From positions 13,958,501 through 14,022,500 of the forward strand of contig NC_092323.1 in NCBI RefSeq assembly GCF_036785885.1: a stretch of 64,000 nucleotides of DNA, read 5' to 3'. Of this stretch, positions 1 through 64,000 are shown one piece after another. Origin of the DNA: Coffea arabica. Taxonomy: Eukaryota; Streptophyta; Magnoliopsida; Gentianales; Rubiaceae. The position numbers were made by a program, and so were the translations under genes. Position 1 is the first letter of the stretch; every line of letters begins with the position of its first letter. The notes beneath the pieces were generated by a model. It did no database searches. It was not told the origin of the DNA and was given only the letters and a program-made list of their open reading frames with translations.

Positions 1-60
1 AATAATTTGTTCCAAAAAAAAATAGCATCAAATAACCAAATAAACAACACAAACAATCAT

Positions 61-565
61 AGAACATGCATAGAACGCATGAACTCAGAGGCTCAATCCT
101 ATAATGAGAAGCTGATGAAGCTGCTATCCCACATCCAGTCAAAATTTCCAGGGAGCAAACTTGTATATACAGACACCTATAATCCACTAATGGACACGAT
201 TAGGCATCCTCAAAGATACGGTATAGTGCCACTTGTAATTACAAACTTCTCAATAAATCTCACCTGTCAAGAAAATATGTTTCTTCAATTATCTACCTTG
301 CATTGAAGCAATCAACTGCTTTTTCAACACAGCTAAAACGTTAAAACTGGTATTGCCAGGATTTGTGGAAACTACAAGAGGATGTTGTGGAACTGGATAT
401 ATGGAAAGCGGATGGCCATCGTGTAATCCTCTCACTCCTGTATGTAGGAACTTTTCACAGTACTTATTTTGGGATGTTGATTATTGCACCGAAGCTGCCT
501 ATAAGTATCTGTCAGATTCTATGCTAAAGGAATACATTCCTTCGTTGATTAAAATTCAACCCTAA
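61..565 (+). pseudogene. GDSL esterase/lipase, 3' end, probably decayed
   Basis: The translation matches the C-terminal part of plant GDSL-motif (SGNH) extracellular lipases: RTCIERMN, then FPGSKLVYTDTYNPLMD, and after an intron FVETTRGCCGTG with the conserved Cys residues. Exons are about 61-220 and 360-565, joined by a phase-1 GT-AG intron (221-359) that restores the Gly codon before FVET. The catalytic Asp-x-x-His block, normally W-D-S-I-H-P-T-E-A, reads W-D-V-D-Y-C-T-E-A here. The catalytic His is therefore Tyr, a change one base can make. Upstream of about position 61 the frame stays open but no longer resembles the family, so the 5' part is either in an exon outside the window or lost. 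The block with the nucleophilic Ser is not visible. I infer a pseudogene or an inactive protein; family membership is firm and activity unlikely. Confidence 0.7.
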
Positions 566-760
566 ATTTATAGAGACTTTGGTCTACACCAAAATAATAG
601 AAATAGTAATGACTGTCAAAAATCTCAGTGATAACGGGTATTGGCAATGCCTTACTGGTTGTTTGGTTTTGAAAAGGTAAGGAATGTGGCATCATGCAAT
701 AACATAACGAGGTTACAAGTAATTTACCCTCGGCAAAAAGAAGTATTGGCATTTTTTTTA

Positions 761-1077
761 GGGTTAATTCCACTTTGTCACCCCAAACTTTGGACGATTA
801 TCCACTTAAGTCCCTAAACTTCAAAATGGGACACTTAAATCCCTAAACTTATAAATACCTCCCACTTAAGTCGCTTAACTTATAAAATGGGACACTTAAA
901 TCCCTAAACCCTTATAAAATGGGACATTTCGACCACTAATGGCATTCAGGATTTGTTAACAATTTTTCTTAAGTGGGAGGTATTTATAAGTTTAGGGATT
1001 TAAGTGTCCCATTTTGAAGTTTAGGGACTTAAGTGGGTAATCATCCAAAGTTTGGGGGGACAAAGTGGAATTAACCC
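761..1077. mobile_element. Palindromic MITE, MULE-like, with 9-bp TSD
   Basis: A 317-bp inverted repeat. The left arm starts GGGTTAATTCCACTTTGTC and the right arm ends with its complement. The arms carry repeated motifs (TCCCTAAACTT, CCACTTAAGT) that pair across the centre. It is flanked on both sides by TTTTTTTTA (752-760 and 1078-1086), a perfect 9-bp duplication as expected for Mutator-like elements. Because this duplication is low-complexity, it is weaker evidence than at the related copies. No coding capacity. Confidence 0.75.
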
Positions 1078-1086
1078 TTTTTTTTA

Positions 1087-2107
1087 GGTGAAGACACTGT
1101 GACCAGTTATAGAGTAGCTCTTGTTGGGATCCAGACATGAAATAAACTGTTATAAAGATATCAAGTACACAAATTTAATGACAAATAAGTCATAAGTATG
1201 AAAGATAAACGACACATAAGATTTAACGTATTTCGACTCTATCATTGAGTTTACATCTATGGAGAGAACATCTGCTCTTTATCATGAGAGCAAAATTCAG
1301 TACAACTTGAACCGAGATCCAATTCTTGTATAATTTCTCTCACCTTCCAAAAATTCTCTCTTACCTTATGTGGAAAGCCACATGTTGCCCCTTGTGTGTC
1401 ACTTTGCAGTATGACAATCCTCATATATTTATAAGCTACATTATTTAACCAACATTCAAATAATAATAGGAAATAACTACTAATTCCTAATTTTATACAA
1501 GATAGGAAATAATTCCTAATTCTTAGACTCATACAAATAGAAAATTCTTTGACTACTATTTCAACTAATTAAAATAATGAGGAAAAAATACTTCCACACA
1601 AAATAAGAAACCTGTTTAAAAGAAATTAAACCAATTTACTGATAAATCTTCATCTTGGCGAATAATTCTTTTAGCAACAATTTGTATTGAACTACCAATT
1701 AATATGATACCAAAGTATACATCTGAATTACCCGAGTCCTATTTCTAGTTAACTCACGAGAAGATGTCTCAATACACTATCTTCCTTCATAGGATTTTTT
1801 CTCACCACCACTTACAATTAGGGATCCATTTTAGTTAGCTCTATTTCTCCTTGGGGCAATCAAGTGATAAAATCATCATACTTCTTCCCATCCTCAAGAT
1901 TGTCTTGCCAGTTGAGAATAATCTGAATTCAACATGACAAGTTGTACAGGATTACTCCAAAATTCTATTTAATGGTACTACCCCGAATCCCACAGGTATC
2001 CTTTATTCATGCTATAGCCTTTTGTGATGGAATTGGTTTCCTGTAGAGATTACTACTGTTGCAGGTACAAGAAGATGCTAAGAAAGTGTACTTGCCTCTA
2101 GAAACTG
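1087..2107. other. Intergenic, no gene seen
   Basis: AT-rich sequence. The open frames here (for example 1257-1532 on the minus strand) have no recognisable domain or codon structure. I see nothing further. Confidence 0.5.
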
Positions 2108-2254
2108 AGGCTGTGTATGGAAAGCCATTTTCCGTCGAAAAATTGCTACGTTTCCGTGAACACATTTCCCTATCACCTTTTTACCTCACATATATCAAAT
2201 CGCTACAGTAATTTTTCTACAAAAAATCCAAAAAAATGCAATCCCAACACAACC
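2108..2254. repeat. Short dispersed MITE (TTTGGAT-type), copy 1
   Basis: The ends are imperfect inverted repeats (AGGCTGTGTATGG at the left, complement of GGTTGTGTTGGG at the right). The core ATCACCTTTTTACCTCACAT followed by CGCTACAGTAATTTTT is shared with the two copies at 17.2-17.6 kb. It lies directly against the hAT insertion at 2267. Confidence 0.5.
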
Positions 2255-2266
2255 TGAGCATTCAAC

Positions 2267-2962
2267 TAGGCCTGCCAGTGGATCAAGTTTTGGTCAGAAT
2301 TGAAGATTTCGGACCCGAATCCATTATAATATACCTGTTTTGGATTCGATCCGTATGTACCCGACGGGTCTTGTACTTAGGGTCTCGAAACCGGATCCGA
2401 GGTCGGGTCCAAATCTACTCAAGAAAATAAGACCCAACAGAAATAAGGTTTAGGACAACCTACATATTAAGAAGTTTGTAAAAATGAACTAAGTCATTTC
2501 AAAATTAAATCCAAAACTAACCACAAATCAATTTCCAAACTTAAACAAATCAAATTACAAAACTAAATCACAAATCACTCGTAATAGTCATTCCAAAACC
2601 AATCACAAATCAATCTACAAAGTCATTACTAAATCTAAGAGAACATTAAATATCAAATACATCATCCAAGCATTTTTAAAAGTCCACAATGCAATTCTTA
2701 AAGTTCTTGAAGTTCTATTGTCTTGTAAAAGAATTATTATTGTATTTAGAAATATTTATATTTTTATAATTATTAATGTATTGTCTGGATCCGGATCAGA
2801 TACAGATCAAAATCCCATTTCTGATCTGCTTTTTTATTAGAGTAAACACTTACGATTATGAGTCCGGATATGAGTAACGGAATTATTTCTCAACCAGCAC
2901 CAGATAAAAACTACCAAGCCCAAGCCGGATCCGGGTCCAAATCTTGACCGTTGACAGCCCTA
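2267..2962. mobile_element. Non-autonomous hAT element
   Basis: A 696-bp element. The left end TAGGCCTGCCAGTGGATCAAG matches the complement of the right end (TAGGGCTGTCAACGGTCAAG). It is flanked by CATTCAAC (2259-2266) and CATTCGAC (2963-2970), an 8-bp duplication with one mismatch, typical of hAT transposons. The subterminal regions are rich in CCGGATCCG and GGGTC motifs and the centre is AT-rich. No transposase frame. Confidence 0.72.
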
Positions 2963-3546
2963 CATTCGACCATATTCGACCATGGTAATATTGACGGTAT
3001 GACAGACTGAGAGTCTGAAATGTCTACCATCAGCTTAAACAGTCAACAATAGACAAAAATCGAAAACAAGATGAACAGATGAGAATTTCACATCAGCGAA
3101 GGGTGAAAACACAAAAAGACGAAAAGTTTCTTGTTCCAGTCTAGGAAGCCAATTACAATCAACTAATTCTAGACACCAGCAGAAAGAATTGAATTGAGAA
3201 GCCAAGTAGTAAATGATGCTAAAGACAACTTTGGTACATTCTCAAACAAACAAGTCATAAGAAATCACGCATGTCTAGCAAAACATCTTATTAATCCTAT
3301 CCTCTACATTTGACATTTCACACAAGTATGAATACAAAATGTTACAAGAAAGGTATACATTGATCCACCAAATCCTTGCTGGTAATTTGAGTTGGATCAT
3401 ACTGCAATGAATATATCAGGAAATCGACGTCCGAATTTTGAGAATGAACACTACAAAAAATAAGATCTCTCCCAGAACTATATACACTGTTAAAATAAAT
3501 AAAGCTGGAAAAATGGTTTACGAAAATTTGTATCATGTACTTTTCT

Positions 3547-6500
3547 CTAGTTTTGCTGTTCAGTTAAAAGTACTGTAGCATGATTATTATTAGACCACTG
3601 GAATTCTATTTCCAGATTTCTTGAAGGTCCACTTTTGCTTTCAGGTAGCAGAGTATACTCCCCGGCAACAGCACCTAGCATCACGACACGGTCAATCTGG
3701 ATTGTTACCTTTCCAAATGAGCTCTGTGAGAAGATTTCGAGAAAATTTGGTCAACAGAGTGATGATAATGCATGACGAGAAAAGGAAAAAAGTACATTAA
3801 GTCCTGTCTTCCATAAAACCTCAATTACCTTTCCCATTTTGCTCTTATTCTTGCATGATATGTGAAGTTTCTGGCCTTTGGGAGGACTTTCAAAGGACCA
3901 CGCAAAGCTCTCTTCCCACTCTGGATTAGGACCAGTTGATACAACCTGAATCAAACAAAATAATAAGACATGCGAACACGATGCACAGAGTAGGAAGAAA
4001 CTGCATATGCTTCTTTTCCTTTTAAGTTTTGACAATGCAAAGTATTATCCAAACAAATGGCTAATATCGAGTCACCAAATTTAAAAGGGATATGCTTCTT
4101 TTCCTTCCAATATCATGGCCTACAAATAAAGGGCCATGTTGGAATACTTTAAGATAGCCTCAATAGTGAATTGCCAAATATACTTCTCTTCAATATGACC
4201 TAGTACAGAAAGCAATGAGAATGTCAGACGGATTCTGCTTTTCTCAACAGGATGCTACGCAACCACATCTCCACAGAGCTGTGAGACTTCCAGAACTTTT
4301 TAGCACATCTCTAGCCTTTCGATATGCACAATCAGCCCAAAGTCCAAAGAAAGCCATGAAATTGGTATTTGGCTGCACCCTCATGTTTAGGGATATTATC
4401 AATGACTTAACTGCTGATAACAAGAATGAACAAAAGACACTAGAGATCCAATCAGTGTCACTGTGATGTACCACAGGAAAGGGGTTTTCTTGATAAAACA
4501 CAAACAATTTGAATATTAGCTTTAGGACCACAATATAATACTAAAACAGATCCTTATGGTACATATGATGTTCTAGTGCAGTAGTAGAGGTTCATAGGTG
4601 TATGATTAGGTGTCCATTCAGCTGATAATGCAGCAGAAGACGCAGCAGCAGCTGAAAAGTTAGCACCATCTTGAGAAATTATTTTCAAGATGATACTAAA
4701 CATAAGGTATGGGTAATAGGTTATACAAAGATGGTCTCTCGAACATCATTTTAGCAAATACGGCAAGCACAATCAACATTATGCCAACGTGCAACTTATG
4801 GAAATACATCACATGTGGGTGCATATTACCAACTTGATAAATTCAAAAAGGTCTTTCCATAAAATCTCCTGTATTTCAATGGTAGTTATATTTCTACCCT
4901 GCAATACCGCAAAATCGATTCCACTACAGCGGAAGTCTCATGCATAATAGTCAAAAGCGAGCAAATGCTAGCATAAGTGCAAGGGAAGGTGAATCGCAAG
5001 CCAATTGCTTCTCCCTCCCTGAAGTGAGCGAGCTAGCAAAATAAAGTACATAGAAGTGCACAAATGCAAAGCGCAAACAAAGCAGTCCTTTTAGTTTTTT
5101 GCGAATTTTATTTTATTTTAAACACCGTTGGATCTTCTTTTTATCTCATATTTTGACCATTCAATGAAAGAACGTTGGGGAGATGCACTAGATAACAATC
5201 ATCAATAAGGTCAAATTGATGTCTTTATCCTTATCTTCATTTCTGTTGAACTCCACAAACTCAAGAACTCATACGTCTCTCTCTTCTCATCCAAAATGCT
5301 GCATCCTCTTTTCTTCTTTTTTTTTTTTTTTTTTATTTTTCCTTTATCCTCTAGGATTCTGTATATAACGTCCAACAGCCATTTGTACAGACACTAGAAA
5401 TCTATGTACAGAATTTAAAGAAATGAAATCCCACATAATATATGCATGCTTTAAAAACATTTACTTTTTACTGCAATCATGTACTCCCCCTTCATCCCAA
5501 TAAGGCGACAACCTTAGTGGCAGCAGCACGGAGTTTTACAAATTTAGGAAATCTTTCCCACTTTCATTTTGCCTTCATATCATTATAATTTTGCCTACGT
5601 AAATGGAGGTAAAATATGAATTGTTGAGTTCTTTATTATAGAAGACCGAAAAGTAAGTGGAATAAAATTTGACACTCAAGAACAATGTTAGTGAGACATC
5701 CCAAACTAGCAAGTGTGACAAGGTTAATGGGACATGGGGAGTGCTTCATAAAGATGTACTTTACTACATATAGAATTTTGTTGTAACACGAGGATTTACA
5801 AGAATAAAAAATGACAAATATTCTGATGCAACAAAGGGAAGCCAAAGTCAAATGAAACTTGAGTTCGTACCTTAGTTTGTCGAGGTGGTGTGTTTCCAAG
5901 TGTCAGCTTGCAATAAACACTTGGGTTGCCAACTGACTGCCTCATATTGTTGCCTCGCTTAATAATTACCACTAGTGTTCCCGGCAGGCATTGCAACAAG
6001 AATTCTGCCTTCTCCTGAAACCGAGGTGGTCCTGATTGTATCAGATATTGCAACAAGGGAATAGCATCAGCAGCAGCAATTGATTGTGCTCGGGAGACTT
6101 CAGCTGGGCATGCTGACCAAGCTTGCCTGAGAAGAAACAATGCATCCAATGCGGCTTCTTGACTTGCCTCTGATCCAGTCTTAAGTGAAGTAACCAGATG
6201 TGGAATACTTAGTGTTGCAGGTTCTGTAGCCCTCAGACGAGGGAAGTTGCCAAAGAGAGCATTCAGAGCCTTCAGATACTCTTCGCTTACTGTTCCAGTT
6301 GCCCATAAATCTTTCTCAATTGCAGCTACAAAATCCAGAAGGATTAAGTAAGCATCATCAAATAGATTATTTATAGGCAAAAAAGAAAATATTTCACCTA
6401 GGACAGTGGAGACAAAAGTATTCAACCTTTTCCATGCAGTTTCTAATTTATGCTATGTCATTGGTTCAATCCAATGGTTCTATCCTGATCTGCTACTGAT

Positions 6501-9500
6501 ATTACATATGCTTTGTGAGGAAGGGAATCTGAACGTGTCAAATCGTTTTTGATACCAGAAAAAAAAGTGCTGTGCATCCATAAGTGCTTTTTGTATAAGA
6601 TATCTAAATCGTCAAGAGATGAGAAGACTGGGCATGGAAAATAATGTTCAAAAACCAATGAAACATGTACCATCACAATATCAGGTGATGCCAATGTGGA
6701 TAAAACAATGCATGCTCGAAAACCATAAAATTTTGACATTTACCAAGAGAAATAATAAAACTATCTAGCTTCAAGTGACCAAGAGAAAGTCTAAACTGGA
6801 TCAAAAAATGGCCATATCTTTCCTCCAACTGGATCAAAAAATGGCCATATCTTTCCTCCAAAATCAAATTTGCTCCACTTTTGGACTAAAATGGCAATAA
6901 AATTTGCAGGTAATACAAGAGAAAACTTTACCAGTTATAGCTCTGACAGTTTCACTTGAAGCATACTCTTGAATGGTATTATTCGAGAAAAGAAGTTTAA
7001 TAAACATTGCAGCCTGAACTGATGTATCAGGGTCACTAGCACCAATGAGATCCAGCACCACCTGAACGCCACCAGCCTCTGCAACTGCTCTTTTATTTGA
7101 CCGGCTATACATAACAAGGTTCTGCAAGGCACAGATGGCCACAACCTTCATTTCTTCTGTTGGTTGATCCTCAAGCAAATTGACCAATGCCCGGCAGGCA
7201 GCAACAGCATCTGCAGTACGAGCAAGAGCTTCATTCTGAAAGAGGTCACCCAGAGCAAGAGTCGCCAGTAATCTTGCTTGTTGACCTTGGGTTTGTGGAT
7301 CCAAGAGATACTGTGATAGCGGTAAAATTGCAGATTTGGTAGCTTTTGTTTCTCTGATTTTGACATTGTTCAACAACACTTCAAGAAGCCTTGCAGCAGT
7401 TTCTTCACATTGATGACATCTGAGAAGCTCCAGAAGAGCCTCTATAGCACCACTTTCAGCCATTGCTTGAGCGCTTGTAGAGTCATCACTCTCCAAAACC
7501 AGAAGGGCATTTAATGCACCAAGTACTGTGCTGTCTGAACCTGATCGAAGCAACTTTGCCAACACTGCAACTGGCACTTCCAAATAAAAATCCGAACTAA
7601 ACTGTAGAATACTAGACAGAACAGAAGCAGCAGACTCCCACAAGGCATGAGGGAGCAAAGGATCAGCTTGTAATACCACTTTGGACAGCTCAGCAACGCC
7701 ACCCTCTTTTGCAATTTCATTTGGCCAAGTTAGCGCAACACCAACAAGTGCCTTCACTGCTCTCTGCTGCAAAATGGGTATACCAGAACCAAGAACTCGT
7801 ACAAGAGGACCGATGACTTGCTGTGTTACTGGGTCCTTTTGAAGATTCTCTTCAAGGAGCACATGCGAAAGAAGCTCAGCTGCCAACTGTTGCACAGCTG
7901 AGGCAGGAGAATCAAGTAGAGGAACCAGTGGTTCAATTGCTTGGTGAGCCGTTAAATTGTAATCAGCACGGCACTGTGGATGCTCCAAAATATTCACAAG
8001 AACCTGTAAAGTACTGTGTTGTCCATCAGGTCCAAAGTCAGGCCTTGTCAACAACATGAACAGAGGCTCAACTACTTTTGCTGCAGATGGACCCTTGGCA
8101 ATACTAGAATTGTTGGTAAGTATTCTGAGTAATTCAGCAAAAGCAGCACACAGGAAATCAGGAGCTTCATGAAGGATATCAAGTATGCTTTCAATCACCC
8201 CAGCTTTCACCATTTCCATCTTACAAGCTGGCCTGTCTTTACCCAACTTCACAAGAGCTCTGGAGATACCGTCATGAAGCAAATAATTTCGACCATAAAG
8301 GAGGCCGACAAGGGGAATAACTGCACCATGTGCGGCAACCAGCTCTGCAAGTTGTTCATCATCTAATAGTTTGTCCAATGCACGAACAACAGAATGATGA
8401 GCAGGACTAAACTCAGTGACGAGGAGAGAAACCAGAGGCTCCACACAGCGAGCTGCAGCCATCGTGGATCTGATTCTTGTATTTCCGAAAAGAACAGAGC
8501 ATAACTCAGCGGCATCACCTTTCAATTCCATGGAGCAATTGGATGAGAGAATCCTGCAAAGAACGTCTACAGCATTCATCTCAACATCTGCAACTGCAAG
8601 GGCTCTTGATGGATTCTCACTGAGCAGCCTAACCAGTGCAGCAATAGCAGCATGTTGCTCCTTCTCCAAACCAGTATTTAGAATTTCGACCAAAGGTTGA
8701 ACAGCTTGCCTGGCTGATTCAGCATTCCTTATATGATCTGCAGTGAAAAGGCTTTCTAAGGCCTTGGCTGCACTATATCTTGCAGCTCTTCCACCTAAAC
8801 GTAGCACTGCCACAAGTTGACTAACAGCAGCAAATGCAGATTCATGTTTCCGTATTTCAGCAGTGCTAAAAAGAATACCCAGAAGATCAGTAGCAGCTTC
8901 TTCAGTTGTATCTTGTGGGCTCAGTGACAAATATTTAGTCAGAGCTTCTAATGCACCTGACTCTACCATTACAACCTTATTTGAAGGACAGTCTTTAGCA
9001 AGTTGGATCAGAAGTCCAAGAGCTAGAAAAGGAGCACCTGGACGATCTGGAATTGGTTTTAACAAATCAACAAGAGCTGGAATAGCTTTTCTAGAAGTAG
9101 CACCAACCCTTATGTCATCAACTCTAAACAATCTTTCAAGAGCAACTTGATCTGGATAACGCACCAAAAAGAATTCCTCTGATAATTCTAAAAGGTCTCC
9201 TATATCAGCATCAGCACAACCAAGCAAGGATATAAGTCCTGCCGCAGCCCCTGAATTTGCAACCGATAGAAGGGTTCCCCTGCTGCCATTACAGACAAGG
9301 CTGGCCATAACTTGGGCAGCAAAGTATCTGTTTGCTGGCTCCTCTGATTTCAAGAAATTAGCTAGCACTGGTATAGCTTTCATTGTTGCATTTGATCGTA
9401 TGATGTCTCTATCTTGAAATAAAACTGCCAGCATTAAGGCACAAATCCATATGCTACTGTCCTCGCTAAAATCATTCTGCAACAACAATTAGCATATGAG

Positions 9501-12500
9501 ACAAATAGCACAATAAATATCCAGACTAACATTAATGATTCAACAGATGGACGGGAATAAAACACAATTGGAAGATTTAGACCGAAAAAATCAAGAATTA
9601 GTTAGTACAAAGATGTGTAATGTGCATTAAACAGAAGTACTTGTTAAGATTCGATACCTGAGAGTATCGTGATAGAGATTGGGAAATTTTCTCAGTAAGA
9701 ATTTCAACTGCTCCAGCCTCCATAGTCTCGATTTTACTTTTTTCATCACGACTAGCAAGAGCAGAAAGTAGCCATATGGCTATGTTGACACCATAAATAG
9801 CTGTTGTATTCTTCTCCACTTCTCCTTTACTTGCTTCTTCTTTGATATTCCTGCAAATGCTGATGGCTCCTTTACCCCTCTGATTTTCAAGATGACAAAA
9901 CTGTACAGAGCTCAGCATTCCAACAAGAGATTGAACCAGTCGAGTGCATAAAGTTGATGCATTTAGATCTTCTACCACTTTTTGGTGATTCATTTTTGCA
10001 GTGCAAACAAGAAGTGCAGCTCCTCCTATTTTGATCCTTGCAGCTGAGGTACTTATGACCCTTTCTGCAATAGCAGAAATACATCCAGAGGCGGAGGCAA
10101 CTGCATTTCCCAAAACGATAGGCTGAGCACGGCAAAGCAGAGAAAGTATTTCTATCGCTTTGTCCTGCAACAATGGTGTTGCATCAGCAATGCACAAGAC
10201 TATTGGGGTTATGCTATCTGGCAACTCAGCAAGAACAACCCATGCAGGTTTAATGTGCCCATTAGCTCCTTCTGACCTAGAGAGACAAGCCAAAGCATCT
10301 AAAGCCCCTGACATAGCAGGAGAACAGCTATCTGCAGATTCAAGGAAAGACACCAATGCAAGAAGTGTTCCAGCCCGATTTACACAATCAGTCAAGGAAG
10401 AGTCAACTTCACGAGAATGGAGAAGCCGGGCAATTGCTGCTGCAGCGTGGGTCTTTCCTCCCATTCTTCCATCACGCAAAATTCTAGTAGCAGGCAAAAT
10501 GATTTCCTCAGGAACAGCTTTCTCTGAAACTTCACGGTCCAAAAGAAGATTTGCCAAAGCACATACAGCCTGCTCTGCTACTTGCAAGTTTGAAGAATTG
10601 GCAAGCACAACCAATGAGGGTAATGCATCTCTAGCAACAGCAGCCACATCACGGTTCTCTTTGATTGAAAGAAATACTGCAGCTAGGCATCTGGAAGACT
10701 CTACTAAGATGTTCTCTGATTCTTCATTTAGCAGCTTCATTGCTGACAAAAGAGTTTTAATGGCAATGTTACTTTCTCGCAGATCCTTCCTCAGTTCAAA
10801 GATACCAGCAAGAGCTGATGCAGAGTTAGCTTGAGTCTCTTCCTTAGTCGAGCCCAAGATTTTTACCATTGTTTCAATTGCATCATTTGCAGCACTACCT
10901 TCACGGAGCATGTCATTGATGGGGACCACAGAAAGCAGACTTCTTAATGCATCCAAGACATAGACCTTAGATTCAGGAAGATCGCTAATTAATAGTGCTG
11001 TAAGTTGGCTGATGGTTGCTGTATCTGATTTGTGAATCAAATGATTTAAAGTCTTTGCAGCAATCTCCTTTCCATGGGAGCTACCATTTTTTAGCAGCCA
11101 TAACAAAGCTGGAACAGCATCAGCACTTTCAACACATGCTCGTATATCTTCACTATGGTTACACAGGTTTCCAAGTATGGTAGCAGAATCTTCCTTGGCT
11201 TTTGCAGACCCCGTCTCCAAAATTTGAACAAGTGGAGGTATGCCACCAGCGGCTGTTATAGCCCATTTACTTTCATCATTTTCATTAGATAGAAGACAAA
11301 GTAATGCAACAGAGCACTCTTGTTGCTGCTCTGATGAAAGACCAAGAAGTGATATCAATAGCTGGATCCCTTCACGACCCTGAAGGGCATACCATAAACT
11401 ACCCTCATTCTTGCAGAGAATGAGAAGGGACTTAATCAACTCATCTTGAACTTCATTAGTTGCCATGGTAATCAAACCAACAAGCAGGCGTTTTGCATCA
11501 GAATTTGCAAGTTTACTTGAGAGTACCGTATTACCATACAGACTGGCAAGGGCTTCTATTGTTCGCTCCTTCACCAGAAATGCTAAGTTAGGTTTAAATT
11601 GCTTAACCAGTGTCTGCTCCACCTCTAGCGGATCTGATGCTCTAGCAGTTTCTGCTTTACTATCATATATCATGAGAGCTGAAGCCAAAGCCCCTAATGT
11701 GTCAGCCACCTGTGCAGGAGAGGTGCATGATTCGAGGCTTTGACCAAGACTGGAAATGACATACGATAAGCCACCAGAAATATTGGCCAGAGCACACATT
11801 GCATTCTCTTGCAAAGCTTGAGCAAACTCACCCTGCATGAATTCTTTTGAAGGGGCTATTGTAGCATTTATTAAAGCAGGTATACCATTGCAATTTGCTA
11901 TATCCTTCCTCGCCTCTTTGCACTGTGCAGAAAGAGATTTAAGAGCAGCTGCAGCTTCTGCTCTAACAGAGGGATCATTGCCAGGTCCAAGTAATTTGAG
12001 GAGCTGTTTTGTGGCCTCAGCAGCTAAGACCCCTGAACAAATAGATGCATCTTCCATCATCATACATGCCAGGAGAAAGCAAACATTGGCTTGGGTACTT
12101 GACTGCCCTGTTTTGAGCAGCTTCACAAGTATATCTACTCCTCCAACTTCTATCGTTGCTGTCCAGAATCTCTCTGTGCTGCTAGATAGGTTCCGCAAAG
12201 CTCCAGTTAACAAGTCATCAACTACATTTCCAGTCTTGAGTCCCTTTGCCAATTGCTCCCAAAGCACTGGCACAACCCCTTCAGTGGAAAAAATTTTTGA
12301 CCCAACATGGTCCTTAGCACCACCTTGAGATACAGCATGTATGGTCTTTGCCGCTGCAATCTGACCTTCTGCTGAACTTGATTTCAGAAGACCAAGCAGT
12401 GGAGGAATGCAACCACCAAGTAAGACTTTTACCCGTAATTCATTCTCTTTACATAAGGAGCCTAAGACAGTAGCAGCTTGCATCTTCACTCCAAGTGATC

Positions 12501-14983
12501 CTGAACGAAGAAGCGACACAAGCACTGGGACTGCCTGAGAATGTGATCCAACAGCGCTGAAAGCATTCTCACGTGTATCTATAAGTTCCAGCAATTGCCT
12601 CAAGGAATACTCTTTTTCTTGTATAGATGAAGAGTTCTGGCGCAATTGCTCAATGCATTGAGCAACACTTGCTAATGTACCATCTGGATCCTCCATGTTA
12701 CTACGGTCTCTGTGCATAATTAGCATGATTATATCAGGAAAAATAAGACAGAAACAAAAGAAACAGAGAGAGTATTTTATTTATTGAGCTAACACAATTT
12801 ATAGTCCAAGTAAACCAGATAGACAATGACAGATGAGATATCAGGAAAAAGTGATGAATTGTGGAATTTTTTTAATGGCACGATTAGAAAAAGCTCTGAA
12901 AAACCAGGAGAAGGATGAAAGCTGTGTGTCATCACTTCACAACTGAAGCCGTTATAAGAAAGAATAGAACATGTGCCATGCAAGTGGCAACCTTGGCAGT
13001 CAAGCATGTGGCCAAGCCACATGACACATTGCAAGTGGAAACAGAAAACCAAAAGCAGTAAAATGACAGAAAACTAATAAGGTTTTGCCCAGCAAATCTC
13101 GCTTCTCAACGTAATGACAAGCCAAACATCCATTCAGTCAGACACTGGTAGTGGTGTCTCAATGTCTTGGAACACCAACTGCTAAGTGACAGTAATCAAA
13201 ACTGGGAAATTTTCCATTTGTAACTATTCTTTGTATCAAGTCTATTCCCATTAAAGCAGATAGGCATGCCTAGAAGTCATTTCCTCTTCAATTTTTTTCA
13301 TAAATAATCCTAGTGTAGAGTATTATTCCATACACCTGGCATAGTACACAGATTACGGCAAGCAATCCAAATAGAAAAATGATTAGAGGCAGCAAAAAAT
13401 ATGTCAGTTCACCATCCACTGTCATTTTTCAATGTAGGTCTACCAATCTCACATATTTGGTTGAAAGATGTATGGTATGCCATCTTTATAGCGCAATACT
13501 GCAGAAAATGCCAGTGTTATAAGTGAATACTGCAATCATGGTCTCCAACAGAATGTTCCCCCAATCTAAAAAACCCCCCTAACAGCATTAACTCCACAAA
13601 ATGGATGATAACAACTCGGTTTAAGTGATTGTAGTCCAATGGGATTGGACTTGTGCGGCATTTGGTAATACTATACACTTATATACAACCCGCATCTTCA
13701 GTGAAATAAAGAAATCCTCATGGAGAGGTCATATGATATTGGGCAAATGTATGAGGCCAAGAACATTGTTAGGTTATAAGAGATCAACCAAGTACAGAAT
13801 GCATATCTTGGTGTACTCTCAGAACAGTTTCTAATCATATAAAAATATGACATAAAAACAAGTTTCTGGATATTGCCCCTCTATGTCACCAAAAGTAACA
13901 ACTTGACCAATAATAGTGTATAGCATTGAGGAAAATAGTTGAGGGAGATGCTAAATCTGACCTTGAACCCATCTTCATGAGGGAATGAGGAGTCGGAGGC
14001 TCTGAGTCTTGAGGTTTAACATCCCCATTTCTCTCCTGAAATCGCAAGCATATAACAGTGTCAAATTTTTTTTTCAAAACACAATAGCAATGACAGAAGA
14101 TTAAAGTCCAAACCAGGTCAACCAAACAAAGGTAGAAAAGAATAAATGAATAAAAGCCACTAGAATAACCAGAGATGAAACCATTTATAGCTAAAGAGAG
14201 CAAAGAATGTTTTGAAAAGCAGTTGACTTACAAAAAAAGAAATTGCAATAAAGAAAATATATATTTGTTCTAGGCTTCTAGCAATTAAAAGGCCCAAGTC
14301 CAGGATCTACTTAAATGAGATCCCTTTGTACTTCATATAGCTGAACTTTAAGTCGCCAAATGCCAATGCATATTAAAATGTTGATAACATTTTTCCAATT
14401 TTGAAAATCATAGATGACAAGAGAATATGCACGCATAGACATGCAAATATTGGTAACTGTAAGCAGCATAAGCATTTCAAAACATGTTTTCTTCCACTGC
14501 TGAGTGCATACAATGACCTAGCAGCATTTCACAAGTACCTCCAGCCAATACAACTACTAAAGCACATGCAAACGCTAATCTTTTTATATTAACCTGCACA
14601 ATACAGGAGTGCAGAAATGGCGAAAGCACTAGCAAACAGATATAACATTAGCAAAACACAAGTTTAGAATTGGAAATGGAATTATTCAAGTCAAGCACAG
14701 CTATACTCATCAAATATGAAGCGAGCTACTAAAGTTATCAAGGGCTATAAAGTAGAAGCAGATTACACTGAATCCTTATAACTAAGATTTATGTGCTCAT
14801 AACCAAGAATCAATATAAACAGGAAACATAACAATGCTAGAATGCTAGATCCCTAACAAAATAGCAAATCAACAACGTTGAATTTCCAAGATTCAATCAA
14901 AAGTCAAACAGAAATACCAAGTCATTGGTGGGAAGGCTGCTGCCATTGGTGGCAGCAAACCTCCAAGCCAGTGTTGCAGCCAG
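3547..14983 (-). CDS. CSI1: Cellulose synthase interactive protein 1-like (CSI1/POM2), armadillo repeats plus C2
   Basis: A microtubule-associated scaffold. In Arabidopsis CSI1/POM2 tethers plasma-membrane cellulose synthase complexes to cortical microtubules. Seven coding exons fit with phase-consistent junctions: 14983-14918, 14035-13962, 12709-9658, 9476-6932, 6325-5871, 3945-3829 and 3723-3547. The total is 6486 nt, 2161 residues plus stop, the family's usual size. Residues from about 55 to 2020 are tandem armadillo repeats (e.g. [21 protein letters not shown]). The last 130 or so form a C2 domain ([20 protein letters not shown], then [12 protein letters not shown]). The N-terminus AATLAWRF...NDL|ERNGD and [14 protein letters not shown] matches other dicots, but the expected Met codon is CTG. 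A TGA lies in frame 24 nt upstream, and the first in-frame ATGs encode M42 and M44. All introns are GT-AG. Identification is near certain; the start is not. Confidence 0.93.
6794..6859. repeat. Perfect 33-bp direct duplication in CSI1 intron 4
   Basis: Two adjacent identical 33-bp units starting AACTGGATCAAAAAATGGCC lie inside the intron at 6326-6931. Probably a local replication-slippage duplication. Confidence 0.85.
14981..14983 (-). other. Candidate non-AUG (CTG) start codon of CSI1-like gene
   Basis: Related dicot proteins, as I recall them, begin Met-Ala-Ala-Thr-Leu-Ala-Trp-Arg. Here the same residues follow CTG in the context AGCAAG-CTG-G (A at -3, G at +4), a strong initiation context. 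Neither AAG|CTG nor ACAG|CAAG at the exon edge can rebuild an ATG by splicing at this codon, though either could join an upstream in-frame exon. Confidence 0.45.
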
Positions 14984-15760
14984 CTTGCTGTGATCCAGAG
15001 ATCTTCACCTCAGATCCGCCTCCGCCCCCAGATCACAGCCAATACCAAACACCCTTAGCTTACAGCTCCCTGCATTTACCATACAAAATTCCAGATGACA
15101 GCAGTGTCAGCAGCTCATCAAATGAGTTAGAAGCGGACATGGATCAAATCCAAATTACAGCAATGCCAAGAATCTCAATACTAAATTAAGCAGAAACCAC
15201 TCAAATTGAAGTCATATTGTACCATTGAGAAGTCAAAACTCAATTAAAACCCACAAAATTTCTTCACGAAAATCACTAGATCAAAAATGTCTGCACACCA
15301 AAGTTCACAACTTTAAGCATTTCCCCAAAAAACCCACTAAAATTTTCAGCTGGGTTTTCAGAAAAAGTATCTTAAAACTTAAATCTTAACAACAAACCTC
15401 GTTTCAGTGAGAACACAGCAAAATCCTCATGAATGAATTATGAGCAGTAATCAACAAAAAAAAGGGGTCTTTTTTGCTGGTTTCAGAGGGTGGGAGATTC
15501 AGGATAGGCAATTGGGTTGAGAGGTTTCGTAGCAGACAAGCGAAGGAAGAAAAGAATGAATGAATCAATTAATGAATGTTTGGTATGAATTGAGGGATAC
15601 TAATACAAACTGAATTAAAAAGACAAAAAGAACACACAGAAAACTACACGGAAAAATGTGAGAGAAAGAGAAAAGATGGAACTGAGGAGGATGCTAAGAA
15701 AAGGTTGTGGGATGATTTGGATCGGTATTTTATATTTTTATGTAAATTTTGCAGTAGTAT
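14984..15760 (-). promoter_or_regulatory. 5' leader and promoter region of CSI1-like gene
   Basis: No coding frame continues upstream of the candidate start. On the minus strand a TATAAAAT motif sits at 15734-15727, implying transcription from about 15700 and a long leader that may itself be spliced (possible donor GAG|GTTTGTTG near 15400). The TATA call rests on motif and position only. Confidence 0.4.
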
Positions 15761-17223
15761 GAAAATCTAATCTCACTGGAGTGAGTGGTCCACCGACAGT
15801 TCAAGGCTTACTGGAAAAATGGACAAAAAAGAAATGGAGAAATGGAGGCTGTCACTCAGTCTGGTCACTTTGTGACGTAGTTTACCGTATGCGGCTCAAC
15901 CTTTTTGGTTGGTTGTTGGCTGGTGGCTTCTATACTAACTGCAAGCCCAAATTTTACTATGAAACTTTTCTTGTAAAATTGTTGCGTGTGTTTTTTGAAC
16001 GAGTTAATTTGAACTGGTAATCAGGCGCACTTGATACTTGTGTAACTCGTCTAAAAATAATTATTAGTTGTTCGAATCAGATAAATAGATTGATAAAAAG
16101 AAAAAAGAAAATGAAAGACAAAAAAAATTACTGATTGATGAAAGAATTCCCTCCCAGCAAAATGTGCCAAGGAAATCCAAAACTGGTGTAATGATGATAT
16201 AGTAATAGAGAAGTACTTTCTCATGATAGATGGCAAGAGATTTTTTATAAAATGAGAATTTAGAAGTTGTAAATGTGAAGATTTTTAAAAGTTATGTTGT
16301 GTAATGTTTAGCAGTTTAGTTTGATATATAAATTATACATGGGCAAGGAGGAGTTTATAATAGTGGAGAATTGTTTTGGAGTTATGTAGTTTTGTTTATA
16401 GTTGGTTTCTATACTCGTAACCTGAATTTTACTCTGAACTGTTCAAGTAAAATTTGTAGTGATAAATGTTGTTGTGCGAGTTAATTTGAATAACTAAATG
16501 CATAATATAGTCAAAGTTATTCTTTTGTTACATACTAATTTGTTCAATTGTGTAAACAATTTTAACTTTTATGGAAGAAATTTCAACTCTATTAATTTTT
16601 TCTTCTAATTAAAAAATGAAACAATGCTGTTTTCTAGGACAATTTTCTTTTTTTTTTAAATAAACTTAGATATGTTAAAGAAACTCATTTTATTAACATT
16701 GCAAAACCATGATTTCGCTCTAGGTAATGAAACTATCAAAGATATAGTAACACATAAAATAATCTATAATAGAAATGCTACCGAGTTGAAATGAACTCGA
16801 GTTCTACCATACTCGCATTGGAATTCGACTCCTAGTAGCTATACTCAAACTCAACAAGTCTTAAATTTCAGAACTGATGCGATGCATACTTGAGCTTGAG
16901 TTAAGCAGGTGGATCTACAAGTCACATAAAAGTTACTCATTTTTATTGCTTCTTTTTTTTTTCTTTTTTTGGTTAAGTTTGCAACATAAATGCATTAAAT
17001 TTTAAATTCGCATAATCAACTTTTGGCTCCTGCATCAACTCGAGCCAAGCCCACCAAAGGTCAAGCTGACTTGAACTTCACTTCTCTCTTAGTTGGCTGC
17101 TTGCATATGCCAGTACTTTATTTTTCTTACTTCAACTGGCTGAGTATCGCTATACAACTACAAAGACTACAAAGATTATCACCAAACAAGGATGCTGTCA
17201 CAAATATAGTGACAAAAATAGGA
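15761..17223. other. Intergenic with diverged direct repeats
   Basis: About 100 bp near 15925-16025 and near 16393-16500 are recognisably the same sequence in the same orientation (TTCTATACT..., then CGAGTTAATTTGAA). Near 16780-17080 there is a decayed stretch of CTCGAG/AACTCGA motifs like the ends of the hAT-like elements elsewhere in the window. No gene is supported. Confidence 0.45.
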
Positions 17224-17600
17224 TAGCAAATTATTCCAAATAATATTTCGCTTGTATCATAAATATATTTTTCAACCAACCTTTTACATTTTCAATCACC
17301 TTTTTATCTCACATACATCACATCACATCACAAAAAGTGCTACAGTAATTATTCCAAATAATATTTCAAATAATACTCCATCCAAACAAACCCACTGATT
17401 CTTAATGCTAGAAAACCATGATCCATTAAACAATGGGTTTGTTTGGATATCTCATTTTTTCAAATAATATTTCGTTTGCATCATAAACACATTTTTCAAC
17501 TCATCTTTTTATATTCTCAATTACCTTTTTATCTCACATACATCACATCACAAAAAATATTACAGTAATTATTCCAAATAATATTTCAAATGACACTAGT
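17224..17600. repeat. Two direct copies of a short MITE, each with one intact end
   Basis: Copy A (17224-17396) keeps its right end CATCCAAACAAACCCA. Copy B (about 17434-17600) keeps its left end TGGGTTTGTTTGGAT. Both share CAAATAATATTTCG, CCTTTTTATCTCACATACAT and TACAGTAATTATTCC. Together they define a parent element of about 175 bp; the region 2108-2254 is a third, more distant copy. Confidence 0.65.
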
Positions 17601-19189
17601 ACTATCGGTTGTAAATTTCCTAGAAAACCCATAAGTAAAAGGACCACAGAAATCTCATATGGAACTTACAATTACAGGTCAATCTGCCAAATATATGCAC
17701 TTGGGGTAGTTATTCTAGTGCTCTGATCTCCATCCAACAACACTCTATTAATTTTCTTCCCAAAGTAGAGATCTTTGAGAGGTACTTGCAAAGAAAAGTG
17801 GACAACCTTATAATCTATCTTGGTCAGCTAAAAGGGACAAAGATACACTCAAATAGGAAAGAAGATATGAGAGTTTTCATCTTTTGAAAGAATAAATGCT
17901 ATAAAAACTAACATTGGACCAAGTAACAAAATCTTGGGTAGGTAAAATGCAACTAAGTCAATAAAAATGTGTGGAGAGGTAACATTGCAATTGATGACCT
18001 GAAATAAAATGTACTCTAAACAAGATTCCGAATTCTAAAGACATATCTTTTCTATACTTTTCGCGTAAGGACCTTCATACATTAGCGAGTTTATATGCAT
18101 GTCTTACGTGGAGGGAAAAAAAAAAGAGCTTCAAATGTAAATAGAGACTATATGGTGCATATGACTCCGCTGGTATAAAAATAATTCTACATTAACCATG
18201 TAAAGAAAATTGACCTGAACCCTAATCCTTGCCTAATTGTTATAGTAAGACTACTATAGCTGTATTATTAATCAGTCTTTGACGTGAGACCTTAATTTTA
18301 AGAATGATTAAGACTCCATACCAGATTTACCAGCAATCATCATTCATCTTCTCTCTGTGTTGTCTTGCATGTGTGTGTGTGCGCTATGCTGTCGAATGGT
18401 GATGCAAGTTGAATTGTCAATTGGCTATATATGAATTAACGACTAATAATGTAACCATCACATGGCTATTCTTATAAAAATATATAGTGCTAGCACTTGT
18501 ACTATATTAGTATTAATTAATATATGCTTTCAGAACTTTTATTAATCATCATTCATTTCATCTCTATCTCTTTCTCTTCTGCAAGAAAGGAAAACAAATG
18601 CAAAAGAGGGATTAATTTCTTGAAACAGGTGCCGCAGTATATTCTACAGCCAATATTTAACCATAGGAATTCGTTTGAGCTGATGCCATTATACAGGCAT
18701 ACATTATCCAGAGTACATTTTGACGAATGTAGTGTTGATTTGTAATGATTTAAGAATTTGCAGATATAGTGAAGTTGTTTGCTCCAAAAATACCGTGAAC
18801 TAGCAAAAGAAAAATAAGCCAGACAAAAGTTCCATGAAACCAATTTCCATATGAGCTGTCTTTGTAACAGTAACATAAGATGTTGTGTCTGTCCATGGGA
18901 ATATGGGAGAACAGGACTGAATTTATTTAGAGGTACATGATATACATTTCTAGTTATTTTTGGTACAAGAGGTGGGGTTAGCATATTAGCGTAAGGTCTT
19001 CATATATATAGAGCTAAAAGATAAATAAAATTACTAAATATTCCAATAGCACTTGATTTAATAAGTGTCGGGTTGAGTTTGGTTCGCTAATTAATCAAAT
19101 CAAATTTGAAAGGCGTTTGTATTTGATAATATTCAAGTGCAATAAAAACTTATTCAAACTCGATTTGGCAAATAAACACGTCAAATTTG
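17601..19189. other. Intergenic, no gene seen
   Basis: AT-rich sequence with a short TG run near 18370. A 143-codon minus-strand frame (18553-18984) has no domain or homology I recognise and a cysteine- and leucine-rich, low-information composition; I do not call it a gene. Confidence 0.4.
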
Positions 19190-19909
19190 ATCAAAATTTT
19201 AATCTCGTTAAAATAATCAAACAAGTTTGAACACTGGGTATTCAACTTAAATAAGCTCGTTTACTTTCTTACACATATGGACATGGTGGATTAATCTTTC
19301 TCATACTGACAGCGTATACACTGTTAGATTGGATGAATGACAATTATGTAAAATTTGAATTTGAACACCAACTGTTCCATATGTGTTATGGATCCAATGA
19401 TATAAAGTGCATATACTGTCGATATATATAAGATTTACTCTTTAAAATTTGGACAAAAAAACTGCCATTTATTAATACGAGTTTGATAACTTGTTGCTTT
19501 ATGATACTGCAAGTCTTGTATATCATGTCCTTTAGTCCCCTGACCTCAGATCAAATTTTTAATCTCGTTAAAATAATCAAACAAGTTTGAACACTGGGGC
19601 ATTCAACTTAAATAAGCTCGTTTACATCCTTACACATATGGACATGGTGGATTAATTTTTCTGATACTGACAGCGTATACACTGTTAGATTGGATGAATA
19701 ACAATTATGCAAAATTTGAATTTGAATACCAACTGTTCCATATGTGTTATAGATCCAATGATAGAAAGTGCATATACTGTCAGTGTATATAAGATTTACT
19801 CTCTAAAATTTGGACAAAAAAACTGCCATTTATTAATACGAGTTTGATAACTTGTTGTTTTATGATACTGCAAGTCTTGTATATCATGTCCTTTAGTCCC
19901 CTGACCTTA
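19190..19909. repeat. 360-bp tandem duplication
   Basis: Units 19190-19549 and 19550-19909 align end to end with scattered substitutions and a few indels. Each begins ATCAAA followed by TTTAATCTCGTTAAAATAA and ends TCCCCTGACCT-AG. No coding content. It sits about 80 bp left of the foldback element at 19990. Confidence 0.9.
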
Positions 19910-19989
19910 GGTAAGAGATAGGCTGGTAGGATTTAAAGAATTTGGCTAGTAAAATACCATGTTAAAGAATGGAATAATAGAAATCCAAA

Positions 19990-21253
19990 GGGAAAATCGT
20001 TCGAAATATCTTTCACATTTTGCAAAATAACTTTTTTTGTTCCTTACTTTTAAAAGTATAATTTTACGTCCCTTACAAATTCGCATTGATCAAATTTGGT
20101 CCCTACTTAGATTTTCAACTAGATTTTAGTCGGAATCCACAATGTTCCTTAGACGTGATTATTTTTGAGAGGTAAAATTGTCAAATCAAATTTTATATAA
20201 TTCGATTTATAGTCCCTTACATTTCACAAAATGAATTTTTCGTCCCTCACATCTCACAAAATGAATTTTTTCATCCCTCATATTTCATAGAATGGATTTT
20301 TTTATTTCTCATTAACCATGTGTATGAATAGTTTTTTTTAATCTACGTGTATATCTATTTGATTTCACCTGAATGGTACGAATAGTATGTAATATATATT
20401 TATTTGATTTCATCTAAACAGGTTAATTGTAATTATACACATGCTATTCAATAAATATATACATGGGTTTAAAACTAACAATTTTATTTTAAACCCATGT
20501 ATATATCTATTTGATTTCACCATGTGAATTTGATCAATTTTGTGGTCTTTTCTCTTTTGATAATAATTCATTTATTGAGTTGCATAATAAAACCATCTAA
20601 TTAATGGGTCCTAACTCGAATTCTATAATCATGCTAACAAATTGCAGTTTAAATTTGACGTTTACACTCGCCACCTTTAAGACCAATAGTTGAATTACTT
20701 ACCTTGTGATTGTCTTAAAATTTAAAAGTGTCAATTACTTACTTCTTTTTGTTATAATTTTCCTTTAATTATTTTTTTGTCCAAATTTAATTCGATATAA
20801 ACACTCGACAATGTTCAAATTATTTGATTTTGTCTAAATAGGCTAATTATAGTTGTATACTCGTATTGTTCAGGTGAAATCAAATAGATACATACATGGA
20901 TTTAAAAAAAATTATTCATACACATGATTAATTAGGGATGAAAAAATTCATTTTATAAAATGTGAGGGATGAAAAAATTCATTTTGTGAAATGTGAGGGA
21001 CAAAAAAATTCATTTTGTGAAATGTAAGGGACTATGGATCGAATTGTATAAAATTGATTTGACAATTTTGCTCTTAAAAAATGATCACATGCAAGACACG
21101 TAATGGATTCCAGCAAAAGATTAGTCGGAAACTTAGGCAGGGATCAAATTTGACCAATGTGAATTTATAAGTGACGTAAAATTACACTTTTAAAAGTGAG
21201 AGATGTAAAAAATCATTTTACAAAATTTGAGGGATATTTTGAATGATTTTTCC
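19990..21253. mobile_element. 1.26-kb foldback element, MULE-like
   Basis: The arms are long imperfect inverted repeats: the left starts GGGAAAATCGTTCGAAATATC and the right ends with the complement of GGAAAAATCATTCAAAATATC. The flanks AAATCCAAA (19981-19989) and AAATTCAAA (21254-21262) are a 9-bp duplication with one mismatch. Within the arms the motif GAGGGA(T/C)GAAAAAATTCATTTT is repeated several times. No transposase frame. Confidence 0.7.
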
Positions 21254-22648
21254 AAATTCAAATGGTAGATAATCACCCAATAGAATGAACTGCATTTAAG
21301 ATACACCAAATTATGGGTAGGATAGTGCATTACATCAACCACCAGACGAGATTATGGGATTTTTCGGATGGCACCTAACTGGTGGTCTACATTTAAAATT
21401 GACATTGAGCAGTGCTTATAACCACCAATAAGCTTCTCATTAATCAATTAGGCTTTCCTAAAACGAGGTACACGTAGGAATCGCAGAAAATCTGAGAATG
21501 TTACCAAAATCCAAAATCAGGGAGAAAATACTGCTTATTTGGTATGATGCAACCATAAATTGCGGAGTTGTTTGGTCGAGGTGTCTCCATCATCAGAACT
21601 TATGAGAAGTCAGTTAAAATCAAGTTTCTGATCGAAAAGACAATTCATATCAATATTTAAAATGAACGTATCATGTAGATAAAACACAAAGACATGTGCA
21701 CTTACTAACAGGGGATATATTCCATCTATGCCAAAACGTTGAAGAGACGGCATACATCTCATTTTCGAGGAGACATCAGTAGCCCTCGACTCGAAGCCTG
21801 AGCTTGCAGATGTTCCACCAAGTCATACTAAAAATAGAATTGAATTAATTATACAAATACTTCTCTTTCTGCAATTCGTAACGAAGTTAGCCACTTATAT
21901 GATTGATTGCTCAAATATTTCCCTTTGGATTTAGAGTTCAGAAATTTAAATTTCTAATGTGCAACAAAAACCAATAGGCAAACAAACTCGTAGAACAAGT
22001 CCTACGTATGTTTATATGTACTTTTGTCTTCTACCGCATATTTGTTTTTTCAAGCCATTTGCTGTCAACAGCCAAATCAAGTCTGAATGAACTGGATCTG
22101 CGAGAGCATGCAATTGGCAGATCCCAAAGCAGGCAGGCAGGCAGGCGGCCACAATGCCCAACACTACATTTTTATCAGTTGAACTATGGCTCAATCATTG
22201 TCATCTATCCTGATAGACCAAACATAACAACAGACAAAAAGGTAGATTCACAAATGCATAAACCTTTGATAAGTATGTTGCTTACAAATGCATAAACCTA
22301 ACTGACATCTTGCTTCATATATTTCAAAATTAAGTGCCTTGATTTTGAATTCTCAGCATTTCCTCGCTTTGAAGAGCTATTTATTGTGTACAACACCCCT
22401 CCTTCTGGAAACTTTACGTTTAAATGTATCGTACATTTTGGACAAAAAATTCAGTCTTTTCTTGAAAGTTAAACATGATATACTGGGTTGCAACAAGTGA
22501 AAAATTTGCTGCAATCCTCACAAGTTCCCTCAGATGTTATACCTGAAAAGCACACTTCGTTTAGGCTCATGCCGAATAGCCAATAAGTTTCTAATCATCA
22601 GGGGGGTTTGAGCAGAAATTACACTCAAAATACAGGCAGTCGAATGGA
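21254..22648. other. Intergenic and 3' flank of MIC60
   Basis: No coding frame with recognisable content. A short AGGC repeat (CAGGCAGGCAGGCAGGCGG) lies near 22134. Confidence 0.4.
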
Positions 22649-25600
22649 TTATGTCAGGCTAATGGATGTAGCATATGATTGTAAAAGGGTTAAAGCTTGC
22701 TCCGTAACAGCTCTGTTCCTTGCTCGCCTAACCCAATCACCAACAACTTCTGCTGCTTGGGTTCCTTTTACACCATTCTCAAGGGCATCAGCAGCTTCAC
22801 TGAGTTTTCCTTCAGCTAAGAAGCTATCAACTCTGTTCATGAGAGATTCAATTCCATCACCAGACTGGTCAGCTTCCCGAACCTGAAGGCACAAAGGAGT
22901 CACAGCAGGTAGTGAATAGTTAAATTCACGGGTTAAAAACAAAAAAACCCCCTGTGGTAAGCCTAATACACAGAAAAGCCCCCTATAGTTTCAAAATATA
23001 CAATACGACATCTCATGCTTTGAACTAAATTGTAAAAGTGACGGAATCCGTTAAACTTAACGGAAATGACTTATTGGAACCTAAAAAAAAATTTTTATAC
23101 CTATTTTTTATCAAATATACCAATTTTACCCCTTAACCCTCAATTCTCTCTATTTAGAAAATAAAACAAATGATTTTTTTGAGCTGTCTTTTGCTTAATT
23201 ATATCAGGGTATTTTGGTCATTTTGACCATTTCCGTTAAGTTTAACGGATTCTGTCACCTTTACAATTTAGTTCAAAGTATGAGGAGTCGTGTTGTATAT
23301 TTTGAAACCACGGGAGACTTTTCTGTGTATTAGGTTTACCACAGGGGGCTTTTTTATTTTTTACCCTTAAATTCACAGACAATTTATGCATGTATGAGTG
23401 GATTGTACAGACAATACACCTTCAGCCAGGAAGCAACATGAGCCAATGAATGTGCCAAAATCCCGCCTCCTCCAAGTGGAATTAAGCTGTAACGCCTTAA
23501 TGTCCCTCTCAAGGCATCAAACTGAACAATTTCAAGAGTAATTTGAGGGGAAAAAGGAAAAAAAAAAAGTTAGTTTGTAGCCAAAAAGGAGAGCAAGGGA
23601 GGGACGGAGAGAGAGATAGATTTCCAGTCTCTGAGTGGTGTTATCTGGAAGAAAGCCGATACAGTGGTAAACAATGCATATGTGTGCAACGAATTCCAAA
23701 AGGTGGTTAACATGAACTTGATAATTTACAGTTTGGGAATCTTTAGCAGAGTGGTTAACCAATACCTAGCTTAGATGCATGGTACCCTAATACACATCAA
23801 CAACCGGTTAAAAGAATTTCTCAACCTGCAAACTTGAACTCTTCTAATGGCTAACAAGGTATGCTAAAAATCAAACTCAAATTTCAACCTCTCAGCACTA
23901 AAAATGTGTAATATGTATCAACTTGTCTCAGATTTTACTCTGAATTTCAAACAGTTTCTTCCTACACAGTTATTTGCATCTTTAGTCCCATGGCATTGTA
24001 CCAAATTCTGACAGTCAACAATTTCAGACAAAGATATTTTACTGCAGCAACAGGAAAATGGTACCTGAAATTTTTTAAATTCATCTATTCAAGTCCTGCA
24101 AGACTATTAAATCCTGCAATTCATTCTTTTATCCCAAGATTCTTGATCCCAAAAGTATCCGACAAAAATGTGTACAGATCATGTAGGTTGACAACAAGGG
24201 AATGATGAGAAACCACATCTATCCTCCCTGATTGAGAGATCAATAACAGGATTACTTAAATGATTTATACATACCATTTAAAGGGTAAATCTATTTTTTG
24301 AGTTTAAGCTACTATATAATGCTTGTCATCAAGACAAGCTATCTTAAGATGGAAAGTCGGCCAAAACCCAAATAATAGATAACCAGAATTGTAAAGGAAT
24401 AAACTCAACCATGACATCAATATCAGCATTCCATATAGGGTCTTTTCTTAATTTTGAAACTATATATATTATTCAATTAAGATTACTCAGCCTATATCAC
24501 TCTACTCTTAGACATGCTCATAATAACAAATAGTATGAGCATTAGGTCTTCAAAAAACTTGCCTTATGATTCAACTGCAACACAGTGTCAGTACCATTTA
24601 TCCGTGTCTCTTCAGGAATTGATGATAGAACTAAATCTAAAAGTGAGTCTTTGTCAATGCCTTCGACGTAAGTATGCAGAGCCTCCATTTCCTTCTGAAT
24701 TGGCAGACCCTTGGTCAGGGCATCTTCCAGTGCAAGAGCTCCCTGCAAGAGGTAACAATTATGATATCATATATGAATGAACAATAAAATACTAGCCCAG
24801 CTGATGAATCATACTCACACTCTTTTCAGGGCGTTTTAAAAGACTTCTTTTAAAGAAATTTGCCAAAGCATTTTTGATAAAATATTATTGGAAGTCTTAG
24901 CATTTTAAAACTACATTTAGAAAGAAATGAAAGGCCCATAGATTAAATTCCAACTAAGAGTTTTAGGAAAGGACAATGCAAGGAAAAAAGAGAATGATGG
25001 TAGCTCTTTCCCAAAGTAAAAGTACATTTTTTATTTGTTTTTTTCTTTTTTGTAGTTTCTCCTTTCATTTTCTTTTTATGTTCTTATTTCCTTTTGGGGT
25101 TTTGTAATGGTGCATATCACCTTGCAGATAAAGCACAGGGACCTGGACCAAATTGTTTTATTGTAACTACCACCATTGAACCTCCTCAGACAAAGCCCCA
25201 TCCCTTTGCAATTTACTGATATGAGCATGCAATGACAAAGAGGGAGGATGGAAAAGAAAAATTCCAGCAAATGCCTTCTAAATCTTTGCCCTGCTAAAGT
25301 GCCACAAGGACATCATTGAGTGCCCAACAATGCATGAAACAGTGCAACTGAATAACACCATAAGACATCTTAGTCACCACCACCACCATTACCAACTTAG
25401 TGCATTGAAAAACCTAAAGACGAAAGTTGAAATCATAGACATGTCAAAGAAGTAATTGTTCATGGGCATGCACACTCAAAATAAAAACTGCCAATAACAA
25501 ACTTTCAATAAGAAAGCACAAAAATATCGCAATGCCATGAATAGTCAAACAAGGCATTTTAAACAATAATATTTAATACATTGCTTCTGATATATGTAGT

Positions 25601-28600
25601 TCCACGAATATATTTCCAACTAAAACCACTTCAAAAGTTAAAACCTTCCCTCTCCTCCCTAACAAACCCAGCCCAGGCCAATGACCGGGCATCAAACTAG
25701 GCCGGACCTCAAGTTTGACCGGACAAGAAATTGACACGGTCAAATCCCAACTGACCCAGTTGTTCAACCAGACACCCATCCGATTTTCCAATTGACTCAT
25801 TTACTTTTTTTTTTTTTTATCAATTGTGGGTCTTAGTTTTTGAAACAAAGTGTATATATGCTTTTGATAAGATTTGCACATTGAATCTTCATTGAAATGT
25901 GCATAAGACTTTACCACTTAGTTTTTATTTCATAACTAATTCTTTTTTAATAAGCTTGTTTACTTTTTTTATTATACAATTAATCCTTTTAACTTTTAAA
26001 CTGACAATATTGAGTAGTTAGAAAATTACTTTGTTTTTAAACAAAAAATAAAATAATGAAAAAGTAATGCTATATTTTTGAAAACAAGTGATATAATTTT
26101 GTTTTATACTTGACTATATTATTTATGTCAAAGTACAATAAAATAAAATTAAATCTTCTATTAATATCTATATATTCATTATATATCTTTCTAAGTACAA
26201 CGATTAGTATCTAAAAGCACTTTATTATATATTTTATGTATATTAAAATTACTATTTTATATTTATAAATATTAAATTAATACTCACTGGTTCAACCAAT
26301 GACCCACTGGTTGAACCAGTGGCCCATGGACCCAATCCCTCTACCGAGTTCCTTGCCGGGCAGTACAAAATATGAACTAGAACTTGTTAAAACTACAGCT
26401 TCCAATGGCTATAGTGTGGAAGTATGGTGACATGCACAGAAATAAAATGTACATGCAGTTGCTTGCACGTATATTTGGTCATTCATAAACCTAATCCCCT
26501 GTTGCACATATACGCCAAGCAGATAGTATTGCTCAATCTATCTGTTTCTAATATTTATCAAAAAAGAGCCTTTAAGAACAGTTTTGTATTATATCCCCTT
26601 TATTATATCAAAGACCACCTTCATTACCAGCACAAGGTGTATAAGCTTGTTGATAACTCATTGATCTATTTCCTGCTAAATAATGAAGTTAATTTGAACA
26701 AACAAGATATTAAGTGTATGACGTCCAGAACTAGAAGAAAAGGTTACCAAAGCAAGCTTGTGAACAGAATGACTCTGGCGAGCCTCCTCAGAGCGTGCAT
26801 AAAATGCCATGCACAAGGCATTTATCTGTAAAACATAAGAAGATCATAATCACATTCAATACAATTTCATATCTAATAGTACATGCATCAATGTCCCTCC
26901 ACAACATGAGAGAAGCAAGTAGTACGTCTATGCAGCCTAATTGAATCTATTACTATCAACAAAATAAATAGCCTCCTAGGTCGCACTGAAGCAACTTTAG
27001 CATTATGACTTTAACCAAAATAACTAGAACCAAGTATACTTCTCCCAAAGAAATTCTGACGACTAAAACAACAATAAACAATACATTCCGTAAATGGCAC
27101 AAAATATTATTAGAACTCCTAGGATAAACATTAGCATGTTTATGAAGATTTTAGAATCCCATCAGTTCATCAATTTTATTTTTTTGAACTACCAGAAAGT
27201 AGATCAAATTTGCTTGGCAACGTGTCAATAAGTACTGGTCAAATTATGAGTTTAAACTTAAAAAGATCATTCAAAGTTCGTGGTGAATGTACCAGAAGGT
27301 TAAAGAAGAAAGATTCTCTCTCCCCACTTCCCTCCCTCTCTCTCCAAGTGTGTTAAGCTGAGGGAATTTACAGTCTAAAGGCAAAAGAATCTATTCCAAG
27401 AGTAAAATATAATGTTGGTACATATCAGACATACATGAACATTTGCTTCAGCCATTTTCTCGATTTGGGCTGCCTTCTCACTTGCAATTGCTGAAGCCAA
27501 TTCCGCTTTGGCTAGCTCCTGCAATTTTTTCATCTCCAATTCTGCTTCATTTTTCTGTAATGGCAATTGTTAGTGAATTAGGGAGAAAAAATCTATCAAG
27601 TACAAAAGAGGCAGACCCTTTATTTAATAGAAGTATGCCATCATGCAATTAAGTACCTTGATTTCAAGCTCCATTTTATGTTTCTCCTCCAATTTTTCTT
27701 GAAGTGATTTAAGCGCTGCAGCTGCTTTTACTCTTTCTTTGTTTAATTCCTGTAAAAGGTTAAGCAGACTTTTCTTAATGAAACAATGAATATGATCAAG
27801 CCAACGTACAGCTATAAATACTTAATTTGCCTTGAGTAAACGCATATAGTTGGAAAAATCCAGTGTCAATACAAATCAGTGGTTGGGCATACAACTCAGT
27901 CTATAAGGAGTTTATTCAATGAAAATGACATTTCCTTTAGGTTAACCATACCCAACTAAGCTGAACTACTGAGACATCAGATTTAAACCATGAAGCTGAG
28001 GATAGCCATCAACTATGAGAGATGAACAAAGCATTTACATGTGAATATGTAAGAAAAAAACAAATTTTCTCTATAACCTTATTCAGAATGGCTTCCCTTT
28101 CAGCATACATAAGCTCCCTGGCCCTAGCATCCCTTAATTCCTTCTCATACTTTTCCTGCCAAAATACAGAATAAGCAGAGATAAATAGATTTAATTAGTC
28201 TGAAATCATCGAGAATTAAGAGCAAACAATGCAAAAAAAAAAAAAAAAAAAATCATATTCTTCAATTTTTAGTCTCTGATTACTAGATTTGCAAGACCTT
28301 CAGCATTCTTTTATCTTCAGCAAAAGTATGAGCATCTAACTCTGCTTGTCGTTTCTCAGCTGCATGAATGGCTTGTAGAAAATCAATCACGAGTTTTCCA
28401 TCCTCAGATATATAGCTCTCCTCGATAGTCCCAGGTAAACCCTACAGATCCAAAAGTCATTGTCATTTCAGACACAGTCACTGATGAATTCTCTGCATAC
28501 AATGCTTTAATTGCAGTTGCACTACATTTCAAAGTAATCCTTCAAGAAGAAACACTTTGAGTAAATTACAACCACCTGAGATTTACTGGTTGACACCAAT

Positions 28601-30982
28601 GTGGGTTCGTTTCCATCGCTTTTCAAATTGTAATCATCAAGGAGGGAACTAGTTTGTCTTCGTGCACCGGCCAGATTCTCCTGCAAAAGCTACCCCTCAA
28701 AAAACGGCAACAGAAGAAACATAATTGAACCATGCATACTAATTCAGTGATCCTTCAAATAACAATCAGCTTATACCTTAGGTGAGTCTTGGCTATTGAA
28801 TTGAACAGGCACAGAATTCGTCTCATTTTCAGCAGCAGCTTTATCATCCCGAGTAAATGGTGGTGTCATTTCAACAGCCTTTTGCTGATCACTATCAACT
28901 TTGACATCTGAACTGTTCATGGTAAGACTCCCTTCAGAAGGCTTACCAAGATTAGCACTTAAATCATCAGATTGAGTACCACTTCCTAGGGAGCTGGGCA
29001 ATTCTTCCTCTTGAATATGATTGATATCATCTGATTTCAAATCTGGCTTATCTTTCATGTGAAAGTGACTTTCTTCCTGTCTTCTACTTAAATCTTCTCT
29101 TGGAGATGGATCTGAATCAGATGACATGCTTTTCTCCTCGTGTTCCATTTTGGGAGTTGGTATACTTGTCTGCTCATATTTAAGATTAGCAATTGTCTCT
29201 ATCTTATCTTCATCAACTAGGGATTTTTTACTATCTTCCCTTAAATCCGGTTGCTCTTCACTAACAGCAGCGACCTTGGCAGACTCCGCGGTGCCATGTG
29301 GCTCTTTAGCAAAAAATCTATCCAGATAACCAGTGTGGTAAGCTCCCATGACTACAGCACCTAATGCAACACCTCCAACCAAGATTTTTGGCAAAGAACT
29401 CCCAGACTCAGCTTTATCAGCTGAACCTGGTCCCTGAGGTTCATTATGCTGAGATGCAGCTGACATTGCTCTCCTGGAAGAAAGATATGAAGGTATCTGC
29501 TCCAATGGTAGCCAAAAGGGAAAAGAATTAACAATACCGGCAAAGTCAGTTCATGCTTTTGGTGCACAGAGAAGAGGAGAATAAATATATAATAATTCAT
29601 AATAATCTCATACTGCAATTTTCTTAAATTTAATTCATGTCAAAAAGGTCTCCTATCAAGAGAAAATGAAATTCCCACAGAAGCCGTGCACAGCTCAATT
29701 ATGGAAAAAGTCCTCAACAAGTGAACTAGAAAATTAAACGAAAGCTGTATTGTGGGACATAAAGTACAGGGGCCAACTAGGACAATAGAGAAAACCCTTT
29801 CCCCAAACTTCTCATATGTTATTTAGAGAGAGAATTATTCAAGCATAAACTGAGCCACCAGCCCAACAACCTTCTCGCATCTCAATTATTAAACTTCCTG
29901 AGATCAGCAGGAATTTCTACACTCCCACGGCTAACAAACAGCAAAGAATTTACTTCCCACAGGAGCACATTCGTTGCCTTGTTTCTTCGCAATTGCATTC
30001 CTTAATGCTAACACTTCTCCCTCACTATTAAGCTTTAAGACCATGTTCTACCAAGATGGCAATAAAACAGCAGCATCCTCATCCAATCATCACCAAAAAT
30101 CTACATGACGGAACAAATCAACATGAGACATTGAGCTGGTACAGCTGACTACCATTTTAGATGATCGAATTCCAGAACCCAACTTTACTATCAACAGTAC
30201 ATAGGAGCCCTAGTCTCTTACCTCTTCACTTGGATGATTAATTTACCATCAGGATTTGCATCAATCAATTATTTTGCATGGCCTACAAGCTACTAAACAA
30301 TATTACTTTGCATGGCCTACAAGCTACTAAACAAACATAAGTCTCTATCTGTCCCTTCAGCTCCCTCCGCATCCAAGCTTGAAAATTATTATCATTTACC
30401 TACCAGTTAAGATAATGCCTATCGCATATAACATTTCCTACCAGTTAAGTACAGAACTCAAACTACAGCACAACATCATCAAACTATAATAGCTCATCCC
30501 CCTTCCAAGCCGAGTTCTATAAATTCCAGAATATCATTGGTTATGCGTATAAATTGAGTTCCCGACATACATTGACCAAAAAATAACTAGCATTTAAAAT
30601 TTTGCACAATTCCATTTCAAATAATTTTTTCTCATTTTTGCAATCTCAATATAATAAATCAAAATGGAATTCAGAAATGATAAAGTTCTATCACTTAACG
30701 TGCCTGAGATGTAATCTGGATAGGAATTCTTCCATCTAATCGACATGACGAAAGCCGCAAAATTGACCTGCACATTAAATTCAGAAATATTTTTTGAAAA
30801 ATAGGAATTATCAGAATTTAAAGTTGAACGATATCCCAATCTGTAGCAAATGATGGCCCTAAACAACAAAATCAACCAATGTATTGAGAATTAAATGCCT
30901 CGCAAGTGTAAGGGCACAAATTCATAGAACAAAATATAGTGTGTGTGAGTGCCTATTATGTTTCGAAGTACCTGCGCAACAT
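22649..30982 (-). CDS. MIC60: MICOS complex subunit MIC60 (mitofilin)
   Basis: An inner-mitochondrial-membrane protein that forms crista junctions; in Arabidopsis it also takes part in mitochondrial lipid transport. Twelve coding exons: 30982-30972, 30767-30704, 29496-28777, 28680-28576, 28441-28298, 28155-28078, 27749-27657, 27554-27435, 26825-26748, 24742-24563, 23521-23420 and 22882-22649. They total 1929 nt, 642 residues plus stop. The N-terminus MLRRSILRLSSCRL is Arg-rich and amphipathic, as in mitochondrial presequences. A membrane segment spans about residues 63-80 (ILVGGVALGAVVMGAYH). A low-complexity acidic stretch, then a coiled coil (about 310-440) and the mitofilin domain follow, with IPLGGGGILAHSLAHVASWL and DWVRRARNRAVTEQALTLLQ. 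Every intron is phase 0 except the first (phase 2). Introns 2 and 10 need GC donors (CAG|GCACGT and AAG|GCAAGT). Introns hold transposon remnants. Start and stop are clear. Confidence 0.93.
22930..23366. mobile_element. Palindromic MULE-like MITE inside MIC60 intron 11
   Basis: A 437-bp inverted repeat: GGGTTAAAAAC with CCCCTGTGGTAAGCCTAATA at the left, the complement at the right ending TTTTTTACCC. It is flanked by TTAAATTCAC on both sides (22920-22929 and 23367-23376), a perfect 10-bp duplication (9 bp if the terminal T belongs to the element). It lies wholly within the intron 22883-23419. Confidence 0.85.
25640..26350. mobile_element. Degenerate CCGG/GGTTCAACC-type transposon in MIC60 intron 9
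   Basis: The ends carry CGGACC, TTGACCGG and TTCAACCA motifs like the subterminal repeats of the hAT copy at 54.1 kb, with an AT-rich centre. No target duplication could be identified, so the limits are approximate. Confidence 0.4.
30274..30334. repeat. Short direct repeat in MIC60 intron 2
   Basis: Two identical 27-bp units (TTGCATGGCCTACAAGCTAC...) at 30274-30300 and 30308-30334, period 34 bp. Confidence 0.8.
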
Positions 30983-32273
30983 GGTGGAGATTAGATAGGA
31001 AATGCAGTGAGGAAGAGTTTGAAGTGAGTGTCTGAAGAAGCTTGATTAATCCGAAAGTTCGAACCCACGCCGAGAAGTATTCGTCGGAAGATTTGCGTCA
31101 CCGGAACCCTCACGAAACTTCGTCGATGTTCTGCTTCGCTTTCATGTTTCTGCGGATTCTTTTAAATCTCTTTTGGGAAATTTTTGTTTTTCAATTTTAA
31201 TCGACCATAATTACGTAGGTGCTATGTAATTATTTTCCTTATATATTTATCATGTTAGTATTAGATTGTCTATTTAAAAAATCTTATAGTAGTTATTTTT
31301 TTTCGATGTTAGCAACATTTATTATCTTGTGAATTTTTTTGGTACTCTTAATCCTAGGATTATATACTTTTTTTCCTCACATATAAAATTGATGGTTTCA
31401 GGGGTATATTTTATGAATTAATTACTTATCCAGATCCTTTTCACGTAACTTAACACTGAAAACCATAAATATATATATACATATATATATATATAATTTC
31501 ATGAGAAAGACTTTTACAAATGACTATATTTTTAATTGCATGCTTGTACATAGAGTAATCCTTAAAATACTACTTATTATTACTTGTAGGCTCAAGCTTG
31601 ACAATAATGTTACATCAAATTCTGAAAACTTTAACTTGATTAATTAAGCCAAATTTCAATTGGATTCCATTTGTTAATAACTCTATTGATCTGCTATGAT
31701 AATCGATGAGCCAAATAGGCTGAAAAGTGAATCCATCTTGCCTAAGTTTTGAGGTGAAAAAAAGGATTCTTTTTACCAAAATAAAAAGTTTGTAGTATGA
31801 TTTGGTTGTCATTTTTTAAAAAATTAGATGCTGTGTGGTTCTTTTGGTATAGAGTTGATTACATTTATCTCACCTGAGAGTCGGCCAAACTATCAATCGG
31901 CCTCCAAAAATCTAAAATTCACCAATCCAAATGATCCTCTCTTGTCCGAAAGAAAAGCTTTTTTTTTCGATTAATCTTTTCTATGCTATCAGTGTATATA
32001 TTAACGAGTTTAAATACATGTCACATCTTTTTAATTTAAATTTAAAATTAAATTTTGCATATGTGATGACATGCATCTAGATTCGTAACTGTATACACTA
32101 ATAGTAATATTCGTAACTTTTGAAATCATTGATGATTTCTTGCTTCTTTTGAGGATCCATTTGCAAGAGTACACAATGTGGGAGGATGCTAAAAGTTTAT
32201 GCAGGTCCACATGCCTTGGTAGCCATGGCATGTATGGGGCTTCCGATTACTGCATTTTCTGAACTCAATCGCT
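30983..32273. other. MIC60 5' flank and intergenic
   Basis: The GC-richer stretch 30983-31160 directly upstream of the MIC60 start is probably its leader and core promoter, though I see no clear TATA box. Beyond it the sequence is AT-rich, with an AT microsatellite at about 31468-31495. No gene is supported. Confidence 0.4.
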
Positions 32274-32545
32274 TCACCTTCTTCCACCACATTCCTCTAC
32301 TCCTCTTATGGGAAGTGTCAGGAAAAAAGCTGTTCTTCTCAACGAATTATGTCGAGGCATCGATGCGTTTGATGAATTATGCAGGGAATTTTGTTGTAAG
32401 CATTGCCATCGCAGCTTGATGCCTTCAAATTCATCGATGATTTCCTCACCACCGTCCAAGCAAATCATCAATAATGACTTGTTATTGGCAGACTTTTCAG
32501 CATTTCGTTTTCTTGCTGGACTGTTCACCAAGGTAAGATTTCACT
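32274..32545 (-). pseudogene. Inverted fragment of an AATP-type AAA-ATPase gene
   Basis: The minus strand encodes EKSANNKSL followed by LDGGEEIIDEFEGIKLRWQ and then SSNASMPRHNSLRRTAFFLT. This matches residues just upstream of the AAA domain in the 35.4-37.3 kb gene (DKSANSKSL, DEFKGVMVRWQ, SSTESM...AKKSFVLTF). Farther upstream YLGEQSSKKTK is in another frame, so the copy is frameshifted. No Walker motifs follow. It is bordered at about 32552 by transposon sequence. It lies opposite in orientation to the larger copy about 3 kb away and lacks the hAT insertion. A dead partial duplicate. Confidence 0.75.
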
Positions 32546-32551
32546 GCTAGG

Positions 32552-34160
32552 CAATGGTTTCAGAATCGGACCGGACCGGACCGGCCGGTCCGACCGCGAA
32601 CCGGTAGCATCAACGGTCCGGTCCAGCATCACATCCGGAAACTAATGGAAAACCGCTAGGAACCGGACGAACCGTTTAAACCGTAAAACCGGCGGTTCAT
32701 CAATTTTCAAACAATAGACCAGAAATTTAAAACAATAACAAAAATAGAGGCAGCTAAGATTCAAACTCGGGCCTTCATGATCACAATAGCCATGCTTACC
32801 ACCAATCTACAACCGAGGGACAAGCTTTTTTTTGTGTAGAATTTTATTTAATCTAATCAAAATATAAAATTAGATTAAATAAAAAAAAAACCCTAGCATT
32901 GGCTTCAGACGGCACCATTCCTTCAATTCACTTTCTTTCTCAGTAGCACAGACGCACAGACGGCACCATTTCTCATTTTCTCCTTGGCTTCACTTCACTT
33001 TCTCAGTTCCTCCATTCCTTCAATCTCCAGTTAATCTATTTTTTTTTTCTTCATCATCCTTCCACATCCAAATATCCACGACAAGATCAGCACTATTATT
33101 TTTAGACGGGACTCCAAAGCTTTGCATCTTGGTAAGTTTAATTTTTGCCTTTTCTTGATTTTTGTTTTCTATATTATCTTTAGTGGATTTTTTCGTATTT
33201 TCTTCTTTTTTTCCCCCAAATTTTCATCCGTTTATGAATCATAAATTATTTGGCAGTCATGTTTGGAGAAGTTATTTTTTGGATGAAGTATCAAATTAAT
33301 AAAATTAGTCATGTTTGGTTTTTTAATTTTGTATTTTTCTGGAATTAATATTTGGAATGCCCTTTTTTTGTTCCATTGATATTGTTTGTGACAATAACCG
33401 TATGCAACTAATTTATGATTTATGATTATAGTATGCAACCGTATGCCCTTTTTTTATTCAACTAATTTCTGTGACCAAAAACTAATTTCTGCTCAAATGT
33501 TCAAAGTTCATAAGGCTTTTTTTATTTAATCAATATTATTTCAACTTGAAGTTTGTCTAATTAAAGGAGCACAGGGATTTCTTCTGTCTGTAGGACCTCT
33601 GGGTTTGACAATCACAAGGACTTTGATAGTACTTTGTTATTGTGCCGCCTTAATGTATTTGTTCATTTTTTCAACATGTTTGTCTTTTGTGGAGATATGC
33701 AATATACTTTAGTTATAGGAGATTTTTTTTTATGGAGATATGCAATATACTTCAGTTGTGGAGATATGCAATATACTTCAGTTATAGAATGTCAACATTT
33801 ATTTTACTTATTTGTGTGTTTTTGTTTGTGATAATTGGTGAATATTTGGGCTATATCTATTTATGTTTGTAATGAATTTATGAAAACTTGCGGTGAATTA
33901 TGATATTTTAGTTATATTTATCATTCCAGGTTTCATGTATAATTTTTAGAAAATTTATTATTATCTCAACTTAAATTTAGTTTTAAGTTATATTGATGAA
34001 TGTATTTTATGGACTTAAGTTATTAATAACCATGTTAGAATGTACATTAACCGTCAAGTTCCAATGTGGACTGTACAGTGAAGACCTATGAAGTATTTAG
34101 CATTAAAGCTGCAAAAAAAAAAAAAAAAAAAAAAAAAACAGAGAACCGTTGAACCTGGCG
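32552..34160. mobile_element. Unclassified element with hAT-like left end and poly(A) run
   Basis: It begins CAATGGTTTCAGAATCGG followed by repeated GGACC, close to the end of the hAT copy at 54072 (CTATGTTTTCAGAACCGG). The interior (about 32885-33135) looks like a transcribed leader, AAACCCTAGC... to CATCTTG|GTAAGT. Near the right edge there is a run of about 26 A residues (34112-34138) followed by GAACCGTTGAACC motifs. No matching right terminus or target duplication was found; it may be a nested or truncated composite. Confidence 0.4.
33689..33787. repeat. Three copies of a short tandem motif
   Basis: GGAGATATGCAATATACTT followed by (T/C)AGTT occurs three times in the same orientation, at about 33691, 33734 and 33760, with spacers of differing length. 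Confidence 0.8.
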
Positions 34161-34326
34161 GACCGTGAACCGTCCCCCTCTCCGGCTTCATTCATCAAAC
34201 CTAAAGTGTCATATTTATTGAATGTAAGGATTTAGACATTTTGGATTCTAATCTCCTTTCTTTTTCACCACTTCTTAAGATCCACCTCTCTTCTATTAGA
34301 AAAAATAAAAATTTCTTTATAAAAAA

Positions 34327-34797
34327 GGGCAAATTACATTTTACCTCCTGTAGTTTAGTATTTTTTTACATAACCATCATATGGTTTCAAAAGCAATATA
34401 TAACCCCCTCATGGTTTGGATTAAAGTATCAAAGTGACGAAAATAGTCCTTCGTATCGAAACTTTTAAAAATATCGAAATTACCCTTATAAATACATGAT
34501 ACACTAATCCCGTATGATTTTTATATTTCACCATATAACCTCCTTATATTTTAATGTTTTACCATATAACCCCCTTATAGTTTTCAAAATATACACATAA
34601 CCTCTCTTGGTTAATAAATAATTTTCAACTTTATATAAGGGTATTTTTGATATTTTAGATGACTCCGTTATGAATGATCATTTCCATCACTTTGACACTT
34701 TAATCTAAACTATGAGGGGATTATGTATAACTTTTGAAACCATAGAGGAGTTATGTAGAAAACACTAAACTACAGGGGGGTAAAGTGAAATTTGCCC
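34327..34797. mobile_element. Palindromic MULE-like MITE
   Basis: A 471-bp inverted repeat: the left end GGGCAAATTACATTTTACC matches the complement of the right end (GGGCAAATTTCACTTTACC). Arms share TAGTTTAGT, TTTGAAACCAT and TTTAATC-AAAC blocks. Both flanks read TTATAAAAAA (34317-34326 and 34798-34807), a perfect 9-10 bp duplication. Confidence 0.8.
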
Positions 34798-35343
34798 TTA
34801 TAAAAAAAAGGATAGAAAAATGGGGACAATCTGTCACAAATATTTCTCGAACTTAGAGAATTTCTTGCCTTTTGTTTAAGAGGGTTCTACATTTTTTTTT
34901 TCCTGAAGAACTTTACCTGTATTCTGTTTTACAGCTTGGTTGCATTTAGGACGGCATCATTTTGCTAATAAAGGATTACTGATGTAAGTTTCCTTGTCCT
35001 TGAGTTTTGATTTCTTTACAATCTAATAATGGCTGCTTTTGGCTTAATTTATTCAGCCATAAGACACACATGTTGCTTAGTGCCGAAAGCATCAAGAACA
35101 GGTTAATCAAGAACTAGGAAACAATACTAAAGCTTAAGCATTGGAAACTTAATGTACTAATGATACTCCATTATTAGCCAAAAGTGGCCATCCAAATTTG
35201 AAAATTGCTTCAAGATGGGAATGATGGAAACTTCTTCGTATGAAACCCAGAACTTCTGTAGCTAAAGGCTCAATCAAGCAACAAAATTAAACGCCTGCAG
35301 TCATATACTGTACACATGATTAATTAATGGCTACTTTTCTTCT
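34798..35343. other. Upstream flank of the AAA-ATPase gene
   Basis: No recognisable coding content. It probably holds the distal promoter of the gene starting at 35449. Confidence 0.4.
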
Positions 35344-35351
35344 CTATAAAT
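35344..35351 (+). promoter_or_regulatory. TATA box of the AAA-ATPase gene
   Basis: CTATAAAT lies about 100 bp upstream of the ATG at 35449, giving an expected start of transcription near 35375-35380. The in-frame ATG at 35350 overlaps the TATA box, so it cannot be the translation start. Confidence 0.55.
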
Positions 35352-35448
35352 GATAACCACTGCAATCAAACATGGAATCAGAAAACCACAGATTATCCAC
35401 ATCAACAGAAGCTTTCTTTTGCAAGTGAATCATACTCAGAATTCCAAA

Positions 35449-37347
35449 ATGGAAGGAACATCTGGGGATGTCTTTACAAAGCTAGCCGGATTCGTGTTCG
35501 TCTTGAGCACAATTCAGCAGCTTGTTCCAAAAAGACTTGGCTCTTTCTTGGGGCATTTGTGTGACAAATTGTCACTGTTTTTCGATCCTGACGTTCATGT
35601 CACATTCAGTGAGTACAATTCTGGTGTGAGAAATGAAGCCTATTATTTCATTGAAACGTACCTTGGTACCAAGTCTAGCAAGAAAGCAAAATGGCTCAAG
35701 GCTGATAAGTCAGCAAACAGCAAATCTTTGGTCATTACCTTGGATGAAGGTAGAGCTGTTAAGTCAATCGAGTAGCTCGAAAGCTCGTTAGAGCTCGGCT
35801 CGTTAATTTTGGTTAACGAGTCGAGCTCGAGCTCGAAACATGCTCGTTTAGTTAACGAGCCGAGTAAGCTCGGCTCGTTAGATACTCGAGTAGCTCGTTA
35901 GAGCTCGTTAATGAAGGGCATATTTGTCATTTTAGAAATCAAAATTATAAAAATTAAAGATTATAGGTTTTTATTAAGATTAATTTGCACGAACTCGAGC
36001 TCGAGCCACATGTTTGTGATAAACGAGTCGAGGTCGAGCTCGAGCTCGAGCCACATGTACATTTAACGAGCCGAGTTCGAACACATTTTAAAACTCGTTT
36101 TCCTAACGAGCTCGAGTCAAGCTCGGCTCGAATTAAACTCGAGTCGAGCTCGGCAACCAAATACTCGGCTCGACTCGGCTCGATTAACAGCTCTAGATGA
36201 AGGGGAGGAGATCGTTGATGAATTTAAAGGTGTCATGGTTCGATGGCAAGGCTTGAAAGAAACTATCCAGCTTAATTCGTCAACTGAATCGATGCGTCCA
36301 ACAAATGATTTGTTCGCGAAGAAGAGCTTTGTACTCACTTTTCATAAGAAAACTCGAGGGATCGTCACAGAAGCATACTTAAACCACGTCATGGAAGAAG
36401 GCAAGGCAATCCAATTCAAGAATAGCACTCGAAAGCTCTATGCAAACAACAAAAGTTACAATTGGCAGTATGAAGGGATGTGGAGCTGGATAAATTTCGA
36501 GCATCCAGCTACATTTGATACTCTAGCAATTGATCCTTGCAGGAAGCAAGAAATCATTGATGATCTTAGGACTTTCAAGAAGGCAAAAGATTATTACGCG
36601 AAGATTGGCAAGGCTTGGAAGCGCGGATATCTACTCTATGGCCCTCCAGGAACTGGCAAGTCGACAATGATTGCAGCCATTGCCAATTTTATGGACTATG
36701 ATATCTATGATCTTGAACTCACATCGGTTAAGAGCAATGCTGAGTTGAAGCAGCTATTGATCGATACCACGAGTAAGTCTGTCATTGTGATTGAAGATAT
36801 CGATTGCTCTCTTGATCTCACTGGAAAAAGAAAGAACAAAAATGATGGAACTGAGAGGGATGATCAGGCGAATAACCGGAGAGTTACACTCTCTGGGCTT
36901 CTGAATTTCATTGATGGAATTTGGTCAGCATGCGGCCAAGAAAGGATCATCATCTTCACTACGAATCATCTCGAAAGACTTGATCCCGCCCTGATTCGTA
37001 GAGGGCGAATGGACATGCATATTGAGATGTCATATTGCGAATTCGAGGCATTCAAGATTTTGGCTAAGAATTACTTAGGCATTGATTCACACCCTTTATT
37101 TCGAGAAATCAAGCTTTTATTGGAGGAAATCAACATAAGCCCCTGTGATGTGGCTGAGAAATTGATGCCCAAACGTGATTCACAAGATGCTGAGGATTGT
37201 TTGAAGGACCTGATTTTAGCTATGGAAGCTGCCGAACGAAAAGCAAAATGCAAGGAAGCCAAACCCAAGAACTTGGTGGCTGAATTACTAAAGAATTTGG
37301 CTTGCTTCAAGAAGTCAATGAAGCACCTCAAACTCAAAGCCGGGTGA
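35449..37347 (+). CDS. AATP1-type AAA-ATPase, coding sequence split by an hAT element
   Basis: A membrane-anchored plant AAA-ATPase of the BCS1-related AATP/ASD family (stress-induced members at ER or mitochondrial membranes in Arabidopsis). The N-terminus MEGTSGDVFTKLAGF...STIQQLVP carries a hydrophobic anchor; the ASD region follows. The AAA core has Walker A GPPGTGKS (36640-36663), Walker B VIVIEDIDC, sensor FTTNH and the DPALIRRGRMD arginine motif. The gene is a single frame, as is usual for the family, except that 35751-36195 is a transposon. Without it the frame runs straight through (TTG GAT GAA GGG GAG GAG) and would give 481 residues. Read as is, a stop occurs at 35773-35775. Possible outcomes are a truncated N-terminal peptide, a protein started at ATG 36235 (370 residues, AAA domain intact, no anchor), or a protein from splicing inside the transposon (see findings). 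Family firm; functional state open. Confidence 0.8.
35751..36195. mobile_element. Non-autonomous hAT element inserted in the AAA-ATPase exon
   Basis: A 445-bp element with ends TAGAGCTGTTAA...ATCGAG and the complement (CTCGATTAACAGCTCTA). It is flanked by a perfect 8-bp duplication GATGAAGG (35743-35750 and 36196-36203). Subterminal regions are dense in GAGCTCG and CTCGTTA; the centre is AT-rich. No transposase frame. The perfect duplication suggests a fairly recent insertion. Confidence 0.9.
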
Positions 37348-38739
37348 AAACCAAGGATCTCTCGTGTTCTGATGTTTTTGCTGTGCGAATGGCTAATAAG
37401 ATAGTCCATCAACTTCCAATGTAAAATATTTTTAGTTGTTAGATTTTCAATTTTCACATTTTAGCCCTTCAATAGTTGTTTTAGAGCTAGCCAAATTGAC
37501 TTCTTCCACTCGCATTAAAATATCTTTTATCACATTCTTCTATGCATTTGGTTTGGTAGCATAGGTATAAATTATGGAGTTGGGACAGATATGACTGTAT
37601 TTTCATTCGATTTTATGCAGTTATTGTACTTGTTACATTATTGATATACAATTATATTATATTCTTCTATTTGTGAAAATCATAATGTACATGAATAAAA
37701 TACTTGCATATATTTGATACAACTATTGGAAATAGTTAGTAATGAATTTCACATTGAAAGTGTGTGAAGAATGGAAGAGGTTTATAATCTTTTTTTTTTT
37801 TTTTTGTCAAACAGAAGAGGTTTATAATCAAGTGCACACCTATTCAAATAAATTTGGATGGTGAAAAATTTTGGAGGAAACTTTAAAATTACACGTACAT
37901 TTGTTATGTTGACTATTGAATTAGAATATAAATTTCATGGTCAAAAGATTGGCACTTGGGCACTTAGGTCTTAAGAACCGAAATTAATTTAATTAATTTG
38001 TTTTCTTTTAGGGGTTGTGTCTAATGATACAACTCTTAAATGTCCGTTAAGTGTCCATTGCTTTTAAAAAGGTGCCTATTCATGAAAAAATATGTTTCCA
38101 AAAGACATGACATTTCTTTTGGGGTATCTGAACATTATAAATAAGGATGTTCAGATGTTAAAAAATCTCACTTTTACTTCTAGTTTTTACTATTCTTCTA
38201 CTTCTTTCAAAACAATATTCTCTAAATCGTTCTTGAGAGAATTTCTGCATACTACTGTGTGGAAATTCTGGTTGGCTTTGTTAATCCTGGAGGGAATTGC
38301 CGCAAATCCGACAGTAGAATAGTGAGGGCAAATGTCCTTAAGGAAAGTAAATTTTCATGTCAAAGCCATTTTCTATTGTTGTAGTTATTACTATTTCTTA
38401 ACAACAACAACAATATAATGTAGTTGTATACCAATTATTATATCAAGTACGGGATGGGAGGTTTCGAAACAACATAGTGAATTTCATATTGACAAAAGAA
38501 ACAAGACATCCGAGGCTTCGAAAGACTACAAGGAATTTGAAGAAAATGGTCATTATTTTGCAATATGTCTGCATTGCAACAAAAAAACATATCTTGGGGT
38601 AAAACTAAACAGACCTCAAGCATTCTTTAACTACTCCATAGGATGGGCACTAGTGACTTAAATAAATTACCTCAAAGCTTTTTGGAGTATCGATGAATAT
38701 CCTTTACACGGCACTAAACACTCTATTTACAAAATATGG
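37348..38739. other. Intergenic, 3' flank of the AAA-ATPase
   Basis: AT-rich. A TATAAATAAGG motif near 38130, followed by a short open frame (38092-38322), might be part of a decayed LTR or promoter; support is weak. No gene is called. Confidence 0.35.
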
Positions 38740-39410
38740 CAAATATGGATATGAGTGCATCGCCTTGACAATTAGCATATTATGTCAAATATGGAAAATA
38801 AGCAATGAATTTCAGTTTAGCAACATTAGAAAGAACCCGATGGTGCAAATTGGCAAAACTCTAAATGACTGGAAAGAATACCAAGAGAGCCAAAAAGATG
38901 AAGGAAAACAAAAAGACTTGGGGGAAGCTGGAGATGAAGATAAAAGAAGGATTCCTCCAAGAGGGAATTGTATAAGAATCAACACTGATGCTACATTATA
39001 GAAGGCAACTGAAAAGGCTGGATGGGCAATGGTAGCAAGAAATGTAGCAGGAGAATTAATGCAAATTTGAACTTAGCCTAAGAAGGTATGTACGGAACCC
39101 TTGCTGCAAGAAGCCTTAGCAATTCTAATGGTAATGCTGAAGGCAAAACAGGAGGGATGGAAGGAAGTGAAATTCCAGACAGACTACAGGAATGTGGTTA
39201 CAAAATTCCAAGAGAAATCCATTGAGGATGTAACAGGAATGAGCTACTATCTTAGAGGATATCATCAGATTAAAGCAGGATTTTGATGTGTGCGGTTTTT
39301 CTTTCGTTAGAAGGATAGGCAATGTAGTTACTCACACTTTGGCTAAATTTGCCTTAAACTGTTGCTTTGATGTTTGTTGGAAAGGTGACTTTCCATCCTG
39401 AATAAAAAAT
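38740..39410 (+). pseudogene. LINE-type RNase H (RVT_3) domain remnant
   Basis: Across several broken frames the translation gives IWKISNEFQFSN, then RIPPRGNCIRINTDATL, KAGWAMVARNVAGEL, EALAILMVMLKAKQEGW, VKFQTDYRNVVTKFQ and GFSFVRRIGNVVTHTLAKFAL. This is the order of the RNase H-like domain at the C-terminus of plant LINE polyproteins. In-frame stops (at about 38999 and 39068) and a frameshift near 39285 show it is dead. No reverse transcriptase part is seen upstream. Confidence 0.75.
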
Positions 39411-39559
39411 GCAGCTGGGAATGACACTACCATGAAGCAGTTGCTCTAAACTTTTATAACATGGTTTTCATCAATGGAAATTGTTATCATTTGGGGGAAA
39501 AAGTTATACCAAGTATGGTGAATTTTTATTACCTTTGAATTATTCTTTTCAACTTTTAT

Positions 39560-40062
39560 AAAGGATAAAATGCAGTTTACTCTCCTGTAATTTAACGATT
39601 TTTCACATAATTTTCCTATAATTTTAAAAATTATACCTAACTTTTTCATGATTTGGATTAAGGTATCAAAGTATTAGAAATTATCTTGCACAACGTAACT
39701 CACAAAAATATCGAAATTACTCTTATTTAAAAACTAATATGATTGAAGTGATCAAAATATATAAACATAATATGCATGATATTTTAATTTCTTATAATTA
39801 TGCATTTTATCATATAACTCCCTTATAATTTAGTGTTTTACCACATAATTTTTTTATGGTTTTCAAAATAGATACATAATTTTTTGTGATTAATAAATTA
39901 TTTTTAACTTTATATAGGAATACTTTTGATATTTTAATTGATTCCGTTATGAAATATAAATTACTTTAATTCAAATTATAATAGAGTTATATACAGCTTT
40001 TAAAATCATAAGGAGTTATATGAAAAAGCGCTAAACCAGAAGAGGTTAAAGTGTAATTTACC
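39560..40062. mobile_element. Old foldback element related to the 34.3-kb copy
   Basis: The ends GGATAAAATGCAGTTTACTC and the complement of AAAGTGTAATTTACC, and the internal blocks AATTTAACGATTTTTCACATAA and TTTTCAAAATA, parallel the 34327-34797 element but are much more diverged. No target duplication is recognisable. It ends near the presumed start of the next gene's leader. Confidence 0.55.
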
Positions 40063-40338
40063 TGAATTGTACTTAATAATCCCAGGTCCACTTTGGACAC
40101 ACATAAAGCCTCTCCAAAATCTTTGCCGCTCTTGACTCCGGCCAACAGCCGTTCTTCTTCCGTTCCACCCAGAACCGACCAAATTTTTTTTTTCCCTGAA
40201 TCGCCGAAATCTCCGGCCAAATTGCTACCTCCCGTCCACTGCTCCGACCAGAACTGTAAACAATCTTGATTATAGTATGAGTCGGCTCAATTCAATTGAA
40301 TTATGAAGCTATAGCAACGGGAGAAGAAAGCAAAACTT
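40063..40338 (+). promoter_or_regulatory. 5' flank and leader of the RRN6-like gene
   Basis: A comparatively GC- and pyrimidine-rich stretch (CTCTCC, CCGGCC, CTTCTTCCG) directly upstream of the ATG at 40339. It is probably transcribed leader; no clear TATA box. Confidence 0.35.
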
Positions 40339-43300
40339 ATGGAATTTTCAGAGGAATGGAAATCTCTATGGCCAATTTCCTCAGTATTCAACCCGCCGCT
40401 CCTCCTCCTCGACGGAAACCCACCACGACCGCCAAAACGAACGCGTCTTGAAGATGAAGAAGAAAAACAAGAAGAAGAGGAAAAAACCCATGAAGAAATA
40501 GGTCCAATAATCTTCACCCCATGTCCCAAATCCCTTATTCAACTCTACTCTTCACCATCTTTAGCCCCTCGGCTTCCAGTGCCTTATCCTGGACTCACGC
40601 TCGCAAGATTCCTCGTATCCTCCACCTTGAATTCCGCCACTCCACTTTCTTCTATTACTTATTCCGTTTCTTCTCATATTGCTTCTGAAATCGGGTCTGA
40701 GCTCGTACTCGCCCAGCATGAATCTCATGATTATTTACATGGGTTTAATTGCCTTCAGTTGCTCCGGCTCCCTTGTGATGGTGATGATGAAAGCTGGGCT
40801 TATTTGGCATTTTTTCCTGCTGGGGAAAATTGTGAGCAAGTTGGATTTGTTAAATTATTTTTAAAGGGAAACTTCCAGTTGGAGGTTGAGCTAAATCATG
40901 GGAATCAGGACGTCTTTGTTGCTAATCAGAAACTTAATAGTCGGATTTTGCAGTTGCTGGTGAACCCTGTTTCTGATTTTGATGATAGTTTATCAGGTAA
41001 TCTTGTATTGATTTTTTAGATCTTTTCTTAATATTTGGGCTTTTTGAATGTGGTAGATGGTTTTTTAATGGTTATTACTCCTTTTATTCTTAAGTCAATG
41101 TCTGATTCATTGTCGTAAGGGAGTTGTCATGTTCTTGGGATAGAATCCTAAGGGTCTGCGCATTTGCGTGCCAATTTTTGTATATGGAGCTGCGGTGTTG
41201 ATACGATAGTATCGTTTTGTGGAATGTTCCGTTCTTTTGAGAGATTTTTGATGTAAAACTGACTAAAGTAATGGAAATGGATAATGCTTTGAGAATAAAG
41301 CCCCTTAATTGCAAATGCAGATTATGGCAGCTGAATAATTGCGTTTTTTATGAACTAGGAAACAACTTCTGTAGGGCTCGGGGAATTGCCAATGGAAGAA
41401 ATGAAAATATTGTTGTTAGTAAATTTTGGCATTGTGTATATTGGTAGGATATTAAAGTTATTTAGATAAGGCTAAGGTCTGATCCTGGTGATTTAATTTC
41501 AGCTGATGCAGCCAGTTCATTTTCTTCTTCTGCTGGATTAGCTGTTGTTGGATATTTGATGGCATGTAGCATACATTCTGTGTATTGGTATGCAGTGAAG
41601 ACTACTAGTGGGGCTGATGGTTTGGGGGTCAAGTGCGCAAAGGTAGATTTTGTGGGTCAGAGATTGTTTGGGATTTCTGAAGTTGTTCATGCCTGTTGGA
41701 GTCCGCATTTATCTGAAGAGAGTGTTGTCTTGCTAGAGACCGGTGAACTGTACTTGTTTGGTATTAGTTCTTGCTTGGAAAAGCATCCTAGTTCAAACAA
41801 CAGAGTGGGAATGAAGAAACTGAATGCTTTATGGAGCAAGAATAAAGATTTTGAGAACAGTGGCCGTGGTGGTTGGATAAGTGTTGAATTTAGTTGGCAT
41901 CCAAGAATTTTGATTGTTGCTCATGCGGTTGCTGTATTCTTAGTTGATGCTAGGTCTTGTGGGTGCAATTTGAGCTGTTTACTGAAAATTCAGATGCTGT
42001 CTAACATACAGCATGATAGATTCATCGGTCTCTGTCGAACTGGTTGTGACGGATTCAGGTTTTGTGTGACCTCTGGAAGATTGCTCATGCTTTGTGATGT
42101 AAGGCAACCATTTAGGCCACTATTGCGATGGGTGCACAGTCTTGATAATCCACGTTACATCACTGTTTTTAGGTTGTCAGAGTTAAGGTCAAATACCAAG
42201 GATGACAAGTGGGCAACAGACTCAGGCTCTTGCATCTTGCTTGGATCATTTTGGAACAGTGAGTTTAGTCTTTTTGTATATGGACCAAACAACAAGACAA
42301 AAACTGTTTCTTCTGAAATATCAAAATTTTGCAACTCCTTTTATGCCTGGGGTCTTCCTTCAGAGTTCTCGTTGTCAGCTTATGGTACTCATTGTGGACG
42401 TTTTCTCATAAGAGAAGAGTGCTTGAAGGATGCTCTTCCTGTGTGGTTTGATTGGAGACAGAAAACAGGTGTAGTTCTGGGGTTTGGTATTTTCAGTAGG
42501 GACCCCCTAGCTCCCTTGCCAAAATCAGACACTGTGGATGGATTTCTGTTAATTCGGTTAACGTCCTCAGGGAAATTAGAAGCACAGAGATATCATGCAG
42601 TGGGAGAATGTGGTAGAATTTCTGATGAAGCCCACAGAAAGACATTATGCAATTCTCAGGCAGATCTTTTGTACGAAATGAGCCATGAAGAGGATGACTT
42701 GAACATCAAATTTAATTTCCTGAATTTTCAGTACCTTCAAGGTTATCTGAATGGTAATCTTGCTGAAATCCTTAGTAAGGAAAGAAAGCAGGTCGACAAA
42801 GTTGCCTTAAAAAAGGAAGCTGGAAAGGAGAGCAATGAGGAGTCCATGGTTGGTGATCCCACTGGATATGGGTCACTGCAGAGAATCTTTGATGTGTTTA
42901 AAGACATTAATTTGCCAACTAGTATTTATGAGATTGCCTTGAGGTGTATTTGGGCAAATATGCCCGAGTATCTTGAACGTTTGGCTCTCTCCAGCCACTC
43001 AAAGTACCCAGAAGCCCCCAAATTTGAATCCTATGGTATTCCTTTTCAAATACCATCGTACTGCGGCAATACTAAGTCGCGCAAATTTCTGCCTTCCAAA
43101 GCTCTTAAGCAGTCCTTTCTGCCCCCTCCTTTTTGGCTTACTCTTCATATGGATATTTCTGGTATGCTTGGTAAAAAAAATCTAGTTATACGGTCAGCAG
43201 AAGAAGAAATCCAACTTCAGTGTGATGGGGTTATGGAAGCAGCTGATGAACTAACAGGGGCACGTACTGAAGCTGAATCAGAGCTTGATGGTACCTATGC

Positions 43301-43682
43301 TGTTTCCCTTGCTGATGATACTGACGAAATTAATATTGGGGATGGAGATGTAAGAAACTTCTTTTTTCATAAACCTGTGGCATTATTGGATGAGGTCTGT
43401 ACAATGGAAATAAAGTGCGAAAAGTTCAGAACTTGGAGCAAGAGATTCACAACCTTTTTATACAGAAAGCAAGAGCTTTCCCCAGATGTCAGTCCAGAGA
43501 TGGTTGGCCTAGACCTGCTTAATGCAGGGTGCCCAATACAATTGACATTTAATGATTCTGATATCTCTTTTGACCCAAACGAGCTGAAGACACTGAAGTT
43601 GCTAAAGAAACAACATTTGGATTTTCAGAAAGGGTTTGGGTTGTATCAGGAATATGTTACTAGGGGTAACTTCAAGAAATAA
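40339..43682 (+). CDS. RRN6/TAF1C-like RNA polymerase I initiation factor
   Basis: Two exons, 40339-40996 and 41503-43682, joined by a phase-1 GT-AG intron (TCAG|GTAATC ... TTTCAG|CTGATG). They total 2838 nt, 945 residues plus stop. The N-terminus is Pro/Leu-rich and then strongly acidic (EDEEEKQEEEEKTHEE). The middle shows regularly spaced hydrophobic strands (GWISVEFSWHPRILIVAHA, RLLMLCDVRQPFRPLLRWVH), consistent with a beta-propeller. This pattern recalls plant proteins annotated as RRN6 or TAF1C, subunits of the Pol I promoter-selectivity complex that act in the nucleolus at rDNA promoters. I place it from overall resemblance rather than one diagnostic motif. An uncharacterised WD-like nuclear protein is the alternative. 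Gene structure is reliable, function less so. Confidence 0.75.
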
Positions 43683-43931
43683 TATGTACTTTCCGTGTAT
43701 ATAATTTGTCTTTTGGCCTCTTCAATTTTGTACCTTGGTCAATACCTATTTTTGGTTGCTGGGCTAGGCCTTTGGTACATGTTACATAATCAGAATTTTG
43801 TAGACTAGAAAAACAGAACCTGATTTTGATCTGAAGATGAGTAAAAGATGGTATAACTTAGAAGACACAAGCAGGAGAACCTAAGATGGCGTTGAGGAAA
43901 AGGGAAGAACAAGATAAAAGAAATAATGTTA

Positions 43932-45064
43932 GGGATAATTGCAGAAACCTCCCCTGAGGTTTTTAATAGTTGCACTCACCTCTTCTCATGTTTCGAAAAT
44001 AGCACTAACCTCCCCTGAACTTAATGTTTTAATAGTATTTTTAGTCCATGTTGGAGAAAGTACCATTAAAAAAGTATTTTGAGAAGTGAGATGATAATGT
44101 TGTTTCATTTGTACCATTTTTTCCTCTTGTAAGGTTGTATTAGTAAAAGAATGAAAAATATTAAAAATTGGAAACAATTAGTGAATCTCAAGGGGATATA
44201 AGTGCAAAGAGAATAAGTGCAACAACAACGACTAGAAGAAGCAACAAAAATATGTTCAAAAATCTGAAATTCTAAAACATATAAAATGTACAACCAACTC
44301 AAAAAAATTTTCTTCACTAGTGTGCGTAGAAACTTCTCAAAAACAAACAGAAGTTTTTTTTTTTTTTTTTTTTTTGTGTGGTTAGTTTGCTAACTAAAAG
44401 TAAAGTAGTGGTGCCAAAAGAATGGCTTCATCAAGCTATTGGAGAGAATCATGGACTTCACCAAAGTGACAAAGTCAGAACAACCAAATGCCACAGTCGA
44501 TACACTACTTATCATCAATTTGATAATTACTTTGATGACTATTGCTGTTGTACCTTTATTTCTGCTTTCTTTCTCCATTCGTTTTATGAATGCTTAAAAT
44601 GAAGTGAGTTCAACCAAAACCACTAGAATTTATTCTCTTATGGAGGTTTGCTTGGAGTTCTTTCCTCTGCCATTTTCTTGCTTTTGCTTTTCTTCTATGT
44701 AGATAATGTACAACTTGAATTGTCTTCTCAAGAGCTGTCAATTACAAAATGACACCATGTTGAAACATTAATTGGCGCTATTTTGTGGCACCATTTTGTA
44801 AGTGCACTTGTAGTGTCTGATCAGGTAAGAAATAACCGTTAATCTTGTTTAATTAGTTATCATGAAATTATTTATTGCCTAACTTTTTTACCCCAAATTT
44901 GTTTATTAACAACCTTAAATTCTTAAGGTATAGAAGTAAATTCACCCTATCTTATATCAGTTATGCCCTAAATTCGTGTTTGGGGAAGTCAGTGCTATTT
45001 TCAAAATCTTAAGAGGGTAAATGCAACTGTCAGAGACCTCTCCTGAGGTTTCTGCAATTATCCC
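43932..45064. mobile_element. 1.13-kb foldback element, MULE-like, perfect 9-bp TSD
   Basis: The ends are GGGATAATTGCAGAAACCTC and its complement. The first and last 100 bp or so pair imperfectly (shared CCTGAGGTTT, AATAGCACT/AGTGCTATT blocks). Both flanks read ATAATGTTA (43923-43931 and 45065-45073). The roughly 900-bp interior has no transposase; it includes a run of about 20 T at 44355. It lies about 250 bp downstream of the RRN6-like stop codon. Confidence 0.88.
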
Positions 45065-45073
45065 ATAATGTTA

Positions 45074-47301
45074 TGATTTGGCTTGGGCGGCAGAGAGAGG
45101 AGCAAGTAAAGAGGAAAGAAAAGGCACTGGAAGAGACTAAAATGAACGACCGCATGGCAATTAGGAATGTAATGTGATTTTTTTTCTTTTGCTTATAATT
45201 ATCAATGCTTACTTTTCCTTTTCAAAAAAGTTAAATTATGCCAATATTTAAACCACACTTTACATGTTTGCAATTTTCAGAAAAAAAGCTTTGATCACAT
45301 ATGATGATAAAAAAAAAACCAAAGAAGGGAAATAAAAACAAATTATGGGAGTTTTCTAAAACATGGGTAGTTATTAAAGTTCACTAAATTGTTACTTTGT
45401 ATAAATACTATATTAGGGAATTGTAGAGTGAAGTAAGATTATTTATTAGCCGGTTCAAATTGTTTTAAGCTCTAAACTATAAATGTCATTTTGCTAATTT
45501 CACGAGGAAGGAGAAATTTTGTTTACCATGAGATCAAGTTTAAAGACCAACTATTACAATCTCAAAACCGAGCAGATAAGCAATAAAAAAGCTTAAGACA
45601 ATTAGATTTGTAGAGGTCGCGATCTTATATTTTTAATGAAAGAGGTTAAGTGATGTAGAATATATATGGAAAATGGGTACTACTTATATCCATTTTTTTT
45701 AAAATCTAAATTCTTTTTAACTTTTTTCCTTTTTCTTGTATTCTCTTTACATGTTTGTTTTTTGACATGAGATTTTTTTTTGGGGATAAAATCTATGTTG
45801 AATTTTAAATGAATATGTAAGATACAAAATTAAATAATTATAAATCAATTTTTTTTTTAAAAAAATTAAATCATAAGAGGGGCGGGGCGGGACGGAAAGT
45901 ACCCATTGATCTGACTCTCTTTCAGCGAGTGCCCAGTCATGGAGTACTCGTTGACACACAGGACGGATAAGAGTCAGAAAATTGCTCCAAATGCTGAGTG
46001 AGATGAGTACCGAACTCGTACCCACCCCTACCTAGTGTTCCTAATTCTTTATTCCGCTTTCTTATATCAATCTCTATTGTGTCTTCCTTTAAAAAAAAAA
46101 ATCTCTATTTTGTCTTCTATTCTTTCGCCATTTGAGTAGCAGCAAGACGGATATGGAAATTTCTTAAACACTACCACACAAGAAGATAAATATTCCATTG
46201 ATTCGAAGTCCGGTAAACATATTTCCATGTGTTTTCCAAGCATATTGCATCGACTCTCCATTAAAGAATTGAGAAGTATCAGTCTCCAAGAAATTAATAA
46301 CACTCTCCAGTTCAGTATTGGCAAGTAGGCAATAAACTAATTTACCTAATATGGGGAGAAGTATAAATATTATAGTTTTGTGACATAATAACACATCCTT
46401 AATCATTAATCACGCAGTGGCCAAGTGGGATGTTGACTCTCCAACATCCCAGGAACAATTGACTTGATTTAGGTTAATCACAGGGACATTAATCAATTGC
46501 AAGATATAATTGCTCCTTTATCTTATTCTGCTTTGACGAATATAATAAGTAACAACATGTGTGATATATAAGATCCTATAACCATTCTTTCAACTTGCCT
46601 GGAATTGATGCACTTACATGAACTAATGGATTACATGGTACTTGCACAATTGTAAAATAAAGATCAACTTGACACCAATTAAGACAAGAAATATGTCAAC
46701 TGGGCTCATTTGGATCTGATTATAGATGGAAAAAAAAGGGCAACGGGTGATCAGCAAACTAAACAGAAATGCGGCATATTGAGAGGGAAAAAAAAGGGCG
46801 TTTGGGTGAATCGATCAAGAGGATAAAAATGCTATGAAACTAATATATAGCAATAACATGTATATTTGAGCTGAAGAAAATGGTTAGAATGTGATATTGG
46901 CGAGAGTTTGATGACTTATTTTAGATGAAAGAAAGTCCAATGACCAAAATAAGACATTTAAGAAAGTGTGATCAACTTTAGTGCATCTGCTACATCCCAA
47001 TCAAGTTCATGGTATGCAATAGCTGAATGGAGGTTTTCACTGCTGTTTACACCCTTTGATGGAAGAAATATGGCGCAATTGCTTGGCTAAATTCCATTCT
47101 GAATTTTAAACTATCGGTTGATTTTCACTTTAGTTCTTAAATTTCAATTTCAGATATTTTACCTCCTAAAGTATGAAACTGATAAATACAAATTTTTCTT
47201 ATTTTAAAGTCTCCTATTCTGGACATGGACTTGGAGATTACTTTTGCTTACATCCAAATTGCTTTGTGAAATTTGAAGGGGGACAGCAATTCAAGTGTTG
47301 T
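45074..47301. other. Intergenic, one hAT-like end
   Basis: AT-rich. The part 45878-46033 (GGGGCGGGGCGGGACGG ... CGTACCCACCCCTA) resembles one terminus of an hAT-like element (complement begins TAGGGGTGGGTACG). I could not find its partner or a duplication. No gene is called. Confidence 0.4.
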
Positions 47302-49087
47302 TTATGATCTTCCATCATAAAGGTTTGCCAGAGCCTGTCGTATTTTATTTGCAAGAACCTCCGCAGTCATGCAGAATTCCTCATTCACCTGCAACCAAAA
47401 AATACCTTTGATCAAGTTCGAGTTCATAATCATTAATTCCTGGACTGCACTAACCGAAAAATACCTGTGCAACTGCACCAATAGAAAGCATGCCATCCCC
47501 AAATTGCAAAAAGCTGCTGCTTTTGATAGTTAATTGGATCTTGTTCATTAGGGAACCGAATTCGAGCAAGATTTCTTCGTGATTCTTGCATTCGATTTTT
47601 ATTAGCATATCTACTCCTGAACTTTTTACTTGAACCTCAACAGCAGACGACAACTCCTGATCGCAGCTGCTGTCATCAGAGGTTTTCTCCCCAGATGATG
47701 ATGCATCGTCGTTGGTGGCAGTAGAACAAATAGGACGAGATTTCTTCATTGCAGAAACAACCAATTCCTCCCGCTGCTTCCTCTTTTTCTCTTCTTCCTC
47801 AAAAAACTTCACCCGTTTGTCGAGTTTTTTTATATGCTCCACAGCACCTACAAGCACAGATGCCTTGTCCAACTGCACGCCAACAAAAACAAATCCCAGT
47901 GAACCAACTAAAGTTGGAAAAGACACTCCATTGTAATCATCTTGTTCTAGCGGTTAATCAACTATTTCTTTTAGCTTCAAATTACAACCTGGATTTACAA
48001 TTATTAGCTTGTACCTGTTTTGACCTTGTAGTTATGTTGTTGTATCATGCCTTGTAAATTTACAGACAAATGACAAAATCTTTTGGCCTAACAATCTACT
48101 AATGGAACCAACCAAAAACGGAAAGTAAAACCAAAAATTGCTATGAATTATTATTGGAACTACTTTAATATGTTACTAGATTAATTAACATTCACAAAAC
48201 TTCATTGTGTTTTCACAAGTTTACACATGTGCGTCTGGATGCATACCATATATAGGAAGAAATTAGTACAAAATTTGAACGAATGTTTTATGTCACATAT
48301 CAAGACATGGCAATTTAAAGAAATCTTTAGTACATTGTACAGAAACAGTAAATCTTAGTTACCTTCTCTAGGTGAGGAACTATAGCTGATAAAGCTATGA
48401 AATGCTTGGACAGATTTTTTCGTCGTTTTCTTTCTGCTAAAAGATGATCTTGAGCCTGCAAGTGTGTCCGAGAGAAACCCCTTTTAAAAGGGTCGGTGCC
48501 ATGCTCTAGAGCTCGATATGATTCCTGATCAAAGGATGTTGGAGAAATAGAAGAGGAGAAGCCTATATTTCCGATAGGCATCATATCTTCGGACTCAGTC
48601 TTGACAGAGTAATTTGGTAAGTTGTAGTTCACAGTCCCAAACGAAATCATTCTGGTGGAAGGAGAAGAAGAGGGCTTTGGAGATGTGCCAATGAATTTCG
48701 AATTCATGCCGTTGTTGTTCAGTTGGACAGGTGGTTTAAGACTAATGCTATTAATTTGAGAAACATCATGAGGTAGCTTTCTCTTGCCGGAGGATGGATG
48801 ATTTGGGTAGCTCCCATGATCCGAGGAGGAGGATCGGTCGAAAGAGGTATTATCTGTAACAGATTCTTCAATGGAGTTCATCATCGGCCACCTATGATTA
48901 AGGGCAGGAACATCCATTTCCTAACGAAATTAAGAGAAGAAAAAAAAAAGAAGGCCAAGTCTTCAAATATTGATAAGCAAAACTCCTTCACAATTGGTCA
49001 GAACTCAGAAGTGAAAAAAAAGAAGAAGCCATTTCGTGCAAATCTTACCAGTACTTCAGAAAGCCATGATTCAGTTGAAAGATCCAT
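47302..49087 (-). CDS. bHLH transcription factor, subgroup IVa (bHLH18/19/25/NAI1-like)
   Basis: Four coding exons, all phase 0: 49087-49049, 48920-48363, 47872-47465 and 47388-47302; 1092 nt, 363 residues plus stop. The short first exon encodes MDLSTESWLSEVL, the typical opening of this subgroup. The bHLH domain straddles the exon 2/3 junction: DHLLAERKRRKNLSKHFIALSAIVPHLEK, then LDKASVLVGAVEHIKKLDKRV. The basic region keeps the His-Glu-Arg triad that reads E-box DNA. After the helix-loop-helix come an acidic Ser-rich linker and the C-terminal ACT-like fold (IKIECKNHEEILLEFGSLMNKI), ending in VNEEFCMTAEVLANKIRQAL. Arabidopsis members regulate ER bodies (NAI1) or jasmonate effects on iron uptake (bHLH18/19/20/25); the target here is unknown. 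It is a paralogue of the gene at 59.8-62.2 kb. All donors are GT. Confidence 0.92.
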
Positions 49088-49510
49088 ATGGATAGATTTG
49101 TTTCTTGCCCTTAAACTATCTGTTAGATAATTTCAGATCCTGAAGAAAAGGAAAACCAACCCACAAATCTTCATTAGATTACAAGGCTGATAAACTAAAT
49201 CCAGTCTTTACTCTTTAGATCTATCAAACTATCCATTCTAATGCATGACAATCCGGAAAAGCGGGTTTTGGACTGCTAAAAGAACAGAAACTACAAAAAT
49301 AAGAGGAAAAATTTAACTTTAAAAAGATTTGGCAACCAGCCTAAATCTGGTACTACAGAAGTACTTGGACTAAAGCAGTAGAACAGTCATGCTATCATAT
49401 CTTACAGTACTAACTACTATCATAGGACTAATGATAAGATTCCCATGCAGTACCAGAAACATGTGAAGAAGAGACGAGGCAGAAAACAAAAAATGTGTGG
49501 AGGGGGTTAC

Positions 49511-49583
49511 CTCAGAGCAAATCAGACAGGTAGTATTCAACTGCTGTTTCCTGAAAAGGGTTGGTCTTTTTTCCTCTTTTATT
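49511..49583 (-). promoter_or_regulatory. Untranslated first exon and TATA-like box of the 49-kb bHLH gene
   Basis: On the minus strand CTGTCTGATTTGCTCTGAG|GTAACC (donor at 49511/49510) closely matches the sequence upstream of the paralogue (TGTTGATTTGTCTGAG followed by GTGAGGTAACC, near 62660). This suggests both genes have a homologous non-coding first exon and leader intron. A TATA-like AATAAAA lies at 49583-49577, aligned with TATAAAA in the paralogue. Confidence 0.5.
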
Positions 49584-49588
49584 GCTGT

Positions 49589-50055
49589 CTGGAGCTGAAC
49601 CAAGTAGCTCGGTTCGAGCTCGCGAGCTACTTGGTCAGCAGCTCGAGCTCGAGCTCGATTGACCAAGCTCGATCTCGAGTTCGAGCTGCTCGTTAGAGCT
49701 ATCGAATCGAGCTCAATTTTGGAAATATGATACTCGAGAGTTCGACGAGCTCTATTGAGTTTTTTATAATATATATTTTAATTTTTATTATTGTAAAATG
49801 TCAATAATATCCTTTATTTAAAATTATATATAAAATATTAATTTTTATTACTTGAGCTTGATTAAACTTGATTGAGCTCGAATAAGCTTGATTGAGTTTG
49901 ATTTGAATTAATTACATTTAATTAAACTCGAGCTCGAGTTCGAGCTCGAGTTCCATAAATTGATGTCGAGCTCGATCTCGAGTTCAGTTATTTTGCCTCG
50001 AGTTGAGCTCGAGTAATGCACTACTCGAGCTCGACTCGACTCGACAGCACCCCTA
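49589..50055. mobile_element. GAGCTC-rich hAT-like element next to the bHLH promoter
   Basis: The outer parts are dense in CGAGCTCGAG motifs with an AT-rich centre, the same design as the hAT element at 35751-36195. The right end, read on the minus strand, starts TAGGGGTGCTGTCGAG, and the left end starts near CTGGAGCTGAACC. No convincing target duplication was found. It begins only a few bases upstream of the TATA-like box. Confidence 0.55.
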
Positions 50056-50153
50056 TGTATGACCCTCCATATGGGTTTTGTTTTATCATGTTTTGCTTAA
50101 AAAAATCGAGAACCGACCGAGAGAGAGAGAGAGAGACCGTACATTAGGACTTA

Positions 50154-50350
50154 GGAAAACTGAAAGGTTCAATAATGTAGTGAAATCTGAAAACTCACTC
50201 GAGGTAGGTTAGGACTTAGGAAGCCTCCTTCGGATGGCTGGGAAGAAAGAGAAGGAAAACTGAAAGGTTCAATAATGTAGTGAAATCTGAAAACTCACTC
50301 GAGGTAGGTTAGGACTTAGGAAGCCTCCTTCGGATGGCTGGGAAGAAAGA
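50154..50350. repeat. Near-perfect 100-bp tandem duplication
   Basis: Units start at 50154 and 50254, both GGAAAACTGAAAGGTTCAAT, and are identical through GGCTGGGAAGAAAGA. Immediately upstream is a GA microsatellite (about 50119-50136). No coding content is apparent. Confidence 0.93.
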
Positions 50351-51138
50351 ATAAACTAATCTCTAATATTTCTTGCGCGTGTAGAAATCATATGTCAAAT
50401 GAATGGGGCTCTATCCGTCTATCTCTTCGAAGATCGTGCCTCATCTCCCTGTTTTCTGTCTTGCTCTCTTGGTCAGCATTATTTCAAGTTCTGTCAGGTT
50501 TGGTCAGGTCAGATTTGTGTACCTTTGCCCCAGGTCTGCTGGGTGACCTTGGGTTGGGAAGGAGGAGGAAAGTTAAAATTATTTCTTCAAGAATTTATTC
50601 TTTTCTTTTTTGTTCCTTTTTGGGCTAAAGTTCAAGAAAATGTTCCCACTTTCTGGGAGAAGGAATTTAGGACACAAATGAAGTAAAATAAACTCACGCA
50701 GAAATCTTCTAGAGCATTTCTTAAAAAAAGAAAAATTTGTGTGGGCTAACTTAGGTCGGTTCCTAAATGGCTATTGTTGAGATTAAGGACACATTTAGGG
50801 TTGCGTTAACTTATTAAAAAGTATTTTCTAAATAGAATATTTAATAAAAATACTTATTAAGTGCTTAATAAATATTTATTAAGTGTTTAAGTGCTTTTAA
50901 GTATATAGTTTGAAAACATTGTTCAATAAGTACATATTGTATTACATGATGTGTAATTTGAAAATTTTTAAATGTATTTATTTCTTTATTTTAGTTCATA
51001 ATATAGGATAAAATGATTGAATTTAATATTTTATTTTTAAATCACAAAAGCTACTCTAAAAGTATCAAATTTGAACTTTTGCTAAAAGTGCTTTCAATAT
51101 CAAAAACTCTATTACTAATTTTATATGATGATTTTACA
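50351..51138. other. Intergenic, no gene seen
   Basis: Open frames near 50392-50686 overlap in two plus frames without family features. The rest is AT-rich. Confidence 0.35.
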
Positions 51139-51307
51139 GAGTCTTTTCAGTGTCATGTTTCGGTCCTCTTTCTCGTTACTTAGAAAAAGTAAGCCACTAG
51201 TTCAGGTACAAGATACTATCATTACGACCCGGACAATTAGATATCCAACCCGTAATCGCAATGACCCAATTGCAATGGCGAAACTCTACCAACTGAGTTA
51301 TATCCTC
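51139..51307 (-). other. Nuclear insertion of plastid DNA: trnA-UGC 5' exon plus group II intron start
   Basis: The minus strand reads GAGGATATAACTCAGTTGG, TAGAGTTTCGCCATTGCA and then ATTGGGTCATTGCGATTACG, GTTGGATATCTAATTGTCC, GATAGTATCTTGTACCTGAA and GAGGACCGAAACATG. From memory of plastid genomes this is the 5' half of trnA-UGC followed by the start of its group II intron, in the rDNA operon of the inverted repeat. Several substitutions relative to the plastid form show it is an old transfer (NUPT). The 3' exon is absent, so no tRNA can be made. Confidence 0.85.
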
Positions 51308-54071
51308 CGAACCGAGTAGAGCATGCATGAAGTAGTCAGATGCTTCTTCTATTATTTTCCCTGGCATAACTAGGCCATTATAGACTTGAATTAGAAACCT
51401 CGTCCGTGAAGTAAATTATTGCACCTACGATCCAAACAATTGGGAGAGAATCAATAATATATTCCTTTTTGGGAGTGATTCACAACACCTTAAAAGTACT
51501 TTTAACTCCGAAAAGTGCTTTTTAATAAAAAAAAACATCGTAACTTCAAACGGGACCTAATTCATCTAGGAACTCTAGATGTAATTTTGTTTTTGCTTTT
51601 ACCATAGTACAAACTTACATTTTCGACATCAGTATTTGAAAGCTCTGAGTTTTGCTAAAAAAAACTTAAAAAAAGAAAAGAAAAAGGAGACTTTCTAGAA
51701 GTTAACTAAAAAATTTTTGAGATGATGTTGGCACTTGTCCTCTTTAAATTATCAGAATCATACCCCTAATGGGATTGAATTCTTGTAAAGGACACGTGTT
51801 AATATTTCAGGGTGTCTAACATGAGCACAACACATTAGTACGTAACAGAAGATTCATAGCGTTTCTAAACTTTAGAAATTAAGGAATAGAAATACCTAAT
51901 ATACATGAACAAGGACATAAGATAACAATAAAATTAGGAAACTTAGTAGCCTATAACTTTTAAAGTCACAGCGCAAAGCCACATTCTTTTTTTTTTTTTT
52001 TTAAATGCGCAAAGTTACATCCTTAGTTTCCTTAACTTGAAATATATCCATAGTATCAAAAATAGTGCGTAAAAAAAAAAAAAGAAAAGAAAAAGGCAGG
52101 TAACACCCAGCGATCTGTTTTTTGGCACAAACGTTTCTTGTGGTAAATATGTACCCGGTAGGTTGATAAATCCTATCACGGAAGATTTAAATTGCACACT
52201 TATTTTATCTAACTCATTTACTTTTCACAAAATTCAGGGGTTCAAAATTCATAATTTTCAAAAAAATTTTTTTTTTTTTTGGGTTCTTGTGGCGTGGGGG
52301 AAGTATCATGGCGTCCTTTCGCATGTTGTTTGGGCTGCTCTTGGGACCATAATAGAACTCATCTTTTTTTTTTTTTTTTTTTATGTAAGGAAAGAATAGG
52401 CGTAGGCTCCATGGTAGGCGTCGTTTCTCTAGAAAACAAAGGTAATAACTTGGTGGGGTGTCCTTTCAATTGTTTCATTTTATTTTTAGGAATTTGGTTG
52501 GGAACACCAAGATATTTGTCCACTAGTTGCCAAGAATTGCTTGTAAATGTGCACACGAGATCCTCAGTGTCACTTTTTCCGTGATAATTCGGTGCCACTT
52601 TCATATTTATGTCAAGCGTCCTATTTATTTAATTTGTCATGTGCTATTTAATTAAATTTCTTCTACCATCAGGTGATAAGTGTAATTGATACTAAATTTG
52701 ATACCGAATAGTGACACAGAGGATCCCAACTGCTTGATTTTGGCTTTTCTATGCACTAAACGAGGAAATTATGGCCACCGGTGCAATTATCTCGTGTGAA
52801 AATCAGGTGCCAACTTGCGTTGCAAATCATTATAAAAGGGGAACTCGTACATTCTGGCATCTAATTAACTAATGCCCAGCCCCACTAATCATGTCTCATC
52901 TCCGTGTAAGTCCAAAAGAGTACTTCTTAAGAAAAATGTTAGCCATTTTTAATATTAATGGATTCAACCTGAGTAGCGGGTTTTTTATGTTTGCATCTCA
53001 TGCAAGTTTCACGCACTCGTCAGCTTCTGGTTATAATGAAACGGGGGAAAGACACTTGGGTTAATTGCTATGATCAACATCCACCCATTTTTGGACTAAT
53101 AGTAATGGAGTTATCATTACTACTTTCCAGTTTGAGGTTGAGCCACAGATGACTGATATCGGGCAAAAACCATTCACTTTAGTTCTTCTAAGTAAGTAAT
53201 CTGCAACACCTCTTCAATTTCCTCCAAAAAAATTTAAGGCTTTCGATGTGTTTTTAGTAGATCTGAAAATTAGATGAAAGGAGTATGAGTTTTTCTTTGT
53301 CTTCAAAACTAAATTTCTTTGAGAATTGATACAGCTCAAGGAGTAATTGATCTACTCCATCTCTTTCTTTTTACCGTTCAACATCTTGGAAAACCATGTT
53401 GCAGAGAAGGTACCATACAGGTTTGAAGGATGGAGACAAATAATATGTCTAAAATTAAGCTAATCCTTGTATGATTGCTAATCTTAAAACTTCCTGCTAT
53501 GTCTAAAAAAAAAATCTAATTTGGTGATAAATATTCGAGGACTTTGGTTTGGTATTTTTTGGTGGGTTACTACTAGATGATGAAGGAAAATATTTTCCTT
53601 TTTTTTGATAAAAAAAAAAAAAGCTTAGCGAAGTGCCTGAGACAAAAAAAATGGCAAAATTATGTGAGAGGAAGATAGAGAGAGATTGAGATTTCTACTC
53701 GAGTTTCATCAAAATTGATCGGACAAAAACAGTGGGCACCCAAAATTCCACATGCAATTGGAGTTCTCAATATTCATTAAAGTCATTAAAGTATGACAAT
53801 GTAACAAATTATAGACCACTCAATCTATGGGTTGGCTCACAGACCTAGCCTACCCAAGTTTTTGCTGGAGAAGGGGCAGGAGTTCATGGCCAAGATTTGG
53901 CCAAAAAAAATGTAAGGTTTAGATTACATCTTGTATATCATTTTTTAGAGCCCACAAAATTTTGTTCTATAGTTACACATTATTAAAAGTGAGTTATACC
54001 ATATGCATACAAAATTACATCTTGTGCATTTTACACAAAATCGGCCCGAACGATTTCTGACAACCGTTCGG
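51308..54071. other. Intergenic, no gene seen
   Basis: AT-rich sequence with many poly(A)/poly(T) runs (about 51988, 52068, 52265, 52362). None of the open frames shows a domain or conserved motif. I see no RNA gene. Confidence 0.4.
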
Positions 54072-54998
54072 CTATGTTTTCAGAACCGGACCGGGTATCG
54101 ACTCGGTTGAGGTCAGGGGTCAGGGGTCAATGGGTTCAACCGGGTTCGATCGGGGTTGAACCGGATGACGTCATAAATAAAAATTATTTAAAAATTAAAA
54201 TATTATATGTAAAATACCTAATAACATGTTAATATTAATAAAAGTATATTCATTTATATTTGATATTTCAAATATATTTAACAAAAAAATACAAAGAAAT
54301 TAGAACAATCAAGTACCAATTTATATTTTTTAATGAGCATTAACAAGTTTAGAATTAAAATTATGGACTTAATTGAAAAATAATACCAAACTTTAAGACA
54401 ACATTTATAAAGTATGAAATATTTGAGATATATTAATAATTTTTAATAACCTAAGGGTCAAAACATAATATTAAAAATATTTTGACCTTTCAAAAAAAAA
54501 TAAAAAAAAAAGAGAGTGAATTGGTTAAGCCTGAAATTGGTGCCAACCTCGGCGGATAAAAAGAGTCTGTGAGTTAAATGGAGAAGTCGTGGTTGATATA
54601 ATATGTGTCTATGTGTTTTCTTCCATCATTAAGTGAAAGAAATCATGGACCACCGACCTTGGGGCCCATCTTGGTGGAACACAAGGAGTGTCTTAATAGT
54701 CTATGGCTTCTGACACGATGATTCTGCAAGCTTGTCCTTTACGGACTTCCACTTTTATTCTCTGCTGTGTACCTGGTCCGAAGCTCCCCAACCAAACCAA
54801 GCGAAGGGGCTTGCAACTGACCCGGTTCTTTTATTTTTCCGGTCAAATCGGGTCAAAATCCGGTCAAACCGGGGTTTTGACCTGGTTTGACCGAGTTTTT
54901 AACATTCCGATTTTTAAGGTCAACTCGGGCCGGACAATTGGCCGGTTCCCGGTTCGACCGGTCGGACTGGCCGGTCCGGTCCGAGTTTAAAAACAGAG
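54072..54998. mobile_element. Non-autonomous hAT element with perfect 8-bp TSD
   Basis: A 927-bp element. The left end CTATGTTTTCAGAACCGG and the complement of the right end (CTCTGTTTTTAAACTCGG) are matching inverted repeats. CCGTTCGG flanks both sides (54064-54071 and 54999-55006). Subterminal arrays of GGTTCAACCGG, GACCGG and CCGGTC occur at both ends, with an AT-rich core and no transposase. Confidence 0.82.
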
Positions 54999-55383
54999 CC
55001 GTTCGGGTCTCGTGTCCGTTTTTGCCCATCACAATTGATATTGAAAAAAAATGTATGTACTTTGACATTAAGTTTTATTTAGACATGCTTTATTATATTT
55101 TTCAAGGCTTTTCTAATGGGTGTCCAATAGACACATATTAATACATTTAAATCATGTTTAATTTACCATATTAATATATAATATTATAATAAATGCACCT
55201 TCTACATTTAAATACTTTTCCAAATAACTACAACTCTATATGAATTGAGTATTTTTTTAAAAAAAAAAATTTCAAATACAATATTACAGTAAGATACTCA
55301 CAAACACATTTAATCCATATAAATCTCAATACAACTAATCAAAAAATAAATAAATAAACAAATTTTAAAAAATCACTACTATT
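54999..55383. other. Intergenic, AT-rich
   Basis: Nothing recognisable apart from short A/T runs. Confidence 0.35.
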
Positions 55384-55740
55384 TTCTTCCACCCGCCCCC
55401 CTTCTCCATCCTCTAGCACCACTATCGCCTCTCCCCCTCCTCTCTTCTCGCTTTCTCTCTTTGTTTCTCCTGCTTCTCTCTCTTCTTTTCTCCTTGCCCT
55501 CCTTCCTCCCTCTCTCTGTCTTCTTTCCTCCTCCCCTTCTTTCCTCCCCTCCATTCTTTTCCTTCGCTCCTTTCCTTCGTCCCCCGAACTACCCTTCCCT
55601 CTGACTACAACCTTTCCGGTGGAAATGCCAAAGGGAAGGAGGTCTGGGAAGCGGGGGAAAAAAAGGAGGAGGAGGGAGGAAGAAGAGGGAGAGGAAAGGA
55701 GGAGAGAGAAGAGAGAGGGGTCGGTAATGGTAGTGGTGGG
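55384..55740. repeat. Long polypyrimidine tract followed by polypurine tract
   Basis: About 220 bases that are nearly all C/T (CTCCTCTCTTCTCGC... type) run to about 55605. After a short mixed spacer, about 100 bases nearly all G/A follow to about 55720. The halves can pair as a hairpin, and each is capable of triplex (H-DNA) structure. The minus-strand open frame across it is low-complexity Arg/Glu/Gly and is not a gene. Confidence 0.8.
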
Positions 55741-58521
55741 CAATGTATGGTGGTGTGTGGAAGGTTAGGAAGAAAATTTTTTAAAATTTTTAAAAATACC
55801 TTAACAAAACATTGCACCCTGAAATACATCATCTACAGTGACAAATTTTTTATATACAATGCTATAATGTACTATTTCAAAAACAGGTTAATCCATACAA
55901 AGCCTAAACTTTTTCATAAAAACTAACATTTGAAACCCCTTTTAATGATTGATCATTGAGCACCCGTTAGTCAAATCGATATTTTCAATGGGATTTGGTT
56001 AGTTCGATTCTATATAGGGAGGCTAGTATGTGAAATATTCTCCTTAATTGAGTTATTGAAAATACAAAATACTACCTTTCCGAGTGTCGTTTCATTGCAA
56101 GTGAAAGGAGGGAACTATTTCATATTGCATAAAATCATTATTTCATTGTAAAGTATTTTAATGGAATTTGGCTAATGGTACCCTCAGGGCACTGGTTAAG
56201 ATAGTTTTGAGTATTAATATTTTAGCAAGAGTGAAATTAACCTAGGAAAGTGTTTAAATGTAGGGAGACAATAAATGTGAATGTGAGCATTCACATGATA
56301 ATTTCTGTATGACACAGGTGTCTATTTAAAAATTCTTTCTCGAAGTACCATAGTTAATTAATTACTGTTGGACAGACTACCAATGTGTCATAATATTTAA
56401 TAGATCAATTGAGTCATTGAGATAATAGCAGATTTGTATGAAAATAACATTTTCCATTCTTAGGTTTAGAGTATACAACAATTGCTTATTTAGATTTGCT
56501 ATTTACAGTACTTAATTTCTTTATCTTGACTTTCCCAAGATTAGAGAAGAACGAGAATATAGATAATTTTTATTTTTCTGCATTATTTATTAGAACCATA
56601 TACATGAAGTTCAGTCGAGCTAGTAGATGAGCTATTTAAACGAGAACAGGGAGAATCACAATGTCTGAGAATTGAATTTAGGGTTGCAAAATTTCAATGT
56701 TAGCAATTTTATAGTGAAAGGGATCAATATTTTGGAGACAAGTAGTGTTATCTTGGCTTTCTAATTTTGTTGTCTTGACGGGATAAATTTTCTTATTTGG
56801 AAGAAACGAAAGAAGCAGATAGAGATGCATAGGCACTTAAAATTCCAACTTTTTCCTTTTTTTTTTTGATGAAAATTTGAATTTCCAGTGGTTGAAGAAT
56901 TTAATTAACATGACAAAAATATAAAAGTTAACGCATTCTCAATTCCTACTTATAATCAATTTTAACAGCACAAGCTTGGGAATTGAAGGAAAACGTTAAA
57001 AAAAAAAAAGCCGTTCAACTGATAAATGTAATGGAAAAGAAAAATGGAGTATTTGAGAATTTTAGGTTGTTAAGGTTAAATGTTTTACGTTTGTGCATTT
57101 AAGTTGCTAATCTAACTATGCTACCAATATTCCACATGAATATAAGACAAAGATACAGCATATTCCAAGTTTGACAGATTAGCGTTTCAAGGAATTGATG
57201 TAACTAAAATCATAATCGCATTATTTAATGCAAATTAAAAATAAAAAAAAACAACAACTATTTCTGTTTGTGGACTTTTCAAGTGTTGTTAGTTGTCACA
57301 TGTGAGATGGTCTCATAATGATGTACTTGATACCAATTATACATAATCATTATTTGCGATGAGGATATGGAAGATTTGCCAGGGCAAAAAACAAAAGATG
57401 GTTTGACTTTCATTTGCATTTACCAGTATATGGAAGAATGAATTAATCATACAAAAAAAATAAAATATGCGGCATATTTTTAAGAAAAATCAACAAGTCA
57501 CATTGCTATAAAAATTTCAAACAACAAAGAAAGTCTCAAAATAATAAGACAAAAAGTAGTCATAAGGACTTTCCATAAACTCTTTTAAGAAATAATTCCA
57601 ATCCATACCCTAGTGATGTCCAAGGAACTGACAAGTCGAGTTCCATCCAATTCAAATCAGTTAATGTAACTCTTGCAATCTTTAGTATAAACTTGAACTT
57701 GTCAATTTCTATTGGGAAGGATGAAAGAGAGAAGAAAGAGAAAAAGAAATAAAAGAAAGGAAAACAATTTCATCTTATGATATTTTCTTGAGAATAAAAT
57801 GAGAAACTAGAAAGGAAAGAGGAAAACCCAAAATTAAAAGAATTGAAAGACTAAAAAAATTGTATTTTAGGAAAGTGATTTGAATATTTTTTTAATCATT
57901 TAAGGAGAAGATAGATATCTGCAATTTCTCTTTTTTAATTTCAATCATTAAGGTGAAGATTTTTGTGGGAAAGAGAAAGAATTAAATAAAGAAGAAAGAA
58001 AAAAAGAAATAAATGAAAGGAAAATAAGGTAAATGAAAAGTCAAAATAATGCAAGGGCAATTTTGTCCTAAAGGGGATTAAGTGAGCAAAATCAAAGGTT
58101 AGGGGGTAAACTGAGAAATGGAGTATTCTTTAAGGGGATAAAATGTGATTAACCCTTTAGATAATTAAGTTGACAATTACATCAAAACTATATGAATTTA
58201 CATTAAATACGAATCAGTTTGAATTAAACAAAATTCAACTTGTGTGACCTCTGATCCTGTGAGAACCTACAATTACTTCTCTATTGGTCTAACGACTAAG
58301 ACACAGCATAATATCTTAATAATAAAACACTATCGTTCTAAATTAAAAACCTATGATTGACCCGCAGATGCAAAGTACGTGCACCTTCGAGAGTTACCCC
58401 CGAGAAGACTAGGACCTACCACCATCGAATCACCACTGCACTCTTTCTAAATTAGTAAATTGCACTAAATTCTTTTGACCAACCACCACCCTCATAGATA
58501 TGTATAAATAGGTTATTAGTG
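55741..58521. other. Intergenic, no gene seen
   Basis: Very AT-rich, no coding signal. A stretch near 58048-58150 (GGGCAATTTTGTCC ... GTGATTAACCCTTT) looks like a short or single-arm relative of the GGG-ended foldback elements, without identifiable duplication. Confidence 0.4.
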
Positions 58522-58613
58522 GAGAAAAGTTGAATTAGGTGGTAAGATAGGAGGAGTTTTAAGTAAGAAATTTTGGATTCAAATCCTCTCACTTACACAC
58601 AAAAAAAAAAAAA
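58522..58613 (+). mobile_element. tRNA-type SINE with 11-bp TSD
   Basis: A short element with a box-B-like GGATTCAAATCC and a possible box A upstream (TTAGGTGGTAAGATAGGAGG), ending in an A-rich tail (12 or more A). It is flanked by GGTTATTAGTG on both sides (58511-58521 and 58618-58628, after a short ATG spacer). This is the structure of a tRNA-derived SINE inserted by LINE-type retrotransposition. Confidence 0.65.
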
Positions 58614-58628
58614 GATGGGTTATTAGTG

Positions 58629-59758
58629 ATAAATAAATTATGATCTTTACACCTTAATGTACGTAATTATATATGTTTTTACATAGTCTAGGAAAAATAT
58701 TTATTGTTCTACAAATTAATATTCGTGTTTAAAGGAAATGTCAAAAGCAATCAAAAACTACTCTTTTGTAAGTTTAATTAATCTACATGCATTTAGCAAT
58801 GCAAATATTTTTACAACTACATTCCAAAAATTTACTTTATTGTTTTTTCTTCTTTTATTTAGAACCTGCAAATAAAAAAGAAATTAAATAACAATTAGTT
58901 GACACATTGAAATCACCAATTAGTTCTAGACATTTTAGGTTAGTGTTTTGGGAATAATATAGTTGGACCTTTAGGCTTTTTTTTTGTGGAGTGAAGAAGG
59001 TAAGGAATGAAGGAAGTAGCAAGGGAGAACTGGAATCATAAGAATCTAGTCCAAGTGTGAAAACAGCAAGGCATGGCTTTTGATCACAAATTAATATAGG
59101 AACTCCAGCTACTTGGTTGTAACTATAAACCAAGTCTAGAGAAAAATCAAATACATAAAGGAACAAAAAAAAGAAAAAAAAAACTATACGAACCTGGGAT
59201 CAATCGTGAACTATGACTCTAGATGTACGTTGAACCCTACTAAAGAATTTTGTACTAAATTTATTTTTTTAATTCATATTTAAGAATGTAATTACCCTTG
59301 ATATTTTACTGCTTTTCATTTTTTTTTTTATCGTTTTATTCTCTCTCTTTATCTCCTAGAGTCATAGTTCATGCAGGTGAATTCGAAATTAGCATTTTGT
59401 TATGGTTGAAAATGAGGGCAATTCTAAATGGTTATAATGATATAATAGTTTAGAAGTGACATGGAAAAAATAGACATAAAAGGAAAAAATAATGCTGACT
59501 TGAGAACACACAATGGCTACATAAATTCTGTGGTAAATGGACCTGACGAATTCTGAAATCTACGGTTCAAGTTTCGTTATGCATGGTGAAAGTGTACGCA
59601 TAACACTTAAAATCATTCAAATTGAATGAAAAGAAAATCTAAATTTATGCAAATTAATAACATTCTGGAGTGGTGGGAAACTATGAAATAGAGACAATAT
59701 ATGATTGTTGTAATTAACTTGCAGAAATTAATCAGAACAGCTGCTTCACAATTAAATA
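58629..59758. other. Intergenic, no gene seen
   Basis: AT-rich. A 103-codon minus-strand frame (58855-59166) shows no recognised domain. Confidence 0.35.
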
Positions 59759-62226
59759 TCACATCAGATTTAGCAAAGTCGTTCTTATGTTAGTCGCAGG
59801 GTCCCCTATCGTCAAGCTGAATCCGACATCCATCTGCAACCAAGAAACACCCAAATTTGACCACCTACATTGAGATTAAAAAAAAAAAACTCTTGATGGA
59901 TAAATATTGGGATCTGAATCCATTATTTTTTTTAATATGTTTTTCAATTTGTGTTTCTTGTTAGGAGCAAGATAAATATGCAAAAGACATTCGTCTAAAT
60001 TCAACAAATTATCAATTTTCTTTAGATGTGACTAAGGAAATTGTGTATTCTAGTGATGATCCTTAAATCCTATATACGTGCAATATAACAAATTTCTAAT
60101 TATTTGAAACAATAATATCTGGATTTTTTTAACACATTTTAGAAATGATATTGTGCCTTTTATGCTATGCATTAAAAAAAGTTGAGGCTTTTATGTATGA
60201 ATTATTCTTATATATATATATAAACAGTGTATGCACTATTATTATTAGATAGATAACACATTTGTAAAATTTAGACTTTAAATTCAAACCTAAATTAATT
60301 ATCATGTATCCGATGGTGATACTCATATTTAATTACTATAACAATAGCTACTACTGCCCCAACGTTATGAATTGCACACCAAAGGGTTGTCCAATTTGTA
60401 TGTAGTGTAGGATTACTAGTACAGATTATGTCCTTCATGCTTATATGGTTAAGTTAGTAAAAAACTTAAAGGTAATGGACAATAGTAAAATTCCTTAGCC
60501 AAAATGATAATAACGAGTTCACCATTTCCGGATTCCATAGAACAATTGGTGATGACACGAAGATGGTGTTTTTCTACTTCACCAGAAATTTCATCTATGA
60601 TCCCTTTATGCTCTCTGCAACGGATAACAAAGACCACATCATCCCCTGCAGTGTTTATATCAATGTTTAATGGTGATTGTTCTGCACTGCTGTCAAGGTT
60701 TTCCTCAGATGATGTGGTGTCATCAAGAGAAGAAAGTCGAGATTTCTTTGAAGTTACAGCTGAATATTCCTCAAGAATCCTCTTCTTGTCTTCTTGAAAA
60801 TCCTTTATGTACTTGAAAGCACCTTCAATGATAGTAGATAACTTGTCCAACTACGAAATGAACAAATATTTAGTTGAAACCATATGATTACGATCTAAAT
60901 TAAGCATCTTTTTTTTTTTTTGTGGTGGTGGGGGGGGGGGGGGGTAGGATAGATAAGCAAAGCATAATTGAAGTTACAATAATCAAGTTAATAATTTTGG
61001 TTTTTTTCTTTCTGAAATTCAAATTTTATGTGGTACTTTTAATTTTCTTTACATTTTACATGACAACGCTTCTAATATACTCATGGCTAAAGAGTTTACG
61101 ATCTATTTCTTATAGCGAAAAAATTGCATACGTTTTTTTCAATAAAAATAATAACATATATTGGTCTTGTAAATAGGAAAAGAGAATAAAAAGAAACTAA
61201 TGTTAATGATACTCCTCTTATTGTTAATAAAACTTTATCCTCTTCCTATGCTTTTGCAGAAAGTATAAAGGAAAGAGTGAAATTACCAATCATTGGAGTG
61301 CAACTAACAATTGTTTTTAAAAAAAAATCATAAAATTAATCTTCAAAAGGGGTAAGTTCAACTAGTAAAAAGTTCATTTAGAGCGTAGTTGACGAATATA
61401 GAGAAATGAAGAAGTCCTGAAATCAATAAACTTTAGTAACTTGGCTCAACTTTTACATAATTTAAATCCTCATAACCTAGGTAGTGCACAAAATTAATCT
61501 AAAGCTAAGGCCCTAAAACCTCTAAAAGATGTATTAATTAATTAATCTTGTAGACAAAATCCAAACTAATTAAAACAGAATTTAAGTCTTCATCATGATA
61601 AAATTGTTAGAAGGTACCTTCAGTAAACCAGGAACCACAGTTGATAAGTCTATTATTTTACTGCTTAACCCTCTTCTCTTCCTTTCTGCTAAAACGTGAT
61701 CTGCAGACTGTAAACATGTTCTGCGGCTGCTTCTTTTGCTCAGCTTGACATATCCAAATACTTCATGTATTTTTTCAACGTTGGAACTCTCAAGAACTAA
61801 TGGTGAGGACAAATTAATCTCATGAAGATGTGCTGTTGAGTCTGATTTCCCGAAAGAAAGCATATTGGTGAATGCAGAAGAAGGTGCCCATGACTTGTTT
61901 TCTGAGCAGGGAACACCATTTTCTGTGTGGCTGGTTTGGCAACACCATTTTGCGAAGCTTCAAGAGCTACATTGTTGAAGCTGTAATTGAAGTAGATTTC
62001 AGGGAAGAAAGGAGAACGAAAAGTGATTTTATCACCTGAGAGCTTATTAGGTTTCATCAACCATTCTTGGATCAAGGCAGGATCTAATCCCATACTCATT
62101 TCCTGTGTCCAAAAAAAGAAAAAAGAAAAAATAACTTCCCTTAATGAATCCGATCACAAAATGAAAAGTAAACGGAATTTGAGTTCTTGCCATTTCTGAG
62201 AGCCACTTTGCTTGTGAATGATCCAT
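59759..62226 (-). pseudogene. bHLH transcription factor paralogue, subgroup IVa, probably decaying
   Basis: The exon plan matches the bHLH gene at 47.3-49.1 kb: exon 1 62226-62191 (MDHSQAKWLSEM), exon 2 62102-61618, exon 3 60850-60494, exon 4 59833-59759 (MDVGFSLT...LLNLM, stop). Conserved parts are DHVLAERKRRGLSSKIIDLSTVVPGLLK and LDKLSTIIEGAFKYIKDFQ, then a Ser/Glu linker and the ACT-like end (VFVIRCREHKGIIDEI). Three oddities appear. Exon 2 is 485 nt, not a multiple of three: the frame before about 61910 (NGVAKPATQ) and the frame after it (NKSWAPSSAFTNM) differ. The donor after ILAK reads AAG|GAATTT where GT is expected. The exon 1 donor is GC (ATG|GCAAGA). The basic region keeps His-Glu-Arg but helix 1 is one residue short. 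I infer a degrading tandem duplicate; a sequencing error could explain one lesion but hardly all. Confidence 0.75.
60933..60954 (+). repeat. G homopolymer run in bHLH intron
   Basis: TTTTTTTTTTTT followed by GTGGTGGTG and about 15 consecutive G lies in intron 2 of the second bHLH. It could form a G-quadruplex on the plus strand and is prone to sequencing-length error. Confidence 0.7.
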
Positions 62227-62659
62227 GAGGCAGCTTTCTTATTGAGTGTTAAATGATGATTGTGGATGTGAACAATTAAGCAAAAAAATTCATAAACAAT
62301 TTCTGAAGCCAAAAGACGAGACATGGGATGCATATAAAGTTTCTGAAGCCAAATTATCTCCCAAAATTTAATTCTGACATTCACAAAGGTGGCATGCCAC
62401 AACCCTGATTGATCACTTGATGGAAAAATGGGTTTTGGAGTGACAAACTTAAAGAGAAATCAAACGACCAAAGAGAAAAAAATTAAATGAAGAAAAATTT
62501 AGTAAAGAAGATATGGTAACCAACCTAAATCTAGTGAATAAATTCAATATGGAAAGCCACTAGTGATTAAAACAGAAGAAAGATATGCTGTCATATCTTG
62601 TACCACTACTACTATCTTAGTACTTAGCACTAAAATTTAGTGATTGAAGGTTACCTCAC

Positions 62660-62727
62660 CTCAGACAAATCAACAGGGTATCCAAATTCCTCTAAAAAGA
62701 TTGGTTAAGAATTTTCCCAGTTTTATA
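62660..62727 (-). promoter_or_regulatory. TATA box and non-coding first exon of the second bHLH
   Basis: TATAAAA reads on the minus strand at 62727-62721, with the presumed leader exon ending GATTTGTCTGAG at 62660, followed by GTGAGG. The segment aligns with 49511-49583 at the paralogue. Confidence 0.5.
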
Positions 62728-64000
62728 GGTATATGCTCCTCTCACCAAAACCCACCACAAGAAATTTTCTTTTTTTTTTTCAAAATTTAAAAAAAGACAC
62801 AAGAAAAAAGAACAAATGACCTAGCTAAATGGGGAGGTTCAAAATATTGTAGGAAAAGCTAATTCAAGATTGGCCGGCAAATCGCTGTCGGACGGGCCAA
62901 CCATATATCTTTTGTCAACAGTTTATTGTTGATGGTTCTAATCAACCAAAAAAAGAAAAAATCATTTAAGCAAGAAAGCGCAGAGAAACAATAAAGAAGG
63001 CAAATGTCGTTCTATTCTGCAGAACACACAATAGGCTGTGCGGCTACACACTTTAATAGACTCGTGATCTGCACTTTCTCCCTTAATATCTTACAACAAT
63101 ATTCAACCTATGGACCAACCAATTAAATGAAGACAAAGAATGCCAAAAAAAAAGGGATATTATTAACAAAATTGAAACTTCTAACATTTTCTTACAAATC
63201 AAAAGTTAATTTGTCTTGATCGAAGAGTAGAAGTGCAACAAAAATGAATCATTTGACCAATGATGAGCACGCCAAGCGATTTCACAATTCCAAGAGAGTT
63301 TACTTCCAAATTCAAGAGGACGGCTTTAGCAGTAACAGTGTATACTATTTGGAGAGTTCAAAACGAATCTCCATTCAAAGCAGAGATCAGACGTGGATAT
63401 TCTTAATGCCATTATTAATATAGTCCATTATGCAGCTGTTTCTTGGGATAAAATTCCTAAGACTAAGGAGAATTGGAGGATGTTGGTGGAATGGAGGATC
63501 CCTACCAAAATTTTGATATAGCATGTGTCTGTAGAGTCTGTAGGGAGGAGTGTAATAGTGATGATAAGAGGATACGTGTATAACCCGATTTCCTGATATT
63601 AATAAAATTTACCATTTTAGTAAAAAAGAGTGCAACAAAAATAAATGAGAAATGACGGGTTTTTTTTTTATATGTGTACAAGTTTAAATTTAATTTATAC
63701 CCGTTTTGACTGTAAGTATACAGGTCAAATTAGTAGTTTAGGGCATATATCGGGTCGATCCCACGAGAAAAATTAGACAATTACTGGTACTACTAAAACT
63801 TCTGTATTATTTAGACGATCAATGTATTAAAAGAAACAAAACTATACTAAACTTATACAAGAAAATAGCAAACAAAAGCTCCTTAGGATACGGTATCCCT
63901 AACTACGCATGTAAGTGCTATTTTTGGATCATTGACTACTACTATCTTGGCTAACTACGACGTAATTTCCTTATGCATGTGAAACCTACTCTCGTAGTGA
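62728..64000. other. Upstream flank and window edge, no gene seen
   Basis: AT-rich. A fragment at about 63400-63530 translates to NAIINIVHYAAVSWDKIPKT and may be a short retroelement piece. The final 340 bp (from about 63660) contain GTCGATCCCACGAG and AGGATACGGTATCCCTAACT, reminiscent of LTR-retrotransposon borders, but I cannot assign them. Confidence 0.3.

Follow-up and report, generated by a model that had tools for sequence, protein, structure and literature searches.

Can a transposable element that lands in an exon be removed as an intron, or does it simply destroy the gene? The question is raised by a locus of Coffea arabica where a 445-bp insert breaks the open reading frame of an AAA-ATPase gene that consists of a single exon (35449-37347, ATG at 35449). 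The window, meaning the whole stretch of DNA analysed (64,000 nucleotides), is G000:C14:13958501-14022500, and the sister chromosome of C14 is C13; coordinates given without a prefix are those of the window. The insertion, its empty site, the splice-like signals and the frame are established.

The host gene

Translation of the flanks joined without the element gives an AAA-ATPase of 481 amino acids. Read unspliced, the frame runs for 108 codons and stops at 35773-35775, in agreement with the sequence-only reading of this DNA, which had claimed an early stop within the insert. The Pfam domains AAA_assoc, AAA and the At3g28540-like lid all lie in the one exon and identify the gene as a BCS1-like plant AAA-ATPase. 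For the 3′ half of the ORF the top-scoring solved relatives are chains of the mitochondrial chaperone BCS1. The remaining 481 codons are free of frameshift or stop, which favours splicing. The gene has numerous relatives elsewhere in the genome and may be dispensable, which counts against splicing. Two repeats that are ~67% alike (34324-34796 and 39560-40062) flank it.

Table 1 Features of the insertion locus and its surroundings.
Feature	Position	Strand	Detail
AAA-ATPase ORF, 5′ part, AAA_assoc	35449..35749	+	PF14363 2.4e-12; ends at candidate donor
AAA-ATPase ORF, 3′ part, AAA domain and At3g28540-like lid, stop 37345-37347	36204..37347	+	PF00004 1.9e-21, PF25568 1.2e-29
Non-autonomous hAT-type MITE, 445 bp	35751..36195	+	40 copies compared, this one included; 36/40 have an 8-bp duplication with 0 or 1 mismatches
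Left target-site duplication GATGAAGG	35743..35750	+	present once at C13 empty site
Right target-site duplication GATGAAGG	36196..36203	+	identical to left duplication
Left TIR TAGAGCTGTTAA, supplies T of GT donor	35751..35762	+	12/12 match to right end
Right TIR TTAACAGCTCTA, bears candidate acceptor AACAG/CTCTA	36184..36195	+	12/12 match to left end
Candidate 5′ splice site, GAAG then GTAGAG; G from duplication, T from TIR	35750..35751	+	U1 duplex -6.5 kcal/mol
Candidate acceptor 1, AACAG	36189..36190	+	intron 441 nt, 485 aa
Candidate acceptor 2, CTCTAG	36195..36196	+	intron 447 nt, 483 aa
Candidate acceptor 3, GATGAAG	36201..36202	+	intron 453 nt, 481 aa; identical to the original protein, by the coordinates
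Degraded AAA-ATPase relative, frameshifted, near host gene	32110..32544	-	corresponding site without insertion

The element and its family

A whole-genome search returned 637 first-look candidates, of which the best 40 were scored and all 40 read with their flanks. The 8-bp duplication is perfect in 31 of the 40 and carries one mismatch in five; the other four are L008, L094, L097 and L121. The terminal inverted repeats (TIRs) are exact at both ends in 36/40 copies and show one substitution in three. L097 was left out of the family alignment because its right end is not at the expected place, and the 39 aligned copies differ from the consensus at 3-19 positions each over 439-482 nt. The 8-bp duplications and the low divergence from the consensus mark it as a young hAT-type MITE family. 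The best 40 of the 637 candidates show the features of the hAT superfamily: an 8-bp duplication, short TIRs and small, high-copy, homogeneous members. The claim in the sequence-only reading of a hAT-type element in a one-exon gene is thus upheld by the identical GATGAAGG duplications, the 12/12 inverted ends and the 36/40 copies with a duplication.

The 445-bp copy contains stops in every forward frame (7, 3 and 17). The exact 12-nt TIR occurs 1075 times genome-wide (105 for a reversed-pattern control), is preceded by G 357 times, about one third (control 50), and by AGG 38 times (control 2). The whole insert folds much more stably than shuffled sequences (z -10.9, 0/100 shuffles as good). Within the window copy, a short stretch in 35990-36058 seems to have been replaced by a repeat that the element carries further downstream, in contrast to the 11 of 38 other copies compared here. 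A second MITE-like, GAGCTCG-rich element at 49604-50054 was considered and is not a family member, as its ends differ (...GACAGCACCCCTA). A pattern search of viral collections returned 83 stretches and a protein search of the same collections no match. The matches listed in a literature search with the TIR string held no title on a plant transposon, and a search on such events or on coffee MITEs gave no title on this locus, which does not prove absence.

An empty site on the sister chromosome

The contigs form sister pairs with 96-99% identity across the four gene pairs compared, and the accessible text of PMC11018527 dates the polyploidy of C. arabica to 350-610 ka. C13 carries the empty site, i.e. 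the same gene region without the element (...TTGGATGAAGGGGAGGAG...) and with a single GATGAAGG. In the comparison of C13 with the window flanks, the longest block has 98.3% identity over 7976 columns and shorter blocks have 74-100%. The C13 copy (G000:C13:12201933-12203055) is itself a pseudogene with eight indels, six of which are not multiples of three, and in a BLAST comparison window positions 35200-35666, start codon included, have no C13 counterpart. Since the C13 region is element-free and has separately lost its 5′ part and acquired indels, the insertion is real and the C13 copy is dead for other reasons. Another candidate, L006, was rejected as a shared insertion: its duplication GATGGAGG resembles GATGAAGG, yet L006 is another locus.

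Candidate splice sites

The sequence-only reading had placed the exon end at 35749 and its resumption at 36191, and the junctions GAAG/GTAGAG and AACAG/CTCTA are indeed found there. Its further claim, that removal of 35750-36190 (441 nt) restores the frame, was borne out by translation, which gives 485 amino acids against 481 for the joined flanks.

The donor at 35750 is the strongest among the GTs listed in 35449-36209, and of the 6162 GTs counted over the two strands only 163 are equal or better, which puts it in the top 2.6% of the window; both observations favour splicing. Two native donors are better still, that of a CSI-like gene in our own gene model (-7.2 kcal/mol) and that of a cytochrome P450 gene (-7.7 kcal/mol). 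The acceptors at 36190, 36196 and 36202 follow one another at 6-nt steps and are all in frame with the donor, which is likewise in favour of splicing.

Base composition argues the other way. Plant introns are known for their AU- and U-richness, and the two native introns have 68.5% and 69.2% AT and 36-45% T. The candidate intron, with 56.2% AT and 27% T, shows no AT contrast to the exons (58.0-58.1% AT). The insert had been described as AT-rich, a description that fits only about 35901-36000 (72-74% AT) and fails overall (56% AT against 58% in exons and 68-69% in native introns).

A search of 36090-36190 for YTNAY matches placed a branch A at 36106, 84 nt upstream of 36190, and at 36187, 3 nt upstream; neither lies where a consensus branch site would normally be found for acceptor 36190, which argues against splicing. 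The A at 36187 is 15 nt upstream of acceptor 36202. Folding of naked RNA also argues against splicing, with the donor (unpaired probability 0.04) and acceptor 36190 (0.01) both in a strong stem. Acceptors 36196 and 36202 are largely unpaired (0.66-0.85), so acceptor 36202 may be more reachable than 36190. A genome search for a retrocopy of the spliced form gave one match with 2 mismatches, the same as the control, a result that counts against splicing.

The reading frame and chance

The net gain on removal of the 441 nt is 8 nt from the duplication plus 5 nt (CTCTA) minus the G of the donor, or +12 nt. From the sequence of the ends, the same +12 nt is predicted for any insertion of the MITE family whose duplication ends in G. 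This gain follows from the size of the duplication (8 bp) and from the letters of the TIR, which makes the fit of the frame a lesser surprise than it seems. Neither element length nor insertion phase affects the frame, although one reading phase can meet a stop. Either orientation would work because the ends of the element are inverted repeats.

In a simulation the element was inserted in turn at each position of four coding stretches from the window, with 30 nt at each end excluded. An in-frame GT-AG product free of stops resulted at 251/1386, 548/3069, 447/2565 and 406/2067 sites (17-20%), and the duplication ended in G at 23-24% of the sites in the four stretches. The in-frame fit taken by itself is therefore weak evidence: given an exonic insertion, the coincidence of frame is a one-in-five or one-in-six event.

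Other copies near coding sequence

Ends of the type AG/GTAGAGCTGTTAA number 38 in the genome, and 31 of these were read, three among the 40 copies and 28 more. One of the 28, a 477-bp element of the same family at C2:4988417 (L165/L184, G000:C2:4987700-4988662), was shown to lie at the end of a coding exon. Ahead of it are 77 open codons that match a cytochrome P450 (PF00067 4.3e-13), in an exon that ends at C2:4988430 on the minus strand, and it splits the native 5′ splice site, so that a GT donor is present on each side (CTACAG/GTAGAG...element...CTACAG/GTATGG...intron...CTGCAG/GAGGAG). The exon sequence is open on both sides of the intron, and the site on the sister chromosome C1 is empty (AAACTACAGGTATGG). 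The donor formed with the TIR has -8.0 kcal/mol and the native donor -7.7. If the TIR donor is used, the P450 mRNA would be wild type and the element would merely enlarge the intron. We count this copy in favour of splicing of the window element, as the same TIR donor would there yield a wild-type mRNA.

When their flanks are joined, the 40 best copies include a single one placed deep within a long open frame. At L119 (G000:C12:1280342-1283783), a putative gene, the element sits directly after the final sense codon of a 201-codon open stretch and before its TGA, and the protein would be unchanged because the initial TAG of the element is a stop in that frame. Open stretches of 58, 70, 65 and 57 codons were found at L166, L168, L173 and L191, respectively. 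L187, with 57 open codons before the element, matches only itself and a site on C11 and was not retained as a coding insertion.

Age of the insertion and selection on the gene

The duplication and the TIRs are by themselves uninformative on age, with 0 differences in 40 bp. The window copy has four changes absent from all 38 other aligned copies; two of the four fall in one complex change resembling the repeat 36035-36058, and on our reading two are clean point changes in 445 nt. Among the best 40 of 347 candidates scored with the middle 126 bp as query, no full-length match exceeded 89% and one partial match covered 53 bp at 92%, so no unsampled close source appeared. The four private changes and the lack of a close match in that search suggest that the insertion is probably not brand new.

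Had the gene been neutral since the insertion, the probability of an undamaged ORF would be 0.45, 0.24, 0.10 or 0.016, depending on whether two or four private changes are used and whether the indel rate is set low or high; when a broader range of divergences was assumed, the values spanned 0.011-0.58. The intact ORF therefore weakly favours continued use of the AAA-ATPase gene after the insertion. At equal neutral rates, the chance that six frameshifts and the 5′ loss would all fall on C13 is one half to the seventh power, or 0.8%. Such damage to C13 is not expected if both copies were neutral, so the window copy was probably under selection for part of the time since the split.

Substitutions were polarised where at least 6 of 8 paralogs (four sister pairs) agreed. 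A hand count over the 30 differences considered, three of which adjoin an indel, gave 5 nonsynonymous (N) and 0 synonymous (S) changes in the window lineage and 11 N and 3 S in the C13 lineage, with 11/30 left unpolarised; five further differences at the misaligned 5′ end were dropped by hand. By this ratio the window lineage shows no sign of constraint, which argues against splicing. A strict N/S test on that lineage was rejected, as the changes are too few.

Competing explanations

Our preferred reading, which we infer at an even chance, is that the spliceosome removes the element as a new intron, probably partially, and that a working protein results. A young non-autonomous hAT-type MITE would have inserted into the single exon of the BCS1-like AAA-ATPase on one of two sister chromosomes. 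The final G of the duplication and the TAGAG start of the element would together form the left junction AAG/GTAGAG, a usable 5′ splice site, and the right TIR with the duplication would provide three in-register acceptors (36190, 36196 and 36202). Excision would probably occur in only some transcripts, perhaps via more than one acceptor. The spliced products would have 485, 483 or 481 amino acids, and unspliced RNA would stop after 108 codons.

The same locus could be a plain knockout, a serious possibility that we place a little short of even, in which the mRNA retains the element or ends in it, the product is a 108-codon stub and the gene is a fresh pseudogene, too recent to have gathered other damage, with splice-like ends as a chance by-product. 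An in-frame fit that 17-20% of exonic sites would also give, an insert with no AT contrast to the exons and splice sites buried in a stem are all consistent with it, and the C13 sister copy is already dead and many relatives exist. If the insertion is young, a neutral gene would also have had a fair chance of keeping its ORF (up to 0.45; 0.58 over the broader range of divergences), but the private changes suggest some age. The quality of the donor at 35750 and the three acceptors in register are not what a knockout would predict, and hAT elements of maize are known to be spliced from exons. It is very unlikely, in our judgement, that splicing takes another path, in which acceptors of the element or internal GT/AG sites are joined to upstream cryptic exon donors (e.g. 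35609, TCA/GTGAGT) or to downstream acceptors, with shortened in-frame or broken products. For donors in 35600-35999 and acceptors to 36329, 78 GT-AG pairs keep the frame open, the three main candidates included, and the U1 energies at 35609 and 35626 are -5.2 and -5.4; however, no listed donor is stronger than 35750, which adjoins the element, and the upstream sites are older than the insertion and the gene holding them is read as a single exon.

Relation to known systems

Insertions of the maize hAT elements Ds1/Ds are reportedly spliced from exons as introns (Adh1-Fm335, Giroux 1994 and others), and this behaviour of hAT elements in maize is long established. New here are the empty sister site, the fixed +12 arithmetic, the two extra in-frame acceptors and the P450 copy. 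The window element resembles Ds1/Ds in being a hAT element with an 8-bp duplication, intron-like in an exon and with splice signals near its ends, and in the accessible text on Ds1 that element also starts with TAG. According to the same portion of PMC5432752, the donors of Ds1 are found at a depth of 12, 22 or 33 bp within it, and splice sites were observed for only one orientation. In the window the G of the donor comes from the duplication, and the element would work in either orientation, unlike Ds1, because both its ends carry the same signals; splicing of Ds1 has been reported, whereas the window element is known from its sequence.

Introners of Aureococcus add 12 bp, or four residues, made up of 4 bp of element and 8 bp of duplication, as excerpted from PMC9860276. 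The geometry is nearly the same here (5 + 8 - 1). The accessible part of that survey reports none found in land plants. As in Introners, the splice sites would come from element and duplication, at the level of sequence. Introners, however, supply a genome with numerous spliced introns, and of the 40 copies read here a single one is placed deep within a long ORF; multiple copies in the role of coding-gene introns were not found in this set or among the 28 further ends. As few of the examined copies are in coding sequence, the MITE family is not called Introners. We consider it unlikely that the family is a frame-neutral intron maker, a land-plant counterpart of Introners in which any duplication ending in G would give GT...AG and +12 nt whichever way the element points, reserve acceptors would often be present, and a sizeable share of exonic insertions would be spliced and tolerated.

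Insertion of a transposon into AGGT gives precise intron gain, as described in the portion of PMC3443670 available. The P450 copy is similar to this case, lying in AGG^T with an mRNA that would be unchanged, and use of acceptor 36202 would do likewise; in contrast to that case, the element at the P450 gene entered a splice site that was native. At the window site the sequence is AGG^G and a GT is formed only once the TIR has joined it, another difference from insertion into AGGT.

The birth of an intron in a land plant is difficult to observe while it happens. At this locus the transposon route to introns is directly testable, since the empty site, the inserted site and a second, independent locus with the same TIR donor share one genome, that of a crop with published RNA data. 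With the gain fixed at +12, what looked like a coincidence becomes something predicted of each copy of the family.

Other repeats in the window

Positions 19189-19910 hold a tandem repeat with two copies of some 361 bp (95%), and 19990-20384 forms an inverted pair with 20858-21253 (82%). An exact 98-bp repeat with 100-bp spacing is present at 50153-50350.
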